64,000 bases of DNA from Pseudomonas tructae (GTDB taxonomy: Bacteria > Pseudomonadota > Gammaproteobacteria > Pseudomonadales > Pseudomonadaceae), in NCBI RefSeq assembly GCF_004214895.1, contig NZ_CP035952.1, positions 2,552,501 through 2,616,500 of the forward strand. Direction: 5' to 3'. This document shows, piece after piece, positions 1 through 64,000 of the stretch. The position numbers were made by a program, and so were the translations under genes. Within the stretch, counting starts at the first letter, position 1. Each line of letters begins with the position of its first letter. Under the pieces are notes generated by a model. It saw only the letters and a list, made by a program, of their open reading frames with translations, was not told the origin of the DNA and ran no database searches.

Positions 1-240
<240 letters not shown>

Positions 241-245
241 GTCTC

Positions 246-283
246 ATCGCGGGGCGATGCGGCGACCCGACTTGCCCCGCGAT
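246..283. repeat. Degenerate REP-like palindrome
   Basis: The outer arms ATCGCGGGGC (246-255) and GCCCCGCGAT (274-283) are perfectly complementary and match the ends of the Pseudomonas REP units seen elsewhere in the window. The interior is diverged. It lies between two convergent genes and could stabilise or terminate both transcripts. Confidence 0.6.
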
Positions 284-292
284 TGGCTATAG

Positions 293-847
293 TCAGCGCT
301 GCGCCAACCAGTAGTCGTGCAACGCCCGCGCCGCCGGGGCAATCGCCACCACACGCTGACGGTGCAGGGCCACGTCGAGGTCCGCTGGCAGTTCGAACTG
401 GTCCTGCTCGGCCCACCCGGTAATCACCTGCAAGGCCTTCGCTTGCGCCTCCGGCAGCACAGGCCAGTTGGCGATGGTCATGCCGCGCAAGTAGCCAAAG
501 CACCATTCCTCCGCCAGCGGCAGAGGCTGGCCCTGGTGTTCCGTCTGCTCCAGGCGTGGTGCAAATGTCTTTGGCGTTTCAACCAGCTGAGTCGCCAGGC
601 TGTTCAGGTGACGGGCACACAGCTCGACGAAGCGCTGACAGTCTGCAGCGCTTTGCCACTCGGGCATCTGCCCACCCCAGATGGCCGGGAACCATTCGTT
701 GATATCCACCTGCACGGGGCTTGAGACCAGGGCGGTGAAGTAACCGTCAAGCTCGGAGGCGTTGAGCACTGAGTGATCATCACCGTAGGTCTGCAAGGTG
801 GCTTCGAGAAACTCGAAATCGGCGGCGGTCAGTGGCAGGTCGTGCAT
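293..847 (-). CDS. UPF0149 (YecA/YgfB-like) family protein
   Basis: A 184-residue acidic cytoplasmic protein resembling the UPF0149/YecA family of helical proteins of unknown biochemical function. The features seen are the N-terminal DFEFLEATLQTYGDD segment, the SELDGYFTALVSSP block typical of the family and a WCFGYLRGM motif in the middle. No C-terminal SEC-C zinc motif is present. The ATG at 847 has a strong AAGGAG six bases upstream. It converges with katG across a REP-like palindrome. Function beyond family membership cannot be stated. Confidence 0.75.
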   Translation of the reverse strand: MHDLPLTAADFEFLEATLQTYGDDHSVLNASELDGYFTALVSSPVQVDINEWFPAIWGGQMPEWQSAADCQRFVELCARHLNSLATQLVETPKTFAPRLEQTEHQGQPLPLAEEWCFGYLRGMTIANWPVLPEAQAKALQVITGWAEQDQFELPADLDVALHRQRVVAIAPAARALHDYWLAQR

Positions 848-1065
848 GGGGAACTCCTTGGCAGATCAGGCGCGCGGGCAAAAGGCGGGGAGGATGGGGC
901 TTTGAGCCGCTTTTATCCAGCCCCAGGCCAAACATCTCGGGGTCCTGACCATTCGTCGCAACGCCGGCATGGGCTGTTGACGGTTATCTGGGGTTAGCGG
1001 ATTATTTATACATCGCATGCGATTTAATCGAATGAGATAAAACATAACCCTTTGAGGATGCCCCC
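848..1065. other. Intergenic region between UPF0149 gene and ohr
   Basis: No ORF of note. It must hold divergent promoters for the UPF0149 gene and ohr. The only structured element seen is the palindrome at 1012-1023, described separately. Confidence 0.6.
1012..1030. promoter_or_regulatory. Candidate OhrR operator upstream of ohr
   Basis: ATCGCATGCGAT at 1012-1023 is a perfect 12-bp palindrome, followed by an overlapping near-palindrome CGATTTAATCG (1020-1030). Both sit 36 to 54 bp upstream of the ohr ATG in an AT-rich stretch, where a MarR-type repressor would block transcription. The regulator gene lies just downstream of ohr. The operator assignment is inferred from position and symmetry. 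Confidence 0.5.
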
Positions 1066-1506
1066 ATGAGCAAGATCGAAAAAGTACTGGTTACCGGCAA
1101 GACCCACACCACCTTCAGCGAAGCCGGCCGCAGCGCCCGAGGCCTGGATATCCAGTTGTCTTCGCCGGGCAGCAACAAACCGGTGCACACCTTCAACGCC
1201 ATCCAGCCGCACCCGACCGCCGAGCAACTGTTCTCCGGCGCCTGGTCGGCGTGCTTCATCGCCGCAGTCGAACTGGTAGCCAAGGAGATGAAGGTGACTC
1301 TGCCGGCAGGCCTTGCGGTGGAGATCGAAGTCGACCTGGGCCAGACCGGAGCGGCGTACTTCCTGCAAGCGCGGCTGACCACTCACCTGCCGGGTCTCGA
1401 TCCTGAGGTGGCCAGCGCCCTGGTCCATGCTGCCGACCAGGTCTGCCCGTACTCCAAGGCCACTCGCGGCAACATCGACGTCGCCCTGAAGGTGGTGACC
1501 GACTGA
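1066..1506 (+). CDS. ohr: Organic hydroperoxide resistance protein (OsmC/Ohr family)
   Basis: A thiol peroxidase of 146 residues that reduces organic and lipid hydroperoxides in the cytoplasm. The two catalytic cysteines of the family are present: C63 in GAWSACFIAA and C127 in VCPYSKATRG. A conserved glutamate (E53) and an arginine near residue 22 help activate the peroxidatic cysteine in characterised Ohr enzymes. Length is typical. The start is preceded by GAGGATGCCCCC. Downstream, 105 bp away on the same strand, is a MarR-type regulator with a candidate sensing cysteine, the usual ohr-ohrR pairing. The palindrome at 1012-1023 is the likely repressor site. Confidence 0.92.
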   Translation: MSKIEKVLVTGKTHTTFSEAGRSARGLDIQLSSPGSNKPVHTFNAIQPHPTAEQLFSGAWSACFIAAVELVAKEMKVTLPAGLAVEIEVDLGQTGAAYFLQARLTTHLPGLDPEVASALVHAADQVCPYSKATRGNIDVALKVVTD

Positions 1507-1611
1507 TAAAAGCACAGCAACAGCCAGGGGACGGCAGGTATGATCTGGGTCAACCACGCAGCCAGCGGCCATGAAGGCCGCCAGGCTGCATTTGCTGGTT
1601 AAAGGATCCCC

Positions 1612-2070
1612 ATGAAAAGCAACGACACGCCTCCAGGCCCGGCACTGAAACTCTCCGAGTTCCTCTGTTTTGCCGTGTATTCCTCGAACTTGGCGTTTGG
1701 CAAGGCGTACAAGCCGATGCTCGATCAGCTTGGCCTGACCTACACCCAGTTCATCACCTTGGTCGCACTCTGGGAGCAGGACAATCAGACCGTCAGCAGT
1801 CTGGGTGAAAAGCTCTTTCTTGAATCCAATACCCTCACCCCGATCCTCAAGAAGCTCGAAGCGGCAGGCTATCTGTTGCGTCTGCGTGACCCGGAGGATG
1901 AGCGCCAGGTACGTATCACCCTGACTGACAATGGCCGTCAGTTGCGCCAGGCGCTATCCGCCAGCAGCTTTCCACAGACGGGCCTGGAGCCCGCGCAATT
2001 CGCCGCCTTGCAACAGGCCGTGGTGCACTTGCGCGACAATCTGGTACGCAGTGCCAAAGATGGCGAATAG
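1612..2070 (+). CDS. ohrR: MarR-family transcriptional regulator, OhrR-like
   Basis: A 152-residue winged-helix regulator. The N-terminal helix carries LSEFLCFAVYSSNLAFGKAY with C19 in the position of the peroxide-sensing cysteine of OhrR proteins. The DNA-binding wing is LEAAGYLLRLRDPEDERQVRITLT, the classic MarR signature around residues 82-105. OhrR is known to repress ohr until its cysteine is oxidised by organic hydroperoxides. Adjacency to ohr supports that role here. It has its own 105-bp upstream gap, so it may be transcribed alone or by read-through. Confidence 0.88.
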   Translation: MKSNDTPPGPALKLSEFLCFAVYSSNLAFGKAYKPMLDQLGLTYTQFITLVALWEQDNQTVSSLGEKLFLESNTLTPILKKLEAAGYLLRLRDPEDERQVRITLTDNGRQLRQALSASSFPQTGLEPAQFAALQQAVVHLRDNLVRSAKDGE

Positions 2071-2079
2071 GCCGCGACC

Positions 2080-3309
2080 TCAGTCCATGGGCGTGAACCG
2101 GCTCAACTGTTCGACGCTGGGGAAACCCTGGGTGCGATAGCGCGGTGGGTAGAGGTCGCGATCTTTGTTCAGCAACTCGCCCAGCAGCGACTCGACTTCA
2201 GGCCAGGCCACCACCTGGGTGATTGCGGTGCCGTCTTGCTGCGGTTGGACGAAGATTACCCGGTCGGTTTTCGGCAACGAGGTAGGCACGCCCTGGGTCC
2301 AGGCTGCTATCGAGAAGCTGCTACCGTGGTCGCCGCCGTTGCTGTAGAGCTTGTGAGTGGCGACGAAGATGTCTTCGGGGTGGGCTTCGTGGATCTGCTC
2401 GAGAAACTCTTTCTGCGAGCTATAGATGCCGTGGCGCAGCAGCCGCTGCAAGTCGCCCAGGCGCGCTTGCAGGTGCGCGTCCCGGACCTGGAACGGGACG
2501 ATCTGGCGGTCCTGGTAGGTGTAGATCAGGCTGGACTGCGCGCGGCCGTTTTCCAGCGCATGAAAACTCAACTCGACCATCTGTCGCAGGCCTTCGGCGT
2601 CGTTGTCGCCGGTGACCAGCAGCACATCGCGGCTGGGCATCATGAACACCGGCTGGCCCTTGAGCGGCAGGCGTTGCAGGACGTCGGGCAGCAGCACCCG
2701 GCTGGTGTCGTAGCCGTCTTTCCAGGCACCCTGATAGACACCGGGGCTGATCGGCTCGAAGGCATCGGGGCTGGCGTCGCGCAGGTTGTCCAGGGCGATT
2801 GCCAGCGCCTGCTCCAGGGGTATGCCCCAGTCTTTTGGCGGGCCCATGGTCTGGGTCGAAGTGGTGTCTGGGTAGTCGACTGCCAGCAAGGTCACGCAAT
2901 CGGCCGAGAATGGCTGCCAGGCCAATGGGCAGGGGGAGTCCCAGCCTTCGCTGCGCACATGGTGCAGGCGGACTTCCTCGAGCATGGCCAGGTTGCGGAT
3001 GACCGGCCGCAATAACGGGCGTACTTGCTCCAGGGCCTGTGGCGCCGAGGTGGTGCGGGTGTCGATCAGGGCACGCAGGTAGCTACCGAGCACCTCGGCT
3101 TTGCGCGATTTGTCGGCATTCAAGTAGTCGCGGTAGGCGTTGTGCAAGTTGAAGTAGCCACTTTCGCCATAACGCAGGCGAAATTCGCCGGCCAGGTACT
3201 CCAGAGGCTCGGCATAACCGCCGGCACGGGCGGCCTTGATGAAAGCCTGGGCAAATGCATCTTCGGTAGGAGTACTGTTGAACAGCCTGGCGAACAGTGC
3301 TTTGAACAT
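2080..3309 (-). CDS. DUF1444 family protein
   Basis: A roughly 409-residue cytoplasmic protein resembling the DUF1444 family, whose biochemical role is unknown. The reading frame stays open further upstream to 3441, but that extension is basic and low in similarity to any family. The ATG at 3309 (MFKALFARLFNSTPTEDAFA) gives a sensible N-terminus with GGAAG upstream, so that start is preferred. Blocks seen include FRLRYGESGYFNLHNAYRDY and the C-terminal DRVIFVQPQQDG. It converges with ohrR, the stops being only 10 bp apart. Confidence 0.7.
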   Translation of the reverse strand: MFKALFARLFNSTPTEDAFAQAFIKAARAGGYAEPLEYLAGEFRLRYGESGYFNLHNAYRDYLNADKSRKAEVLGSYLRALIDTRTTSAPQALEQVRPLLRPVIRNLAMLEEVRLHHVRSEGWDSPCPLAWQPFSADCVTLLAVDYPDTTSTQTMGPPKDWGIPLEQALAIALDNLRDASPDAFEPISPGVYQGAWKDGYDTSRVLLPDVLQRLPLKGQPVFMMPSRDVLLVTGDNDAEGLRQMVELSFHALENGRAQSSLIYTYQDRQIVPFQVRDAHLQARLGDLQRLLRHGIYSSQKEFLEQIHEAHPEDIFVATHKLYSNGGDHGSSFSIAAWTQGVPTSLPKTDRVIFVQPQQDGTAITQVVAWPEVESLLGELLNKDRDLYPPRYRTQGFPSVEQLSRFTPMD

Positions 3310-3647
3310 GTGCGAAGTCTTCCGTGAGCGCGAAAGACGCATACTACCTCTGTGGACGTTTTTGCGCTTGGGGCATCGATTCGCTATGGCTTGCTGGAAC
3401 GAACGGGCTGATTTTGCAGCCCCGCACGTGCCTGAATGCACCGCTGCCCGCTGGGTCCCCGTTCCTCTGTGGGCATTTTTGGTGCTAAATAGGCCGCTCA
3501 GGTAATTCGTCCAGACCCTGCCGCGTCATGCCGTGCAATGAGAACAACTATGAGAACCCATCTTCAAACCCGTGAAGTCCCTGTGCTCCAGACCCCGTGT
3601 GATGGAAGCCTTCACCCAGTCAGCCAGCAACCGTCGGCGGTAACAGC
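3310..3647. other. Intergenic region upstream of the amidase gene
   Basis: This divergent spacer must carry promoters for the DUF1444 gene and the amidase. No strong hairpin or repeat is seen. The only structured item is a short ORF at 3550-3651 that runs into the amidase start, listed separately. Confidence 0.5.
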
Positions 3648-3651
3648 ATGA
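3550..3651 (+). CDS. Possible 33-residue upstream ORF coupled to the amidase
   Basis: ATG at 3550 opens a 33-codon frame beginning MRTHLQTREVPVL and ending in a TGA (3649-3651) that overlaps the amidase ATG (3648-3650) as ATGA. Such overlap is typical of translational coupling, and the amidase itself lacks a strong ribosome binding site. The short ORF has only a weak GAG-containing site. It resembles no known leader peptide, and a frame of this length can occur by chance in GC-rich DNA. Confidence 0.25.
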   Translation: MRTHLQTREVPVLQTPCDGSLHPVSQQPSAVTA

Positions 3652-5360
3652 TCGAAGTCACAGAGGTTTCCATTGCCCAGCTGCGCGCTGCGCTCGAATC
3701 CGGCCAGACCACCTCGGTTGAACTGGTCCAGGCCTACCTGGCACGCATCGACGCCTACGACGGCGCGAACACTGCCACCAAGCTCAACGCCGTGGTGGTG
3801 CGCAATCCTGAAGCTTTGAACGAAGCACAGGCGTCGGATGAGCGCCGGGCCAAGGGCCAGACCCTCGGCCCCCTCGACGGCATCCCGTACACCGCCAAGG
3901 ACAGTTACCTGGTCAAGGGCCTGACCGCCGCTTCCGGCAGCCCGGCCTTCGCTGACCTGGTGGCCTACCGCGACGCCTTCACCATTGAACGCCTGCGCGC
4001 AGCCGGCGCCATCTGCCTGGGCAAGACCAATATGCCGCCCATGGCCAACGGTGGCATGCAGCGCGGCGTCTATGGCCGCGCCGAGAGCCCGTACAATGCG
4101 CACTACTTGACCGCGCCGTTCGCCTCCGGCTCGTCCAACGGTGCCGGTACCGCCACCGCCGCAAGCTTCGCCGCCTTCGGCCTGGCCGAAGAAACCTGGT
4201 CCAGTGGCCGCGGCCCGGCCTCGAACAACGGCCTGTGTGCCTACACGCCATCGCGCGGAGTGATTTCGGTGCGCGGCAACTGGCCGCTGACGCCGACCAT
4301 GGACGTGGTGGTGCCGTTTGCCCGAACCATGGCCGACCTGCTGGAAGTACTCGACATCGTTGTCGCCGAAGACCCTGACACGCGCGGCGACCTGTGGCGT
4401 CTGCAACCCTGGGTGCCGATCCCCAGCGTCGCCTCGGTGCGCCCGGCGTCGTACCATGAACTTGCAGTCGATGCTGCGGCGCTCAAGGGCAAGCGTTTCG
4501 GCGTGCCGCGCATGTACATCAATGCCGACCCTGAAGCCGGCACCAGCGATACCCCGGGCATTGGCGGCCCGACCGGCCAGCGGATCAACACCCGACCATC
4601 GGTGATCGCCCTGTGGGAGCAGGCGCGCAAGGCCCTGGAAGCGGCTGGCGCCGAAGTGCTCGAAGTCGACTTCCCCCTGGTTTCCAATTGTGAAGGTGAT
4701 CGCCCTGGCGCGCCGACCGTGTTCAATCGCGGCCTGGTCTCCAAGGAGTTCCTCCACCATGAGCTGTGGGACTTGACCGCCTGGGCCTTCGACGATTTCC
4801 TTAAGGCCAACGGCGACCCCAAGCTCAATCGCCTGGTCGACGTCGACGGGCCGAAGATTTTCCCCCATGATCCGGGCACGCTGCCCAACCGTGAAGGCGA
4901 CCTGGCGGCCGGCATGGACGAATACGTGCGCATGGCCGAGCGCGGCATCACCCCGTGGGACCAGATCAGCACGGTGCCGGACGGCCTGCGTGGGCTGGAG
5001 AAAACCCGGCGCATCGACCTTGAAGACTGGATGGACCGGCTCAAGCTCGATGTAGTGGTCTTCCCGACCGTCGCCGATGTCGGCCCGGCCAATGCCGATG
5101 TCGATCCGGCGTCGGCCGACATTGCCTGGAGCAATGGCGTGTGGGTGGCCAACGGCAACCTGGCGATCCGTCACCTGGGCGTACCGACGGTGACCGTGCC
5201 GATGGGCGTGATGGCCGATATCGGCATGCCGGTGGGCTTGACCTTTGCCGGCCGCGCCTACGACGATTCGTCGTTGCTGCGCCTGGCGGCTGCGTTCGAG
5301 TCCACTGGCTCCAAGCGCCTGGTGCCACCGCGCACGCCGCCGCTTGGCAGCGCCAAGTAA
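3648..5360 (+). CDS. Amidase (amidase signature family)
   Basis: A 570-residue amidase-signature hydrolase that cleaves a carboxamide to acid and ammonia. The substrate cannot be told. The Ser-Ser-Lys catalytic set is visible: K84 in PLDGIPYTAKDSY, cis-Ser near 162-163 in PFASGSSNGAG and the nucleophile Ser at about 186 in EETWSSGRGPASNN. The last two motifs depart from the common GGSSGG and GTDTGGS forms, marking a divergent subgroup. It is followed by a terminator-like hairpin and then a RidA-family gene on the same strand. RidA proteins remove reactive enamine/imine intermediates, which hints at nitrogen metabolism. Confidence 0.82.
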   Translation: MIEVTEVSIAQLRAALESGQTTSVELVQAYLARIDAYDGANTATKLNAVVVRNPEALNEAQASDERRAKGQTLGPLDGIPYTAKDSYLVKGLTAASGSPAFADLVAYRDAFTIERLRAAGAICLGKTNMPPMANGGMQRGVYGRAESPYNAHYLTAPFASGSSNGAGTATAASFAAFGLAEETWSSGRGPASNNGLCAYTPSRGVISVRGNWPLTPTMDVVVPFARTMADLLEVLDIVVAEDPDTRGDLWRLQPWVPIPSVASVRPASYHELAVDAAALKGKRFGVPRMYINADPEAGTSDTPGIGGPTGQRINTRPSVIALWEQARKALEAAGAEVLEVDFPLVSNCEGDRPGAPTVFNRGLVSKEFLHHELWDLTAWAFDDFLKANGDPKLNRLVDVDGPKIFPHDPGTLPNREGDLAAGMDEYVRMAERGITPWDQISTVPDGLRGLEKTRRIDLEDWMDRLKLDVVVFPTVADVGPANADVDPASADIAWSNGVWVANGNLAIRHLGVPTVTVPMGVMADIGMPVGLTFAGRAYDDSSLLRLAAAFESTGSKRLVPPRTPPLGSAK

Positions 5361-5367
5361 CAGGAAG

Positions 5368-5389
5368 GGGCGGGTAACCGCCCTTTTTT
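5368..5389 (+). terminator. Rho-independent terminator after the amidase gene
   Basis: GGGCGG, loop GTAA, CCGCCC and then six T residues give a compact GC stem with a T-tract. It lies 8 bp after the amidase stop and 24 bp before the ridA-like start, so it would separate or attenuate expression of the second gene. Confidence 0.75.
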
Positions 5390-5412
5390 ATTTCCCCCGA
5401 CACGAGGTACCC

Positions 5413-5793
5413 ATGGCTAACCAAGACATCAGCTTCACTCCCGACCCGGACGCCGACTCGATCTCCTCCGACGTCGCCGGTTTCGGTGGCATCCTGGTCT
5501 CGACCCAGATCCCCACCCGTGCCGACGGCAGCCTGGAACTGGGCGACATCACTGCTCAAAGCGAGTGCACCCTGCAGGCGCTGAAAGTCGCCCTGGAGCG
5601 CGCTGGCAGCTCCATGGACCGGGTCTTGCACCTGACCATCTACCTCACCGACATGGCGGATCGCGCAGCCTTCAACGCGGTCTACCAGCGCTTTTTCGCC
5701 AAGCCCTGGCCGGTGCGCGCCGCGGTTGGCGTAGCTGCGCTGGCGGTGGAAGGCATGCGCGTGGAAGTGACCGCGATGGCGGCCAAGGCCTGA
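5413..5793 (+). CDS. RidA (YjgF/YER057c/UK114) family protein
   Basis: A 126-residue RidA-family protein, a trimeric cytosolic deaminase-like fold that hydrolyses reactive enamines and imines from amino-acid metabolism. The frame is open upstream of 5413, but the ATG there (MANQDISFTPDPDAD), with GAGGTACCC before it, matches the family length. The C-terminal half has the family layout: VLHLTIYLTDMADRAAFN then PVRAAVGVAALAVEGMRVEV. The usual substrate-binding Arg appears in the PVRAAVGV block. It sits behind the amidase gene but a hairpin terminator lies between, so co-transcription would need read-through. Confidence 0.82.
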   Translation: MANQDISFTPDPDADSISSDVAGFGGILVSTQIPTRADGSLELGDITAQSECTLQALKVALERAGSSMDRVLHLTIYLTDMADRAAFNAVYQRFFAKPWPVRAAVGVAALAVEGMRVEVTAMAAKA

Positions 5794-5822
5794 GTTTTTG
5801 CTGTGGCTGTACTGGCCTGATC

Positions 5823-5871
5823 GCGGGTCAAGCCCGCTCCCACAGGTTTTGTGGGAGCGGGCTTGACCCGC
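5823..5871. repeat. REP inverted pair
   Basis: Two 21-base arms (5823-5843 and 5851-5871) are perfect inverse complements, core GCGGGTCAAGCCCGCTCCCA, separated by 7 bases. They lie between the RidA gene and rlhA and may act as transcript end or mRNA stabiliser. Confidence 0.85.
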
Positions 5872-5962
5872 TTGGGTACGCCATCGGGCAGGCTCCGGGT
5901 GCCGATCGGGCGTTTCGCCGCTACAATGCGCGCCTCGACCGTGACAGCCTGACTAAAAAAAC

Positions 5963-7960
5963 ATGTCCCTGCCCAAGCATCACCTGGAATTGCTCAGCCC
6001 CGCCCGCGATGTCGCCATCGCCCGCGAGGCTATCCTGCATGGCGCCGACGCCGTGTACCTCGGCGGCCCGAGCTTCGGTGCGCGCCACAATGCCTGCAAC
6101 GAAGTCAGCGATATCGCCCAGTTGGTGGAATTCGCCCGGCGCTACCACGCGCGGGTGTTCACCACCATCAACACCATCCTCCACGACAACGAACTGGAGC
6201 CGGCGCGCAAGCTGATCCACGAGCTGTACGATGCCGGTGTCGATGCGCTGATCGTCCAGGACCTGGGGGTGATGGAACTGGACATCCCGCCGATCGAGCT
6301 GCACGCCAGCACCCAGACCGATATCCGCACCCTGGCCCGGGCCAAGTTCCTCGATCAGGCCGGTTTTTCCCAACTGGTGCTGGCCCGCGAGCTGAACCTG
6401 CAGGAAATCCGCGCGATTGCCGACGAGACCGACGCGGCGATCGAGTTCTTCATCCACGGTGCGCTGTGCGTGGCGTTCTCCGGCCAGTGCAACATCTCCC
6501 ACGCCCAGACCGGCCGCAGCGCCAACCGTGGCGACTGCTCCCAGGCCTGCCGCCTGCCGTACACCCTCAAGGATGAAAAGGGTGGGGTGATCGCCTACGA
6601 GAAACACCTGCTGTCGATGAAGGACAACAACCAGAGCGCCAACATCCGCGCCCTGGTCGAAGCTGGTGTGCGCTCGTTCAAGATCGAAGGGCGCTACAAG
6701 GACATGGGCTATGTGAAGAACATCACCGCCTACTACCGCCAGCGCCTGGACGCCGTGCTCGAAGACCGCCCGGACCTGGCACGTGCCTCCAGCGGGCGCA
6801 CCGCGCATTTCTTCCTGCCCGATCCGGACAAGACCTTCCACCGCGGCAGCACCGACTACTTCGTCAGCGAGCGCAAGATCGATATCGGCGCCTTCGACTC
6901 GCCGACCTTCACCGGTTTGCCAGTGGGCGTGGTCGAGAAAGTCGGCAAGCGTGACCTGCAGGTGGTCACCCACGAGCCGCTGTCCAACGGCGACGGCCTC
7001 AATGTGCTGGTCAAACGTGAAGTGGTGGGTTTCCGCGCCAACATCGCCGAACCCAAGGGCGAGTACGATGAAGACGGCGAGAAGCGTTATCGCTACCGTG
7101 TCGAGCCCAACGAGATGCCCAAGGGTCTGCACCAGCTGCGGCCGAATCATCCGCTGAGCCGCAACCTCGATCACAACTGGCAGCAAGCCCTGCAGAAGAC
7201 CTCGGCCGAGCGCCGGATCGGCCTGGCCTGGGTGGCCAAGCTGGACGAGCAGCGTCTGGCCCTGACCGCCACCAGCGAGGAAGGCATCAGTGCCAGCGTT
7301 GCCCTGGACGGCCCGTTCGGCCTGGCCAACAAGCCGGAGCAGGCGCTGGAGCAACTGCGCGACCTGCTCGGCCAATTGGGCACCACCGAGTACCACGCCA
7401 CCGGCGTTCAGCTCGATGCGCCGCAGGCCTACTTCATTCCCAACTCGCAGCTCAAGGCCCTGCGCCGCGAGGTCATCGACGCCTTGACCGCGGCACGTGT
7501 CCAGGCTCACCCGCGTGGTGGCCGCAAGGCCGAGAGCAATCCGCCGCCGGTGTACCCGGAGTCGCACCTGTCGTTTCTGGCCAACGTCTACAACCAGAAG
7601 GCCCGCGACTTCTATCACCGTCACGGGGTCAAGCTGATCGACGCCGCCTACGAGGCCCACGAAGAGGCAGGCGAAGTGCCGGTGATGATCACCAAGCACT
7701 GCCTGCGTTTCTCCTTCAACCTGTGCCCCAAGCAGGCCAAGGGCGTCACCGGTGTACGCACCAAGGTCGCGCCGATGCAACTGATTCACGGCGACGAAGT
7801 GCTGACCCTGAAGTTCGACTGCAAGCCGTGCGAGATGCATGTCATCGGCAAGATGAAGGGGCACATCCTCGGCCTGCCGCAACCGGGCAGCGTGCAGCAG
7901 GTGGTGGGGCACATCAGCCCGCAAGACCTGCTCAAGACCATCCCGCGCGCACCGCACTGA
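5963..7960 (+). CDS. rlhA: 23S rRNA 5-hydroxycytidine C2501 synthase, peptidase U32 family
   Basis: A 665-residue U32-family protein close in length to E. coli RlhA (YdcP), which hydroxylates cytidine 2501 of 23S rRNA. The shorter tRNA hydroxylase TrhP is about 450 residues. The N-terminus HHLELLSPARDVAIAREAIL and the GADAVYLGG block are typical. Cysteines of the U32 signature are present at C169, C176 and C192 in GALCVAFSGQC and RGDCSQACRLPY. Further cysteines occur in CPKQAKG and FDCKPCEMHV near the end. The ATG at 5963 has only an A-rich leader and no strong Shine-Dalgarno. The gene stands alone, with REPs upstream. Confidence 0.8.
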   Translation: MSLPKHHLELLSPARDVAIAREAILHGADAVYLGGPSFGARHNACNEVSDIAQLVEFARRYHARVFTTINTILHDNELEPARKLIHELYDAGVDALIVQDLGVMELDIPPIELHASTQTDIRTLARAKFLDQAGFSQLVLARELNLQEIRAIADETDAAIEFFIHGALCVAFSGQCNISHAQTGRSANRGDCSQACRLPYTLKDEKGGVIAYEKHLLSMKDNNQSANIRALVEAGVRSFKIEGRYKDMGYVKNITAYYRQRLDAVLEDRPDLARASSGRTAHFFLPDPDKTFHRGSTDYFVSERKIDIGAFDSPTFTGLPVGVVEKVGKRDLQVVTHEPLSNGDGLNVLVKREVVGFRANIAEPKGEYDEDGEKRYRYRVEPNEMPKGLHQLRPNHPLSRNLDHNWQQALQKTSAERRIGLAWVAKLDEQRLALTATSEEGISASVALDGPFGLANKPEQALEQLRDLLGQLGTTEYHATGVQLDAPQAYFIPNSQLKALRREVIDALTAARVQAHPRGGRKAESNPPPVYPESHLSFLANVYNQKARDFYHRHGVKLIDAAYEAHEEAGEVPVMITKHCLRFSFNLCPKQAKGVTGVRTKVAPMQLIHGDEVLTLKFDCKPCEMHVIGKMKGHILGLPQPGSVQQVVGHISPQDLLKTIPRAPH

Positions 7961-8005
7961 GGGCATATTCCCAGACCTGTGGGAGCAAGCACATCTAAGG
8001 ACTCT

Positions 8006-8025
8006 GGCCCCGGCAGCAAGGGGCC
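8006..8025 (+). promoter_or_regulatory. Leader hairpin before the DUF3885 gene
   Basis: GGCCCC (8006-8011) and GGGGCC (8020-8025) pair around an 8-base loop. The stem ends about 18 bp upstream of the GTG start and just ahead of the AGGAAGG ribosome site. It lacks a T-tract, so a terminator is unlikely. Confidence 0.35.
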
Positions 8026-8043
8026 GACAGCCAGGAAGGTATC

Positions 8044-8673
8044 GTGACTTTACAAGTGCAAATCCAGCACATCTTCAACGGCCTGGCCTTTGCCAGGCCG
8101 TTGTTCTATAGCTACCCGCAAGGCCTGCGCTTCGAGCTGGCCGAAGGCGCCGGGACCCTCGAGCGCTTTCTGCTGGCGGTCAGCAAGGCAACCACGGTGT
8201 GCCGCGACCTGTTTGCCGGCGAGCAATCGATGGTGGTGTGCCTGCGCGTGCACTCCAACGGTAACGGTTTTGCCCATCGCGACGTGTTGCGCGACCTGCG
8301 TGCCGCCGGTATTCGCATCCCCGCCCAACGCTCGCTGTGGAGCCAGCGGCTGGACCCGGACGACTGGTTCGAAGAGCACCAACCCGAGTACTGGTTGCAC
8401 CTCGCCTTCGAGGCGCCACTGTCGCTGCTGCAACCGGTGCTCTGGTGTGCATTGGCCGATAATCCGGGGACCATTCGCCCGAGCCCTTGCTGCGGTGTCT
8501 ACCTGTTCAACCTCAACCAGCGGCTGATGGCCTTGCCCTATGACGATCGCGGCATGGATGTGGTGGGCCCCAACCATGACGTGCTTTCGCTGCTGTACCG
8601 CCAGCACCAGCCGTGGCTACTGGACTACGACCGCGAGCGCATGGACGCGGCCTTTGCCACCGTCCTGCACTGA
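8044..8673 (+). CDS. DUF3885 domain-containing protein
   Basis: A 209-residue cytoplasmic protein matching the DUF3885 pattern. It has an early ARPLFYSYPQGLRFELAEG segment, a central DRDVLRDLRAAGI-like helix and a YDDRGMDVVGPN motif near residue 168. The function of the family is unknown. The start is GTG at 8044 with AGGAAGG upstream. A perfect 9-bp stem-loop (8079-8100) falls within codons 12 to 19. It converges with the lipoprotein gene on the opposite strand with 14 bp between stops. Confidence 0.7.
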   Translation: MTLQVQIQHIFNGLAFARPLFYSYPQGLRFELAEGAGTLERFLLAVSKATTVCRDLFAGEQSMVVCLRVHSNGNGFAHRDVLRDLRAAGIRIPAQRSLWSQRLDPDDWFEEHQPEYWLHLAFEAPLSLLQPVLWCALADNPGTIRPSPCCGVYLFNLNQRLMALPYDDRGMDVVGPNHDVLSLLYRQHQPWLLDYDRERMDAAFATVLH

Positions 8674-8687
8674 TTCACTGTAAAGGC

Positions 8688-9845
8688 TCACTGCAGCGAC
8701 TCGATTTTCCAGCGCCAGGTGCCCAGCGGGTTGTCTTCGCGGGTGCGGACGAACACCCCGTAGTCGCCAAGGTAGCTGTAGCCTTCGACCCAACGGTTGC
8801 CGCGCGCGCTCTGCCAGGTACAGCTCAGCGGCTTGGCGCTGCCCTGCAGGGCAGGGTGCAAGGTGCTGGCCGGTCGTGCCTTGCCGACCTGACAGTGGGT
8901 GGTGCGGGTAATGCTCGCCGTTTGCCCGGCATAACTGAGGGTGTAGCTCAGTTGCCCATGGGCGGGCAGGTTCTGCCAGTCGCCGGTGAATGACAGTGCG
9001 CTCAGGCTGTCGCTCGCGTCCTGCTCCTGCCCGGTCATGATGTCGATACCGCGTGCCGCCAGATCGAACAGGCCGCGAAAGCTCAGTTGCAGCTGTTGCG
9101 CTATCGTCGGGTCCACGGCTTGCAACAACAGTTGGCCTGTGCGCTGGTCGTTGCTGAAGAACACCTGACGCGGCCTGTCGACGGTAGCGTCCCCGCCGGT
9201 TGGCTTCGCATCGATGCGGTAGTCCAGCCTGTGCAGGGTCAGGCGTGGTGCCGGCAGGTCCAGGGCGGCGATGGCCGCCAGCACTTCAGGCGTGGCCCTG
9301 GGCGGCAGGAACGGCGGCGGCAACGGCGTGCGGGCTTTGAGCGGCGCAAGTTTGGCAAGCTCGGCCGGCGGCTGGCAGGCGGCGTCGAACAAGCGTTGAT
9401 AGTACAGCGGTGCCTGTCGGTAAAACGCGCTGAAGGACTGGGCCTTGAGCCTGGTGCTGTCGACGCGATTGTCGTTGTCGAGGAAGTACTGGCTTTGCCG
9501 GCTGATGAGTTGGCGTTCGCAATAGAACGCCAGGCGCTCGCGGCTATGCAGGGCCATCACTGCCTGGCCGTACTTCATGGGGTAGCGCTGGCGCTGGATG
9601 CCGGTCCAGGCGTAGGTAATGCCGCCCTCATGCTCCAGGCTGTTAAGGTCGATCAATAGCCAGTCCTGATCTTCGTCCAGGTTCAGGGCTCGCCAGTCGG
9701 GGGCCTGACGCGGGTGCTGGGGCAGGTGGCCGTCACCTGGCGGATCGGCCTCGCCACCGGCAGGGATGAGACTGCAAGCAGCCAGGGTGAGCACACCCAG
9801 GCCCGCGGCAAGGGGCTTGAGGGCGAAACGGGCGAGGGCATCCAT
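8688..9845 (-). CDS. Putative lipoprotein of unknown function
   Basis: A roughly 385-residue envelope protein of unrecognised family. Starting at the ATG at 9845 gives MDALARFALKPLAAGLGVLTLAAC, a good lipoprotein signal with lipobox LAAC. An AAGAG lies 9 bases upstream. The frame continues further upstream to 9896, but the extension would bury the signal peptide. The central part has an NLDEDQDWLLIDLNSLEHEGG segment like the surface-adhesin-type small beta domains that report cellular responses. The C-terminal part (TWRWKIESLQ end) is unknown. It shares the strand with the DUF1176 gene upstream, 66 bp away. Confidence 0.6.
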   Translation of the reverse strand: MDALARFALKPLAAGLGVLTLAACSLIPAGGEADPPGDGHLPQHPRQAPDWRALNLDEDQDWLLIDLNSLEHEGGITYAWTGIQRQRYPMKYGQAVMALHSRERLAFYCERQLISRQSQYFLDNDNRVDSTRLKAQSFSAFYRQAPLYYQRLFDAACQPPAELAKLAPLKARTPLPPPFLPPRATPEVLAAIAALDLPAPRLTLHRLDYRIDAKPTGGDATVDRPRQVFFSNDQRTGQLLLQAVDPTIAQQLQLSFRGLFDLAARGIDIMTGQEQDASDSLSALSFTGDWQNLPAHGQLSYTLSYAGQTASITRTTHCQVGKARPASTLHPALQGSAKPLSCTWQSARGNRWVEGYSYLGDYGVFVRTREDNPLGTWRWKIESLQ

Positions 9846-9911
9846 GCGCATGAGCTCTTGGGGCAAAGCGCGCAGTGTATCCAAAGCGCGCGCCAAGCTG
9901 TATGCCTGGCG

Positions 9912-10931
9912 CTATTCCTGCGTACGCCAGACCTGCGGCCAATGGGTGGTATCGACACTGTCGCACCAGCTCATCCGGCGAAATGCCTTGAGCTTCATCA
10001 CCTTACCGTCGTAGCGCCAGGTTGCATTGGCGCCACAGTAGCGCCCGCCCGGCTGCCACTGGGTCAGCTCGCCGCGGGCCGGGTCGAACTTGAAAAAGCC
10101 AAACATCTCGCCGCCCAGAATATCGTAGGGGGGGACCGAGATCTGCAGCGTGGTGGGTTGGTAGGGTGCGGTTCGCAAGGCGCGGTAGTAGCTGTACATG
10201 CAGCCCTGGCTGCCACAACCGTAACGCAGGCCTACCACGACATGGGTCGGGTCCAGGGGCGACACTTCGGCTTCGGCTTGCCAGTTGTCAACACCGGGCT
10301 CGTTCCAGTCAAGCCGGGTGATGGCGATGACGGCGTCAGCGATTGCTTTCTGTTCGGCTTCGCTCAACCCTGGCGCCGGTGTGAAAGGGGCAAGTGTGGG
10401 CGTTGGCGGGGCTGGCGGCACTTGACTGTCTGGCCGCGTACCCGGGCGCACGAAGGCGCTGGGGTGATCGATACGTCCTTGCACGGAATCGATGAACAGC
10501 AAGGCTGCACTCAGGCCCTGCAGCGATACCTGGCGCTGGCCGTCGCCAGTGTCGAGGGTCAGGTCCTGGCCGTTGCGCAACTGGCGCAACAACCGTACCG
10601 CAACGTCGCCTTTTGCGTGATAACGCATTTCTCCCTGCGAGGCCGGTCGAAATCCCGCTGGCGCCGGGCCGCCGTCGACCAGCAACTTTGCGCTCAGGTT
10701 GACACTGTCGTCGGTGAACAGGGTCAACGCCATGGCCCCTTCGACCCCGGCTTCGCGCATAAACTCCAGGCCCATGCCCTGATCGACGCTGCGCGACACC
10801 GCGGTGCAGCGCAGGGTGTTGTCGCAACCCACGACCCACTGCTTGAACTGCTTGAGCACCGGCTCCGGCTCGGCCAGGGCCAGGGCTGGCAGCAGCATCA
10901 AGGCCAGCCAGTTCCATCTTGCATCAACCAT
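9912..10931 (-). CDS. DUF1176 domain-containing exported protein (copy 1)
   Basis: A 339-residue protein with a signal peptide (MVDARWNWLALMLLPALALA) and the DUF1176 pattern. Seen are CDNTLRCTAV near residue 36, VSLQGLSAALLFIDSVQGRI in the middle and paired cysteines in YGCGSQGCMYSYYR, suggesting a periplasmic, disulfide-bonded fold. The function of the family is not established. A clear paralogue lies at 21680-22708 with the same N-terminal, central and C-terminal blocks. The upstream leader contains two nested inverted repeats (10947-11016), described separately. Confidence 0.75.
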   Translation of the reverse strand: MVDARWNWLALMLLPALALAEPEPVLKQFKQWVVGCDNTLRCTAVSRSVDQGMGLEFMREAGVEGAMALTLFTDDSVNLSAKLLVDGGPAPAGFRPASQGEMRYHAKGDVAVRLLRQLRNGQDLTLDTGDGQRQVSLQGLSAALLFIDSVQGRIDHPSAFVRPGTRPDSQVPPAPPTPTLAPFTPAPGLSEAEQKAIADAVIAITRLDWNEPGVDNWQAEAEVSPLDPTHVVVGLRYGCGSQGCMYSYYRALRTAPYQPTTLQISVPPYDILGGEMFGFFKFDPARGELTQWQPGGRYCGANATWRYDGKVMKLKAFRRMSWCDSVDTTHWPQVWRTQE

Positions 10932-10946
10932 GGTGTTTCAATCCTG

Positions 10947-11016
10947 CCGGGTAGCGAGCGTGGGTGTTGGCCAGGCATCATCGCAGAAACCTGGCCAACT
11001 TCAAGCTGCTACCCGG
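10947..11016. promoter_or_regulatory. Nested inverted repeats, structured leader candidate
   Basis: Outer arms CCGGGTAGC (10947-10955) and GCTACCCGG (11008-11016) enclose inner arms TTGGCCAGG (10967-10975) and CCTGGCCAA (10990-10998), all perfect, with internal loops of 11 and 9 bases and a 14-base terminal loop. It ends 15 bp before the DUF1176 ATG (minus strand). An AT-rich TTATATATAA (11030-11039) just upstream could be its -10 region. It may be an RNA leader or a binding site. Confidence 0.5.
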
Positions 11017-11042
11017 TGAGAGCGCCCCGTTATATATAAAGC

Positions 11043-11063
11043 AAAGGGCCGCAAGGGCCCTTT
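11043..11063 (-). terminator. Terminator hairpin downstream of the double-glycine peptide gene
   Basis: AAAGGGCC, a short loop and GGCCCTTT form a stem 30 bp beyond the stop of the small peptide gene. The T-rich sequence after it on the minus strand is interrupted, so termination may be partial. Confidence 0.55.
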
Positions 11064-11093
11064 ACTTACAATCGATGTATATAACGACGGTGC

Positions 11094-11312
11094 TTATTTA
11101 CACATCGTGTAACTGCCTTGGTGCGCACCGCCCCGGTACAAATCAAAACGGTAGCCGGCGCCAGCGCCGAAGTTGTAGGAACCGCCGGTCAGTGTCCAGG
11201 AGCCGGCGCTGACGGAAAACCCGCCGCTTACCTGATCCACTTCCTGATCGTCCAGCACTCGCAGGGTAGCTGGCGCGGCGCTGGTCATATCGATGTTCTG
11301 TGCAGGGTTCAT
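11094..11312 (-). CDS. Double-glycine leader peptide precursor, putative microcin-like peptide
   Basis: A 72-residue precursor. The ATG at 11312 has GAGG 10 bases upstream. Residues 17-31 read LRVLDDQEVDQVSGG, fitting the double-glycine leader rules (Leu at -12, Glu at -8, Val at -7, Val at -4, Gly-Gly at -2/-1). The predicted mature part is 41 residues starting FSVSAGSWTLTGGSYNFGAG, rich in Gly, Ser and Tyr, with one cysteine next to last (ending SYTMCK). It lies divergently beside a C39-peptidase exporter operon that would cleave and export such leaders. I do not recognise the mature sequence. It could be a bacteriocin or a signalling peptide, and no immunity gene is seen. Confidence 0.7.
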   Translation of the reverse strand: MNPAQNIDMTSAAPATLRVLDDQEVDQVSGGFSVSAGSWTLTGGSYNFGAGAGYRFDLYRGGAHQGSYTMCK

Positions 11313-11570
11313 GAGCTTGATACCTCGTTGATACGGTGGGTTCGTCCTAGGTTGATCCCCCCAGGAGAGGGCCTGGGCGCAGAGTTTTACGGACAATAAA
11401 TGAGAGATCGATCACAGTTTAAATAGCAGTTGTTGGCTGTTTCGATCCCCGGACAAGTTAGTAATGCCAACGTTTTAAGTGCAATAGCACAAGTGTGCTA
11501 GTGCCGGCGGCTTAACCCGCCGTTATGCTCTTGCGTGTTATCAACATTGTTCGCCGGGTTGTGAAGTGGC
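11313..11570. promoter_or_regulatory. Divergent promoter region of the peptide gene and its exporter operon
   Basis: This 258-bp AT-richer spacer must drive both directions. It contains a perfect inverted repeat TAGCACA-AG-TGTGCTA (11485-11500) and a GC hairpin with arms CGGCGG and CCGCCG (11505-11522). Either could be an operator or leader structure. No confident -35/-10 pair is asserted. Confidence 0.5.
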
Positions 11571-12824
11571 ATGTTATTCAGGAGCGAAGCCGTGCACGCA
11601 CGGCGTGACAAGGAGTTGGGCAGTGTGCTGCTGGTGTCGCCCGTGCCGCTGCGCTGGGCGGCGCTGGGTGCAGTGCTGTTCAGCGTGCTGCTGATCGTGT
11701 TTCTGACCTGCGCCACCTATACCCGCCGCGCCACCGTGGCCGGTGTGCTGGTGCCCCAGGGTGGCCTGATCAAGGTATTCGCGCCGCAGCCGGGGGTGGT
11801 CCAGGGCCTCGCCGCCGTCGAAGGGCAGACAGTGGAGGCGGGCGCGACATTGATGACCCTGGGCAGTGACCTGTATGCCGAAGCCGGTGGTGCGCACGTC
11901 GCCATCAGTGGCTTGATCAAGCGGCGTAACGCCAGCCTGGCTGAAGAGATCACCACAACCCAGGCGCTGCACCTGCAAGAGCTCGAAGGCAAGCGCCGGC
12001 GCCTGGCCGTGCTGCAAAGCGAGCAGGGCAAAGTCGTCAGCCAAATGGGCATCAGCCGCCAGCGCCTGGGGCTGGCCCAGGGCATCGCCGCGCGCTACGC
12101 CGAGCTTCAGCGCCAGGATTATGTGTCGCGCGACCAGCTTCAGGAAAAGCAGGATGCCGTGCTGGAGGTGCGTCTGCGCAGCGAAGAACTGAGCCGTTCG
12201 TTGTTGTCGTTGCGCAACGACATCGCGACCCTGCGCGCCGAGCTTGCCGAGTTGCCGTTCAACCAGGGCAAGCAGTTGGCTGAGCTTGAGCGGCGGTTGT
12301 CGCAGAGCCAGGGCAGCCTGTTGGAAAGTGAAGTCAAACGTCAGGTGCTGATTACCGCGCCGGCCAGTGGCGAAGTGACGGCCATTGGCGTGGTCAACGG
12401 TACCCGTGCCGACGGTAACCGACCGCTGCTAAGCCTTGTGCCCAAGGATGCCCAACTGTACGCCGAACTCTACGTGCCCAGCCGTTCGGCGGGCTTCGTT
12501 CGCGCCGGGGATGCGGTGCGCCTGCGTTATCAGGCTTATCCCTATCAGCATTTCGGCCTGGCCCGCGGCACCGTGGCGTCGGTGTCGCGCAGCGCGTTGC
12601 CGGCCGATGAAATCATGAGCGTGGGCGGTGTCTCCGAGCAGCAGCGCGAACAGGGCCCGTTGTACCGGGTCAGGGTCACCCTCGAACACCAAAGCATGCT
12701 CGGGCGCGGTTTGAACGAGCGCTTGCGCTCGGGCATGCAACTGGACGCAGACATCTTGCAGGAGAATATGCCGCTCTATGAGTGGCTGCTTGAACCCCTG
12801 CGCGGCATAGGGAAACGCCTTTGA
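11571..12824 (+). CDS. HlyD-family periplasmic adaptor of a type I secretion system
   Basis: A 417-residue membrane fusion protein of the CvaA/HlyD type, joining the ABC exporter in the inner membrane to the outer membrane channel. The start MLFRSEAVHARRDKELGSVLL is typical of bacteriocin-export adaptors. One membrane segment spans about residues 29-47. After it come a biotinyl-lipoyl-like half (VFAPQPGVVQGLAAVEGQTVEAGA), a long helical hairpin at about 110-250 and the second lipoyl half with the ITAPASGEVTAI motif. The stop overlaps the exporter start by 4 bp. It is divergent from the double-glycine peptide gene. Confidence 0.88.
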   Translation: MLFRSEAVHARRDKELGSVLLVSPVPLRWAALGAVLFSVLLIVFLTCATYTRRATVAGVLVPQGGLIKVFAPQPGVVQGLAAVEGQTVEAGATLMTLGSDLYAEAGGAHVAISGLIKRRNASLAEEITTTQALHLQELEGKRRRLAVLQSEQGKVVSQMGISRQRLGLAQGIAARYAELQRQDYVSRDQLQEKQDAVLEVRLRSEELSRSLLSLRNDIATLRAELAELPFNQGKQLAELERRLSQSQGSLLESEVKRQVLITAPASGEVTAIGVVNGTRADGNRPLLSLVPKDAQLYAELYVPSRSAGFVRAGDAVRLRYQAYPYQHFGLARGTVASVSRSALPADEIMSVGGVSEQQREQGPLYRVRVTLEHQSMLGRGLNERLRSGMQLDADILQENMPLYEWLLEPLRGIGKRL

Positions 12825-14992
12825 ACATGCACCAGGCCCTGGCTTTCGGTATTGGCCGTAAATTGCCCATGGTGCTACAGGCCGAGGCCGCCGAGTGCGG
12901 CCAGGCCTGCCTGGCGATGATCGCCGGTTACCATGGCCAGCACCACGACCTGTTTTCCCTGCGCCAGAAGCTGTCGCCGTCAATGAAGGGCGCGACCCTC
13001 AAGCAGTTGATGGCCATGGCCGCCCAGTTGGGCCTGGCCAGCCGGCCATTGCGCCTGGAGTTGCAGGCGCTGGGGCAGTTGCGCTTGCCCTGTGTACTGC
13101 ACTGGAACTTCAACCACTTCGTGGTGCTCAAGGAGGTGGGGCCGCGTGGGGTGACGCTGCACGATCCGGGGCGCGGGGTGTGCAAACTGTCATTCGAGGA
13201 GGTGTCGGCAGCCTTCACCGGCGTGGCGCTGGAGCTGTGGCCACAGAGCGACTTCCAGCCGGGGCCGGCCAATCCGCCGCTGCGCTTGCGCCAATTGCTG
13301 GGACGGGTGCAAGGCTTTGGCGGGGTGCTCAGCCATGTACTGCTGTTGGCGGTGGCGCTGGAGCTGTGCATGGTGCTCAGCCCGTTCTTCCTGCAAACGG
13401 TGATCGACAAGGTGCTGGTCAGCGCCGACCTTGACCTGCTGGCGGTGCTGGCGATCGGTTTCGGCTTGCTCTTGTTGATGCAACAAAGCCTGGCCCTGGC
13501 CCGCTCCTGGGCCCTGATGTACCTGGGCACGCTGCTCGGCAGCCAATGGCAGATCAATGTCTTCCGCCACCTGGTGCGCTTGCCCGTGGCCTTTTTCGAG
13601 CGGCGCCACCTGGGCGATATCGTCTCGCGCTTCGGTTCGCTGAAAGCGATCCAGCACACCCTGACCACCTCGTTCGTCGAGGCCCTGCTCGATGGCCTGA
13701 TGACCCTGGTGACCCTGGGCCTGATGTTCGCCTACAGCCCGCCACTGGCCCTGATCGCCCTGATCGCCATGCTCATCTATGCCCTGGCTCGCTGGGCCTG
13801 GTTCGGCCCGTTGCGCCGCGCCAGCGAAGAGCAACTGGTGCACGCCGCCCGGCAGCAGAGCTACTTCCTGGAAAGCATGCGCGGGGTACGCACCCTCAAG
13901 TTGTTCGGCCATCAGGAGCAGCGGGCCAGTACCTGGGGCAGTCTGCTGGTCGAGGAAATCAACGCCGGCTTGCGCCCGCAGAAGCTGGAGCTGGCTTACC
14001 GCGCGTTCAATGGCCTGTTGTTCGGCCTGGTGACCTTGCTGGTGATCTGGCTCGGCGCCCGGTTGGTGCTCGAGGGCCAGTTCAGCGCCGGTATGCTCAT
14101 CGCCTTCAACGCTTACAAGGAACAGTTCAACAGCCGTGTGGCCGGTCTGATCGACAAGCTGGTCGATGTGCTGATGCTGCGCCTGCATGGCGAACGCCTG
14201 GCCGATATCCTCTTGCAGGTGCCCGAACGCGCCGCCTCTGCAGAGGCCGACGACAACGACGCGGTCGATAGCGTGCCAAGCCTTGAAGTGCGCCAACTCA
14301 AGTTCCGCTACAGCGACCATGAACCCTATGTGCTGGACGAGGTGTCGGTGCGCATCGACGCCGGGGATTCACTGGCTATTGTCGGCCCCTCGGGTGGCGG
14401 CAAGACCACCTTGCTCAACGTCATGCTCGGTATCCTCACCCCGGTCAGTGGCAGTGTGCTGCTTGACGGTGTGGCGATCGATAGCCACAACCTGGAGCGG
14501 CTACGGCGGGTCAGCGCCACGGTGTTGCAGGACGATGTGCTGTTCGCCGGCTCCATAGCCGACAACATCAGCTTTTTCAGTGCCCAGGCCAACCCGCGCT
14601 GGGTCGAACAGTGCGCGCGCATGGCGGCGGTACATGACGATATCGCGCAGATGCCCATGGCCTACAACACCCTGGTGGGCGACATGGGCACGGTGCTGTC
14701 GGGTGGGCAGAAACAACGAATTTTGCTGGCGCGGGCTCTGTACCGGCGGCCCAAACTGCTGTTTCTCGACGAAGCCACCAGCCACCTCGACATTGCCAGG
14801 GAGGCGGCGGTCAACCACGCGCTGCAAGCGCTGAACATCACCCGCATCATTGTCGCGCATCGGCCCGATACCATTCGTTCGGCACGCCGGGTGCTGGCGC
14901 TCGACAATGGCCGGGTGGTGTATGACGGGCCGCTGATCGAGACGGTCGAGGAACCGGGCGCCGTGGTCCAGGGTGCGGCGTCCCCGTCATGA
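12821..14992 (+). CDS. Peptidase C39-containing ABC exporter (peptidase/ATPase/permease)
   Basis: A 723-residue CvaB-type exporter that cleaves double-glycine leaders and exports the peptide. The N-terminal C39 protease has Q20, C26 in VLQAEAAECGQAC, H99 in HWNFNHFVVL and D115 in LHDPGRG, a complete catalytic set. A six-helix ABC membrane domain follows (about 160-440). The ATPase has Walker A GPSGGGKTT near 522, signature LSGGQKQRILLARAL near 626 and Walker B LLFLDEATSHLD near 647. All are canonical, so the protein should be both a protease and an ATPase. It overlaps both neighbouring genes by 4 bp, indicating a tightly coupled operon. Confidence 0.92.
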   Translation: MNMHQALAFGIGRKLPMVLQAEAAECGQACLAMIAGYHGQHHDLFSLRQKLSPSMKGATLKQLMAMAAQLGLASRPLRLELQALGQLRLPCVLHWNFNHFVVLKEVGPRGVTLHDPGRGVCKLSFEEVSAAFTGVALELWPQSDFQPGPANPPLRLRQLLGRVQGFGGVLSHVLLLAVALELCMVLSPFFLQTVIDKVLVSADLDLLAVLAIGFGLLLLMQQSLALARSWALMYLGTLLGSQWQINVFRHLVRLPVAFFERRHLGDIVSRFGSLKAIQHTLTTSFVEALLDGLMTLVTLGLMFAYSPPLALIALIAMLIYALARWAWFGPLRRASEEQLVHAARQQSYFLESMRGVRTLKLFGHQEQRASTWGSLLVEEINAGLRPQKLELAYRAFNGLLFGLVTLLVIWLGARLVLEGQFSAGMLIAFNAYKEQFNSRVAGLIDKLVDVLMLRLHGERLADILLQVPERAASAEADDNDAVDSVPSLEVRQLKFRYSDHEPYVLDEVSVRIDAGDSLAIVGPSGGGKTTLLNVMLGILTPVSGSVLLDGVAIDSHNLERLRRVSATVLQDDVLFAGSIADNISFFSAQANPRWVEQCARMAAVHDDIAQMPMAYNTLVGDMGTVLSGGQKQRILLARALYRRPKLLFLDEATSHLDIAREAAVNHALQALNITRIIVAHRPDTIRSARRVLALDNGRVVYDGPLIETVEEPGAVVQGAASPS

Positions 14993-16344
14993 ACAGGCAC
15001 CTGTTCAACGGGTGGCTGGCAGGGCTGCTGGTTGTCTGCACCCATGTGCAAGGCGCGGCCGCCGATGCCTGCCCCGGCCATGTATCACTGTCCGAGCCGC
15101 TGGGCTTGTCCACTGCCGTCGCCATGGCCCTGTGCGCCGATCCTGAGGTACGCGAGGCCTGGCTGTCGCAACTGAGCAGCCAGGCCAACCTTGATGCCGC
15201 GCATTCGGCGTACTGGCCGACCGTGCAAGCCCAGCTCAGCAGTGGGCGCGCCAACCGCAAGACGCGCTACGACAACTTTCCCGAAGCCGACTCGACCTTG
15301 AGCACCCGCACCAACAGCTACGGCCTGGACCTGAGCTGGGTGTTGTATGACTTTGGCCTGCGGGCGGCGAAAGTCGAGGGCGCCCGCCAAGTGTTGAACG
15401 CCGCCAGCAGCAGCCGCGTGGAGAAAATCCAGGCAACGGTGCTCGACACCAGCAAAGCCTTCTACCAGGTCCAGGCCAACGCCGCCTTGCTCGAGGCCAA
15501 GCGCAGTGCCGAGTCCCTGGCGGCCAACAGCCTCAAGGCGGCTACGGCCAAATACCAGGCCGGGGCCGGCGAGCAGAGCGATCGCCTGCAGGCGCAGACC
15601 ACCCATGAACAGGCGCAGCTCGAACGGGTATTGGCCGAGGGTGAATACGCCGCGGCGCAAGGTGCCCTGGCCAGTGCCCTGGGGCTGTCACCCTCGGCAC
15701 CGCTGACACTTGCGGCCTTGAACGAACCGGCGGGGCAGGAGGCTGAGTTCATGGCCAGTGTCGATGCGCTGATGGCGCAAGCCAGGGCCCAGCACCCGGC
15801 CATCGACAAGGCCCGCGCCGAGTGGGCCGCAACCCGCGCCAAGGCGGATGAAGCGCGGGCGCAAGGGCGCCCCAAGGTGTCGTTGTTCAGCAGCTACCAG
15901 CAGCAGGACACGCCGATCGACCAGGTATCGACGCGCCAGCAGATCGAGACCTGGAGTGTCGGGGTGCAAATCACTGTGCCGATCTTCGACGGCTTTCTCA
16001 GCCGCCGACGTGCCCGCGCCGCCGATTACGAAGCCGGCGCCCGCGAACAGGCCGTGGCACAGACCGAGCGCACAGTCGCCCTCAACGTCTGGAAGAGCCG
16101 TCAGGCCCTGGATGCCCGCACCCGGGCACTGGCGATCAGCCGCAGCTTTGTCAGCAGCGCCGGGCAATCCCAGCGGGTCGCATTGGGGCGCTACAAGGCC
16201 GGGGTGGGCAGCATCATCGAACTGCTCAGGGCGCAGAATGAACTGGCCATCGCCGAGCAGCGGCGCGTGGAGGCGCAGGTCAACTGGTACACCGCCAGGT
16301 TGCAGTTGGCGGCGGACCTGGGGCAGTTGCATGGCGCGCTGTAG
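14989..16344 (+). CDS. TolC-family outer membrane protein of the type I secretion operon
   Basis: A 451-residue outer membrane efflux protein. The signal peptide MNRHLFNGWLAGLLVVCTHVQG is followed by two repeats of the TolC helical and strand pattern (for example LSWVLYDFGLRAAKVEGARQ and VPIFDGFLSRRRARAADYEA) and a C-terminal VNWYTARLQLAADLGQL. Its start overlaps the ABC exporter stop by 4 bp, so the operon encodes a complete three-part exporter with its own channel. A dedicated TolC suggests the whole unit travels or evolves together. Confidence 0.88.
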   Translation: MNRHLFNGWLAGLLVVCTHVQGAAADACPGHVSLSEPLGLSTAVAMALCADPEVREAWLSQLSSQANLDAAHSAYWPTVQAQLSSGRANRKTRYDNFPEADSTLSTRTNSYGLDLSWVLYDFGLRAAKVEGARQVLNAASSSRVEKIQATVLDTSKAFYQVQANAALLEAKRSAESLAANSLKAATAKYQAGAGEQSDRLQAQTTHEQAQLERVLAEGEYAAAQGALASALGLSPSAPLTLAALNEPAGQEAEFMASVDALMAQARAQHPAIDKARAEWAATRAKADEARAQGRPKVSLFSSYQQQDTPIDQVSTRQQIETWSVGVQITVPIFDGFLSRRRARAADYEAGAREQAVAQTERTVALNVWKSRQALDARTRALAISRSFVSSAGQSQRVALGRYKAGVGSIIELLRAQNELAIAEQRRVEAQVNWYTARLQLAADLGQLHGAL

Positions 16345-16397
16345 GTTGTCTTGAGGTCTAGAATCAACCTGGCATTGACCCACCGAGGAGAATCAGA

Positions 16398-16880
16398 ATG
16401 AGCAATAAAACTACCCTCTGCCTCTGGTACGACGGCACAGCGCTGGAGGCTGCGACCTTTTACGCCCGGACCTTCCCCGACAGCAAGGTCGGGGCGGTGC
16501 ACCGAGCGCCGGGCGACTTTCCTTCGGGCCAGCAAGGTGACGTGCTGACCGTCGAATTCACCGTGCTGGGCATCCCTTGCGTGGGGCTCAACGGCGGGCC
16601 GCTGTTCAAGCACAGCGAAGCGTTTTCATTCCAGATCGCGACTGAAGACCAGGCCGAAACCGATCGTTTGTGGAACGCCATTGTCGACAATGGCGGCCAG
16701 GAAAGCGCTTGCGGCTGGTGCAAGGACAAGTGGGGGCTGTCGTGGCAGATTTCGCCACGGCTGTTGATCGAGGCGGTGACCAGCACTGACCGCGCGGCGG
16801 CCAAGCGCGCCTTCGATGCGATGATGGGCATGCGCAAGATTGATATTGCGCTGATTGAGGCGGCGTTCAGGGGAGAGTAG
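16398..16880 (+). CDS. VOC family protein (PhnB-like)
   Basis: A 160-residue protein of the vicinal oxygen chelate superfamily, subgroup once labelled 3-demethylubiquinone-9 3-methyltransferase-like. The pattern KTTLCLWYDGTALEAATFYARTFPDS at the N-terminus and WNAIVDNGGQESACGWCKDKWGLSWQISP in the second half is characteristic. Members form small beta-alpha-beta dimers, and their substrates are mostly unknown. The ATG has GAGGAG 8 bases upstream. It is 53 bp downstream of the exporter operon, but gene content suggests no functional link. Confidence 0.8.
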   Translation: MSNKTTLCLWYDGTALEAATFYARTFPDSKVGAVHRAPGDFPSGQQGDVLTVEFTVLGIPCVGLNGGPLFKHSEAFSFQIATEDQAETDRLWNAIVDNGGQESACGWCKDKWGLSWQISPRLLIEAVTSTDRAAAKRAFDAMMGMRKIDIALIEAAFRGE

Positions 16881-16909
16881 CGAGCAGATGTGTTGTTTGG
16901 GCGGGCCTC

Positions 16910-16963
16910 ATCGCGGGGCAAGTCGGATCGCCGCACCGCCGCTCCCACAAGCCCCGCGATCGT
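16910..16963. repeat. Degenerate REP element
   Basis: CATCGCGGGGCAAGTCGG and CTCCCACAAGCCCCGCGATCG form imperfect REP-like arms between two convergent genes. Sequence matches other REPs in the window with substitutions in the middle. Confidence 0.5.
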
Positions 16964-16977
16964 TATAAAGATTGCCT

Positions 16978-19392
16978 TCAGAAGCCCAGGGTCGCCGATA
17001 CCAGATAGGTTCGTGGCGTCGACAGAGTCAAGCCCGCTTCGCTGTCGTCGGAGGCGCCGGCCGAGGCCCAGTAGCGGTCGTCCAGCACGTTCTCGACACT
17101 GGCGCGCAAGGTGATGTCCTTGTCGTCGAGCTTGAAGGCATAGCGCGCACCCAGGTCGTAACGCTCCCAGCCGTCGATCTGCTTGCTGTTGGCCTGGTCC
17201 AGGTACTGCGAGCTTGAGTGGATGCCGCGTGCGGTCAGGGTCAGCCCGGACAGGGCCGGCACATCGTACTCGGCGCCCAGGCTGACGTTGTACTGCGGTG
17301 TTGCCGGCGCGCGGTTGCCATCGAAAGTACCACCGACGGTGTCGGTCAGTTCGCTGTCGATGTACATCACCCCACCCAGCAAGCGGAAGCCCTTGAGCGG
17401 CTCGCCAAATACATTGAGCTCGACACCCTTGTTCTCGCGCTTGCCGTTGGGCCCGAACACCCGGGTGGTGGCGTTGGTCTCGTAGGCCGGTTGCTTGATG
17501 CGAAAGGCGCTGGCGGTCAGGGCAAAGTTGCCCAGGTCGTACTTGGCGCCGATTTCCACCTGACGGCTGATGAACGGTGCAAAGATCTGGTCTTCGTTGA
17601 TCGAGGTCGACGGGGCGATCTTGCCCTGGCTCAAGCCTTCCATGTAGTTGGCATACAGCGAGAGCTGGTCGCTGAGCTTGAACAGGATGCCGCCCGAGGG
17701 TGAGAGCTTTTCTTCGTCATAGGCAGTGTCGCCTTTGATGCCATCGCTCCAGTCGTCGACCTGGACCCGTTGCCAGCGCGCGCCCAGGGTCAGCAGCAGG
17801 CGCTGGTCGAAAAAGCCCAGGGTGTCGGACAGCGCCACGCCGCTGAAGCGGTTCTCGGTGTAGACCTTGGCATCCGAGCGCAGCAACGTGCCGGGGGTAG
17901 GGGTAGGTCGCGGGTTATAAAGATTGCTCGAGCCTGCGGCATAACGACCGCCGCCGTTCTCGAAGTCCATGTAGAAGTAGTTGGCCGCCAGGTTGAGCTC
18001 GTGGCTCACCGGGCCGGTCTGGAACCAGTTGCGTAGGCCGGCGGTGGCGGTGCGCACGTTTTCATCGCGGGTGAAGTCGCGGGGCTGGACGCTGAAGTCG
18101 CCGGCATCGTTGGAAACCGGCACGTTGTGCCGGAGGAATTCGTGGTTGCTCTTGCGTGCGCCGACTGCGCCATAGGCCATCAGCGCGTCATTGATGTCGA
18201 ACTCGGCGTTCAGCGTGCCGAAGGTATCGTTGGTGCGCGCCTTGCTCCAGGCCTGGGCGTAGTTGCGCCGCACATCCTCGGCATCCGGGACCTTGGCAGT
18301 GGCGCCGATGATCACACGCTCCTGGGGCGCGTCGGTGTCGCGCTCGGTGTGGCCGATATCGGTCGACAGGCGCAGCCGCTCGCCGCGAAAGTCCAGGCCG
18401 AGCACGGCCATCTCGCGGTCGACGCTCTGCTGGTCCCACTCAGTGTCGCCCGATTGCTTGACGCCGTTGAAGCGCAGGCCGAACTTGCCGTCCTCGCCAA
18501 AGCGCCGGCCGATATCGACGGCGCCGCCGACCTGGCTGTCTGAGGCGTAACTGCCGGTGAACTCGGTGATCGGCTTGTCGCTGGCGCGCTTGGGTACCAC
18601 GTTGATGCCGCCGCCGACACTGCCCCGTGGTGAGATGCCGTTGATCAACTGGCTGGGGCCTTTGATGATGTCGACGCGGTCGGCCATTTCCATGTCGATG
18701 GAGTAGGTTGGCAGGATGCCGTACAGGCCGTTATAGGCGACATCGCTGTTGAACAGGCTCAAACCACGAATGGTGAACTGCTCGAAGCGCCCACCGGCCG
18801 GGTTGGTGGCGCGCACCGACGGGTCGCTGGCGATCAGGTCGCCGAGGGTCCGCGCCTGCTGGCCCTTGATCGCCTCGCTGGTGTAGGTGGTCATGCTGAA
18901 GGGCGTTTCCATGAAGTCCCGCGAACCGAGCAAACCTTGCGAACCGCGACGGGTGACCTGGCCGCCGGCGTAGCGCTGGCCATCGTCGTTGTCGGTGTGA
19001 GCGCCGAGGATGCTGGTTGGGGCGATCTCCACTGCATCGGCGCTGTGCGGGGTTGGCACCAGGGTGTAGGCACCGGCAGCCACCGGTTGCAGTTGCAGGC
19101 CAGAACCCTGCAGCAGCTGGGCAAAACCTTCGTCAACGCTGAAACTGCCACTCAAACCGGCACTGCGCCGGCCATTGACCAGGCCGGGGTCCACCGACAG
19201 GCTGACCCCGGCCTGGGCGGCGAAGCGGGTCAGCGCCGTGCCCAGCTCCCCTGCCGGTACCTGGTAGCTGCGGGTGGCGGCGTCGGCCAGTGCCGTCAGG
19301 GGAGCCAGCGATACCAGACCGAGCACCAGGCACAGGGTGGGCGATGAAAACGAAGACGCCAGGCGCGTTCGGTGGCGGGTCAGTGCGGGCAT
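16978..19392 (-). CDS. TonB-dependent siderophore receptor with N-terminal STN domain
   Basis: An 804-residue outer membrane receptor for a ferric siderophore. A GTG at 19416 is possible, but the ATG at 19392 has AGAGAG 7 bases upstream and heads a better signal peptide (MPALTRHRTRLASSF... to ALADA). Next is an STN secretin/TonB signalling domain (YQVPAGELGTALTRFAAQ ... GAYTLVP), then the plug with TFSMTTYTSEAIK-like and IRGLSLFNSDVAYNG segments and VDIIKGPSQLINGI, then a 22-strand barrel ending in SATLGF. STN domains normally talk to an anti-sigma factor, yet no sigma/anti-sigma pair is in the neighbourhood. The siderophore cannot be identified. Confidence 0.87.
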   Translation of the reverse strand: MPALTRHRTRLASSFSSPTLCLVLGLVSLAPLTALADAATRSYQVPAGELGTALTRFAAQAGVSLSVDPGLVNGRRSAGLSGSFSVDEGFAQLLQGSGLQLQPVAAGAYTLVPTPHSADAVEIAPTSILGAHTDNDDGQRYAGGQVTRRGSQGLLGSRDFMETPFSMTTYTSEAIKGQQARTLGDLIASDPSVRATNPAGGRFEQFTIRGLSLFNSDVAYNGLYGILPTYSIDMEMADRVDIIKGPSQLINGISPRGSVGGGINVVPKRASDKPITEFTGSYASDSQVGGAVDIGRRFGEDGKFGLRFNGVKQSGDTEWDQQSVDREMAVLGLDFRGERLRLSTDIGHTERDTDAPQERVIIGATAKVPDAEDVRRNYAQAWSKARTNDTFGTLNAEFDINDALMAYGAVGARKSNHEFLRHNVPVSNDAGDFSVQPRDFTRDENVRTATAGLRNWFQTGPVSHELNLAANYFYMDFENGGGRYAAGSSNLYNPRPTPTPGTLLRSDAKVYTENRFSGVALSDTLGFFDQRLLLTLGARWQRVQVDDWSDGIKGDTAYDEEKLSPSGGILFKLSDQLSLYANYMEGLSQGKIAPSTSINEDQIFAPFISRQVEIGAKYDLGNFALTASAFRIKQPAYETNATTRVFGPNGKRENKGVELNVFGEPLKGFRLLGGVMYIDSELTDTVGGTFDGNRAPATPQYNVSLGAEYDVPALSGLTLTARGIHSSSQYLDQANSKQIDGWERYDLGARYAFKLDDKDITLRASVENVLDDRYWASAGASDDSEAGLTLSTPRTYLVSATLGF

Positions 19393-19491
19393 TGTTGCGC
19401 TCTCTTTTGGGTTCACATGCCCTTGATGACAAGCGAGCGAACAAAAGGGGACAGCGATTTCGCCAATAATGCCACGCGCTGCGCTGGTGGG

Positions 19492-20619
19492 TCAGGCCGG
19501 CTGGTACGGCGGGTAGTCGATGTAGCCTTTGGCCCCGCCACCGTAGTAGGTGTCGCGGTCCGCGGGGGTCAAGGGCCAGCCATTTTTCAGGCGTGCAACC
19601 AGGTCGGGGTTGGCGATGAAGGGTTGGCCAAAACCTGCCAGGTCGATCAGGCCGGCGTCGACCAGGTCCTGGGCGCGCTCCAGGGTCATGTTGCCGGCCA
19701 GGATCAGCGCGGTGCGGCCCAGCTGCGCCTTGCATTGACTGAGCAAATCACGCAGTGCCTGCTCCTGAGCCTGGGCGCCTTCGCTGGCAAGGAAGAAGTG
19801 GCTCTGGTCCATCACATGCACGTAGGCGATGCCGCGTGCGCCCATGCCCGCGCAGAGCGCCGCGTAGGTCTCGTCGATTTCAGGGTACAGCGGCATATCG
19901 AACAACTGTCCGTACGGCGAGATGCGGATACCGACCTTGTCGGCGCCGATGCGGCTAGCCACGGCGTCCACCACGTCAAAGACAAAGCGCAGGCGGTTTT
20001 CCAGAGTGGCCGCCGAGTAACGGTCGCTGCGATCGTTGACTCGCGGGTTGAGGAACTGTTCGAGCAAGTAACCGTTGGCCCCGTGAATCTCGACGCCGTC
20101 GAAACCGGCATCGATGGCGTTGGCTGCGGCCTGGGCAAAGTCTGCGACCACCTGGCCGACTTCATCGGTGGTCAGCGGGCGCGGTGTCGAGGTGGGGACG
20201 AAACCCGGTTCGCCGCGCTCGTCATAGCCGAAGGCGACCGCTCCCTGGGCAACCTTGCCGGTGGCGCTGACCGGGGCCTGGCCGTCGGGCTGAATCGAGG
20301 TGTGCGACACCCGGCCGACGTGCCACAGCTGGGCAAAGATCTTGCCGCCGACGCTGTGCACCGAGTCGGTCACCAGCTTCCAGCCCTGGATCTGCTGCGC
20401 GCTGAAGATGCCCGGGTTGAACAGGTAACCCTGGCCCTGGCGGGAGATCGGCGTGCCTTCGGAGACGATCAGGCCGGCGCTGGCGCGCTGTGTGTAGTGC
20501 AGGGCGATCTGTTCGGTGGCAATGTCTTCAGGCGCGCGAGAGCGGGTCATCGGGGCCATGACCAAACGGTTGCTCAGGGTCAATGGGCCGAGGGGGTAGG
20601 GGGCAAACAGGTCATTCAT
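19492..20619 (-). CDS. Alkene reductase, Old Yellow Enzyme family (NemA/XenB-like)
   Basis: A 375-residue FMN-dependent oxidoreductase that reduces activated C=C bonds or nitro compounds with NAD(P)H. The N-terminus MNDLFAPYPLGPLTLSNRLVMAPMTRSR is the OYE FMN-binding start. The His/Asn pair that binds substrate appears in HGANGYLLEQFLNP. GNMTLERAQDLVDAGLIDLAGFGQPFIANPDL is the phosphate-binding end. GGAG precedes the ATG. It is divergent from a LysR-type gene, and the 129-bp spacer contains a LysR-type dyad, so that regulator probably controls it in response to an electrophile. Confidence 0.87.
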   Translation of the reverse strand: MNDLFAPYPLGPLTLSNRLVMAPMTRSRAPEDIATEQIALHYTQRASAGLIVSEGTPISRQGQGYLFNPGIFSAQQIQGWKLVTDSVHSVGGKIFAQLWHVGRVSHTSIQPDGQAPVSATGKVAQGAVAFGYDERGEPGFVPTSTPRPLTTDEVGQVVADFAQAAANAIDAGFDGVEIHGANGYLLEQFLNPRVNDRSDRYSAATLENRLRFVFDVVDAVASRIGADKVGIRISPYGQLFDMPLYPEIDETYAALCAGMGARGIAYVHVMDQSHFFLASEGAQAQEQALRDLLSQCKAQLGRTALILAGNMTLERAQDLVDAGLIDLAGFGQPFIANPDLVARLKNGWPLTPADRDTYYGGGAKGYIDYPPYQPA

Positions 20620-20696
20620 GGGTGGCGCTCCAAGTGGAATGGCGCCATCCTAGGTTTTTGCCAAAACAGCTACAATAAAGGTAAAAGTCAAAACTC

Positions 20697-20715
20697 TATT
20701 GCTAAAAAAGCAATA
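20697..20715. promoter_or_regulatory. LysR-type dyad between the OYE and lysR-like genes
   Basis: TATTGCT-AAAAA-AGCAATA is a perfect 7-bp-arm inverted repeat containing the LysR T-N11-A core (ATTGC-N7-GCAAT). It lies 34 bp before the regulator ATG and 78 bp before the OYE ATG. Confidence 0.65.
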
Positions 20716-20748
20716 CACTGGCCGAATTTCCCGTTGCCGGAGCCGTTC

Positions 20749-21678
20749 ATGCACCTCAAAGCCCATCGGTTTTTCGCCAGGGTGGCCGTGACCGGCAGCT
20801 TTTCCGCCACCGCCCGGCACTTTCAGGTACCTGCCTCGTCGGTGTCACGCTTCATTGCCGCGCTCGAATCCGAGATCGGGCAGCAGTTGCTGTATCGCAA
20901 CACCCGGGCAGTCAAGCTGACCGAGGCCGGCGAGCGCTATTACCTGCAGATCCGCGAGGTACTGGAATTGCTCGATGCCGCTGACGAGTCGATCAGCGGC
21001 AAGGCCGGCGACATTCGTGGCCTGGTGCGGATCAACGCGCCGGTGGCCTTCGCCCATCTGCATATCGTCCGGCTGCTCAATGGCTTGCAGGAGCAGTACC
21101 CGGAACTGAGCGTGGAACTGACCGCCACCGATGCCTATATCGACCCGGTGCAGGAGGGCGCCGACATCACCTTTCGCGTCGGCCATCTAGAGGATTCGGG
21201 GCTGATCGGGCGGCAGATCTGCACCCAGCGTTATGTGCTGTGCGCCAGCCCCGATTACCTCGCCAGACATGGCCATCCGACGTCCGCTCAGGACCTGCGC
21301 CAGCACTGTTGCCTGGTCTACAAAGGCACGGGCGGCGCGCAACGCTGGCACTTGCGCCGCCCGGGCAGCGAGAGCGTTGAAGTGGTCGACGTCCAGGGGC
21401 CGCTGCGCAGCAACAATGCCCAGGTGCTGGTCGAGGCGGCCCTGGCCGGGCGGGGTATTGTGTTCTTCCCCTCCTGGCTGTTCAGCAAACACAGCTTTAC
21501 CAGCAAGGCCCTGGTGCAGTTGCTGCCCGACTGGGAAGGCGCCGTGGAGGCGACGCCCAGCCAGATTCACCTGCTGTCGCCGGAAAACCGCCTGCGCTCG
21601 CAGAAGGTGCGGCGGGTCTGGGACTATTTTCTCGACGCTATCGGTACGCCGCCGTATTGGGATGACCTGGGCGCCTGA
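20749..21678 (+). CDS. LysR-family transcriptional regulator
   Basis: A 309-residue LysR-type regulator. The frame is open far upstream, but the ATG at 20749 (MHLKAHRFFARVAVTGSFSATARHF) is the family start. The helix-turn-helix covers residues 15-60 with VPASSVSRFIAALESEIGQQLLYRNTRAVKLTEAG. The effector domain follows from about residue 90 (GLVRINAPVAFAHLHIVRLL). It is of the CrgA-like subgroup. It is divergent from the alkene reductase and likely autoregulates through the dyad at 20697-20715. Its stop is adjacent to the stop of the second DUF1176 gene. Confidence 0.87.
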   Translation: MHLKAHRFFARVAVTGSFSATARHFQVPASSVSRFIAALESEIGQQLLYRNTRAVKLTEAGERYYLQIREVLELLDAADESISGKAGDIRGLVRINAPVAFAHLHIVRLLNGLQEQYPELSVELTATDAYIDPVQEGADITFRVGHLEDSGLIGRQICTQRYVLCASPDYLARHGHPTSAQDLRQHCCLVYKGTGGAQRWHLRRPGSESVEVVDVQGPLRSNNAQVLVEAALAGRGIVFFPSWLFSKHSFTSKALVQLLPDWEGAVEATPSQIHLLSPENRLRSQKVRRVWDYFLDAIGTPPYWDDLGA

Positions 21679-21679
21679 A

Positions 21680-22708
21680 TCAACCCTTGGCGCGCCAGAG
21701 CACCGGCCAGTATTCCTCGTTGATGCTGTCGCAGTGCCACATCGTCCGCCGGTCCTTGAGCTGCATGGCCGCACCGTCGTACTGCCAGACCGAGCTTTCG
21801 CCGCAGTCCTTGCCCATTTCGCGGTAGATTTTCAATTGGCCGCTAACCGGATTGAAGCTGATCTGCCCATACAGGTCGGGGCTAAAGTGAGCCTTGGGGT
21901 CTGCTTTGAGTTCCAATGGCGTCGCCTGGTACGGCGCTGCGCGTGAGACGCGGTAGAGGCTGTGGTTGCAACCGTCTTCGGCGCAACCGTAACGCAGGCG
22001 CACCAGGGCATGGGCCGGGTCCAGGGGGTAGACCTCGGCCTGGGCTTTCCAGTTCTGATGGGGGGAGGCACTCAACTCGTCTTTGGTCTGCGCGATCATG
22101 GCATCGCCGATTGCTTGTTGCTCGGCCTCACTCAAGGTCGGCGCCAGGGTAAAACGCGGCAGTCTGGGCGTGGCCGGGGCGGTGGGCAGGCGACTGTCCG
22201 GCTGGAACCCCGGGCGCATGAATGCACTGGGATGGCCGATGCGCCCTTGCACCGAATCCATCAACAGCAATGTGGCGCTCAAGCCCTGCAGCGATACCCG
22301 GCGCTCGCCATGGTTGCTGTTGGAACTCAGGGTGTCGCTGATGCTCAGCTCGCGCAGCTTTTCAACGGCGGCGTCGCCCTCAAGGTAATAGTACTCACGC
22401 GCTGTCGAACCGTACTTCCATGGTTCGGTAGGGTGGCCATCGAGGTGAAATTCGTAACGCAGGCTGATGTCGTCGTAGCTGATCGCACTGACCCGGGTGC
22501 TGCCCTTGAGCCCGGCTTCGCGGACGATGTACAGGCCCATGCCCGGGTTGTCGGTGCTGCCCGACACTGCCGTGCAGCGGCGGGTGTTGTCGCAGGCCAC
22601 CCGCCAGTCCTGGAACACCCGGCTCAACGGCACTTGTTCTGCCGTGGCGGCCAGGGTCAGGGTGGGTAACAGGGTAAGGGCCAGCCAGTTCCATCTTGCT
22701 GAAAACAT
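21680..22708 (-). CDS. DUF1176 domain-containing exported protein (copy 2)
   Basis: A 342-residue paralogue of the protein at 9912-10931. The ATG at 22708 gives MFSARWNWLALTLLPTLTLAATAEQ, nearly the same signal peptide as copy 1. The longer frame up to 22786 would bury it. Shared blocks are CDNTRRCTAVSG, VSLQGLSATLLLMDSVQGRIG and a paired-cysteine YGCAEDGCNHSLYR. It is a periplasmic protein of unknown function. The two copies sit 11 kb apart on the same strand, indicating gene duplication followed by divergence or insertion of other genes between them. Confidence 0.75.
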   Translation of the reverse strand: MFSARWNWLALTLLPTLTLAATAEQVPLSRVFQDWRVACDNTRRCTAVSGSTDNPGMGLYIVREAGLKGSTRVSAISYDDISLRYEFHLDGHPTEPWKYGSTAREYYYLEGDAAVEKLRELSISDTLSSNSNHGERRVSLQGLSATLLLMDSVQGRIGHPSAFMRPGFQPDSRLPTAPATPRLPRFTLAPTLSEAEQQAIGDAMIAQTKDELSASPHQNWKAQAEVYPLDPAHALVRLRYGCAEDGCNHSLYRVSRAAPYQATPLELKADPKAHFSPDLYGQISFNPVSGQLKIYREMGKDCGESSVWQYDGAAMQLKDRRTMWHCDSINEEYWPVLWRAKG

Positions 22709-22803
22709 CGTGCATCGATCCTGCGCAGTCACTGAAGGGCGGCATGATCGCACCTTGGTGTTAGTCTGGCAGCTGTTTAGGGTCAATTAGCGCAGGAAGC
22801 CTT

Positions 22804-23307
22804 GTGATCAGCATTAGTCCCGTTTCACCCCATGAATGGCCAACCTACCGCGACCTGCGCCTGCGGGCGCTGCGCGATTCGCCGGATGCCTTTGGCAGTA
22901 CCTTCGAGTCCGAGTCGCAACGCACCGATGAAAACTGGGCCGCGCGGATCGCGGCGGCCGCTGCCGATGGCAATGACCGGGCGTTTTTCGCTTTTCATGG
23001 TGACGCGGCATGCGGGCTGGTCTGGTGCAAATTGTCTGCGGCCGAGCCGGGTGCGGCGGACCTGTATCAGATGTGGGTCGACCCGGCTTCGCGGGGGCTG
23101 GGCGCCGGCAGTGCGTTGCTCAAGGCGGCACTGGCGTGGGCGGCAAGCGCTGCGGTGCACCAGGTGCGCCTGGGTGTCACGCTCGCCGATACCCCGGCGA
23201 TGCGCTTGTACCAGGCCCATGGCTTCCAGCCAGTCGGTGCCCCGGAGCCACTGCGTGAGGGTTCAAGCTTGTTGTCGCAGGCCATGGAGTGCCAACTGAG
23301 CATTTAG
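22804..23307 (+). CDS. GNAT family N-acetyltransferase
   Basis: A 167-residue GNAT acetyltransferase using acetyl-CoA. The start is GTG at 22804 with AGGAAG upstream. N-terminal ISPVSPHEWPTYRDLRLRALRDSPDAFGSTFE is a common layout. Motif A (LYQMWVDPASRGLGAGSALLKAAL) contains the pyrophosphate-binding RGLGAG. The C-terminus MRLYQAHGFQPVG is motif B. The substrate, an amine of a small molecule or protein, cannot be inferred. A GC-rich hairpin follows 95 bp downstream. Confidence 0.83.
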   Translation: MISISPVSPHEWPTYRDLRLRALRDSPDAFGSTFESESQRTDENWAARIAAAAADGNDRAFFAFHGDAACGLVWCKLSAAEPGAADLYQMWVDPASRGLGAGSALLKAALAWAASAAVHQVRLGVTLADTPAMRLYQAHGFQPVGAPEPLREGSSLLSQAMECQLSI

Positions 23308-23402
23308 CCCTCAATGTGCCTGCAAGGGCCATGATTCCGGGTGCACTGCAACCTAGCATTTCTGTCAGTTGTTGGCATCGAAAACGAGGCATTAAATATG
23401 AA

Positions 23403-23423
23403 CCGGCCCGCGCTGCGGGCCGG
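23403..23423 (+). terminator. Terminator-like hairpin before the giant repeat-protein gene
   Basis: CCGGCCCGC (23403-23411), loop GCT and GCGGGCCGG (23415-23423) form a perfect 9-bp stem followed by CTCTTTC. It lies between the acetyltransferase and the 2086-codon gene, whose promoter must be within or after this point. Confidence 0.5.
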
Positions 23424-23503
23424 CTCTTTCAAGTAAAGGGCCAATCGACATTCTATCGGGCCCTGGGGCGTTCTCGGGGCATTGATGCATTGGAGCAAGT
23501 CCC

Positions 23504-26500
23504 ATGACCGATCTGCAAGCCGATACCCCATTAGCGACCGCCCAGGACCTCCCCCCTCTGACGGTTCTGCGCTTGGCCACGCCGGTGGCTGGCTTTGACG
23601 GCGGCATCAATCTGGATGTGGTCGAATCGAACCTGCGCGGGGTTTTGACCACCATTCCCGCTTTCGCCGCGCTGCGTTCGGGCGACCTGGTGCAGGTCAT
23701 GCTGGAGAGCGAAAGCGAGCCGCTCAACAGTGAGTTCAAAGTCACCGACAAAGATCTGAATCGGCCCTTGTCGCTGTACGTGCCAGCAGAACGATTGCTC
23801 CCCGGAGAGCGGGCGCTGTATTACCAGGTCATGCGCAGTGGTTTGATCTATGCCCGCTCGCGGCCTCTGCGAGTGTTGGTCAAGCTCGATCGCCCAGGAG
23901 GCGAGGATACCGATCCAGCTCCCGGCCACCAGGGGCTGGTGGCCGCAGAAGTCGGGGCCAACCCGGTGACTGCCGAACACTTGCGCGACGGAGTCAGGGT
24001 GCGCGTGTTCCACTATGAGAACAAGGCGGTTGGCGACGTTGTCCGCTTGAGCTGGGGCGGCGTCATGCGTACCCATACGGTCACGCCCGAGGATCTGAAC
24101 ACACCACTGGAGCTGCAGGTGAGCGGCGCGGATATTCTCGAGGCGGGTGACAGCCCCAACCTGGTCGTCACCTGGGAAGTGCACGACAAGGTTTATAACA
24201 CCAGCATGGCCTGGGCGCCGCATGTCTCAGTGGTGGTCGATACCGGCCAAGCCAGATTGCCCGCCGTGACCTTGCCCCAGGTGGGGCCTGACGGCTACAT
24301 CGACCTGGCACAGCTGGGCGATGACGATTTGTTCATCGAGGTGCAGGCCCAAGCGCCGAACTTCGCCATTGGCGATAAGGTCAGCCTGCGTTTTGTCGGT
24401 TATATCGACTCCGGCCTGCCGACTGAAGTGAGGCTGGAGCAGACCGTCGACGGCCCGCTGCCACAGACACTGGCGTTCAGGATTGCCAATGACCGGGTCT
24501 GGGCCCTGGCCAGTGGCCTGGCGGCAATCGACTATAGCGTTGTTACCGGCAATGAACGGCGCTCGCAACGCCTGACCGTGGGTTTCACAGGACAGCCGTT
24601 ACCGCTTGAGGCTCCCAGCGTCAGCCAGGCGCCAGACGGGCTGCTGGCCTACGACGTGACCCGTGCCACGGTGATGGTTCCCAATTATCTGGGGCGTACG
24701 GCAGGGCACGAGATCACCCTGGTGTGGCTGGGTAGCATGGCGGACAGCAAGCCCACCCTGCATGAAACCACGCGGATCGTGACCGCGGGCCAGGCTGCCG
24801 GCACTGCACCTATCCCGATCAACGTAACCAGTGAGCATATCCGTTTGCTCGAGTCCGGTAGCCTCCTGCTGTATTACCGTGTGCGCATGGCCAACAGCCG
24901 CAGCACCGGTTGGCGACAGTCGGCGGTGCTGGAGTTGCAGGTCAGTAGCGCTGGGCTGTTGCCTGCTCCGATTGTTGAAGATGCGGCGACAGGCCTTGAC
25001 CCTTACGACTATCCCGAGGGTGTCCAGGTGTCGGTGAGTTTCCCTGGCATGCGGGTGGGAGACGAGGTCACTCTGGCCTGGAAGGGCGCGGCTGAGGGTG
25101 GCGATTATACGCAACGTCAGACGGTCGCTCAGGCCAATCAGCCCTTGCCCTTCGAGGTGCCGCAGGCCATCGCCCAAGTCAACCTGGGCCACAGCGTCAC
25201 GGTGGACTACCAGGTGGTGCTGGCGGGTACTACACGGCCATTGCCTTCGCACAGCCTGGAGCTTGAGTTGCGGTCGCGCACGCCACAGTTGTTGGAGCCA
25301 GCGTTAGTGGGAGCAGTCGATGGCCACTATGACCCTCTGCTTGGCGTGGAAGTGGCTCAGGTACGCATCCGTTATGACGGCATGCGCGCCAGCGATCGAA
25401 TTCAGGTGGTCTGGGAGGGGACGCCCGGTCTGGGAACGCCAACCCTGATGGAAGTCGATGGCAGCGTCAGCGGCACGGTAATAGTAAACGTGCCCAGCAG
25501 TGCGGTGGGGGCGAATATCCCCGGCAGTGTGATGCTCCGCTATCAGGTGTTGCGCAATGAACTGGAGGCGGTCCCGTCCCCTCCGACGACCGTCCAGGTG
25601 CTCAAGCCTGCGCTCGGTGCCTTGCCCCGTCCGGCTATCGAGCAGGCCTGGGACGAGCAGTTGGATCTGGACAGCTTTGACGGCGATGCTTTGGTGACCC
25701 TGCGACGTTGGCCGTTCATTGCCCTGGGCCAGCAGCTTTGGCTGGAGGCGCGCAGTGGCGGGCAGGTGCTTGCGTTGCTTGAGGCGCACCCGGTGGATGC
25801 CGGTATGGTCGGCTTCGGCCTGACGGTGGCGCTGCCACGCAGCTTTCTGACCAACCTTGCGGACGACAGTGAACTGACCCTGCAGGTGCGCGTGGACTTG
25901 CGTGGCCAAGCGAACCCTGGCCAGGCGGTGGATTTTCCACTGGCCAGCTACCGCGTGCGCCAGGGCCAGTTGCATATCCTGGTGTCCGACGGCGGCCTGG
26001 CCGGCTCGGCGTTGCCGGCCGACTGGGCGCTGGAACAACTGACGTGTGCAGTCACCCTGGTGGGGCGAGCCAACGCCACCGGTCGGGTCACCGTCAACGG
26101 TTCGGCGCGCTTTGCCGATGGTAGCCAGGCGGCGGATGTCCAACTGGATGAACAGGGCGAACAGGTGCTCTGGCTGAGCGACCCTTACGCCGAGACCGTA
26201 TTGGTCAGTGGGCAATTGGACGGGAGCGTCTCCCGTCATGTGCCGGTGCGCTTCAGCGACGTATTCCCATACGATGAACAACATGAGGCGGGGCAAGGCG
26301 TTCGCGCACGCGCAACTAACGGTGCCCTGGCCAACGGGCGCTCGGCGAACCGGGTGTGCTTCGACAGCCTCGGTCTGACCGAGGCCGCCTATGTGCAGGT
26401 TGAACTCAGTGGCAGTGCACGGATCCTGGGGCATGTCGGGCAGGTGGTCAGCGTGCCGCTGATTGCTGGTGATTGTGTGTTCGATGTGATCGACAGTGAG

Positions 26501-29500
26501 GTCGAGGAAGTCACCTTGACGTTCCAGTTGCCGCAAGCCGGCAGCTGGACACGCTTTAGCAAAACCGTGCGCTTCAGCAGCCTGGCCTCGCGGTACCGGC
26601 TGCAATCGAGCGACGACCCGCGCCCCTGGTTTTTACGGGTGAACCAGGTCCGTAATTTGGAAGATTCGCATGTGCGTATCCCCCATATGAAACTCTTCGA
26701 GGATCATCCTGAGGGTGTGCAGGGCGGCATCGGGATTCGGGCGCTGCAGGGGGACAGCAAGGGTATGCTGGTGCTGGTGGAGCCTTACCTGAAAATGGCG
26801 GCAGGGGACCAGGTGCAAATCTACTGCGGGGACAAGGTTACCCCGGTAACACCAACGGCGTATGTGGTTCGGCCTGAGGATGTCAATGAACTGCTGTTCA
26901 TCTATGTACCCAGTAACAGGGTGCCCAAGGACGTTCATGAGATCTGGTTCACGGTCAAAGCGCTCAGTAGCGACGAGCAATCCTCGGCAGCGCTCAAGGT
27001 AAAGATCAAGACGACCCTGCCGGGCGGCCCCAACCCCAACCCAGGCAGCCCCCACCATACGGGCCTGATGTTTCCGATCATGCCGCCGGGGCTGATTGAC
27101 TGGGATGTCGCTCAACCTGGGGTCATCGCCCATGTCTATCCCTGGATCTACATGGAGGTTGGCGATGCCCTGGTGCTCAGTTGGGGTGGGGTCAAGGTCG
27201 TGCATCGGGTTGTCGAAGGTGAGGTCGGCAAGATCATCCCTGTGCATGTGCCGTTCGAGGTGATCGAAGCGGCAGGCGACGCGGAAGAGCTGCTGGTGCT
27301 TTATTTGCTGGAGGATGAGGTGGGTAACGAGTCCGATGGCGCCTCGCTGCCCAGCTACGCCTTCGTCGAGATCAGCACCTTTCTGCTACCCAGGCCTGTG
27401 ATCGAGCCGTTGGACAGTGAAGGTTTCATTGATCTCGGCGATCTGGGCCCGATGGATCCGCTGCTGTTCACCGTCGCCGATTTCCCCAGCTTCATCCCGG
27501 GTGATGAGGTGGTGTTCCAGTGGCGTGGCTTCACCGACGGCGCAGTGGCCTTGCCGCCCCATGAATCGGAGCCTGTGCGGGTGCCGCAGATTCCACCGCC
27601 GCGGCGTATCGAGTACGCCTTGCCCAATGCCGTGGTGCAGGCCATTGCCGGTGGCCTGGCTTATGTCTCTTACCAAGTGATCCGCACGGGTTTCCCGAAG
27701 CCATTGCGTTCGCGAACCACAGCGATCGGGGTACGCGGGGTGGCCACACAGTTGCGCGAGCCGGATGTGGATGGCCGTGACGAGAACTATCTGCCTGACG
27801 ATCTGTCTCGGGCAGTGGTGCGAATCCCGGCGTGGCTGGGCATGATCGCTGGCCAGCAAGTGCGCGTGTTTTGGCAGGGTATCCGCGAGGACGGTAGGCC
27901 CTATACCTATGCCGAGCAACGACCGCTTAGCGGCAGTCAGGTCGGCAATGAGGTGATATTCGTGCTGGATGCCGAGCATATCCGGGCCCTGAAGGGTGGC
28001 AAGCTGGAGCTTTTCTACCAGGTGCACAACGCTTCGGGCGAGCCATGGGTGTCGGAAACCCTCGAGCTCTGGGTGGGCGAGCCGGCCCCCGAGCTGGTAA
28101 TGCCCGAGGTGGAAGAGGCCGAAGATGGTGCGCTGGACCCGGTCGGCCTGATCGTCGCCACCGCCGTGGCGCCGATCTACACCGGCATGGCACCCGGCCA
28201 GGACGTGCACCTGGAGTGGCTGAGCCCGATCGCCGCAGGCAATTTTTTCGACTATATCCCGGTGACCAGTGCCCAGGACTTGCCTTTCAGTGTGCCGGAG
28301 GAAGACATCCTGCCTAGCCTCAATCACCAGGTTCGGGTGCGCTACATCGTTCGGGAGCCGGGCGAACAGAGCCGCTACTCGGACTACCTGGAACTGTTCA
28401 TTGGCCGGGCCATCAGCAACCCACCGCAGCCGCGAATCGAGGAGGCCAAGGGGAATGTGCTGGACTTACAGTCATTCCCGGGGGATGCGACGGTGGTGGT
28501 GTCGCCGTGGAATGGGATTGGCGAGCAGCAGCGTTACTGGTTGCGTATAGACGGCACGGATGTTTCCGGTGAGCCCTTGAGCTTGGCCTTGGCGCAGGGC
28601 CAGGCGGTGACGCCAGGTGAAGTTGACCTGGGTGTGCTAGCACGTACGCGCCGCAATGATTTGCGTCGCTTCTCCGATAATAGCCAGATAGACGTGCACA
28701 TGGCGGTTGGGCTGCATCCGGATGCGCAAGAGCAAGAGGCAGTGGTTTTCCCTTCGCGTGGTTACCGAATCAAGCAAGCTTCGGTGACGTTGATTGAACC
28801 GCAGATTGAAGAGGCAATGGGGAATCAGCTGATCCTGGCATCGTTCTCAGGTGATGCAACCTTGACGGTCCAACCCTGGAATGAGATTGCCGAAGGGCAG
28901 GTGGTCTGGATCACCTTGCGCGGTACTCAAGGGGCGCGTAGCGCTTGGGAGTTGCCGCTTGTAGACGGTGAGGCAATCACCCAGGCCGAGACGGAACAGG
29001 GGTTAAGCAGGCCTATTCCCCGTTCGGCGCTCGAGATATTGGCCGATGGTTCACGGCTGAGCATCCAGTTGTGGGTCGACCTCAGTGGCACAGGGGATTT
29101 CGAGAATGCAGTCGAAGCACCCGAACGCGGCTATGAGGTGCGTACCTTGGCACCCGTTGCCCTGACAGTCTCGACCAGGGGGCTGAGCACGGCGGCTTTC
29201 CCGGGCGACTGGCGCCACCCCAGGGAGACCAGTGGCGTACTGGTCAAGGGGCTCGAGGGGCAGGAGGTGAGCTTGAGACTGAGTGGCAATGGGCGCTTTG
29301 CCGATGGCTCGACGCAAAAGACCGTAACGCTGGGCGAGCATGGTGAGGCTCACGAGATGGTGCGCTGTTCAAGCGAGAGCACCACGGTTACGGCATCGGT
29401 TGCAGGACACCCTGATGTGGCCGCTGGCTTGGCATTCGTCGAGACTTGGCTGTTTGACAAGAGCAACGGAGCCATGAGGGCGCGCGCTCAACTGGCGACA

Positions 29501-29764
29501 GGGGCAAAGGCCGATGGTCGAAGCGTGAATCGCATCTGTTATGACACTCACATCATTACCAACGCCAACTATGCGACGGTAACCGTCACCAACGGCGCAA
29601 GGATTGTCGGTTATCCCGGCGATACTGCGGTGATTTCTCTGGGCGATCGATTTTTCGATTTCCACGTTGATATCACTAACACCCGCCCCGGTAATGTGAG
29701 GGTATCGTTCCGGCTTGACCAGCATCCGTGGGCCGAGTTCTCCAAGACCATGACATTTACCTGA
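23504..29764 (+). CDS. Giant multi-module Ig-like repeat protein, function unknown
   Basis: A 2086-residue protein in one frame. It consists of roughly 100-residue beta-rich modules, several containing the pattern GDxVxLSWGG or V(G)DxVxLxWxG. No signal peptide, lipobox or membrane anchor is seen (it starts MTDLQADTPLATAQDLPPL). The two halves are related: GDVVRLSWGG near 177 matches GDALVLSWGG near 1221; DGYIDLAQLG near 262 matches EGFIDLGDLG near 1306; ARFADGSQ matches GRFADGST; NGRSANRVCFD near 938 matches DGRSVNRICYD near 1996. A module at 708 is present twice in the second half (near 1642 and 1763). The FADGS blocks resemble Big_1-type bacterial Ig domains. It may be a surface or structural protein, but the export route is not evident. 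Confidence 0.6.
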   Translation: MTDLQADTPLATAQDLPPLTVLRLATPVAGFDGGINLDVVESNLRGVLTTIPAFAALRSGDLVQVMLESESEPLNSEFKVTDKDLNRPLSLYVPAERLLPGERALYYQVMRSGLIYARSRPLRVLVKLDRPGGEDTDPAPGHQGLVAAEVGANPVTAEHLRDGVRVRVFHYENKAVGDVVRLSWGGVMRTHTVTPEDLNTPLELQVSGADILEAGDSPNLVVTWEVHDKVYNTSMAWAPHVSVVVDTGQARLPAVTLPQVGPDGYIDLAQLGDDDLFIEVQAQAPNFAIGDKVSLRFVGYIDSGLPTEVRLEQTVDGPLPQTLAFRIANDRVWALASGLAAIDYSVVTGNERRSQRLTVGFTGQPLPLEAPSVSQAPDGLLAYDVTRATVMVPNYLGRTAGHEITLVWLGSMADSKPTLHETTRIVTAGQAAGTAPIPINVTSEHIRLLESGSLLLYYRVRMANSRSTGWRQSAVLELQVSSAGLLPAPIVEDAATGLDPYDYPEGVQVSVSFPGMRVGDEVTLAWKGAAEGGDYTQRQTVAQANQPLPFEVPQAIAQVNLGHSVTVDYQVVLAGTTRPLPSHSLELELRSRTPQLLEPALVGAVDGHYDPLLGVEVAQVRIRYDGMRASDRIQVVWEGTPGLGTPTLMEVDGSVSGTVIVNVPSSAVGANIPGSVMLRYQVLRNELEAVPSPPTTVQVLKPALGALPRPAIEQAWDEQLDLDSFDGDALVTLRRWPFIALGQQLWLEARSGGQVLALLEAHPVDAGMVGFGLTVALPRSFLTNLADDSELTLQVRVDLRGQANPGQAVDFPLASYRVRQGQLHILVSDGGLAGSALPADWALEQLTCAVTLVGRANATGRVTVNGSARFADGSQAADVQLDEQGEQVLWLSDPYAETVLVSGQLDGSVSRHVPVRFSDVFPYDEQHEAGQGVRARATNGALANGRSANRVCFDSLGLTEAAYVQVELSGSARILGHVGQVVSVPLIAGDCVFDVIDSEVEEVTLTFQLPQAGSWTRFSKTVRFSSLASRYRLQSSDDPRPWFLRVNQVRNLEDSHVRIPHMKLFEDHPEGVQGGIGIRALQGDSKGMLVLVEPYLKMAAGDQVQIYCGDKVTPVTPTAYVVRPEDVNELLFIYVPSNRVPKDVHEIWFTVKALSSDEQSSAALKVKIKTTLPGGPNPNPGSPHHTGLMFPIMPPGLIDWDVAQPGVIAHVYPWIYMEVGDALVLSWGGVKVVHRVVEGEVGKIIPVHVPFEVIEAAGDAEELLVLYLLEDEVGNESDGASLPSYAFVEISTFLLPRPVIEPLDSEGFIDLGDLGPMDPLLFTVADFPSFIPGDEVVFQWRGFTDGAVALPPHESEPVRVPQIPPPRRIEYALPNAVVQAIAGGLAYVSYQVIRTGFPKPLRSRTTAIGVRGVATQLREPDVDGRDENYLPDDLSRAVVRIPAWLGMIAGQQVRVFWQGIREDGRPYTYAEQRPLSGSQVGNEVIFVLDAEHIRALKGGKLELFYQVHNASGEPWVSETLELWVGEPAPELVMPEVEEAEDGALDPVGLIVATAVAPIYTGMAPGQDVHLEWLSPIAAGNFFDYIPVTSAQDLPFSVPEEDILPSLNHQVRVRYIVREPGEQSRYSDYLELFIGRAISNPPQPRIEEAKGNVLDLQSFPGDATVVVSPWNGIGEQQRYWLRIDGTDVSGEPLSLALAQGQAVTPGEVDLGVLARTRRNDLRRFSDNSQIDVHMAVGLHPDAQEQEAVVFPSRGYRIKQASVTLIEPQIEEAMGNQLILASFSGDATLTVQPWNEIAEGQVVWITLRGTQGARSAWELPLVDGEAITQAETEQGLSRPIPRSALEILADGSRLSIQLWVDLSGTGDFENAVEAPERGYEVRTLAPVALTVSTRGLSTAAFPGDWRHPRETSGVLVKGLEGQEVSLRLSGNGRFADGSTQKTVTLGEHGEAHEMVRCSSESTTVTASVAGHPDVAAGLAFVETWLFDKSNGAMRARAQLATGAKADGRSVNRICYDTHIITNANYATVTVTNGARIVGYPGDTAVISLGDRFFDFHVDITNTRPGNVRVSFRLDQHPWAEFSKTMTFT

Positions 29765-29830
29765 CCTGGCCGAGGGCAACCGTGCAGTGGCGCTGCGCGG
29801 TTGCTGGGTGTTTGTGTTTAACAGAATGCT

Positions 29831-29921
29831 ATCGCGGGGCAAGCCCGCTCCCACCCAATTGCTGCATGCTGCGAATTCAGTGGTAGACAGCGGTCATGTG
29901 GGAGCGGCCTTGTGCCGCGAT
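29831..29921. repeat. REP pair
   Basis: A REP unit ATCGCGGGGCAAGCCCGCTC (29831-29850) followed by an inverted, degenerate unit GTGGGAGCGGCCTTGTGCCG (29898-29917). It separates the giant repeat gene from the convergent lipoprotein operon. Confidence 0.7.
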
Positions 29922-29933
29922 GGGCTGTGGTGA

Positions 29934-30998
29934 TCAGTAGCCAGTCATCTCCAGATACCCCATGCCGCTCACACTCCCACTAAAGCGCACTGGCCCTTCC
30001 CAGTAGGGGAAGCGCGTTTGCATCCAGGCCTTGGGCTCCAAAGCATCCACCTGCACATCCACGCCATGCTCCGGCACCTGCACCCGCCAGCGGGTAGGCA
30101 CCTTGCGGCCGTTGTCCTGTTTGCTCCAGGCCAGTTCCTGCAGCTGGATCTGCTCGCCCTGCAGCGCCTGCGCAGTGCCGTCGGCACTGATCCAGGTACC
30201 GGCACGGTAGGGCGCGCCTTGCTGCTCGCGCACGCGAAACAGCATCAGCTTGGCGCTGCTGTCCAGGTGCAGGGAGAACCAGTCCCAACCCGATTGCCCA
30301 GGCGCCAGGGGCTGGCTGCTCCATTCACGGTCGAGCCAGGCAACGCCGGTAACCTCAAGGCGCTGGCCGTCGCGTTCGACCTCGCCACTGACCTGGTAGA
30401 ACGGCTGGCTGTAATAGTACGACGCTTGACCCTTGCCGGATTTTTCGCTGTAGCCCTGGGCGCCATGCAATACCAGTGGGCCGCTGCTGAGCAGGTTGAG
30501 GCTGTAGCTGAAACCCTTGCCATTGGCGCTCATGTGCAGGCGCCCGATGTCGTCGCTGCCCTGCAATGACCAATCGTTGATCCAGGCGCGAAATGGCCGG
30601 GCCTCGACGCCTGCCTGGCCGATGCCGCCGCGGGCCAGGGTTTCACTGGACTGATGGCCGCCGGGGCCGGTCAGCGCGGCATGCCCCAGCCACAGATTGG
30701 GGCTGTTCCAGCCGGTTGTTTCCGCGCCTGGGCGCAGGGCCGAGCGGAACAGGGTCCACTGTGCGCCCCAGTCACGGCCCTGGCGATCGGTAAGGTTGGC
30801 GGTGACGTACCACCATTCGATGCGAAAGCCGTTGTGGGCAGCGTGGTCGAGGGGAAAGACCAGCGGCTGGTTACGCGTCACCTGCTTGAAGGCTGCTGCG
30901 TCCTGAGCCAAACCGGCAAAGCTTTTGGGCGCTGGCGCAGGCTGATCGCAAGCGCTCAGCAGTAATGAACCGATCAACAGGCAGAGGCTAGGCTTCAT
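29934..30998 (-). CDS. Lipocalin-like / AttH (CrtC-type) lipoprotein
   Basis: A 354-residue lipoprotein with signal MKPSLCLLIGSLLLSAC (lipobox LSAC, C17) and a lipocalin-like domain of the AttH/hydroxyneurosporene synthase group. Characteristic blocks are FRIEWWYVTANLTDRQGRDWGAQWTLFR and VTGVAWLDREWSSQPLAPGQSGWDWFSL. The ATG at 30998 follows GAGG within the end of the permease gene (11-bp overlap), so translation is coupled. With the permease and ATPase it forms an Att-like operon. Proteins of this kind are thought to handle lipids, but the substrate is not established. Confidence 0.78.
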   Translation of the reverse strand: MKPSLCLLIGSLLLSACDQPAPAPKSFAGLAQDAAAFKQVTRNQPLVFPLDHAAHNGFRIEWWYVTANLTDRQGRDWGAQWTLFRSALRPGAETTGWNSPNLWLGHAALTGPGGHQSSETLARGGIGQAGVEARPFRAWINDWSLQGSDDIGRLHMSANGKGFSYSLNLLSSGPLVLHGAQGYSEKSGKGQASYYYSQPFYQVSGEVERDGQRLEVTGVAWLDREWSSQPLAPGQSGWDWFSLHLDSSAKLMLFRVREQQGAPYRAGTWISADGTAQALQGEQIQLQELAWSKQDNGRKVPTRWRVQVPEHGVDVQVDALEPKAWMQTRFPYWEGPVRFSGSVSGMGYLEMTGY

Positions 30999-33438
30999 CG
31001 GCAAACTGCCTCAACAACTCGCTGGGCTGGCGTCGCGCCAGTTGCCATAACGGCCAGGCACTGGCCAGCAGGCTGGTCAACAGGCCGAGCGCGGCCAGGT
31101 GCAGCAACTGTACGGGAAACACGTGCAGCGGCAGGCGCCAGCCAAAGGCCTGGACGTTGACCACCGCCACCAGGCACCAGGCCAGCAACAGTCCCAGGGG
31201 CACCGCCAGCAGCACGGTCAGGCTGCTGAGCAGCAGGGTTTGCCCCAGCGACAACCACGCCAACTGACGGCGCCGTACGCCGAGGGCCCACAGCGGCGCC
31301 AACTGGCCCAGGCGGCTCTGGCTCAGGGTCAGCAGGCTGATGAACAAGGCGATGCCCGCTACCCCCAGGGTCAGGCTGTTGAGCGCCGTGGTGGCGGCAA
31401 AGGTGCGGCTGAAGATTTCCGTGGACCAGCGCTTCAAGGTGGCCTGCTCGACCACGCGGCTGTCGTCCAGAGCGAAGCGTTGCTGCAGTTCGGCCTTGAG
31501 CGGGGCGATGCGCTCGGGGGCAAGGTTCAGGCTCAGGGCGCTCAATGTCGCCTGGGGCAGGTGAGCGCGCAGCCAGCCGGCATTGACCAGCAGGTGGCCC
31601 TTGGGGTTGCCATAGTCGGCGTAGATCCCGACGACGGTCAGGGTGTCGCTTGCGAGCTCAAGGCTGTCGCCCAGGCGCAGGCCCAATCGTCGGGCCAACT
31701 GCTCACTGAGCATGACGCCCCGGGCGCTCGCCAGTTGCGCCCAGGCCTGCGGGCTTTGCTCAAGCAGTGGCCAACGGGTGGGGTAGGCGGGGTGGTCGAT
31801 GATGCCCTGAACCTGCACCGGCCACTGCTGCAAGCGAATTTCCGCACGCCAGCTGGGCAGCACGGTGACGGCCGCTTGTTGGGCGAGCCAGGCGTTGATC
31901 TGCAAGGCCTGGGGGGTGTCTTGCGGCGTGAGGTAGAGATCGGCGGACAGGCGCTGATCGAGCCAGCCGGTAAAGGTCTTGCGAAAGCCCTCGGTCATGC
32001 TGCCCACACCGACACTGGCAGCCAAGGCCAACAGCAGTGCCATCAACGCCAGGCTCAGCGCGGGGAGTTGCTGGCGGCTGTCGGCAATGAACCATTGCGC
32101 CAGCGCGCCGCGACAGCCGTGGGCCAGCCACGCCAATGCGCCGTCGAGCAGGGCGGGCAGCAGCAGTGCTGCCGCCAACAACAGCGTCGCGAGCAGGATC
32201 AAGGCGCTGATCAAGTTGTTGCCCCATTGCCAGCAACCTAGCGCGACCAACAGCAACAGCCCTGCAGCCATAGCCTGGCGGCGCAGCCAGGGGCCTTGGG
32301 CCATGCGCCAGGCTTGCGCTTGGGCCAGGGCCAGCAACGGCAGGCGTGCGGCGCGCAGCACACTGCTGGCGCCAGCGAGCAAGGCGCCTAGAATGCTCAC
32401 CAGCACGCCGGTCAGCCACCACCCGGCCGGCAGGCTCAGTTGCCCGGCAACCTGGGCGCCATACAGGCCGCGCACACTGGCGGCGACGTCGGGCAACAGC
32501 GCGGCAGCCAGCCCATAGCCGCTGGCCACCCCGGCCAGGCCGCCGAGCACGGCGAACACCCCCAGTTCCAGCGTCAGGCTGAGCAGTACCGTGTGCAAGC
32601 TGATACCGCAGGCCCGCAGGTTGCGGATCAGGCCACGGCGCTGTTCGAGGGCCAGGCCGATGGCGGCGTGGGCAATGAACAGCCCGACAACGAAGGCCAG
32701 CAGGCCCAGGGCCGTGAGGTTGAGGTGAAAGCTGTCAGTCAGCCGCTGCAGATCGCCGTCATCGCTGGGCGCTTGCAGGGTCAGGCGCTGGGCGAGATCT
32801 GCCGGCAAGGGTCTGGGCTCACCGGCCAGCAGTAGCCGTGATAATTGCCCCGGCGCCTGCAGCAAGGTCTGCGCATGGCCGATGTCCAGCACAATCACCC
32901 CGGGCGCCAACTGCGGCTGCACAACGAACGGCGGCAGCCGCTGACCGTCGCTGCTGGTGGCTTGCTCACTGTTGCTCAAGCCCAGTTGCTGCAAAGTATC
33001 TGGGCCAATCCAGGCTTGCCCGGGAGTGCTGATGAACGCCTGCAGATCGAAGGAAGGGATGGCAATGCCGGCAACGGCGGCAGTGCTGGGCAGGCTCAGC
33101 GGTTCGATGCCGATCAGGCGCACCGTCAGCGGATGCTCCCCGCCAATCCGCAAGCGGCCTTCGAGCAGCGGTGAGACCTGCCAGCCGAGCCTGCGCAGTT
33201 GCAGGTACAGCGCTTGCTCGAAGCGCCCGCCATCACGCGCCAGCAGTTGCGCTTGCCCGGGGCCGGTCAGCACTGCAGCGGCGCGCGCATAGTCGGCGCG
33301 GGCCTGGCTGTTAAGCGCTTGCACTCCGGTCCACAGCGCGGTGGCCAGCCACAGGCCGGTGAAGATGCTGAAAAACTGCAAGCGATGACGCCGCCAGTGA
33401 CTCAGCAGCGCCTGCAGGGCAATCAGCAGCGGTTTCAT
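30988..33438 (-). CDS. ABC transporter permease, double FtsX/MacB-type
   Basis: An 816-residue inner membrane permease. The ATG at 33438 (MKPLLIALQALLSHWRRHRLQF) shares its A with the ATPase stop (TGATG), and the frame extension to 33480 is discarded. A first membrane segment is followed by a periplasmic domain and FtsX-type membrane bundles. The second FtsX domain at the C-terminus begins LTLGVAGIALFISLLTLSQSRLGQLAPLWALGVRRRQLAW. In the Att system two permease genes do this job; here they appear fused. FtsX/MacB-type exporters mostly move lipoproteins or other envelope substrates outward rather than import. Confidence 0.85.
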   Translation of the reverse strand: MKPLLIALQALLSHWRRHRLQFFSIFTGLWLATALWTGVQALNSQARADYARAAAVLTGPGQAQLLARDGGRFEQALYLQLRRLGWQVSPLLEGRLRIGGEHPLTVRLIGIEPLSLPSTAAVAGIAIPSFDLQAFISTPGQAWIGPDTLQQLGLSNSEQATSSDGQRLPPFVVQPQLAPGVIVLDIGHAQTLLQAPGQLSRLLLAGEPRPLPADLAQRLTLQAPSDDGDLQRLTDSFHLNLTALGLLAFVVGLFIAHAAIGLALEQRRGLIRNLRACGISLHTVLLSLTLELGVFAVLGGLAGVASGYGLAAALLPDVAASVRGLYGAQVAGQLSLPAGWWLTGVLVSILGALLAGASSVLRAARLPLLALAQAQAWRMAQGPWLRRQAMAAGLLLLVALGCWQWGNNLISALILLATLLLAAALLLPALLDGALAWLAHGCRGALAQWFIADSRQQLPALSLALMALLLALAASVGVGSMTEGFRKTFTGWLDQRLSADLYLTPQDTPQALQINAWLAQQAAVTVLPSWRAEIRLQQWPVQVQGIIDHPAYPTRWPLLEQSPQAWAQLASARGVMLSEQLARRLGLRLGDSLELASDTLTVVGIYADYGNPKGHLLVNAGWLRAHLPQATLSALSLNLAPERIAPLKAELQQRFALDDSRVVEQATLKRWSTEIFSRTFAATTALNSLTLGVAGIALFISLLTLSQSRLGQLAPLWALGVRRRQLAWLSLGQTLLLSSLTVLLAVPLGLLLAWCLVAVVNVQAFGWRLPLHVFPVQLLHLAALGLLTSLLASAWPLWQLARRQPSELLRQFADEA

Positions 33439-34103
33439 CAGTTGGCCTCGGCGTGCACACGCCCGGCGTGCAGGACGCAACGCCGCTCAAGGCGCGCGGC
33501 CAGGCGCGGGCTGTGCGTCACCATCAGCAGGCTGCTGCCGGCCTCGTTGACCAGCTGCAGCATCAGCGCCAGTACTTCATCGCTGCTGGCCTCATCAAGG
33601 CTGCCGGTGGGCTCATCGGCGAGCACCAGCGCCGGGCGGGCGGCCAGCGCTCGGCCAATGGCCAACCGCTGCTGCTGGCCGCCGGACAATTGCTCCGGGT
33701 AGCGTTGCAGCAAGCTGTCCAGGCCAAGGCGGGTGCTCAGCCAGCCCAGCCACTGGCGGTCAAGCCGTCCGGCCAGCCGGGCCTGAAAGCTCAGGTTGGC
33801 GGCCACATCGAGGCTGCTGATCAGGTTGTACTGCTGGAACACCAAGCCGATGCTTTCCCGGCGCCAGCGCGCCAAGGCTGATTCGAGGCGACCGTCGAGG
33901 GGTTGGTTATCGATCAGGATGCGCCCGCTGTCGGCGCGGTCGAGCCCGGCGATCAGGTGCAGCAGGGTGCTCTTGCCACTGCCCGATTCGCCCATCAGCG
34001 CAAGGCTGGCGCCCCGGGCCAGTTGCAAGTCGACACCCTGCAGCACCGCCAGTTTGCCCTGGGCGGTGCTGTAGGACTTGTGCAGGTGTTCGATGACCAG
34101 CAT
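33438..34103 (-). CDS. ABC transporter ATP-binding protein, LolD/MacB-like
   Basis: A 221-residue ATPase. It has Walker A GESGSGKST at about 38-46, the Q-loop in SIGLVFQQYNLI, signature LSGGQQQRLAIGRAL, Walker B ALVLADEPTGSLD and the H-loop VTHSP. The ADEPTGSLD form is typical of LolD/MacB/FtsE-type exporters. It pairs with the downstream FtsX-type permease (one shared base) and the AttH-like lipoprotein, forming a three-gene operon. Confidence 0.88.
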   Translation of the reverse strand: MLVIEHLHKSYSTAQGKLAVLQGVDLQLARGASLALMGESGSGKSTLLHLIAGLDRADSGRILIDNQPLDGRLESALARWRRESIGLVFQQYNLISSLDVAANLSFQARLAGRLDRQWLGWLSTRLGLDSLLQRYPEQLSGGQQQRLAIGRALAARPALVLADEPTGSLDEASSDEVLALMLQLVNEAGSSLLMVTHSPRLAARLERRCVLHAGRVHAEAN

Positions 34104-34115
34104 TGCACGGCGGCG

Positions 34116-34334
34116 CTATGGCGTGTTTGCCGCCGCCAGAAAGTGCGCCACCAGCGCATTGGCGTGGCCATGGCCCAGGCCATGCTCGGCCTTGAGCCAG
34201 GCCACCAGTTCCATATGCTTCTTGCCACTGAGGGTGCCGAGCAGGCCCAGCCAGTGGCTGATGGGTTGGCCGTACTTTTGCTCGATCGAGGGAAAGTACG
34301 AGGCCGGTCCTTTTACTTTTGGCGCATCGCTCAT
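34116..34334 (-). CDS. DUF4287 domain-containing small protein
   Basis: A 72-residue protein matching the DUF4287 pattern: KGPASYFPSIEQKYGQPISHWLGLL followed by KHMELVAWLKAEHGLGHGHANALVAHFL. The ATG at 34334 is preferred over 34343, because AGGA then lies 8 bases upstream. The function is unknown. It sits 12 bp ahead of the ABC ATPase gene and 17 bp after the methyltransferase gene, so all may be one transcript. Confidence 0.75.
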   Translation of the reverse strand: MSDAPKVKGPASYFPSIEQKYGQPISHWLGLLGTLSGKKHMELVAWLKAEHGLGHGHANALVAHFLAAANTP

Positions 34335-34351
34335 GCTGTACATCCTGTCTT

Positions 34352-35026
34352 TTAGGGTGAGTAGGGTTGCGCGATCAGCAACAACGACTGCGGCAGCGCG
34401 CTTTGCGGGTGCTGCGGTTCTTGCAGGCTCAGCAGTTTATAGCCCGCCATGTCCAGGGCAGTGATCCAACTGGACAAGGTGCGCATGTACCACGGCATCG
34501 GCTGCCACTGGCCTTTGAATCCGGCGAAGGTTTCTTCGCGCCAGCCATCCTGGTAATCGCCGGCGCTTGCCGTCCAGGGGTGCAGTGTCTGGATCACCAG
34601 GGCGCCGCCAGGGGCGAGCAGGGTGTTCATGGCGCAGAGCAGGGGGATGATGTCCTGGTGCAGCAGGGCGAAGTTGGCGCAGATCAGGTCGTAGTCGTGG
34701 CCCACATCCACTGTGGCTTGAGTCAATGCCTGGTAATCGGCCAGGTAGACGGTCGCCGAGCCTGCGCTGCGCGCAGCCTCGACCAGGGTCGGGTCGCCAT
34801 CCACCCCGACGGCATCGATGCCCCGCTCAGCCAGCGCCCGCAGCAACCAGCCCTCGCCGCAGCCCAGGTCCAGCACACGCCCAGGCTGACGGCCCAGCAC
34901 CGCGAGCAGGATGGCCTGGTCGGTAACCTGCTGGCGGCTGTCGATGGCACCGCTGCGCACGGCCTTGATCCAGGCGTGGGCGTTGTGCTGCCAGCTTTGC
35001 AAAAGCCTGGTGTCCGGGGGGCACAT
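34352..35026 (-). CDS. Class I SAM-dependent methyltransferase
   Basis: A 224-residue methyltransferase. Motif I is GRVLDLGCGEGWLLRALAERGIDAVGVDGD, and the acidic residue ending strand 2 is visible. Motif post-I (YDLICANFALLHQD) and GGALVIQTLHPW follow. The ATG at 35026 (MCPPDTRLLQSWQHNAHAWI) with GGAT upstream is chosen. The frame continues to 35104 inside the usher gene, but that extension has no family support. The acceptor substrate is unknown. It follows the usher gene by about 56 bp on the same strand. Confidence 0.8.
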   Translation of the reverse strand: MCPPDTRLLQSWQHNAHAWIKAVRSGAIDSRQQVTDQAILLAVLGRQPGRVLDLGCGEGWLLRALAERGIDAVGVDGDPTLVEAARSAGSATVYLADYQALTQATVDVGHDYDLICANFALLHQDIIPLLCAMNTLLAPGGALVIQTLHPWTASAGDYQDGWREETFAGFKGQWQPMPWYMRTLSSWITALDMAGYKLLSLQEPQHPQSALPQSLLLIAQPYSP

Positions 35027-35082
35027 GTCGATATCCGCAACCGTCGATGGGGTGAAGGATAGAACAGTTCCTGTTCCCGCGA

Positions 35083-37668
35083 TCAAGGCAAGGGCGATTG
35101 ACACACCAATGGTACGCGCTCGTAGTTCAGCGCCGGGTTGCGCTCGGGTAGCGCGTAGGCGGCGGTGCAGTGTTGGTCATTCCATCTGATCACCAACTCG
35201 CCAGCGTCCTTTTCCATCAATGCCAGCGCCTTGCCGCTGGGGTCGGAGATCGCCAGCTGTTTGCCGGCCTGGTCTTCAAGGGATGCACCGAACGGGATTG
35301 GCTGATGCCGGGCATCGAACAGTTCGAATTGCACCCGCCTGCCGCTCTTGCTGGCATAGCGGGCCAGCACCACGGCGCCACGCCGTGGCACGACCTGCTG
35401 GGTCGCATTGTCCATGTCGATACCGGTGTCCAGGTCGCGGGTGTCCAGGCTGATCCAGTTGACCCGATACGGCTGCACGTTGGGTACCACTGCATAGCCG
35501 TTGGCGCCGGTTTTGGCTCCACTGTAGCTGCCAATCTTGACCCCTGATACGTCGGGGACCTGGGCCAGAGCGAAGGTTTCGCCCACCGTTTGGCCAAGGT
35601 TGATGCCGCCACCATGGGCGACGATCGAGCCTGCCAGGTTGAGGCTTTGCGAGTTGTAGCCACGCCCCTGGCTGTAACCGGCACTGATGTCGGCAACAGC
35701 GGTGCGGGTGTTGATGTTGGCCGATGCGGTGCTGCCGCCGGTGCTGCTGTTGCCGCCTTGCACCGAGTAATAGGTGTCGCTGTCTTCTGACAGGTAACCG
35801 TTGATGCCTGCTTGCGCGGTGTCGTTGTTTTTCTGTGTGCTGGCCGAGACGAAGGCACGTGGCGCGCGAGGTTTGGAGCCCAGCGGGAATGACACGGACA
35901 GGTTGAACAGGGTGTCGTTGTTCGAGGGGCCGAAATCACCGACGTCTTTGCTGTAGGTGGCGTCAAGGTTGTAACTCACTTCACCCCAATAGTTGCTGTA
36001 ACCGGCCGACAGGCTCTGGGAGCCGCCCCGGCCCCAGTAGCGCTGGTCGCTGGCATTGAGGTAGACGCTGCCATACTGCTGGTTGCGGCCGATACTCTGG
36101 TTGATGGTCAGGTCTGTCCGGGTTTTCGAATTGCCGGTGCGCCTTTGGCTGTCGCTATCGAGCTCTTCGACATGGTTGGTCAGGGTGCGATACCCCTCGG
36201 TCGAATAGCGGTAGGCAGCCAGGGTGAAGCTGGTGTCGGTGCCGGTGAAGGTTTTCGCGTACAGCGCCCGCAGGCTGTTGCCCCGGACCGATTGCCCCGG
36301 GGTGCGGCTGCTTGAGTGGGTGAGGTCGACAGACACGGCGCCAATGGCCGTGTTGCGCCCGGCACCCAGCGCCAGCGCCTGGTAGTTCTCGCTGGCCTGG
36401 AGCCCAAGGATGCCGCTCAGGTTGCTGCTGATGCCATAGGCCAGTGTGCCGCTGACAAATTTTGGCGTGGCCAGGCCTTCACTGTTGCTGTTGTACTGGC
36501 CCGCCGAGAGGCTGTAGTTCAGCTGACCTTCGCGCACCATGATCGGCAGGCTGGAAAATGCCTGCACCGTGACCCGGCGCGTGCCATCGGCTTCGATGAT
36601 GGTCACCTGCAGGTCACCGTTCGAGCCGCTGGGGTAGATATCACTGATTTCAAACGGGCCCGGCGGTACGTTGGCAGTGTAGAGGATGTAGTTGTTCTGG
36701 CGGATCTCCACGGTGGCGCTGGTTTGTGCCACGCCACGGATGATCGGGGCGTAGCCGCGCTCACTGTCGGCCCGCATGCCCTGGTCCGAGGCCAGTTTCA
36801 GGCCACGATAGCGCACGCTGTCGAACACATCGGCGTCGGAAAAGATCTCGCCGGCGCTGAATTGCCCCTTCAGCGCGGTCACATCATGCTGCACGTAGCT
36901 GCGGTTGCTCTTGAACCTGTTGGGTTGGCCGGTGCTGCTGCTGAAGTTCGATTCGTTACGCAGTCGCCAGGCGCCCAGGTTGATACCGTTGCGCAGCCCC
37001 AGGTTGTTGGAGAAGGTGGTGGCGTTGTCGGTGCTGTTGCGGCTGCTGCTCAACTGATAGTTGAGGAATGCTGCCGATACGCCGTGATCCCACAACGCCG
37101 GGTCGACATAGCCGCGCATCCCTCGTTGCAGGGCAATTTGCGGCACACTGACCATCAGGCGCAGGCGGCTGGCGTCATAGCGCTGGGTAGCCTTGGCAAT
37201 CAACGCTGGCAGGTCGTAGCAGCCCTGCGGGTCATCGAGGTTGAGTTTGCCTGCGGCTTCGAGTTTTTTCATGTCGATGCCCAGTTGCTCGAGCATGTCC
37301 AGGGTCAGGCAGGCCTCGACTTTGCCGCTGTCGGGATGGCGCCGGAAATCGATATCACGACGGCCTACCAGCATCTCGTTGCTGTACAGGTCGACCCGAT
37401 ACCTGCCCGGTAATACGCTGCTGGCCGAGAGCAGTAATTGCACATCCACCGACGAGGGGGCGCCCTGCAGAAACGAAGTATTGAATTGCTCGACCTGCTC
37501 TGGCGCATGGTCGTTGGCGGTCGCTGCGCTGGCATCAGGGCCAAGGCAGGATGCCAGGGCAACAAACAGTGGGCCAAGCGTCGGGGGGATTTGCAAGGCA
37601 GCAGGCGAAGACGATCGCTTGCCAGGGTGAACGCCATGAGCAAGTCTGCAGCCGGTGAGTAAAGACAT
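35083..37668 (-). CDS. Fimbrial outer membrane usher (chaperone/usher pathway)
   Basis: An 861-residue usher that receives chaperone-subunit complexes and assembles the fibre through the outer membrane. After the signal region comes the N-terminal periplasmic domain (EQFNTSFLQGAPSSVDVQLL), then the barrel with plug (ASDQGMRADSERGYAPIIRGVAQTSATVEIRQNNYILY) and a C-terminal domain ending in a paired-cysteine CTAAYALPERNPALNYERVPLVC (positions near 836-858). AGG lies 8 bases before the ATG. It is the third gene of a pilin-chaperone-usher cluster. No adhesin gene follows; a methyltransferase does. Confidence 0.9.
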   Translation of the reverse strand: MSLLTGCRLAHGVHPGKRSSSPAALQIPPTLGPLFVALASCLGPDASAATANDHAPEQVEQFNTSFLQGAPSSVDVQLLLSASSVLPGRYRVDLYSNEMLVGRRDIDFRRHPDSGKVEACLTLDMLEQLGIDMKKLEAAGKLNLDDPQGCYDLPALIAKATQRYDASRLRLMVSVPQIALQRGMRGYVDPALWDHGVSAAFLNYQLSSSRNSTDNATTFSNNLGLRNGINLGAWRLRNESNFSSSTGQPNRFKSNRSYVQHDVTALKGQFSAGEIFSDADVFDSVRYRGLKLASDQGMRADSERGYAPIIRGVAQTSATVEIRQNNYILYTANVPPGPFEISDIYPSGSNGDLQVTIIEADGTRRVTVQAFSSLPIMVREGQLNYSLSAGQYNSNSEGLATPKFVSGTLAYGISSNLSGILGLQASENYQALALGAGRNTAIGAVSVDLTHSSSRTPGQSVRGNSLRALYAKTFTGTDTSFTLAAYRYSTEGYRTLTNHVEELDSDSQRRTGNSKTRTDLTINQSIGRNQQYGSVYLNASDQRYWGRGGSQSLSAGYSNYWGEVSYNLDATYSKDVGDFGPSNNDTLFNLSVSFPLGSKPRAPRAFVSASTQKNNDTAQAGINGYLSEDSDTYYSVQGGNSSTGGSTASANINTRTAVADISAGYSQGRGYNSQSLNLAGSIVAHGGGINLGQTVGETFALAQVPDVSGVKIGSYSGAKTGANGYAVVPNVQPYRVNWISLDTRDLDTGIDMDNATQQVVPRRGAVVLARYASKSGRRVQFELFDARHQPIPFGASLEDQAGKQLAISDPSGKALALMEKDAGELVIRWNDQHCTAAYALPERNPALNYERVPLVCQSPLP

Positions 37669-37753
37669 GCAAAGAACCTATATCACCCCCGATACGAAAC
37701 CGAGCGGAGCGAAGTAAAGTGCGGGAGAGGTAGTGGGCAACCCAATGGGCGCG

Positions 37754-38503
37754 TCAAGGCGACGCTTTGATCAACTCGGCAGTTGCTGGCGCGGTGTTGC
37801 CCAGTGGTGTGGCGTAACGCTCTTGCGCGCCATAGTCGTTGATGCTGGTGAACGACAACTGCGCAGCCTGTGCACTGTTGATGTGTTTTACCGCGAAGGC
37901 TTTATGCTCACCTGGCGCGATCATGATCGAGTCAACGACGGTTTCCTTGGTTTGGCCTGAGTGCAGTGTTATATCCCCCATGGACACATGGTAGAGACCA
38001 GGGTTCTCGACCCTCAGGGAGGTTTTTCCTGCCTGCTGCAGCACAGTCCATTGCAGTTGCGCAGGGGCAAGGTAGGCGTTGCTGCTCAAGCCTTGCGGGC
38101 GAAAAAACACTTTGATGCGCTGGCGTACGGCGAGTTGCAAGGTGTTTTGCGTTTTCGCCGCCTGAGGAATTTCCTGGACGTTGAGCCAGACCACCGACTC
38201 TTTGTCCGACGGCATGCCGGCGCCCTCATAGATAACCCGCAGCAACTGCTGTTCGTTGCCAGGCACCCGCGCCAGGGGTGGAGTCACCGCGAAAGGCACC
38301 GGCGTGGTGTCAGGACCATCGCGATCGACCCAGGACTGGATCAACACGTCTTCACCGCTATTGCGTACGGTGATGCCTGCCTCTTTGTGTTTGCCATCAA
38401 AGACCAGGCGGGTGCCGCTCAAAGAGATTCCGGCGCTGGCCTGGGTGAACGCGAGCATGCCGAGAATGCCCAGGCAAAATCGTAGGGGGTGACGTAGCAA
38501 CAT
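37754..38503 (-). CDS. Fimbrial periplasmic chaperone (PapD-like)
   Basis: A 249-residue PapD-type chaperone that folds and delivers pilus subunits. It has a signal peptide (MLLRHPLRFCLGILGMLAFTQASA), then GISLSGTRLVFDGKHKEAGITVRNSGEDVLIQSWVD. The invariant arginine of the subunit-binding cleft is at about R32 in TRLVF, with a lysine in RQRIKVFFRP. Length and spacing are standard. It lies between the pilin (74 bp, with a hairpin) and the usher (85 bp). Confidence 0.9.
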   Translation of the reverse strand: MLLRHPLRFCLGILGMLAFTQASAGISLSGTRLVFDGKHKEAGITVRNSGEDVLIQSWVDRDGPDTTPVPFAVTPPLARVPGNEQQLLRVIYEGAGMPSDKESVVWLNVQEIPQAAKTQNTLQLAVRQRIKVFFRPQGLSSNAYLAPAQLQWTVLQQAGKTSLRVENPGLYHVSMGDITLHSGQTKETVVDSIMIAPGEHKAFAVKHINSAQAAQLSFTSINDYGAQERYATPLGNTAPATAELIKASP

Positions 38504-38532
38504 AATGAATACCGCGTTATTGCAAAGAGACA

Positions 38533-38556
38533 GAGCGGGGCAGCCAGGCCCCGCTC
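38533..38556 (-). promoter_or_regulatory. Intergenic hairpin between pilin and chaperone genes
   Basis: GAGCGGGGC (38533-38541) pairs perfectly with GCCCCGCTC (38548-38556) around a 6-base loop. On the minus strand it is followed by TGTCTCTTTG. Such hairpins after major pilin genes commonly favour the pilin message over the downstream assembly genes by partial termination or RNA protection. Confidence 0.55.
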
Positions 38557-38577
38557 CAGGTCAAACCCGCAGTGGGG

Positions 38578-39165
38578 TTATTCGTACTGCAGAACGAATG
38601 GCAGGGTGGCGTCACCGCGACCGGCGACGACCGTGTCCAGGGCGCCAGTGGTGACGTAGGCGGCGGAGAACTTCAGCGAGGTGTTGCCGTCCTGCAGGGT
38701 GTTTTCGACACGGGCGGTGGTGTCCGAGGTCAGGTCGATCAGCGCACCGTTGCCATCGAGCAGCGCGATACCGACGTTCTTCGCAGCCCCCAGGCCGTCG
38801 ATCAGGCGCAGCACTTTGGTGCCCTCGACCAGGCCGGAACCGGCGCCGGTTTTGGGTTGGAAGATCATCGACACTTTGGTGCCCTTGTTGCAGCTGATCT
38901 TCATGTCAAAGTTTTCGGCGCTGAGTGTGCCGTTGCCAATGGGCGCGGCGGCGGTGCCCATGTCTTTGATCGACACGTTGCCCATGGGCACGGAAATCGA
39001 CTTGTTCAGGTCCGAGCCTTGTACCGAGCAGGCGTCATTGTTGATTTGGCCGGTGAAGCTGATCGTGCCGGAGCCGGCTTTGGTCGGCACCGGGTCGGCG
39101 GCGAATGCACTACCGGTGGCGGCGAGGATCGACAGGGTCATGAATGCCAGGGTGAACGTTTTCAT
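38578..39165 (-). CDS. Fimbrial major subunit (type 1-like pilin)
   Basis: A 195-residue pilin exported by Sec and assembled by donor-strand exchange. The start at 39165 gives MKTFTLAFMTLSILAATGSAFA; a longer frame to 39237 is rejected because it would bury this signal. The mature part has GTISFTGQINNDACSV with C46 and C92 forming the usual disulfide, and ends LPFVLQYE with the penultimate tyrosine of donor-strand subunits. A 15-bp sequence shared with the sensor kinase promoter lies 75-89 bp upstream. It is the first gene of the pilin-chaperone-usher cluster. Confidence 0.87.
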   Translation of the reverse strand: MKTFTLAFMTLSILAATGSAFAADPVPTKAGSGTISFTGQINNDACSVQGSDLNKSISVPMGNVSIKDMGTAAAPIGNGTLSAENFDMKISCNKGTKVSMIFQPKTGAGSGLVEGTKVLRLIDGLGAAKNVGIALLDGNGALIDLTSDTTARVENTLQDGNTSLKFSAAYVTTGALDTVVAGRGDATLPFVLQYE

Positions 39166-39239
39166 CGTGATGTCCGTATGTGTTTGAAGTGTTGCATGTA
39201 AGTGCAGGGACACAATACAAAGGACACCGGGCGGCAAGA

Positions 39240-39254
39240 ATCAGACGATCCTTA
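39240..39254 (-). promoter_or_regulatory. 15-bp shared box upstream of the fimbrial operon
   Basis: On the minus strand the sequence is TAAGGATCGTCTGAT. It is an exact match, in the same orientation, to 47272-47286 upstream of the first sensor kinase gene. The form resembles RcsB/BvgA-type boxes (TAAGGA...TCTGA, imperfect dyad). It sits 75-89 bp before the pilin ATG. Confidence 0.55.
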
Positions 39255-39259
39255 TAAGC

Positions 39260-39907
39260 CTAGTCGAACAGTTTACGTTCAAGGCAATAGGCCAATAAGT
39301 CCTGATTGCTGGTGACTTCCAGTTTGCGCATGGCGGCGACCTTCTGCGCGCTGATGGTCTTGGTACTTCGGTTTTGCATACGGGCGATATCGTTGACGCT
39401 CAGCCCGGCGACAAACAGACGCAATATTTCATGTTCCTTGGGCGAGAGCCGGGCGAAGCGCTCGTCCAGGGCGCAGGTGGATTCCACCACCGAGGTTCGC
39501 GCAGGCCCGACACTGCGAAACGGCTTGCCCGTGGCGACGGCCTTGAGTGCGACTGCAATGTCGTTGTGCAACTGGCTTTTCTGGATAACGCCGAGCACGC
39601 CCAGTTCATGCAGCCGGGTCAGGATCAGCGGGTTGCTGATCATGGTCAGCACCAGGATCTGCACGTCCGGGAAGCGCCGTTTCAAATAGCCCACAAGCTT
39701 CAGGCCATCGCCGTAGGGGGAGTCCACGGGCATGTTGAAATCGGTGATGATCAGGTCTACCGGCTGTTGCTCCAGCAGTGCAACCAGACCGTCGGAGCTG
39801 ATGGCTTCGCCGACTACACGAAAATGCACATCGCGCTCGACCAGCTCGCGTACGCCAAGCAACACGATCGGGTGATCATCAGCGATGACAACGTTTAACT
39901 TCTCCAT
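39260..39907 (-). CDS. LuxR-family (REC-HTH) response regulator, RocA/BvgA-like
   Basis: A 215-residue response regulator. The REC domain begins MEKLNVVIADDHPIVLLGV and the phospho-acceptor is D56 in IITDFNMP. A LuxR-type HTH is at the C-terminus (RLSPKEHEILRLFVAGLSVNDIARMQNRSTKTISAQKVAAMRKL). The ATG at 39907 fits the family; an ATG at 39952 overlaps the preceding kinase stop (ATGA) and is an alternative that adds 15 residues. Gene order and domain type match the RocA regulators of Pseudomonas Roc systems, which control cup fimbriae. It lies directly upstream of the pilin operon on the same strand. Confidence 0.85.
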   Translation of the reverse strand: MEKLNVVIADDHPIVLLGVRELVERDVHFRVVGEAISSDGLVALLEQQPVDLIITDFNMPVDSPYGDGLKLVGYLKRRFPDVQILVLTMISNPLILTRLHELGVLGVIQKSQLHNDIAVALKAVATGKPFRSVGPARTSVVESTCALDERFARLSPKEHEILRLFVAGLSVNDIARMQNRSTKTISAQKVAAMRKLEVTSNQDLLAYCLERKLFD

Positions 39908-39948
39908 GACCTGGTCATCCTTAAGCGCTATTGAAAATACGGGGTTGA

Positions 39949-42900
39949 TCATTCAACGCTGAGCAGCAGGGCGCTCAGCTGTTCAAGGATGTTGCGTACC
40001 GCCAGCGCCAGGGGCGGGGTGATGATCAGCCCGGTGAGGCGGCACTCGAGTTCGGCGCAGGCTTGGGCAAGCTCGGCAGCATGCACCACGGCCAAGGATC
40101 CGGCCATGCTGTGAAGTTTCTGCGCAACGCCGTCGGCATCGCCACGCTCCAGCGCTGCGAGGGTGCCTTGCATGTCCTGTTGCAGGGTGCGCACAAACAG
40201 TTCACGCATTTTCACGGACAGTTGCAACGGGGGGGAGGCCGGTTGCGGCGGCGGGGGCAGGGGGGGGCTGATGATCTGCTCGGCTTTGCAGTGTTTGAGC
40301 AATTGCGTGCGCAAGGTGTGCAGGGTCAGCGGCTTGACCAGCCAGGCATTCATGCCCACGGCGGCGCAGCGTTCACCTTCCTCGCGCAGTGCATTGGCCG
40401 TGACCCCGATGATCGGCACCTGGCTATCTTGCTGGCGCAACGCCGAGGCCAGTTCGTAGCCATTGGTGATGGGCATGTTGACATCAGTGAGCACCAGGTC
40501 GAACAGCCCGGGCAGCCACTGGGCGAGCGCCTGTTCACCATTGTCTGCCACCGTTACCACACAACCCAGGGCTTGCAGTTGTTCTTCGATGATGGCCTGG
40601 TTGATCGGGTTGTCTTCGGCCACCAGTACCCGCAGGTTCAGGGGCAGGGCCGGGTGCGGCGGCGGTAGTTGATGTTCAGGGTCGGCGCCTTGCTGCGCCA
40701 GGTACACGGCCCAGGCGATTGCCCGTACATCATGGGCATCGACGTCCCAGCCATGGGCCGCATGCTGCGGCGGATTCGGCGCGCCAGCGGCGGCGATAAT
40801 CCGTGTACCGGGCCAGGGTGCCTGGTTGTCTGTGGGTAACATGTCTACCAACAGTGTCGCGACCGTTGCCGGTTTCATCTCGGCGCCAGCGGGCCAGGCC
40901 TGGGCACCCAGGCGGTTGAGCCAGGCACACAGGTGTTGCGCCAGCTCCTGGGTCGGGGCACGCACGCAAACCTGCGCAGCGCTCGCCTGCAAATCCGGAC
41001 AATCGGCCAGCTTGCCCGGGCGCTGTTCAAGGGTCAGTTGCAGGGAGAAGCTGCTGCCCAGGCCAGGTTCGCTGACCACCTTGAGCTGGCCGGCCATCAA
41101 CTCGCACAGCCACCAGCAAATCGCCAGGCCTAAGCCGGCGCCCGCTTCACTGGAGGCATCGCGGACCTGATAGAACGGATCGAACAACTGAACCTGCTGG
41201 GCCTGGGAGATGCCGATGCCCGAATCGCTGACTTGCCACTGCAGGCTGACTGCCTCGCCGTGCTGTTCCACCACGCGCAGTCGCAATACCACCCGCCCGT
41301 GCTCAGTGAACTTGATGGCGTTGCTCAGCAGGTTATTGAGGATCTGGCGGATGCGCAGCGGATCGCCGCGCACCCGGTCAGGGAGAGTGGCGTCAATACA
41401 GGCATATAGCTGCAAACCCTTGGCCTGGGCAAATGCACTGTAGGTGCGCAAGGTATCTTCGGTGAGTTCCAGAGGGCAGAAGTCCTGGGTTTCCAGGGTC
41501 ATCTGCCCGGACTCGATCTTCGACACATCCAGTACATCGCTGATCAACTGGAACAAGGTGGCCGAAGAACGCTGGATGGTATCCAGGTACTGCCGCTGGC
41601 GAGGCTCAAGCGCAGTCAAACCCAAGAGTTCCAGGGTACCCAGCACGCCATACAGGGGCGTACGGATTTCGTGGCTCATGGTGGCCAGGAACCGGGTCTT
41701 GGCCTCGTTGGCGGAATCTGCGTCCTTGCGCGCCTCTTCCAGCGCGGCGGCGTCCTCGACCCTGCGGGTGACATCGTGAATCGCACAGAGCCAGACGTCC
41801 TCACCGTGATAGCGGGTGGAGATGAAGTCGACATGCAGGTGTCGACCGTCACTCTCAAGGTCGGTCTGCCCGGAGTGGGTGAGGTCGTGCTGGCGGTTGA
41901 GGGCACTGATCAGCTTGGTGCTGTCCTGCCATTGCTGGGCACGCAGGTTCTCCAGCAGTACGCTGTGGTCACTGCGGCGTATCACGCACAGGCCGGTAGG
42001 CGCCGAGTCGATAACGGCGCGGCTGAATGCCTCGCTTTCAGCGATGCTTTCGTGGGCCCTGTGGGCCGGGAGCACGACCCGGCGCTTGTACCAGCGATTG
42101 AATGCCCAGCCACCGGCCAACGCCGCCAGCAGCGCCAGCAACAGGCCGAGCAACGGCCAGCGGGCGTAATTGAGGAAGCTCTTCACGCTGATGACGTAGA
42201 TCCCCGACCAGGGGCGCTCGCCGGTGCTCGACACTTTGAACACCAGGCCGTCACTGTTGAAGTTCAGCCCTTCATGCAGGTGCACCTGCGGCTTCACCGT
42301 GCCGATCAGTGCTTGGCCAGAGGGGGCGATCAGGGTGAAATGGTCATAGATCGACCACTGCATGATCCGCTCGATGTTGTTGATCTGGGACAGGTTGAGC
42401 AGTGAAGCGACGACGACCCAGGGGCTGGCGCCCTGAATGTCCCGGTGAATCGAAGCCAGGTCGATGTTGATGTAACCGAGCACGGAGGGGATGGCCTCGT
42501 TGTCGGATGCCGCGTTGTATTGTACCCAGTGCACCCGACCGTCCAGCGGCCGGGGGTTACTGTCGTGCAGGCGCTGCAGTACATGCTGCATCACTGCGAC
42601 GAAGGTACCGCCCTGTATCTGGCCGGCGCCGCGCAACCGTCCAGCGGCAGGCACGGCAATATCGAAGTTGTCCGGAACGTTGAACAGAAACACCTGGGGT
42701 GACTGAAAGTGCGAGGCAGACCAGAAGGCGCTGTAGTAGTCGGCCAGGTGCGCGCCCAGGGTGTAAATTTTCGGGTGCTGGCTCACTGCAACCTTTTCTG
42801 CGTCGATCTTCACGCTGAAGGGCAGGGAAAACGAATGCTGTTGCCCTTGAACGATATCAGGGCCTTCATTGGGCAGTGCCTGTTGCAATGCCAGGGGAGA

Positions 42901-43158
42901 GGCGACTGCAGCCGGTAGCTCACCCATGGCAGTCTGCACAGACACGGTGTTGAGAAAAGCCTCCTGCTCGTGCAGGTTTTCCAGGAGCCGGGCAAAGTGG
43001 AAGCGCACGGTGTCGTGCTGTTCTTCGAGTGTGCGTTGCACCCCCCAATAGCTGATACCGATCAGCAACACAGCGGTTGCACAAAGGACAGTCAGGCCGG
43101 CGTGCAAGCGCAGTGAACTATTGGCCAGCCTCTCGAAGAAGGCATTGGGTTGATTCAT
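39949..43158 (-). CDS. Hybrid sensor histidine kinase with REC and HPt domains (RocS1-like)
   Basis: A 1069-residue unorthodox kinase. Membrane segments lie near residues 19-40 and 334-355 with a large periplasmic domain between. Then come a PAS-like region, the HisKA domain with H496 in [18 protein letters not shown], the HATPase with NLLSNAIKFTEHG and GAGLGLAICWWLCE, a REC domain with D892 in LVLTDVNMPITNGY, and a C-terminal HPt with H1016 in QKLHSMAGSLAVV. This is a full phosphorelay in one chain. It is the only kinase of the pair with an HPt and lies immediately ahead of the response regulator gene. Confidence 0.88.
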   Translation of the reverse strand: MNQPNAFFERLANSSLRLHAGLTVLCATAVLLIGISYWGVQRTLEEQHDTVRFHFARLLENLHEQEAFLNTVSVQTAMGELPAAVASPLALQQALPNEGPDIVQGQQHSFSLPFSVKIDAEKVAVSQHPKIYTLGAHLADYYSAFWSASHFQSPQVFLFNVPDNFDIAVPAAGRLRGAGQIQGGTFVAVMQHVLQRLHDSNPRPLDGRVHWVQYNAASDNEAIPSVLGYINIDLASIHRDIQGASPWVVVASLLNLSQINNIERIMQWSIYDHFTLIAPSGQALIGTVKPQVHLHEGLNFNSDGLVFKVSSTGERPWSGIYVISVKSFLNYARWPLLGLLLALLAALAGGWAFNRWYKRRVVLPAHRAHESIAESEAFSRAVIDSAPTGLCVIRRSDHSVLLENLRAQQWQDSTKLISALNRQHDLTHSGQTDLESDGRHLHVDFISTRYHGEDVWLCAIHDVTRRVEDAAALEEARKDADSANEAKTRFLATMSHEIRTPLYGVLGTLELLGLTALEPRQRQYLDTIQRSSATLFQLISDVLDVSKIESGQMTLETQDFCPLELTEDTLRTYSAFAQAKGLQLYACIDATLPDRVRGDPLRIRQILNNLLSNAIKFTEHGRVVLRLRVVEQHGEAVSLQWQVSDSGIGISQAQQVQLFDPFYQVRDASSEAGAGLGLAICWWLCELMAGQLKVVSEPGLGSSFSLQLTLEQRPGKLADCPDLQASAAQVCVRAPTQELAQHLCAWLNRLGAQAWPAGAEMKPATVATLLVDMLPTDNQAPWPGTRIIAAAGAPNPPQHAAHGWDVDAHDVRAIAWAVYLAQQGADPEHQLPPPHPALPLNLRVLVAEDNPINQAIIEEQLQALGCVVTVADNGEQALAQWLPGLFDLVLTDVNMPITNGYELASALRQQDSQVPIIGVTANALREEGERCAAVGMNAWLVKPLTLHTLRTQLLKHCKAEQIISPPLPPPPQPASPPLQLSVKMRELFVRTLQQDMQGTLAALERGDADGVAQKLHSMAGSLAVVHAAELAQACAELECRLTGLIITPPLALAVRNILEQLSALLLSVE

Positions 43159-43243
43159 CGCGTGGCCACCCGGTGGCTGAGCGTAAAGCGGTTATGCACG
43201 TTGACCTCGAAACAGTAGGCGTTCTTGAGCACGTATGTTCGGG

Positions 43244-44446
43244 TCAATAGGTACTCGCCGGACCGTCATGGGTCAACAATTGCTGGAATTGACTCGAAGA
43301 CACGGCGTGGGAAATCAGGAAACCCTGGACCTGAGTGCAGTCGATTTTACGCAACAGAGCAAGTTCCTGCGCGGTTTCCACGCCTTCGGCCACCACGGTC
43401 AGCCCCAGCTTGCGGCCCAACGCCACAATGCTGGTCAAGGCCTGGGCCAGCTCTTCGTTCTCGTTGCAGCCCTGGACCAGTGCCCGGTCGATCTTCAGTT
43501 CGGTAAACGGCGTTGATACCAGGTTCATGTAAGAGCTGTAGCCTTTGCCGAAATCATCTTGCGACAGGCCAAACCCCATGATCCGCAAACGGCAGGCACC
43601 GGCGTAGAAGTTGCTCATGTCCTGTGGCACCGAGCATTCCATCAGCTCAAAGCAGATTCTACCCGGCACGCCGTGTTGCTCGTGGACAAACGCCAGAATG
43701 CGATCCGCCAGGTCATGGCTGTTGAGCAGGTGCGTGGGCAGGTTGATCGACACCGGAATGTCATAGCCCAGCGCCCGCCATTGCGCCTGGGCCTTGATCG
43801 CCTGCCCCAACACCCGCCACAACAGCGGTTCTTCCAGGCCGTACAGCTTGAGTGCGGTCAGGAACATGCCCGGCAGCAGCACACCGTACTCGGGGTGCAT
43901 CCAGCGCACCAGCGCTTCGGCTGCGACGATGCGACCATTGGCCAGGGCCTTTTTGGGTTGAAACCAGGCCTGCAGTTGACCATTGCCGAGGGCATCGAGG
44001 ATCGTCTGGCGCTCGAAGCCTGGAGTCGCTGCGGGCAGGGTGGCGTTGCGCACGTCCATGAGTTGCTCTGTCAGGTTGCGCAGGGCAGTGGCTTGCACCG
44101 GTTTGGAGAGCAGGCCGATGACCCTTAGCCCCAGGTTGCGGGCAACCAGGCCGGCCGCCATCATCATCCGTCGCGAGGTGGCGCTCATGATCGCCAGGGC
44201 GGGCCGGCAGCGCAGGGCTGCCAGGCCCTGGATAAACTGCACACCATCCATGCCGGGCATCAGTAGATCGGTGAGGACCAGGTCGAACTCACGCCGCTTC
44301 AATCGCGCGAGCGCCTCTGCGCCATCGCTTGCCACCTCCAGATGGAAATCACCCAGTTCGCTGAACAGGTGCTGCATGTACAGATGCTGGAACGGGTGGT
44401 CTTCGACAATCAGGATGCTACAGGGCTTCATGGGCAGTTCTTTCAT
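43244..44446 (-). CDS. REC-EAL response regulator, c-di-GMP phosphodiesterase (RocR-like)
   Basis: A 400-residue protein. The REC domain has D60 in LVLTDLLMPGMDG. The EAL domain has the catalytic set: E177 in AAEALVRW, N235 in SINLP, E267 in CFELMECS, D297-D298 in SQDDFGKGYSS, K318 in ELKIDRAL and E354 in VAEGVET. All metal and catalytic positions of active EAL phosphodiesterases are present, so it should cleave cyclic di-GMP. ATG 44446 is used; ATG 44431 ([13 protein letters not shown]) is equally plausible. Either start overlaps the preceding kinase gene, and the two are coupled. RocR in P. aeruginosa has the same domain order. Confidence 0.85.
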   Translation of the reverse strand: MKELPMKPCSILIVEDHPFQHLYMQHLFSELGDFHLEVASDGAEALARLKRREFDLVLTDLLMPGMDGVQFIQGLAALRCRPALAIMSATSRRMMMAAGLVARNLGLRVIGLLSKPVQATALRNLTEQLMDVRNATLPAATPGFERQTILDALGNGQLQAWFQPKKALANGRIVAAEALVRWMHPEYGVLLPGMFLTALKLYGLEEPLLWRVLGQAIKAQAQWRALGYDIPVSINLPTHLLNSHDLADRILAFVHEQHGVPGRICFELMECSVPQDMSNFYAGACRLRIMGFGLSQDDFGKGYSSYMNLVSTPFTELKIDRALVQGCNENEELAQALTSIVALGRKLGLTVVAEGVETAQELALLRKIDCTQVQGFLISHAVSSSQFQQLLTHDGPASTY

Positions 44447-47237
44447 AAGGCGCCAAGTAATTGAACAGGTCTCTGAGGGTGAAAGGCTTGACCAGGCAGT
44501 GGTTCATGCCCGCTGCCAGGCACAAGGCCGCTTCACCGCGCAGGGCGTTGGCGGTGGCACCGATGATCGGCGCCGTGCAACCCAGGTCGCGCAGTTCCCG
44601 AGCCAACTCGTAGCCATTGAGACCAGGCATGTTGACGTCGCTCAGGACCGCATCGAATTGCCCGTTGGGCCAGAGTGACAACGCCTCTTTACCATTGGCG
44701 GCCAATGCCACGGTGCAGCCAAGCTCTTCGAGTTGATCGCGCAGGATCAGTTGATTGATAACGTTGTCTTCGGCCACAAGAATGTGCAGACCCAGCGGCT
44801 TGAGGTCGACCAACTCGAGTGCCTCTTGCGGCGTTGCCACCCACAGTCCCTGAGCCAGGCTTACGGCCTGGTGAATAGCCGGCAAGTCGTTGAGGTTGAC
44901 CTTCCAGGCGCCGGACATGATTTGCGGTTCGTTGCTACCATCAGCGCTGGCGAGCACTAGCGGTCCGCGCCACTGGGGTTCAAGGCGTTGCTCGAACGCG
45001 TCGGGGTGCAGTTCAATCACCACACTTTGCGCGGCAAGTTCCGCCCGGGGCGGACGCCCGATGTGCGGGCGGGCGCCCCAGCGTCGCAACCAGCCACTGA
45101 TGGCTTCGGCCAGTTCACGGATGGGGGAAACCACATAAATGACCTCCGGCAGCAATGCGTTCATGGCGCTGGGGGCGCTGCTGCCAGAGGGCTGCACCAA
45201 CGGCAGGGTCAAAGAAAAGCTGCTACCCAGACCCTGCTCGCTGACCATGCGGATGCTGCCGTTCATCAAATGGGTCAGGCGCTGGCAGATGGGCAGGCCC
45301 AAGCCCGTGCCGGCCACCACATTGGCATTGCCGTTGATCTGATAGAAGGGGTCGAAAATCAACGCCTGGTCGTTCTGGCTGACGCCTTTGCCGGTGTCTG
45401 ACACTTGCCACTGCACGTTGCTGCGCTCGCCCTCCTGGGACAGCAGCCGGACCCGCAAAACCACTCGTCCTGCGTCAGTGAACTTCACGGCATTGCTCAG
45501 CAGATTATTGAGGATCTGACGGATTCGCGTGGTGTCGCCGATAACCCGTTCCGGTAGCTTCGGGTCCAGGCAGCTATACAGCATCAGGCCTTTGCTGCGA
45601 GCGGCGGCCGCATAGCCGTGGATGCTTTCCTGGACCAGCTCCAACAGGGAAAACTCGTTGGACTCCAGCACCAATTGACCCGCTTCGATTTTTGACACGT
45701 CCAGCACATCGCAAATCAGTTGCAACAACGTCGCCGAGGAGCCTTCGATTGCTCGCAGATAATCACGCTGCTGGACATCCAGCGGGGTGCGCGCCAGCAG
45801 TTCCAGGGTGCCCAGCACGCCATACAGCGGCGTACGGATCTCGTGGCTCATGGTGGCCAGAAACAGGGTCTTGGCTTCGTTGGCGGCATCGGCCAGCTGG
45901 CGTGCCTGCTGCAAGGCCTCTTCGATCTGGGTCCGCGCGCTGATGTCGCTGAAGGCGCACAGCAGGACCTCCTCACCCTTGTAGCGGCTCGGCGCACCGC
46001 TCAAGTACAGGTGGCGTCCGTCAGCGGTCTGAAAATAGTCGGTGAGGGTCGCCGACGGGCTATCGAATGCCTCGCAAATCCAGCCAGGGCACAGTTGTTC
46101 GCGCTCGCTGCCCTGGCCCAGCCATTGTTGCGACAGGGTGTTTTCCAGCACGATCTGACCGTCGCTACGGCGCAGCACACACAGGGCCACGGGGGCGGTC
46201 TGGATTACATCACGGCTGAACAATTCGCTTTCGACCACCGCCTGGATCCGGTGAATCGTCGGGTTGATGAAACGCACCTCCAGGCGTCGGATCAGCAGCC
46301 ACACCAGGCTGATGCTCAGCAGGCAGAACAGCAGGGCGCCTGCCAGTTGTGGCACCAAGGCCGCGAGCAGCGCTTGCAGGCTGATGAAATACACCAGTTG
46401 CCAATCGGATGACTTGAGTTGTTTGCGAATCACCAGATGATCGGGCAGCCAGCCCTCACCGACCAGGCCAAAGAAGTTCTCACGCTGCAGCTGCAGCAGA
46501 TTCTGGCTCAAGTGCGGGCTGTGGCTGTTGCTGAACAGCAACATGCCTTGGGCGTTGTACATCAGGAATTCACCGGCGCTCTGGTCGTTCAAGGCACTGG
46601 AGACTTTGCTGCCGTCCATTTCCAGCCCCAGCCAGCCGGAGTTGACGTCACGCGCGTCCAGGCGGATGAAAATATAGAGTTGTGAATGCCGGGCCGACTG
46701 ATGGGTCAGCCAAAGCTCCTCGTGGGGTGCTGCATTTTCGCGGGTGAGGGTTTCCAGGCGGTTCAGCATCGCCTGGGGGAAGGCTTTTGGCATCGTGGTT
46801 GCGGTGTACAGGCGTTTCACCTGGGCGTGGCTACCGCTGCTGACGTAGAGCAGATTGACCTGCTTGGCTTTCAGGTTGTCGCGCATGCGCTGGGTCAAGC
46901 CGATACGCCACTGCTTGTCGAGGCCATTGCCCAGCAGCAGGTGGATCTCTTCATCGGAGGCCGGTGCAGGCGTTCGTGATTTACGCGTAGCGGACAGGCT
47001 CAGGCTTTCGAGCAAGGCCTGGCGGGTGGTGAAGAACGTATGCGCTTCGGCAATGGCACTGCTCATGTAGCCACGGCGTTGCGACACTTCATTGGTGAAG
47101 GTGAACAACAGAAAGTTGTAGACCCCTCCCAAAATGCCAACCAGCAGCACCAGGGCAAAGATGCGTAACAAGCGCCGCGCCGCATTGGGGGTGGAAAGGA
47201 TCGGGTTGATCTGATGCAGGTACGTCTTCAATCTCAT
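44418..47237 (-). CDS. Hybrid sensor histidine kinase without HPt (RocS-like)
   Basis: A 939-residue kinase. Membrane segments lie near residues 24-46 and 294-317, enclosing a periplasmic sensor domain. A PAS-like part follows, then HisKA with H465 in [18 protein letters not shown], a HATPase with [13 protein letters not shown] and [12 protein letters not shown], and a REC domain with D867 in [15 protein letters not shown]. The protein ends soon after the REC domain with no HPt. The kinase core is very like that of the neighbouring 1069-residue kinase, so the pair arose by duplication. Phosphate would need the HPt of the partner or another carrier. Confidence 0.87.
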
Positions 47238-47271
47238 GCCGGCACTTTAAGCAGGCAGAAGTCGGGGTGAT

Positions 47272-47286
47272 ATCAGACGATCCTTA
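47272..47286 (-). promoter_or_regulatory. 15-bp shared box upstream of the sensor kinase operon
   Basis: The minus-strand sequence TAAGGATCGTCTGAT is identical to the box at 39240-39254. It lies 35-49 bp upstream of the first kinase ATG, where it would overlap or abut a -35 region. Confidence 0.55.
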
Positions 47287-47335
47287 AAGATCACCGCCGA
47301 GTCGGTACTGCCTGCTTGAAGAGGTTCTCAGCATT

Positions 47336-48151
47336 TCAGGGGAGCTTCAGCGGTTCGTATTCCAGCGCTGTTTCGTTACCCTTGCGGTCGATCCGGTAGT
47401 GCTTGCCTTCTCGTTTTACAATGGCCTGACCGTCACGGAAAAAGGCCCGGCTGTCGTAGATGAAGGGCAGTACCACCTTGCCCGTGAGGTCGACGAAGCC
47501 CCATTTGCCTTCCTTGGATACGCTCAGCAGATTGTCGTTGATCAGCCGTCCGCCCCAGGTGTTGTAGGCGATACCGTCGTACTGGAAGGGCAGTACCTGT
47601 TTGCCGGAGGTGCTCATCAGGCCACCCAGGCCATTCTCGTAAACCACCACATAACCATCCTGGCACAGCGGGCGATGGCTGAAGCGCAGCGGGATCACCA
47701 CTTCGCCCTTGCGGTTGAGCATGCCGTAGCGGCCGTCTTTTTTGACGATGGCCAGGCCGTCCTGGGTTTCTCGAAAGAATTCCACCCATTCATAGTCGAA
47801 GGGCACCACTGTGCGCCCCTTGGTATCGATGTAGCCGCAGGAATCGGGCGTCAGGCAGGCACCCGCCAGGCCCATGGAGAAACCGTCCACTTTGGTGTAG
47901 CGGGCAGGGATCTGCAATTGTCCCTGGCGGTCCATGAAGCCCCATTTGTTGTCGATCCGCACGGGTGCCAGGCCTTCATGATAGGTGGGCTGGAGTTCCA
48001 GGGTCGGTGCGACAATGACTTTGCCGGTGGAGTCCTTGAGCCCGTACTTGCCATTTTCACGAAAGCTGATGGGATCGGCGGGAGTGATGCTGCACGCCGT
48101 CAGGGCAGCGCCCAGGCACAGCAACGGGAGGGAGCGAAACAGAGCCTTCAA
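47336..48151 (-). CDS. WG-repeat lipoprotein
   Basis: A roughly 271-residue envelope lipoprotein containing WG (KWGF/RYGM/GYID type) beta repeats. Examples are GKYGLKDSTGKVIV, NKWGFMDRQGQLQIPARY, DGRYGMLNRKGEVVIPLRF and GKWGFVDLTGKVVLPFIYD, spaced every 40-60 residues. A TTG at 48151 with AAGGA upstream yields MKALFRSLPLLCLGAALTAC, a clean lipoprotein signal. The frame continues upstream to another TTG at 48232 that would bury the signal. The function of WG-repeat proteins is unclear. It lies 98 bp upstream of the sensor kinase gene, with the regulatory box in between. Confidence 0.7.
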   Translation of the reverse strand: MKALFRSLPLLCLGAALTACSITPADPISFRENGKYGLKDSTGKVIVAPTLELQPTYHEGLAPVRIDNKWGFMDRQGQLQIPARYTKVDGFSMGLAGACLTPDSCGYIDTKGRTVVPFDYEWVEFFRETQDGLAIVKKDGRYGMLNRKGEVVIPLRFSHRPLCQDGYVVVYENGLGGLMSTSGKQVLPFQYDGIAYNTWGGRLINDNLLSVSKEGKWGFVDLTGKVVLPFIYDSRAFFRDGQAIVKREGKHYRIDRKGNETALEYEPLKLP

Positions 48152-48228
48152 TTGGGTGCATTCCTTGGCAAGGCGAGAGAGGGGCAAGGCGCGCACCTTA
48201 GCCGATCGCGCCGGCCTTGCCCAGCCGT

Positions 48229-48708
48229 TCAACCGCGGGCAAAAGCCTTGAGTCCTTCGCCTTCAAGGCGGTAGCGCACCCATTCATCCTGGGGCAGGGC
48301 ACCGAGGGATTTGTAGAACTCGATGGCCGGTTCGTTCCAGTCCAGCACGCTCCACTCCAGGCGTCCGCAACCGTTCTCGCAGGCTTCGATGGCGATGTGG
48401 CGCAGCAGCTGTTTGCCGGCACCGCCCCCGCGCTGTTGCGGAGTGATGTACAGGTCTTCAAGGTAGATGCCGTTGCGCCCCAGCCAGGTCGAATAGCTGT
48501 AGAAGTACACCGCATAGCCGATGGCCTGGCCATCGCGTTCGCAAATCAGGCTCAGGGCCTTGGCACCGTCATCGAACAGGGTGCGCTCGATGTCGGCCTG
48601 GGAGGCGATCACCTCGTGGACGGCGCGTTCGTAGTCGGCCAGTTCAGTGATGAAAGTAAGGATCTGGGCGGCGTCGTCGCGCCGGGCAGGGCGGATGGTC
48701 AGGCTCAT
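48229..48708 (-). CDS. GNAT family N-acetyltransferase
   Basis: A 159-residue acetyltransferase resembling diamine/thialysine N-acetyltransferases. The ATG at 48708 with GGAAAG upstream gives MSLTIRPARRDDAAQILTFITELADYERA. The IYLEDLYITPQQRGGGAGKQLL segment contains the acetyl-CoA pyrophosphate loop RGGGAG, and LEWSVLDWNEPAIEFYKSLGA is motif B. The RxxxxA/G loop and the W-N-x-P-A-I-E-F-Y block are typical of the SSAT-like subgroup, suggesting an amine substrate. Confidence 0.83.
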   Translation of the reverse strand: MSLTIRPARRDDAAQILTFITELADYERAVHEVIASQADIERTLFDDGAKALSLICERDGQAIGYAVYFYSYSTWLGRNGIYLEDLYITPQQRGGGAGKQLLRHIAIEACENGCGRLEWSVLDWNEPAIEFYKSLGALPQDEWVRYRLEGEGLKAFARG

Positions 48709-48743
48709 GGCAGGCTTTCCGGCAGGTGAGGTAATCGCCCATG

Positions 48744-49955
48744 TTAGCCGGAACTGGCCTTGAGGGTAATCGCTTCGCTGCGCAGCCGCTTGAGCACCAG
48801 GGCAAAGCCCAGGCTGGCCAGCGCGGTCATCCCCGCCAGCGGGCCGGCGGTGCCATCGGACAGTTGGCCGACGACCAGGCTGCACAGGGCAGTGAAGGCC
48901 ATCTGGATGAAGAAGAACAACCCCGAGGCGCTGCCGGCGATGGCTGCATAGGGTTGCAGCACCGCCCATTGGCAGGCTGGAATCGCCAGGCCCACCGAGA
49001 GCATGATCAGCAGCATCGGCACGACGATTGCCAGCAGCGCTTCGGGCCACAGCCGGGTGGCGAGCAGCAGCAATAACGCACCGGCCAGGTTCAGGAACAG
49101 GGCCTGGCCGAGCAAGGCGTCGGCGCTGTAGTGTTCACTGCGCCGGCGAAACAGTTGCGAGCCGGCCAGGTAGCCGGCGACGGTGACGGCAAACACCGCC
49201 GCGTATTGCAGCGAACTCAGGCCCAGGCTGCGCTGCAGCAGGGTCGAGGACTCGGCGATGAACGGGAAGTAGGTGCAGTACACGCAGGCAATCGCCAGTG
49301 AATAGCGCATGAAATAGGCGTCGCCGAGCAGCCGCAGGTACACCTTCAGCACCGCTTCGTGGCGCTGCCCGGCAGGTTGCGGCGGGCGGGTTTCCGGCAG
49401 GCGCAGGGCGATCAGCAGCAGGCTCAGGGCGGCGCTCAGGCTCATTAGCAGGAAGATCCAGCGCCAGCCCAGGGCGGTTTCGATGAGGCTGCCCAGCAAG
49501 GGCGCGATCATCGGCGACAAGGCCATGCCCATGGACAGGTAACCCAACAGGTGGCCCTGTTGCTGGCGGTCGAAGTGATCGCGCACCATCACCCGGCCGA
49601 TTACTGCGCCGCAGCAACCGCCCAGGGCCTGGAACAGGCGCGCGGCAATCATCACCTCGACACTGCTGGCCAGGCTACAGGCCAGGCTCGCCAGCAGGTA
49701 CAGCGTGCCGCCGAGCAGCAACAGCGGGCGGCGGCCAAAGCGGTCGCACAACGGGCCACTGATCAGCATGCTCAGGGCGTAGCCGGTCATGTACAGGGTC
49801 AGCGTCAGTTGCACCTGGGCGTCGCTGGCCTGCAGGGCCGCGGCGATATCGGGCAGGGCGGGCAGGTAGATGTCCAGGGCCAGTCGCGGCAGGCAGACAA
49901 TCATCAGCAACAGTAGCAGCCAGGTCCGTGGGCCGGGCGAAGGGGTGGGGCGCAT
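48744..49955 (-). CDS. Bcr/CflA-family multidrug efflux MFS transporter
   Basis: A 403-residue 12-helix major facilitator. The N-terminus (RTWLLLLLMIVCLPRLALDIYLPALPDIAAAL) and the MFS loop GPLCDRFGRRPLLLLGG between helices 2 and 3 fit Bcr/CflA drug exporters. RLFQALGGCCGAVIGRVMVRDHF matches the antiporter motif C region. AAGGA precedes the ATG. It is divergent from the MocR-type regulator gene, 90 bp away, a frequent arrangement of regulator and target. The substrate is unknown. Confidence 0.85.
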   Translation of the reverse strand: MRPTPSPGPRTWLLLLLMIVCLPRLALDIYLPALPDIAAALQASDAQVQLTLTLYMTGYALSMLISGPLCDRFGRRPLLLLGGTLYLLASLACSLASSVEVMIAARLFQALGGCCGAVIGRVMVRDHFDRQQQGHLLGYLSMGMALSPMIAPLLGSLIETALGWRWIFLLMSLSAALSLLLIALRLPETRPPQPAGQRHEAVLKVYLRLLGDAYFMRYSLAIACVYCTYFPFIAESSTLLQRSLGLSSLQYAAVFAVTVAGYLAGSQLFRRRSEHYSADALLGQALFLNLAGALLLLLATRLWPEALLAIVVPMLLIMLSVGLAIPACQWAVLQPYAAIAGSASGLFFFIQMAFTALCSLVVGQLSDGTAGPLAGMTALASLGFALVLKRLRSEAITLKASSG

Positions 49956-50045
49956 TGAACATTTCCTTGGCGTCGATGCGCAAACCTTAAAGGCTGATGT
50001 GGTTTAATCGACAGCGCCATTAAGGCAGAATTTTATTGGACCACT

Positions 50046-51491
50046 ATGCGCACAGGCAAAGCCGCCATCGCCCTCGATCTACCGCTGCCCACAGCATTGG
50101 CCCAGGGCAAGCAGCAAGGCGCCTACGCCGCCTTGCGCGATGCGATACTCGACAAACGCTTGCCAGCCGGCACCCGCTTGCCCTCGACGCGCACCCTGGC
50201 CGAGCGCTGGCAGCTGTCGCGCGGGACCCTGGAACTGGTGTTCGAGCGCCTGCGCGATGAAGGCTATGTCAGCCGGGTGGCCGGCTCGGGTACGCGGGTC
50301 TGCGCGGTCATTCCCGACCTGTTCATCGCCGCCGGCAGCAATCCGGGCCCGGGGCAACCGGCCGGTGAGGTAGCGGCCTCGGTGACTAGTGGCGTGCAAG
50401 TCGGCGTGCCGTTCGTCGCGCGCCTGGCGGACCCGGCGCTGTTCCCGGTGAAAGCCTGGTCCCGGGCGCTGGTCAAGGCGTTGAGCAGTGCACCACCTGC
50501 CCAGCTCAGTGCGCCGGACCCGGCAGGCCTGCCGGCCTTGCGCGAACAGATTGCCGACTACCTGCGGCGCTACCGGGGTATTCGCTGCCATGCCTCGGAG
50601 TTGATCGTTACCAGCGGCATTCGCCAGTGCATCGATCTGCTGGCGCGCAGCGTGATTCGCCCGGGCGACAAGGCCTGCGTCGAAGACCCTGGCTACCGCA
50701 CCGCCCGGTCTCTGTTCGAGCGGGCCGGGGCGCAGGTGGTCGCGGTGCCGGTCACCGCCGAGGGCATCGACGAACAGGTGCTGGAGATCCATCTGGATGC
50801 GCGCCTGGCGTGCGTCACCCCTGCGCATCAGTCACCACTGGGCGTCACCCTGTCGGTGTCGCGGCGGCTGATGCTGCTGGACTGGGCCAAGCGTGCCGAT
50901 GCCTGGATCGTCGAAGATGACTACGACAGCGAGTTCAATTACAACAATGCGCCGCTGCCGGCGCTCAAGGCCCTGGATCACGGCGATCGGGTGATCTACT
51001 GCGGCAGTTTCAACAAGACCTTGTTCGCCGGCCTGCGCGTGGGCTTCATGCTGGTACCGGCCAACCTGCGCGGGCAACTGCTGGCCACCTTGCAGGGTAC
51101 CGGTGGGGCGGTGGGGATTACCGAGCAGTTGGGCCTGGCCGAGTACCTGGCCAATGGCAGTTTCGTGCGTTACCTGCGCCAGGCGCGCCAGGCTTACCAG
51201 CAGCGCCGCGACCTGCTGCTCCAGTGCCTGGCCGAGCAAGCCCCGGGCCGCTTCACGGTGACCGGGCAGCAGGCCGGCTTGCATTTTGTCCTGTGGTTAC
51301 CGGCGGGGAGCAATGAGCAGGCGTTTTGCCAGCGCGCTGCCCAGCAAGGCCTGCACCTGCAGCCGATTGGCAGTTTCTGCCAGCAGGTGCAACTGCCGCC
51401 TGCGGTAATCATCGGCTTCACTGCCCTGACATCTGCACAACTGCGCTTTGCCGCCGGCAAGCTGGCGGCGTTGCTGCGCGAGGTTTTCTGA
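50046..51491 (+). CDS. MocR/PdxR-family (GntR HTH plus aminotransferase) regulator
   Basis: A 481-residue regulator. An N-terminal GntR-type winged helix (AYAALRDAILDKRLPAGTRLPSTRTLAERWQLSRGTLELVFERLRDEG) joins a fold-type I aminotransferase domain. The PLP lysine is K324 in YCGSFNKTLFAGLRVG, and the DDYDSEF motif near 300 is typical. Such regulators bind pyridoxal phosphate and control PLP or amino-acid metabolism or nearby transporters. Here it is divergent from a Bcr/CflA pump. No DNA repeats were identified in the 90-bp spacer. Confidence 0.86.
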   Translation: MRTGKAAIALDLPLPTALAQGKQQGAYAALRDAILDKRLPAGTRLPSTRTLAERWQLSRGTLELVFERLRDEGYVSRVAGSGTRVCAVIPDLFIAAGSNPGPGQPAGEVAASVTSGVQVGVPFVARLADPALFPVKAWSRALVKALSSAPPAQLSAPDPAGLPALREQIADYLRRYRGIRCHASELIVTSGIRQCIDLLARSVIRPGDKACVEDPGYRTARSLFERAGAQVVAVPVTAEGIDEQVLEIHLDARLACVTPAHQSPLGVTLSVSRRLMLLDWAKRADAWIVEDDYDSEFNYNNAPLPALKALDHGDRVIYCGSFNKTLFAGLRVGFMLVPANLRGQLLATLQGTGGAVGITEQLGLAEYLANGSFVRYLRQARQAYQQRRDLLLQCLAEQAPGRFTVTGQQAGLHFVLWLPAGSNEQAFCQRAAQQGLHLQPIGSFCQQVQLPPAVIIGFTALTSAQLRFAAGKLAALLREVF

Positions 51492-51539
51492 TCGGCGCAT
51501 AAGTATTTAGCCCATGAAAGGCCTCAACACAGATCCCTT

Positions 51540-51609
51540 GTGGGAGCGGGCTTGCCCCGCGATAGCATTCTGTCAGTTACCTCGCATCGCGGGGCAAGCC
51601 CGCTCCCAC
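51540..51609. repeat. REP inverted pair
   Basis: Units GTGGGAGCGGGCTTGCCCCG (51540-51559) and CATCGCGGGGCAAGCCCGCT (51584-51603) are inverted relative to each other, with about 30 bases between. They lie in the spacer between the MocR gene and tam, which otherwise holds nothing recognisable. Confidence 0.85.
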
Positions 51610-51747
51610 CAAGACGGTGTACACAGCTCACCTCGCTTTGCCGCCATCTCACAATCCAGAGCGGCGTAGAGACCTATGCTAATCAGCGGCTAACCGGCAT
51701 GCTAGGGCCACGCTCGAATTCCCAAAGCCACTAAAAGGAAACCTGCG

Positions 51748-52512
51748 ATGACCTGGTCTGCCACCCAGTACAGCACTTTCGAAAACGAACGCACGCGCCC
51801 GGTGCGCGACCTGGTGGCAGCATTGCCCAACCAGGCGGTGGCCAGCGCCGTGGACCTTGGCTGCGGCCCGGGCAACTCCACGCAAGTGCTTGCCGCTCGC
51901 TACCCCGGGGCACAGGTGAGCGGCCTCGATAGCAGCGAAGACATGATTGTTGCCGCCCGCCAGCGTTTGCCGCAGTTGGCGTTCGAGGTGGGCGATATCG
52001 GCAACTGGCGCAGCGAGCAGGGCGTCGATGTGATCCTCGCCAACGCCTCCTTGCAGTGGCTGCCTGACCACGCATTGCTGTACCCGCACCTGGTGCGCCA
52101 GTTGGCGGCTGGTGGCAGCCTGGCCATCCAGACCCCGGACAACCTCGATGAGCCGGCCCATCGGCAGATTCGCGAGATCGCAAAGCTTGGTACCTGGGCC
52201 AGCAAGGTTGGCGACCTGAAGTTGCCGCCTCGGCACACCGCCGCCTACTACTACGATGTGCTCAGCCCTCACTGCCGACGGGTCGATGTCTGGCGCACCA
52301 CCTACTACCACCCACTGGTGGGCGGCGCGCAGGCGGTGGTGGAGTGGTTCAAGGGTTCGGCGCTACGGCCGTATCTGGCGGCGCTGGAGGCCCAGGAGCA
52401 GGCAGACTTTCTTCAGTACTACCTGCAGGCCATGGAGCAGGCGTATCCGCCTGCGGCCGATGGCACGGTGTTGTTGCCGTTCCCGCGGCTGTTCATCGTT
52501 GCCACCCGCTAG
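51748..52512 (+). CDS. tam: Trans-aconitate 2-methyltransferase
   Basis: A 254-residue SAM-dependent methyltransferase that esterifies trans-aconitate, an inhibitor of aconitase. The N-terminus MTWSATQYSTFENERTRPVRDLVAALP is distinctive for Tam. Motif I VDLGCGPGNSTQVLAARYP is near 36-54, and DVILANASLQWLPDH and GGSLAIQTPDNLDEPAHRQIREIA follow, as in E. coli Tam. AAAGGAAACC precedes the ATG. The stop overlaps the stop of the DUF2784 gene by 4 bp. Confidence 0.88.
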   Translation: MTWSATQYSTFENERTRPVRDLVAALPNQAVASAVDLGCGPGNSTQVLAARYPGAQVSGLDSSEDMIVAARQRLPQLAFEVGDIGNWRSEQGVDVILANASLQWLPDHALLYPHLVRQLAAGGSLAIQTPDNLDEPAHRQIREIAKLGTWASKVGDLKLPPRHTAAYYYDVLSPHCRRVDVWRTTYYHPLVGGAQAVVEWFKGSALRPYLAALEAQEQADFLQYYLQAMEQAYPPAADGTVLLPFPRLFIVATR

Positions 52513-52892
52513 GCAATGCGTTGCTGACGGCGCGCCTGCCACTGGCGCACCACACGCAGGTAGACCAGACCGTTGACCAGCACCACCACCGAGCCAAGCA
52601 CCAGCTGGATGCCCGGCGTCAGCCCGGCCGGGTAGATGATTGGCCAGATGTAGTGCTCGATGAAACCGCCTTCGTAACCGGCCAGGCCCGAGGCCTGGCG
52701 CAGGTGGTTTTCCCAGGCGGTGAGCGGGCAGGTGAGGTGCAAGAACTCCACGGCGGTGCCCCAGCACACTGCCGGCAAATGCCACCACATTGCGCCGCGC
52801 CATTTGAGTACCAGCAAGCCGCCAAACAGCACGAAGACAATGAACAACAAGTGAAACAGCACCAGACCATCGGCGCCCAAGCGGTACAGCAT
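52509..52892 (-). CDS. DUF2784 family membrane protein
   Basis: A 127-residue inner membrane protein with about four helices. The pattern LGADGLVLFHLLFIVFVLFGGLLVLKW, HLTCPLTAWENHLRQASGLAGYEGGFIEHYIWPIIYP matches DUF2784, of unknown function. The ATG at 52892 with GAGGAAGG upstream is chosen over longer frames reaching 53564, which run antisense to the LysE gene. It converges with tam. Confidence 0.78.
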   Translation of the reverse strand: MLYRLGADGLVLFHLLFIVFVLFGGLLVLKWRGAMWWHLPAVCWGTAVEFLHLTCPLTAWENHLRQASGLAGYEGGFIEHYIWPIIYPAGLTPGIQLVLGSVVVLVNGLVYLRVVRQWQARRQQRIA

Positions 52893-53015
52893 GACGATTC
52901 CTTCCTCGTGGGGGGTTCCTGTAGTCACCATGATATAGGCATTCACTGGCCGGCACGATTGCCATGATCCACCTGAGCAAGGCATGCTTGGGGCTTTCTG
53001 CCTGCGGAGCCTGTC

Positions 53016-53645
53016 ATGGAAGCCTCGACCCTGCTGCTCTACGTCATCGCCGCCGGCGCGGTGATGATCACCCCCGGCCCGGCCATGCTCCTGGCCCTGA
53101 ACAATGGTGCTTCCCACGGCATGCGCGTGGCGGGGTTCGGCATGGCCGGGGCGATGCTCTCCGACCTGCTGTTGATTGCCGCAGTGGGTTGCGGCCTGGG
53201 CGCGCTGCTGCAGGCTTCGGAGCAGCTGTTCAGTGTGGTCAAGTGGGTGGGTGCGGTGTACCTGCTGTACCTGGCCTGGGTGCTCTGGCGTGCGCCGACC
53301 AGCGCCTTGCAACGCAGCGGTATCAGCGCCGGCGCCACAGGCCGTTCCGCCTTTTTGCGGGCCTTGTTCGTCGGTTTGTCCAACCCCAAGGGCTTGTTGT
53401 TTTTCTCGGCATTTTTGCCGCAGTTCATTCGTCCCGATCAGCCAGTGGCCGAGCAGTACCTGGTGCTGGCGATCACCAGCGCGGCGATCGATGGCGTGAT
53501 GATGGCCGTTTACGCCTATGGCGGCCGTCATGCCATGCGGCGGTTTTCGGCGCGCACCCTGCAATGGATCAACCGCAGTTGCGCCGGCATGCTGGCGGCG
53601 CTGGCGGTGGGGTTGAGTTTGTACCGGCGCAGCGATCTGCGTTGA
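53016..53645 (+). CDS. LysE/RhtB-family amino acid exporter
   Basis: A 209-residue inner membrane exporter with the LysE/RhtB layout of about six helices. It starts MEASTLLLYVIAAGAVMITPGPAMLLALNNGASHGMR with the ITPGPA motif, and SNPKGLLFFSAFLPQFI follows in the middle, which is characteristic. The ATG has GGAG upstream. It exports an unidentified amino acid. A long perfect hairpin follows between this gene and preA. Confidence 0.85.
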   Translation: MEASTLLLYVIAAGAVMITPGPAMLLALNNGASHGMRVAGFGMAGAMLSDLLLIAAVGCGLGALLQASEQLFSVVKWVGAVYLLYLAWVLWRAPTSALQRSGISAGATGRSAFLRALFVGLSNPKGLLFFSAFLPQFIRPDQPVAEQYLVLAITSAAIDGVMMAVYAYGGRHAMRRFSARTLQWINRSCAGMLAALAVGLSLYRRSDLR

Positions 53646-53655
53646 GCTAAAGCAC

Positions 53656-53684
53656 GCGAGGGAGGATCAATGATCCTCCCTCGC
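53656..53684. terminator. Bidirectional terminator between lysE-like gene and preA
   Basis: GCGAGGGAGGATCA (53656-53669) and TGATCCTCCCTCGC (53671-53684) are perfect 14-base complements with a one-base centre, effectively a 12-bp stem with a 5-base loop. It separates two convergent genes, with no strong T-tract on either side. Confidence 0.75.
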
Positions 53685-53701
53685 GGTTTATACCTGCTGT
53701 T

Positions 53702-54976
53702 TCAGGACGCTTCGCGATAAGGATTGCGCGGGTCATGCAGCCAGTCGAGGAACGGCTTGCCGGTGTCCTGCGGGACCATCTCGATGCAGTCCTGTACCGG
53801 GCAGGTGATCTGGCACAGGTTGCAGCCCACGCACTCGGCGTCGATCACTTCATAGCGGTGGCTGCCGTCGGCCTGTTTGAGGTTGGTGATGGCCTGGTGC
53901 GAGGTGTCTTCACAGGCGATGTGGCAGCGACCACAGTTGATGCACGCCTGCTGGTCGATTTTGGCCACCACCTGGTAGTTGATGTCCAGGTACTTCCAGT
54001 CGGTGGTGTGGCCCACGGCGCGGCCCTGGAATTGCTTGAGGCTGCGGTAGCCCTGGCTGTCCATCCAGCGCGAGAGGCCGTCCTTCATGTCTTCGACGAT
54101 GCGAAAACCATGCAGCATTGCCGCCGTGCATACCTGCACAGCGCCACAGCCCAGGGCGACGAACTCGGCAGCGTCACGCCAGCTGCCGATGCCGCCGATA
54201 CCGCTGATCGGTAGGCCCTGGGTGGCCGGGTCGCGGGCGATTTCGGCGACCATGTTCAGGGCGATCGGTTTGACCGCCGAACCGCAGTAGCCACCGTGGG
54301 TGCTCATGTCGCCAACGATCGGCAGGGCGACCATGCGTTCGAGGTCGACGCTGGTGATCGAGTTGATGGTGTTGATCAGCGACACCGCGTCGGCGCCACC
54401 GCGATGGGCGGCGCGGGCCGACTGGCGGATGTCGGTGATGTTGGGTGTCAGCTTGACGATCACCGGCAGCGAGCAGTGGCTCTTGCACCAGCGGGTGACC
54501 TGCTCGACGTACTCCGGCACCTGGCCGACCGCTGCGCCCATGCCGCGTTCGGGCATGCCGTGGGGGCAGCCGAAGTTCAGTTCTATCCCGTCGGCGCCGG
54601 TGGCCTCGACCAGTGGCAGGATGGCTTTCCACGATTCCTCGACGCACGGCACCATCAGCGACACGATCAGCGCACGGTCGGGCCAGTCCTTCTTCACCTG
54701 GGTGATTTCGCGCAGGTTGATCGCAAGCGAACGGTCGGTGATCAGTTCGATGTTGTTGATGCCCATGACCTCGCGGTTGACCCCGTAGTGCGCCGAATAG
54801 CGCGAGGAGACGTTGACCGCGGCGGGGTCTTCGCCCAGGGTTTTCCAGACCACGCCCCCCCAGCCGGCCTGGAAGGCGCGGACCACGTTGTAGGCTTTGT
54901 CGGTGGGCGGTGCGGAGGCCAGCCAGAACGGGTTGGGCGCCTTGATGCCAGCGAATTCGATCGACAGGTCAGCCAT
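53702..54976 (-). CDS. preA: NAD-dependent dihydropyrimidine dehydrogenase subunit PreA
   Basis: A 424-residue catalytic subunit that reduces uracil or thymine to the dihydro form. The FMN-binding barrel starts MADLSIEFAGIKAPNPFWLASAPPTDK. The C-terminal ferredoxin domain has two CxxCxxCxxxC clusters (CINCGRCHIAC and CVGCNLCQITC). Two adjacent ATG codons (54979 and 54976) follow GGAGG; the second has the better spacing. The gene overlaps the preT stop, so PreT and PreA are co-translated. This is the first step of the reductive pyrimidine pathway. Confidence 0.9.
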   Translation of the reverse strand: MADLSIEFAGIKAPNPFWLASAPPTDKAYNVVRAFQAGWGGVVWKTLGEDPAAVNVSSRYSAHYGVNREVMGINNIELITDRSLAINLREITQVKKDWPDRALIVSLMVPCVEESWKAILPLVEATGADGIELNFGCPHGMPERGMGAAVGQVPEYVEQVTRWCKSHCSLPVIVKLTPNITDIRQSARAAHRGGADAVSLINTINSITSVDLERMVALPIVGDMSTHGGYCGSAVKPIALNMVAEIARDPATQGLPISGIGGIGSWRDAAEFVALGCGAVQVCTAAMLHGFRIVEDMKDGLSRWMDSQGYRSLKQFQGRAVGHTTDWKYLDINYQVVAKIDQQACINCGRCHIACEDTSHQAITNLKQADGSHRYEVIDAECVGCNLCQITCPVQDCIEMVPQDTGKPFLDWLHDPRNPYREAS

Positions 54977-56343
54977 CATGCAGCCTCCACATTGAGCATC
55001 AGGTGTGCATGCATGGCCTCGGCGGCCAGCTTGCCGTGCTGCACGGCCTGGACCGTGAGGTCCTGGCCGAGCTGGGTGCAGTCGCCACCGGCATACACGC
55101 CGGGCAGGCTGGTGCGCAGTTGTTCGTCGACACGAATGCGTTCGCCGTCGCGGGCCAGTTGCTGGCCGCTGCTGTCACTCAAGGCGCTGTTATCGAACGT
55201 CTGGCCGATGGCTTTGAAAATGGCATCGGCGGCCAGCTCGAAGGTTTCCCCGCTGGCTTGCAGGCGCCCGTCAACCATCCTCGTGCGGGCAAAGCGCATC
55301 CCGCGCACCCGGCCCTGATCGTCGAGCAAGACTTCCTCGGGCTGGGCCCAGGTCAGCAGGCGCACCTGGTTTTGCTTGGCGATGTGTTGCTCGTGCTCGG
55401 TGGCGCCCATGTCCTCGACACCACGGCGGTACACCAGGTTGACATCGCGCGCGCCGAGGCGGGCCATTTGCACGGCCATGTCGATGGCGGTGTTGCCGGC
55501 GCCGAGGACGATGCAGCGCTCGGCGAGCGGCAGGCTGGTGAGGTCGTCGGCCTGGCGCAGTTCGCGGATGTAGTGGGTGGCGGCGAGCATGCCCGGCGCG
55601 GCCTCGTTGGTCAGGCCCAGCTGGCGCACGGCATTGAGGCCCAGGCCAAGGAACACCGCGTCGAATTGCTGTTGCAGCTCGGCCAGGCTGAGGTTGTCGC
55701 CCAGCACCTGGCCGTGGCGGATTTCGATGCCACCGATCTGCAGGACGAAGTCCACTTCACGCTGGGCGAAGTCGTCCACCAGCTTGTACTTGGCGATCCC
55801 GTATTCATTGAGGCCACCGGCTTTTTCCCGGGCTTCGAAGATCACCACCTCATGACCGTGCCAGGCCAGTCGGTGGGCGCAGGACAACCCCGCAGGGCCT
55901 GCGCCGACCACGGCAATGCGCTTGCCGGTGCTGGCAGCGCGCTGGAACGGGTGCTGGGCAAACTCGGCATGGTCCACGGCATAGCGCTGCAACAGGCCGA
56001 TCAGCACCGGCGCGCATTCCTGGTGATGGTTGCGCACGCAGGCCTGCTGGCAGAGGATCTCGGTGGGGCAGACCCGCGCGCAACTGCCGCCGAGGATGTT
56101 GGCCGAGAGGATTTTCTGCGCGGCGCCCTGGACGTTCTCCTGGTGGATGTTGCGGATGAACGAGGGAATGTCGATCTCGCTGGGGCAGGCGTTGACGCAC
56201 GGAGCATCGAAGCAGTACAGGCAGCGTGAGGCTTCCAGGGTGGCCTGGCGGGCGTTCAGCGGCGGGGCCAGGTCGCTGAAGTGCTCGGCGAGGGTGGCGT
56301 TGCTTTGCGACGGTCGGGGGAGGTGGTTGAGGGCATCGATCAC
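54976..56343 (-). CDS. preT: NAD-dependent dihydropyrimidine dehydrogenase subunit PreT
   Basis: A 455-residue FAD/Fe-S subunit that passes electrons from NADH to PreA. The start is taken as GTG at 56343 (VIDALNHLPRPSQSN) with GAGGAAA upstream; the frame continues to 56397 but only through REP sequence. An N-terminal cysteine-rich region (CLYCFDAPCVNACPSEIDIPSF and CARVCPTEILCQQACVR) precedes the FAD motif VVGAGPAGLSCAHRLAWHG and the NADH motif VLGAGNTAIDMAVQMARLGA. AGGDCTQLGQDLTV is near the end. Confidence 0.9.
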   Translation of the reverse strand: MIDALNHLPRPSQSNATLAEHFSDLAPPLNARQATLEASRCLYCFDAPCVNACPSEIDIPSFIRNIHQENVQGAAQKILSANILGGSCARVCPTEILCQQACVRNHHQECAPVLIGLLQRYAVDHAEFAQHPFQRAASTGKRIAVVGAGPAGLSCAHRLAWHGHEVVIFEAREKAGGLNEYGIAKYKLVDDFAQREVDFVLQIGGIEIRHGQVLGDNLSLAELQQQFDAVFLGLGLNAVRQLGLTNEAAPGMLAATHYIRELRQADDLTSLPLAERCIVLGAGNTAIDMAVQMARLGARDVNLVYRRGVEDMGATEHEQHIAKQNQVRLLTWAQPEEVLLDDQGRVRGMRFARTRMVDGRLQASGETFELAADAIFKAIGQTFDNSALSDSSGQQLARDGERIRVDEQLRTSLPGVYAGGDCTQLGQDLTVQAVQHGKLAAEAMHAHLMLNVEAA

Positions 56344-56373
56344 GGTGGTTTCCTCTTTTTTTATTTTTTTTTG

Positions 56374-56437
56374 ATCGCGGGGCAAGCCCGCTCCCACAGC
56401 CTGGGTGGTGTCTGTGGGAGCGGGCTTGCCCCGCGAT
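56374..56437. repeat. REP inverted pair
   Basis: Units ATCGCGGGGCAAGCCCGCTC and GTGGGAGCGGGCTTGCCCCG are inverted with a 22-base spacer, in the 100-bp gap between the dihydropyrimidinase and preT genes. Confidence 0.88.
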
Positions 56438-56443
56438 GCTTTT

Positions 56444-58220
<1,777 letters not shown>

Positions 58221-59708
58221 ATGCAGCAGACCAGATCGCAGGTGAGCGAACGCGACGGCTTGTATGAACTCGACGCCGGCAGCGACGTCCTCGACAGCCC
58301 CCGGTACAACCACGACATCGCCCCGACCAAGGTGCGCGAGCGCACCTGGAACAAATGGCACATCACTGCGCTGTGGGTCGGCATGTCGATCTGCGTGCCG
58401 ACCTATACCCTGGGTGGTGTACTCACCGCCTATTTCGGCCTGAGCGTGGGCGAAGCACTGCTGGCGATCCTGCTGGCCAACACCGTAGTGCTGATCCCGC
58501 TGACCCTGAATGCCTTTCCCGGCACCAAGTACGGCATCCCTTTCCCGGTGCTGCTGCGCTCGTCATTCGGCATCATTGGCTCCAATGTGCCGTGCCTGAT
58601 CCGCGCCTTGGTGGCCTGTGGCTGGTTCGGTATCCAGACCATGTTTGGCGGCCTGGCCATTCACCTGTTCCTCGGCTCGCTGTCGGCGGACTGGAAAGCC
58701 CTGGGCGGCACCGGCGAGGTGATCGGCTTCATGCTGTTCTGGTGCCTCAACCTGTGGGTGGTGTTGCGTGGCGCCGAATCGATCAAGTGGCTGGAAACCC
58801 TGTCGGCGCCGCTGCTGGTGCTGGTCGGTGCCGGGTTGCTGGTGTGGGCCTTGCCCAACGTCTCGATCAGTGAGCTGATGGCCCAGCCGCCCAAGCGCCC
58901 CGAAGGCGCCAGTGTGTATGGTTACTTTTTTGCCGGCTTGACCGCCATGGTCGGTTTCTGGGCCACCTTGTCGCTGAACATTCCCGACTTCAGCCGTTAT
59001 GCGAAAAGCCAGAAGGACCAGATCCTCGGGCAGATCTTCGGCCTGCCGCTGACCATGTTCCTGTTCGCCGCCCTGGGCGTGGTGCTGACTGCAGCCTCTG
59101 CCTCGCTGGTGGGCCAGACCGTGTCCGACCCGGTCAGCCTGATCGGGCATATCCAGAGCCCGGTGTGGGTGGCGCTGGCCATGGCCCTGATCATCATCGC
59201 CACGCTGTCGACCAACACCGCGGCGAACATCGTCTCGCCGACCAACGACTTCCAGAACCTGGCGCCGAAATGGATCGGTCGCACCACGGCGGTGCTGCTC
59301 ACCGGCCTGGTGGGCTTGCTGTTGATGGGCCACGAATTGCTGAAAAAGCTCGGCTGGATCGTCAGTGAGGTGAGCCTGGAGAGCGTCTATTCCAACTGGC
59401 TGCTGGGCTATTCCAGCCTGCTCGGGCCGATTGCCGGGATCATGGTGGTGGACTACTTCATCACTCGCAAACAGACCCTGGACCTGGCCGGCCTGTACCG
59501 CGACGACGTTTACCCGGCCTGGAACGCCGCCGGCTTCATCGCCTTCGGTGTGCCGGTGGCGCTGACCCTTCTGTCGCTGCACAGCACCGCCTTCAGCTGG
59601 TTCTACGACTTTGGCTGGTTCACCGGCTCCGCCCTGGGCGGGCTGATCTACTACGGCCTTGGCAGCCTCAGGGCGGCCCGCGCGACCAATCTCAAACCTA
59701 CCGTGTAA
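58221..59708 (+). CDS. NCS1-family nucleobase/hydantoin transporter
   Basis: A 495-residue 12-helix symporter of the nucleobase:cation symporter-1 family. The ATG at 58221 (MQQTRSQVSERDGLYELDAGS) with GGAGCGGCC is chosen over an upstream in-frame start. Motifs include SICVPTYTLGGVLTAYFGLSVGEALL in helix 1, NAFPGTKYGIPFPVLLRSSFGIIGSNVPCLIRALVACGWFGIQT and FWATLSLNIPDFSRYAKSQKDQ. Context suggests uptake of uracil, thymine, dihydropyrimidines or hydantoins. It is followed by the amidohydrolase gene after 45 bp. Confidence 0.87.
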   Translation: MQQTRSQVSERDGLYELDAGSDVLDSPRYNHDIAPTKVRERTWNKWHITALWVGMSICVPTYTLGGVLTAYFGLSVGEALLAILLANTVVLIPLTLNAFPGTKYGIPFPVLLRSSFGIIGSNVPCLIRALVACGWFGIQTMFGGLAIHLFLGSLSADWKALGGTGEVIGFMLFWCLNLWVVLRGAESIKWLETLSAPLLVLVGAGLLVWALPNVSISELMAQPPKRPEGASVYGYFFAGLTAMVGFWATLSLNIPDFSRYAKSQKDQILGQIFGLPLTMFLFAALGVVLTAASASLVGQTVSDPVSLIGHIQSPVWVALAMALIIIATLSTNTAANIVSPTNDFQNLAPKWIGRTTAVLLTGLVGLLLMGHELLKKLGWIVSEVSLESVYSNWLLGYSSLLGPIAGIMVVDYFITRKQTLDLAGLYRDDVYPAWNAAGFIAFGVPVALTLLSLHSTAFSWFYDFGWFTGSALGGLIYYGLGSLRAARATNLKPTV

Positions 59709-59753
59709 CCGCCATGGCCCGCAGAGGCCAGGCCCGTGATGCAGGAGAGAATC

Positions 59754-61037
59754 ATGCAAACCGCTCAGGACGTTCTGCAATCGACTCAGCGCCATATCAA
59801 CGGCGACCGCTTGTGGCAATCGCTGATGGACCTGGCCAGGCTCGGCGCCACGGTCAAGGGCGGCGTCTGCCGGCTTGCCCTGACCGACCTGGATCGCCAG
59901 GCCCGCGACCTGTTCGTCAAATGGACCGAGGAGGCCGGTTGTACGGTCACGATTGATGGCGTCGGCAATATCTTCGCCCGCCGCCCGGGGCGCAACCCGC
60001 AACTGCCGCCGGTGATGACCGGCAGCCATATCGACACCCAGCCCACCGGCGGCAAATTCGACGGCTGCTTTGGCGTGCTGGCCGGCCTTGAAGTGCTGCG
60101 CACCCTCAATGACCTCAAGGTAGAAACCGAAGCGCCGCTGGAAGTAGTGGTGTGGACCAACGAGGAAGGCTCGCGCTTTGCCCCGTGCATGATGGGCTCG
60201 GGGGTGTTTGCACAGAAGTTCACCCTGGAGCAGACCCTGGCCAAGACCGATGCCGAGGGCATCACGGTGGGCGAGGCGCTCAATGCCATTGGCTATGCCG
60301 GGCCACGGGCGGTCAGCGGCCATCCGGTAGGGGCGTATTTCGAAGCGCATATCGAGCAGGGGCCGATCCTTGAAGACCAGCACAAGACCATCGGCGTGGT
60401 GTTGGGGGCATTGGGACAGAAGTGGTTCGACCTGACCCTGCGCGGCGTCGAGGCCCATGCCGGGCCCACGCCCATGCACCTGCGCAAGGATGCCCTGGTC
60501 GGCGCCAGTGCGGTGGTGGCGGCGGTCAATCGCGTGGCCCTGGAGCATCAACCCCATGCCTGTGGCACGGTCGGTTGCCTGCAGGCTTACCCGGGGTCGC
60601 GCAACGTGATCCCGGGCGAGGTGCGCATGACCCTGGATTTTCGTCACCTGGAGCCGGCGCGGCTGGACTCGATGATTGCCCAGGTCAAGGATGTCATCAG
60701 CAGCACGTGCCAGCAGCATGGGCTGACCCACAGCCTGACGCCGACAGCGGACTTCCCGCCGTTGTACTTCGACCAGGGCTGCGTGGAGGCGGTGCGTAGC
60801 GCGGCCAAGGGCTTGGGGCTTTCGCACATGGATATCGTCAGTGGCGCCGGGCATGATGCGATCTTTGTCGCTGAATTGGGGCCTGCCGGGATGATTTTCG
60901 TGCCTTGTGAAGGCGGCATCAGCCACAACGAGATCGAGAATGCCGCGCCGCAAGACCTGGCCGATGGCTGCGCGGTGCTGTTGCGCTCGATGCTGGCAGC
61001 GGCGCAGGCGGTGGCGCGGGGCAGGGAGGCGGCTTAG
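59754..61037 (+). CDS. Zn-dependent N-carbamoyl-beta-alanine amidohydrolase (M20/HyuC-like)
   Basis: A 427-residue M20-family hydrolase that removes the carbamoyl group to release beta-alanine, NH3 and CO2, the third step of pyrimidine degradation. The start ATG at 59754 has AGGAG upstream. Metal and catalytic motifs are GSHIDTQPTGGKFDGCFGVLAG, WTNEEGSRFAPCMMGSGVF, HIEQGPIL and SGAGHDAIF. A close family member acts on allantoate or carbamoyl amino acids, but the cluster favours carbamoyl-beta-alanine. It lies downstream of the transporter on the same strand. Confidence 0.87.
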   Translation: MQTAQDVLQSTQRHINGDRLWQSLMDLARLGATVKGGVCRLALTDLDRQARDLFVKWTEEAGCTVTIDGVGNIFARRPGRNPQLPPVMTGSHIDTQPTGGKFDGCFGVLAGLEVLRTLNDLKVETEAPLEVVVWTNEEGSRFAPCMMGSGVFAQKFTLEQTLAKTDAEGITVGEALNAIGYAGPRAVSGHPVGAYFEAHIEQGPILEDQHKTIGVVLGALGQKWFDLTLRGVEAHAGPTPMHLRKDALVGASAVVAAVNRVALEHQPHACGTVGCLQAYPGSRNVIPGEVRMTLDFRHLEPARLDSMIAQVKDVISSTCQQHGLTHSLTPTADFPPLYFDQGCVEAVRSAAKGLGLSHMDIVSGAGHDAIFVAELGPAGMIFVPCEGGISHNEIENAAPQDLADGCAVLLRSMLAAAQAVARGREAA

Positions 61038-61174
61038 GGGCCTGTCGCGGGGCACCGCCGGCGCTCGATCTCAAGGCCTGAAGGGTTTTTTTGTCGATGG
61101 CTTGCAGAGCGTATAAACTGCTCGCCACTTTGGCCGGTCGCTACCTGACCGGCACCTGAAACAAGAGAGTCGAG

Positions 61175-61882
61175 ATGGGCGCACAGTGGAAAGCCAAGCA
61201 TAGAGAAACCGCAGCCAACGCCAAAGGCAAGATCATGGGCAAGCTGTCCAAGGAGATCCAGATCGCTGCCAAGGCCGGTGCCGACCCGGACATGAACCCA
61301 CGCCTGCGCCTGGCCGTCGAACAGGCCAAGAAGGCCTCGATGACCCGCGAGACCCTGGAGCGGGCGATCCGCAAGGGTGCCGGCCTGGACGGCGATGCGG
61401 TGAACTACTCCGCTGTGACCTATGAAGGCTTTGCCCCGCATCAAGTGCCGCTGATCGTCGAGTGCCTGACCGATAACGTCAACCGCACCGTGGCGCAGAT
61501 CCGCGTACTGTTTCGCAAGGGCCAACTGGGTGCCTCGGGCTCGGTGGCCTGGGACTTCAACCATGTCGGCCTGATCGAAGCCACGCCGAACAGCCCTGAC
61601 GCCGACCCGGAAATGGCCGCCATCGAAGCCGGGGCCCAGGATTTTGCCGAAGGCGAAGAAGAGGGCGCGACCCTGTTCATCACCGACACCACCGACCTGG
61701 ATGCCGTGCAGAAAGCCCTGCCTGCTCAAGGTTTCACCGTGGTTTCGGCGAAAATCGGCTACACCCCGAAAAACCCGGTCAGCGGCCTGACCGACGAGCA
61801 GATGGCAGAGGTTGAAGCCTTCCTGGGCGCGATCGACGATAACGATGACGTGCAGAATGTCTACGTAGGTCTGGCGGGTTGA
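61175..61882 (+). CDS. YebC/PmpR family protein
   Basis: A 235-residue cytoplasmic protein of the YebC/PmpR family (DUF28), for which roles in transcription and translation elongation have been reported. Seen are [99 protein letters not shown] and the acidic C-terminus. It lacks the usual AGHSKW-type start of the housekeeping YebC (near ruvC in other genomes), so it is likely a paralogue. AAGAGAG lies upstream of the ATG. A REP pair follows. Confidence 0.82.
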
Positions 61883-61901
61883 GGTAAGCCTTTCGGGCCT
61901 C

Positions 61902-61950
61902 ATCGCGGGGCAAGCCCGCTCCCACTGTGGGAGCGGGCTTGCCCCGCGAT
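61902..61950. repeat. REP inverted pair
   Basis: ATCGCGGGGCAAGCCCGCTC (61902-61921) and GAGCGGGCTTGCCCCGCGAT (61931-61950) are exact inverse complements. They form a palindrome that ends on the base before the stop codon of the kinase gene. Confidence 0.9.
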
Positions 61951-63243
61951 TCAGACGCCGCGAAGTTGCTGACAAACCTCGGCAAACGCCGGTCGGCGCA
62001 TCACCTCAACCTGCACACACGCCTGCTGCACCGCGCGCAAAACCTCGCAATCCTCCTCGCAACACGCCAGCAACTCCCCCAGCAACACCCCGAACGCCAG
62101 CACTTCGATCCTCTGCAACGCGGCGGCTGCCACGCTGCCATCAAGCGGATGGAACGACGCCGCACCAAAATCCCCCAGCAAGCAATCGCCATCCTCATCA
62201 CACAGCACGTTGTGCGCATACAGGTCGCCATGGGTGATGCCATGCCCGTGCAGGTGCGCACCGACCGAGGCAAGTCCACAGGCCAGGCGCCGTACGCAGG
62301 CCAGGCTCAAGCGCCGCTGCGGCGGATAGCAATCGCGGGTGCACGAGTCCAGGCTCGGCGGCCCGGCGAGGTTGAACCAGCTCGGCTCGATCAACTGCAT
62401 CACCAGCGCCGGTAGTTGCTGCGGGTGGTTGTCGATGCGCCCGGCCAGGCGCACCAGTTGCGGATGATCGCCCGCCGCAATGCAGGCGCTCATTTCGTTG
62501 AGCGGCAAGCCGTCGCTGGTGATCTCGCCCTTGTACAGCTTGACCGCCACCGGCGCGCTCTGCTGTTGCCAGCGGGCCTGGTGGATGACCCCGGACGCGC
62601 CCTGGCCCAACACCTGTTCAAGCGTGATGTGCTGCCAGTCAACGACCTGGCAATGGCCTGGATCTGCCGGCGTGCAGAAACCCGCCGCCATGGGGTTGCC
62701 GGCGTACGCCAGCCAGGCCAGGCGCGGCATTTGCAGCAGCCACTGGGGCAGGGCCGGCAAGCGGTTGGCGGACAGGCGCAGCAGCTCGAGCCTGGTGCAG
62801 CGTGCAAGGGCCGCCGGCAGTTCACTCAAGCGGTTACCGGCCAACATCAGCTTTTGCAGCTCGCTGCAGTTGCCCAGCGCCTCGGGCAAGGTCTCGATGC
62901 GGTTATCGGTCAGCACCAGGGCGCGCAAGCGCGGCGGCAGGGCGGCGGCGCTGACCTGCTCGATCTGGTTGCCCTTGAAGCCGACCATTTCCAGCATCGG
63001 GCACTGGCCGATGCTTTCGGGTAAATGGCGAAAGCGGTTTTGCGAGCAGAACAACACTTTGAGCTTGTGCAGGCGGCCCAGGTCCTCGGGCAAGTCGCTC
63101 AGGCGGTTACCGGTCAGGTTGAGCACTTGCAGGCTGTCGGCCAGGTCGAAAATTTCCCGCGGGAACTGCTTCAGTCCGCAGGCCAGGTCGAGGCGGGAGA
63201 TGCCCGCCAGGCGGCCGGCTTTGAGGTCTTCAAGGGTATGCAT
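61951..63243 (-). CDS. Leucine-rich-repeat / serine-threonine protein kinase fusion
   Basis: A 430-residue protein. Residues 30-185 hold about seven LRRs of the LxxLxLxxNxLxxLP type (for example LQVLNLTGNRLSDLP and LQKLMLAGNRLSELP). From 208 on lies a protein kinase-like domain: glycine-rich loop GQGASGVIH, K235 in VAVKLYK, E250 in LNEM, HGDLYAHN with D340 and N345, and D358 in LGDFGAAS. All catalytic residues are present, so kinase activity is plausible. No signal or membrane segment is seen, so it should be cytoplasmic. The target is unknown. It is divergent from prpE. Confidence 0.78.
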   Translation of the reverse strand: MHTLEDLKAGRLAGISRLDLACGLKQFPREIFDLADSLQVLNLTGNRLSDLPEDLGRLHKLKVLFCSQNRFRHLPESIGQCPMLEMVGFKGNQIEQVSAAALPPRLRALVLTDNRIETLPEALGNCSELQKLMLAGNRLSELPAALARCTRLELLRLSANRLPALPQWLLQMPRLAWLAYAGNPMAAGFCTPADPGHCQVVDWQHITLEQVLGQGASGVIHQARWQQQSAPVAVKLYKGEITSDGLPLNEMSACIAAGDHPQLVRLAGRIDNHPQQLPALVMQLIEPSWFNLAGPPSLDSCTRDCYPPQRRLSLACVRRLACGLASVGAHLHGHGITHGDLYAHNVLCDEDGDCLLGDFGAASFHPLDGSVAAAALQRIEVLAFGVLLGELLACCEEDCEVLRAVQQACVQVEVMRRPAFAEVCQQLRGV

Positions 63244-63384
63244 GGGCGTGGCGACAGGCTCGAAATTGGACGGCGCCCATCATACCGGCAAGATGCGACT
63301 TAAGTCCCATGGCAGACTGGCCGCTGCAGTCCATACTCGAAGCTCGCCCTTTATTAATAACAACAAGTTCAGGGTTTCCAGTCG

Positions 63385-64000
63385 ATGACCTATCAGCACA
63401 GCTATGCCCGCTCCATCGCCGACCCCGCCAGTTTCTGGGCCGAACAGGCTGACCACCTGGCCTGGTACCGCAAGCCCCGACAAACCCTTAGTGAAAATGC
63501 CGATGGCAGCCACCAGTGGTTTGCCGACGGCCAGCTCAACAGCTGCTACCTGGCCCTCGATCATCAGATCGAGCAAGGCCGTGGCCAGCAGACTGCGCTG
63601 ATCTACGACTCGCCGGTGACCGGCAGCCAGCAACAGTACACCTACGCGCAATTGCGCGATGAGGTGGCGCGCCTGGCCGGGCTGTTGCGCGAGCTTGGGG
63701 TAGAGAAGGGCGACGGGGTGATCATCTACATGCCCATGGTGCCCCAGGCGGCCATGGCCATGCTCGCTTGCGCACGCATCGGCGCGGTGCATTCGGTGGT
63801 GTTCGGCGGCTTTGCCGCCAACGAGCTGGCCCTGCGCATCGACGATGCCCGGCCCACGCTGCTGCTCACCGCTTCCTGCGGGCTGGAGTTCGACCGGGTC
63901 ATCGAATACAAGCCGCTGGTCGATCGCGCCTTGCAACTGGCCACGCATCAGCCACGCCAGGTGTTGGTGTTGCAGCGCCCGCAAGCCCGCGCTGCGCTGC
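63385..64000 (+). CDS. prpE: Propionyl-CoA synthetase PrpE, 5' part (cut by the window)
   Basis: The first 205 codons of an acyl-CoA synthetase. The start MTYQHSYARSIADPASFWAEQADHLAWYRKP is the ACAS N-terminal motif typical of PrpE, which activates propionate with ATP and CoA. EKGDGVIIYMPMVPQAAMAMLACARIGAVHSVVFGGFAANELALRIDDARPTLLLTASCG is a core block shared by propionyl- and acetyl-CoA synthetases. The ATP-binding core and the acetylated lysine lie beyond the window. The gene stands alone in the visible part, divergent from the LRR-kinase gene. Confidence 0.75.
   Translation, partial: MTYQHSYARSIADPASFWAEQADHLAWYRKPRQTLSENADGSHQWFADGQLNSCYLALDHQIEQGRGQQTALIYDSPVTGSQQQYTYAQLRDEVARLAGLLRELGVEKGDGVIIYMPMVPQAAMAMLACARIGAVHSVVFGGFAANELALRIDDARPTLLLTASCGLEFDRVIEYKPLVDRALQLATHQPRQVLVLQRPQARAAL

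Follow-up and report, generated by a model that had tools for sequence, protein, structure and literature searches.

The locus described here is probably a four-gene peptide-secretion cassette that is wired into a kinase/regulator system through a shared palindrome. A precursor would be made from position 11312 leftwards, cut after its double glycine by the C39 peptidase domain of the neighbouring ABC exporter, and carried straight out of the cell through an ABC-HlyD-TolC channel as a 41-residue peptide; both cleavage after the GG and export are predicted from the family to which the exporter belongs. The palindrome, which peptide and exporter share and from which both face away, most probably serves as operator for a NarL/LuxR-type response regulator whose partner would be a hybrid histidine kinase.

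The window, by which we mean the whole 64-kb stretch of DNA that was analysed, lies in a source genome consisting of a single 5.69-Mb contig. The original prediction had recognised in it a 72-codon gene with a leader following the double-glycine rules, and L-12, E-8, V-7, V-4 and GG are all present in the sequence; the 41-residue mature part that it proposed is confirmed by the open reading frame and the leader boundary. The leader/mature junction of the precursor reads ...LRVLDDQEVDQVSGG followed by FSVSAGSWTLTGGSYNFGAGAGYRFDLYRGGAHQGSYTMCK, and the mature part, with a calculated mass of 4.33 kDa, ends in HQGSYTMCK. With a strict leader pattern, the precursor is the sole matching open reading frame in the window, and leader residues R18, L20, E24, G30, and G31 are invariant across 29 aligned sequences. 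An AlphaFold2 model of the precursor contains four strands and is of low confidence (mean pLDDT of 50.4). A terminator scan requiring a T run listed nothing at the hairpin that follows the gene, and no sigma-70-type promoter was found between 10900 and 11700.

On the opposite strand, the predicted divergent HlyD/C39-ABC/TolC operon (11571-16344, +) held up as well, its reading frames being open, its Pfam domains in agreement, and its frames overlapping by 4 bp at each junction (12821-12824 and 14989-14992). The catalytic triad claimed for the C39 domain was found at the expected places (C26, H99, and D115), and the ABC exporter also has Q20, Walker A, and LSGGQ. The locus thus has the catalytic Cys-His-Asp, ABC exporter, adaptor, and outer membrane channel of a C39 peptidase-containing type I secretion system. 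The closest named records with the exporter are from Pseudomonas rubra (99%) and P. wadenswilerensis (93%). A search of plasmids (E <= 1e-100) gave 740 records, all of them distant exporters, one at 60-80% identity and 739 below this.

Table 1. Features of the cassette, of the kinase/regulator pair, and of related clusters (positions are those of the window unless stated otherwise).
Feature	Location	Strand	Remarks
Possible transcript end, GC-rich hairpin directly 3' of the peptide gene	11043..11063	-	Spotted by eye
Double-glycine peptide precursor gene, 72 aa	11094..11312	-	Start codon (ATG) at 11312, stop codon at 11094; 21 database proteins in its family; purifying selection
Mature peptide, 41 aa, single Cys at penultimate position	11097..11219	-	From sequence
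Leader, 31 aa, GG at end as predicted C39 cleavage site	11220..11312	-	From sequence
Operator-like palindrome CAATAGCACAAGTGTGCTAGTG, 7-2-7 core TAGCACA-AG-TGTGCTA	11482..11503	.	22 bp, between the divergent peptide and exporter units
HlyD-type periplasmic adaptor, 417 aa	11571..12824	+	Pfam HlyD_3, E 3.8e-15
Peptidase-containing ABC exporter, 723 aa	12821..14992	+	C39 domain at residues 15-143; Pfam Peptidase_C39, E 7.4e-33; ABC_membrane, ABC_tran
TolC-type outer membrane channel, 451 aa	14989..16344	+	Pfam OEP, E 8.1e-51
Hybrid histidine kinase, about five to six membrane segments	genome 3141764-3143380 (8765-10381 of L149)		Homologous to the kinase of C-type clusters
NarL/LuxR-type response regulator, GerE DNA-binding domain	genome 3143486-3144109		Divergent from the kinase
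Further double-glycine peptides of C-type clusters	L203 17076-17740; L200 4855-5731		

We used the HlyD protein to locate the cassette in 398 Pseudomonas genomes. At E <= 1e-80 there were matches in 19 genomes, six of which, at 40-42% identity, were set aside; close relatives (63-100% identity) are found in 13 of the 398. In 12 of these 13 genomes a divergent double-glycine peptide lies within a few hundred bases upstream of the exporter, and in the thirteenth (G212) the contig stops 139 bp upstream of the exporter. The original prediction had named the absence of such linkage in relatives as a result that would count against it; the conserved linkage instead supports a peptide that is processed and exported by a C39 type I system of its own. 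A query with the peptide by itself detected 11 of the 398 genomes at E <= 0.01, including one (G027) that is probably a chance match. When proteins were searched with the family alignment, 21 matched at E <= 3.3e-12, and the match after these was at 0.29; twelve of the 21 carry the name of their source, which is Pseudomonas for 11 and a metagenome-assembled genome called Paucimonas for one. By these searches the peptides form a small family, so far of Pseudomonas, which would account for the mature part having seemed unfamiliar at first. In the source genome itself, no double-glycine open reading frame meeting the pattern was found in the 13-14 kb around each of the four other C39 loci. Two observations were made in other genera: beside a related exporter, Janthinobacterium fluminis has five double-glycine open reading frames with AIGEEGG-like core repeats, as in multi-core modified peptides (L048, 2359-6258), and in Andreprevotia lacus four double-glycine peptides whose cores are related stand in tandem (L057, 4740-6506).

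The mature parts fall by eye into three types, namely A (the window), B (AFGYHxGAxVVNYGQG...LHVSWGS...C and similar), and C (IEFSAFGYTFAGGESFAPG..., found in P. syringae, P. cerasi, and similar); the family alignments probably misplace the C-type mature part, whose kinship to the other types was judged by eye. Within the A clade nearly all changes in the mature part are synonymous (pS 0.43 and pN 0.016 for the window compared to P. wadenswilerensis, pS 0.37 and pN 0.011 compared to G007). For the C type, comparison of cil with G313 gave pN 0.000 and pS 0.26 in the mature part, against pN 0.090 and pS 0.29 in the leader. By these comparisons, purifying selection acts strongly on the mature part of types A and C, more so than on the leader. 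Purifying selection appears weaker or is unclear in the B types, where five of six comparisons gave pN 0.039-0.069 with pS 0.07-0.31 and the sixth gave pN 0.011 with pS 0.35. A potential concern is that the gene is a chance reading frame beside an exporter that serves another substrate. Short frames with GG do arise by chance, and the peptide is without an accepted Pfam or NCBIfam family, its matches lying below the cut-offs (Bacteriocin_IIc at 15 bits with a cut-off of 27.1, TIGR03949 at 15.2 with a cut-off of 21.5). Conservation nevertheless disfavours this explanation so strongly that we give it almost no weight: homologues with the same leader occupy the same place in all but the truncated genome, and pN/pS is low in types A and C.

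The surroundings of the cassette differ between the types. Most surrounding genes of the window are also present in P. rubra and P. wadenswilerensis (L006, L007), and G007 has the DUF1176 neighbour in common with the window. When eleven window genes were queried against seven loci with long flanks, five of type B and two of type C, only cassette genes matched; the peptide passed the threshold in two of the seven and was recognised by its leader in the others. L008 (G326), whose C-type cluster ends early after the ABC gene, yielded no TolC. At E <= 1e-80, the flanking DUF1176 gene had a match in only 2 of 38 genomes, and both carry the cassette. We also noted a second DUF1176 gene in the window (21689-22708), on the same strand as the one at 9912-10931, about 11 kb rightward of it and 49% identical to it; the pair is present in P. 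rubra and G007 too. Transfer RNA genes are a usual place for acquired DNA. Three of the five B-type loci have a tRNA-Lys gene past the peptide, at a distance of 126-1,100 bp (L009 6099-6174, L013 6115-6190, and L075 5092-5167), and thus B-type cassettes often adjoin a tRNA gene. A conserved stretch lies beside the peptide in L009 and L012, that of L009 being the tRNA-Lys gene; ARAGORN found no tRNA gene there in L012 or L010, and none in the window.

The original prediction had seen no evident self-immunity gene, and comparison across cassette types is in agreement. None of the 25 open reading frames of at least 25 aa in the window flanks behaved as an immunity gene conserved in six loci of other types. 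The recurring flank and intergenic frames were the peptide, the start of HlyD, the end of TolC, their antisense images, and scattered weak matches (E 4e-5 to 8e-4). Conservation thus points to neither a fifth gene nor an immunity candidate. An immunity gene specific to the A type is possible, because many flanking frames in L007 are conserved through nearness alone.

These results bear on whether the peptide is a microcin of class IIa type, whose immunity gene would lie at another place or whose producer would be protected by the exporter or by the choice of target site. The N-terminal double-glycine leader and the C39 exporter, adaptor, and channel are those of such a system, some database relatives are called bacteriocin by their sources, and Bacteroides is reported to have double-glycine bacteriocins that lack an immunity protein (PMC10233263). 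The same review gives known class II microcins a mature part of about 60-90 aa and 5-10 kDa; the window peptide (41 aa, 4.33 kDa) and the mature parts across the types (40-43 aa) are smaller. The comparison across types also leaves the peptide without an adjacent immunity gene, it lacks the Gly/Ser-rich C-terminal siderophore motif of class IIb microcins, and change in the mature part of types A and C is purifying rather than diversifying. Assignment to this class is tentative, and we consider it somewhat doubtful. In the broader sense of a microcin-like antagonist, the role is the one that we favour for the peptide, with a likelihood a little short of even: the type of machinery and, in the C-type clusters, the accompanying hydrophobic peptide speak for it, and the length, the lack of an immunity gene in our comparison, and the mixed net charge of the mature parts (+2 to -4 between types) speak against it.

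Control of the cassette was approached through the palindrome between the divergent units; neither this shared palindrome nor the link to a two-component system elsewhere in the chromosome formed part of the original prediction. Allowing up to two mismatches, the palindrome pattern has its sole window match at this site, with 0.11 expected. Equivalent palindromes are present in all 13 cassette regions (12 genomes with HlyD relatives plus L010), as counted with a pattern that was written after inspecting the sites. There are 23 such sites, 18 of them distinct, with one in each of the three A-type regions and two in each of the ten others. The consensus is CAATAGTACANNTGTACTATTG, with a 7-2-7 inverted repeat as its core, which is the layout of NarL sites (PMC7419079). 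LuxR and Lrp boxes were also considered and were dropped on spacing.

The core AGTACANNTGTACT had also suggested SOS control, in which the palindrome would be a LexA2 operator and the peptide would be induced by DNA damage like a colicin. The lexA2 promoter has AGTACAAATGTACT, and AGNACANNTGTNCT occurs in the 5.69-Mb genome only at the lexA2 promoter and in the cassette region (one site for the reversed control). LexA2 is present in 11 of 12 other cassette genomes, and the palindrome core resembles the lexA2 promoter of the source genome and of 10 of the 12 others. We rejected this candidate after analysis of the lexA promoters of the 12 other cassette genomes and the matrix score. The lexA2 boxes lack the conserved CAATAG flanks, and the common box scores 7.5 bits by the cassette matrix, a value equalled by 75 of 1.13 million background windows, compared to 22-31 bits for the cassette sites; with another weighting and a background that includes the cassette loci, it scores 5.4 bits (166 of 1.43 million windows). 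Moreover, G346 has the cassette but no LexA2, and the association with the kinase, described below, accounts better for the motif. LexA2 control is thus very improbable. As a separate observation, the lexA2 promoter region of G127 (L128) is without the AGTACAAATGTACT box that is present in ten other cassette genomes.

A matrix built from the cassette sites only revealed further strong sites in C-type loci, within the 5 kb beyond the peptide and next to a hybrid kinase. The source genome has just one other exact copy of the core, TAGNNCANNTGNNCTA, at 3141293, and next to it stands the homologous hybrid kinase. The kinase/regulator pair of this genome is unlinked to the cassette and about 580 kb away from it. 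The bare core has 2 sites in the source genome and 5 for the reversed control, so this count by itself means little. The sensor region of the kinase was detected in 143 of the 398 Pseudomonas genomes (E <= 1e-12, paralogues included) and in every one of the 13 cassette genomes, the only match in G326 being a weaker paralogue (E 8e-29). The co-occurrence has a Fisher p of 1.2e-6 without correction for kinship.

We examined 20 of the 143 kinase genomes, 7 with and 13 without the cassette, which were picked before scanning; the 3.5-kb pieces scanned at first were too short to include the palindrome. In 12.6-14.8 kb around the kinase, sites above 15 bits are present at 10 of the 13 cassette-less loci, and none was found in the remaining three (L192, L193, and L194). 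With permuted columns, 200 control matrices reached a mean of 0.31 and a maximum of 6 kinase loci out of 13, compared to the 10 observed. Above 17 bits, the cassette-only matrix finds 18 sites in 170 kb around the kinase of the 13 cassette-less genomes and one site in 1.13 Mb from 71 other exporter loci, mostly of other genera, which corresponds to 10.6 versus 0.09 per 100 kb (G+C of 0.60 for the kinase set and 0.57 for the exporter background). A Pseudomonas-only background of 154 kb contained one site above 17 bits; this background included L224, which has a strict site known from G018. The strict symmetrical form of the palindrome has 23 sites in 18 of the 398 genomes (none for the reversed control), and 15 of the 23 have a kinase match no more than 2 kb away. 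The kinase is present in each of the 18 genomes, which are not independent, many appearing closely related. The strict form is absent from all 13 cassette genomes because the cassette sites are less symmetrical. Among cassette genomes of types A and B, a site is present at three of eight kinase loci, namely the three A-type ones, and no palindrome lies beside the kinase in the five B-type genomes examined (L182-L186). This enrichment at kinase loci indicates that the palindrome very probably belongs to the kinase/regulator pair and that the cassette carries it too. The association of the motif is strong, and from it we infer that the regulator would bind the palindrome.

Palindromes are found at other genes as well. 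Strict palindromes away from the kinase (G018, G181, and G073) are located at lipoprotein and other genes, with no double-glycine peptide there by the pattern used, and an OmpA-family gene and FadL-like genes also lie behind palindrome sites (L199, L011). Since the kinase system is present in many cassette-less genomes, and the palindrome near lipoprotein, FadL-like, and OmpA-like genes, the cassette has apparently been wired into an existing envelope-related regulon. In two loci (L198 3503-3538 and L199 11104-11139) we observed two overlapping copies of the palindrome immediately upstream of a second response regulator gene, an arrangement that suggests self-control of the system.

The C-type loci bring the components together. 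Exporter, kinase, and two more double-glycine peptides are in one cluster in L200, L201, L202, and L203, so that four of the five C-type loci have the kinase in the exporter cluster. The second peptide is hydrophobic (GG followed by MSTGEGVAAIGVVVAATALAP... in L203) and has the palindrome upstream in four of four cases; the further peptide is proline-rich (GG followed by ADFTIMPVPG...). On the side of the peptide, L200, L203, and L204 also have FadL-like and lipoprotein genes with palindromes; one of these lipoprotein genes is present in L201, and L202 stops before the peptide. A regulator gene lies between TolC and the kinase in L200 and L203 (two of the five C-type loci) and was not found in the clusters of L201, L202, and L204.

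Clusters of this type raise the question of whether the exported peptide is itself the ligand of the hybrid kinase, forming an autoinducing loop that would be a Gram-negative counterpart of Gram-positive pheromone circuits. Such a pheromone is consistent with the palindrome of peptide and exporter lying also beside the kinase/regulator pair, with the kinase being present in every cassette genome, with the clustering in type C of kinase, peptide, and a hydrophobic, bacteriocin-like second peptide preceded by the palindrome, and with the high conservation of the mature part in types A and C; a signal, furthermore, requires no immunity gene. The kinase is not dedicated to the peptide, however, being present without the cassette in 130 of 385 genomes, where another stimulus would be needed. 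Three different peptide types also accompany similar kinases, and the sensor region comprises little beyond membrane spans. We therefore regard the autoinducing loop as unlikely. Equally improbable in our estimation is its fuller form, a three-component communication system in which the hybrid kinase senses the exported peptide and the NarL-type regulator induces peptide, exporter, and the extra bacteriocin-like peptides of type C through one palindrome. A signal between cells in the general sense, for which the likely control by a membrane-embedded kinase and the conserved sequence argue, and against which stands the frequency of the kinase without the peptide, is slightly less improbable and ranks second to the microcin-like antagonist as the role of the peptide, with another extracellular function third.

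A double-glycine peptide with a C39 type I exporter is a known kind of system, and Dirix et al. reportedly surveyed Gram-negative bacteria for such peptides as early as 2004. The peptide family, and its connection with a kinase/regulator pair by way of a defined palindrome, are new as far as could be seen. Neither the peptide family nor the cassette was named in the titles and beginnings of abstracts of the mostly open-access literature searched, and a full-text search, which gave a single unrelated paper, is weak evidence that the combination of kinase/regulator and palindrome is undescribed. A Pseudomonas peptide family thereby comes with a likely switch, consisting of a 22-bp palindrome and one kinase/regulator pair, which makes the timing of peptide production, and the choice between killing and signalling, directly testable; in addition, a DNA motif is thereby connected with a kinase family that more than a third of the sampled Pseudomonas genomes have (143/398).

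In Gram-positive pheromone circuits, a double-glycine peptide is exported, and a membrane-embedded kinase works through a regulator that acts on the promoters of peptide and exporter. The cassette resembles these circuits in its double-glycine peptide with a predicted exporter and in the membrane-embedded kinase, and its regulator may act on the promoters in the same manner. It differs in that the kinase is a hybrid, the regulator has a GerE domain, and the pair is unlinked in the source genome and common without the peptide. The Neisseria nap island likewise combines bacteriocin-like double-glycine peptides with a C39 peptidase, and no antimicrobial activity of its peptides was detected (PMC11798529). 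Unlike the cassette peptides, those of the nap island are cationic, go with a FapF-related channel, and promote autolysis (PMC11798529). The functionally confirmed microcins counted in the 2022 review are all from Enterobacteriaceae (PMC10233263). As outlined in that review, microcin V (CvaC, Cvi, CvaB, CvaA, and TolC) is like the cassette in its double-glycine precursor, C39 ABC exporter, HlyD-type adaptor, and TolC-type channel (PMC10233263). Compared to the enterobacterial class IIa microcins, the cassette has its own TolC gene, a shorter mature part, a divergent layout, and a shared palindrome, and no immunity gene was found in it. Microcin PDI is a double-glycine peptide under a two-component system, EnvZ/OmpR (PMC5311971), and the cassette peptide may be under such a system too. 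The candidate regulator of the cassette is by contrast of NarL type and paired with a hybrid kinase.
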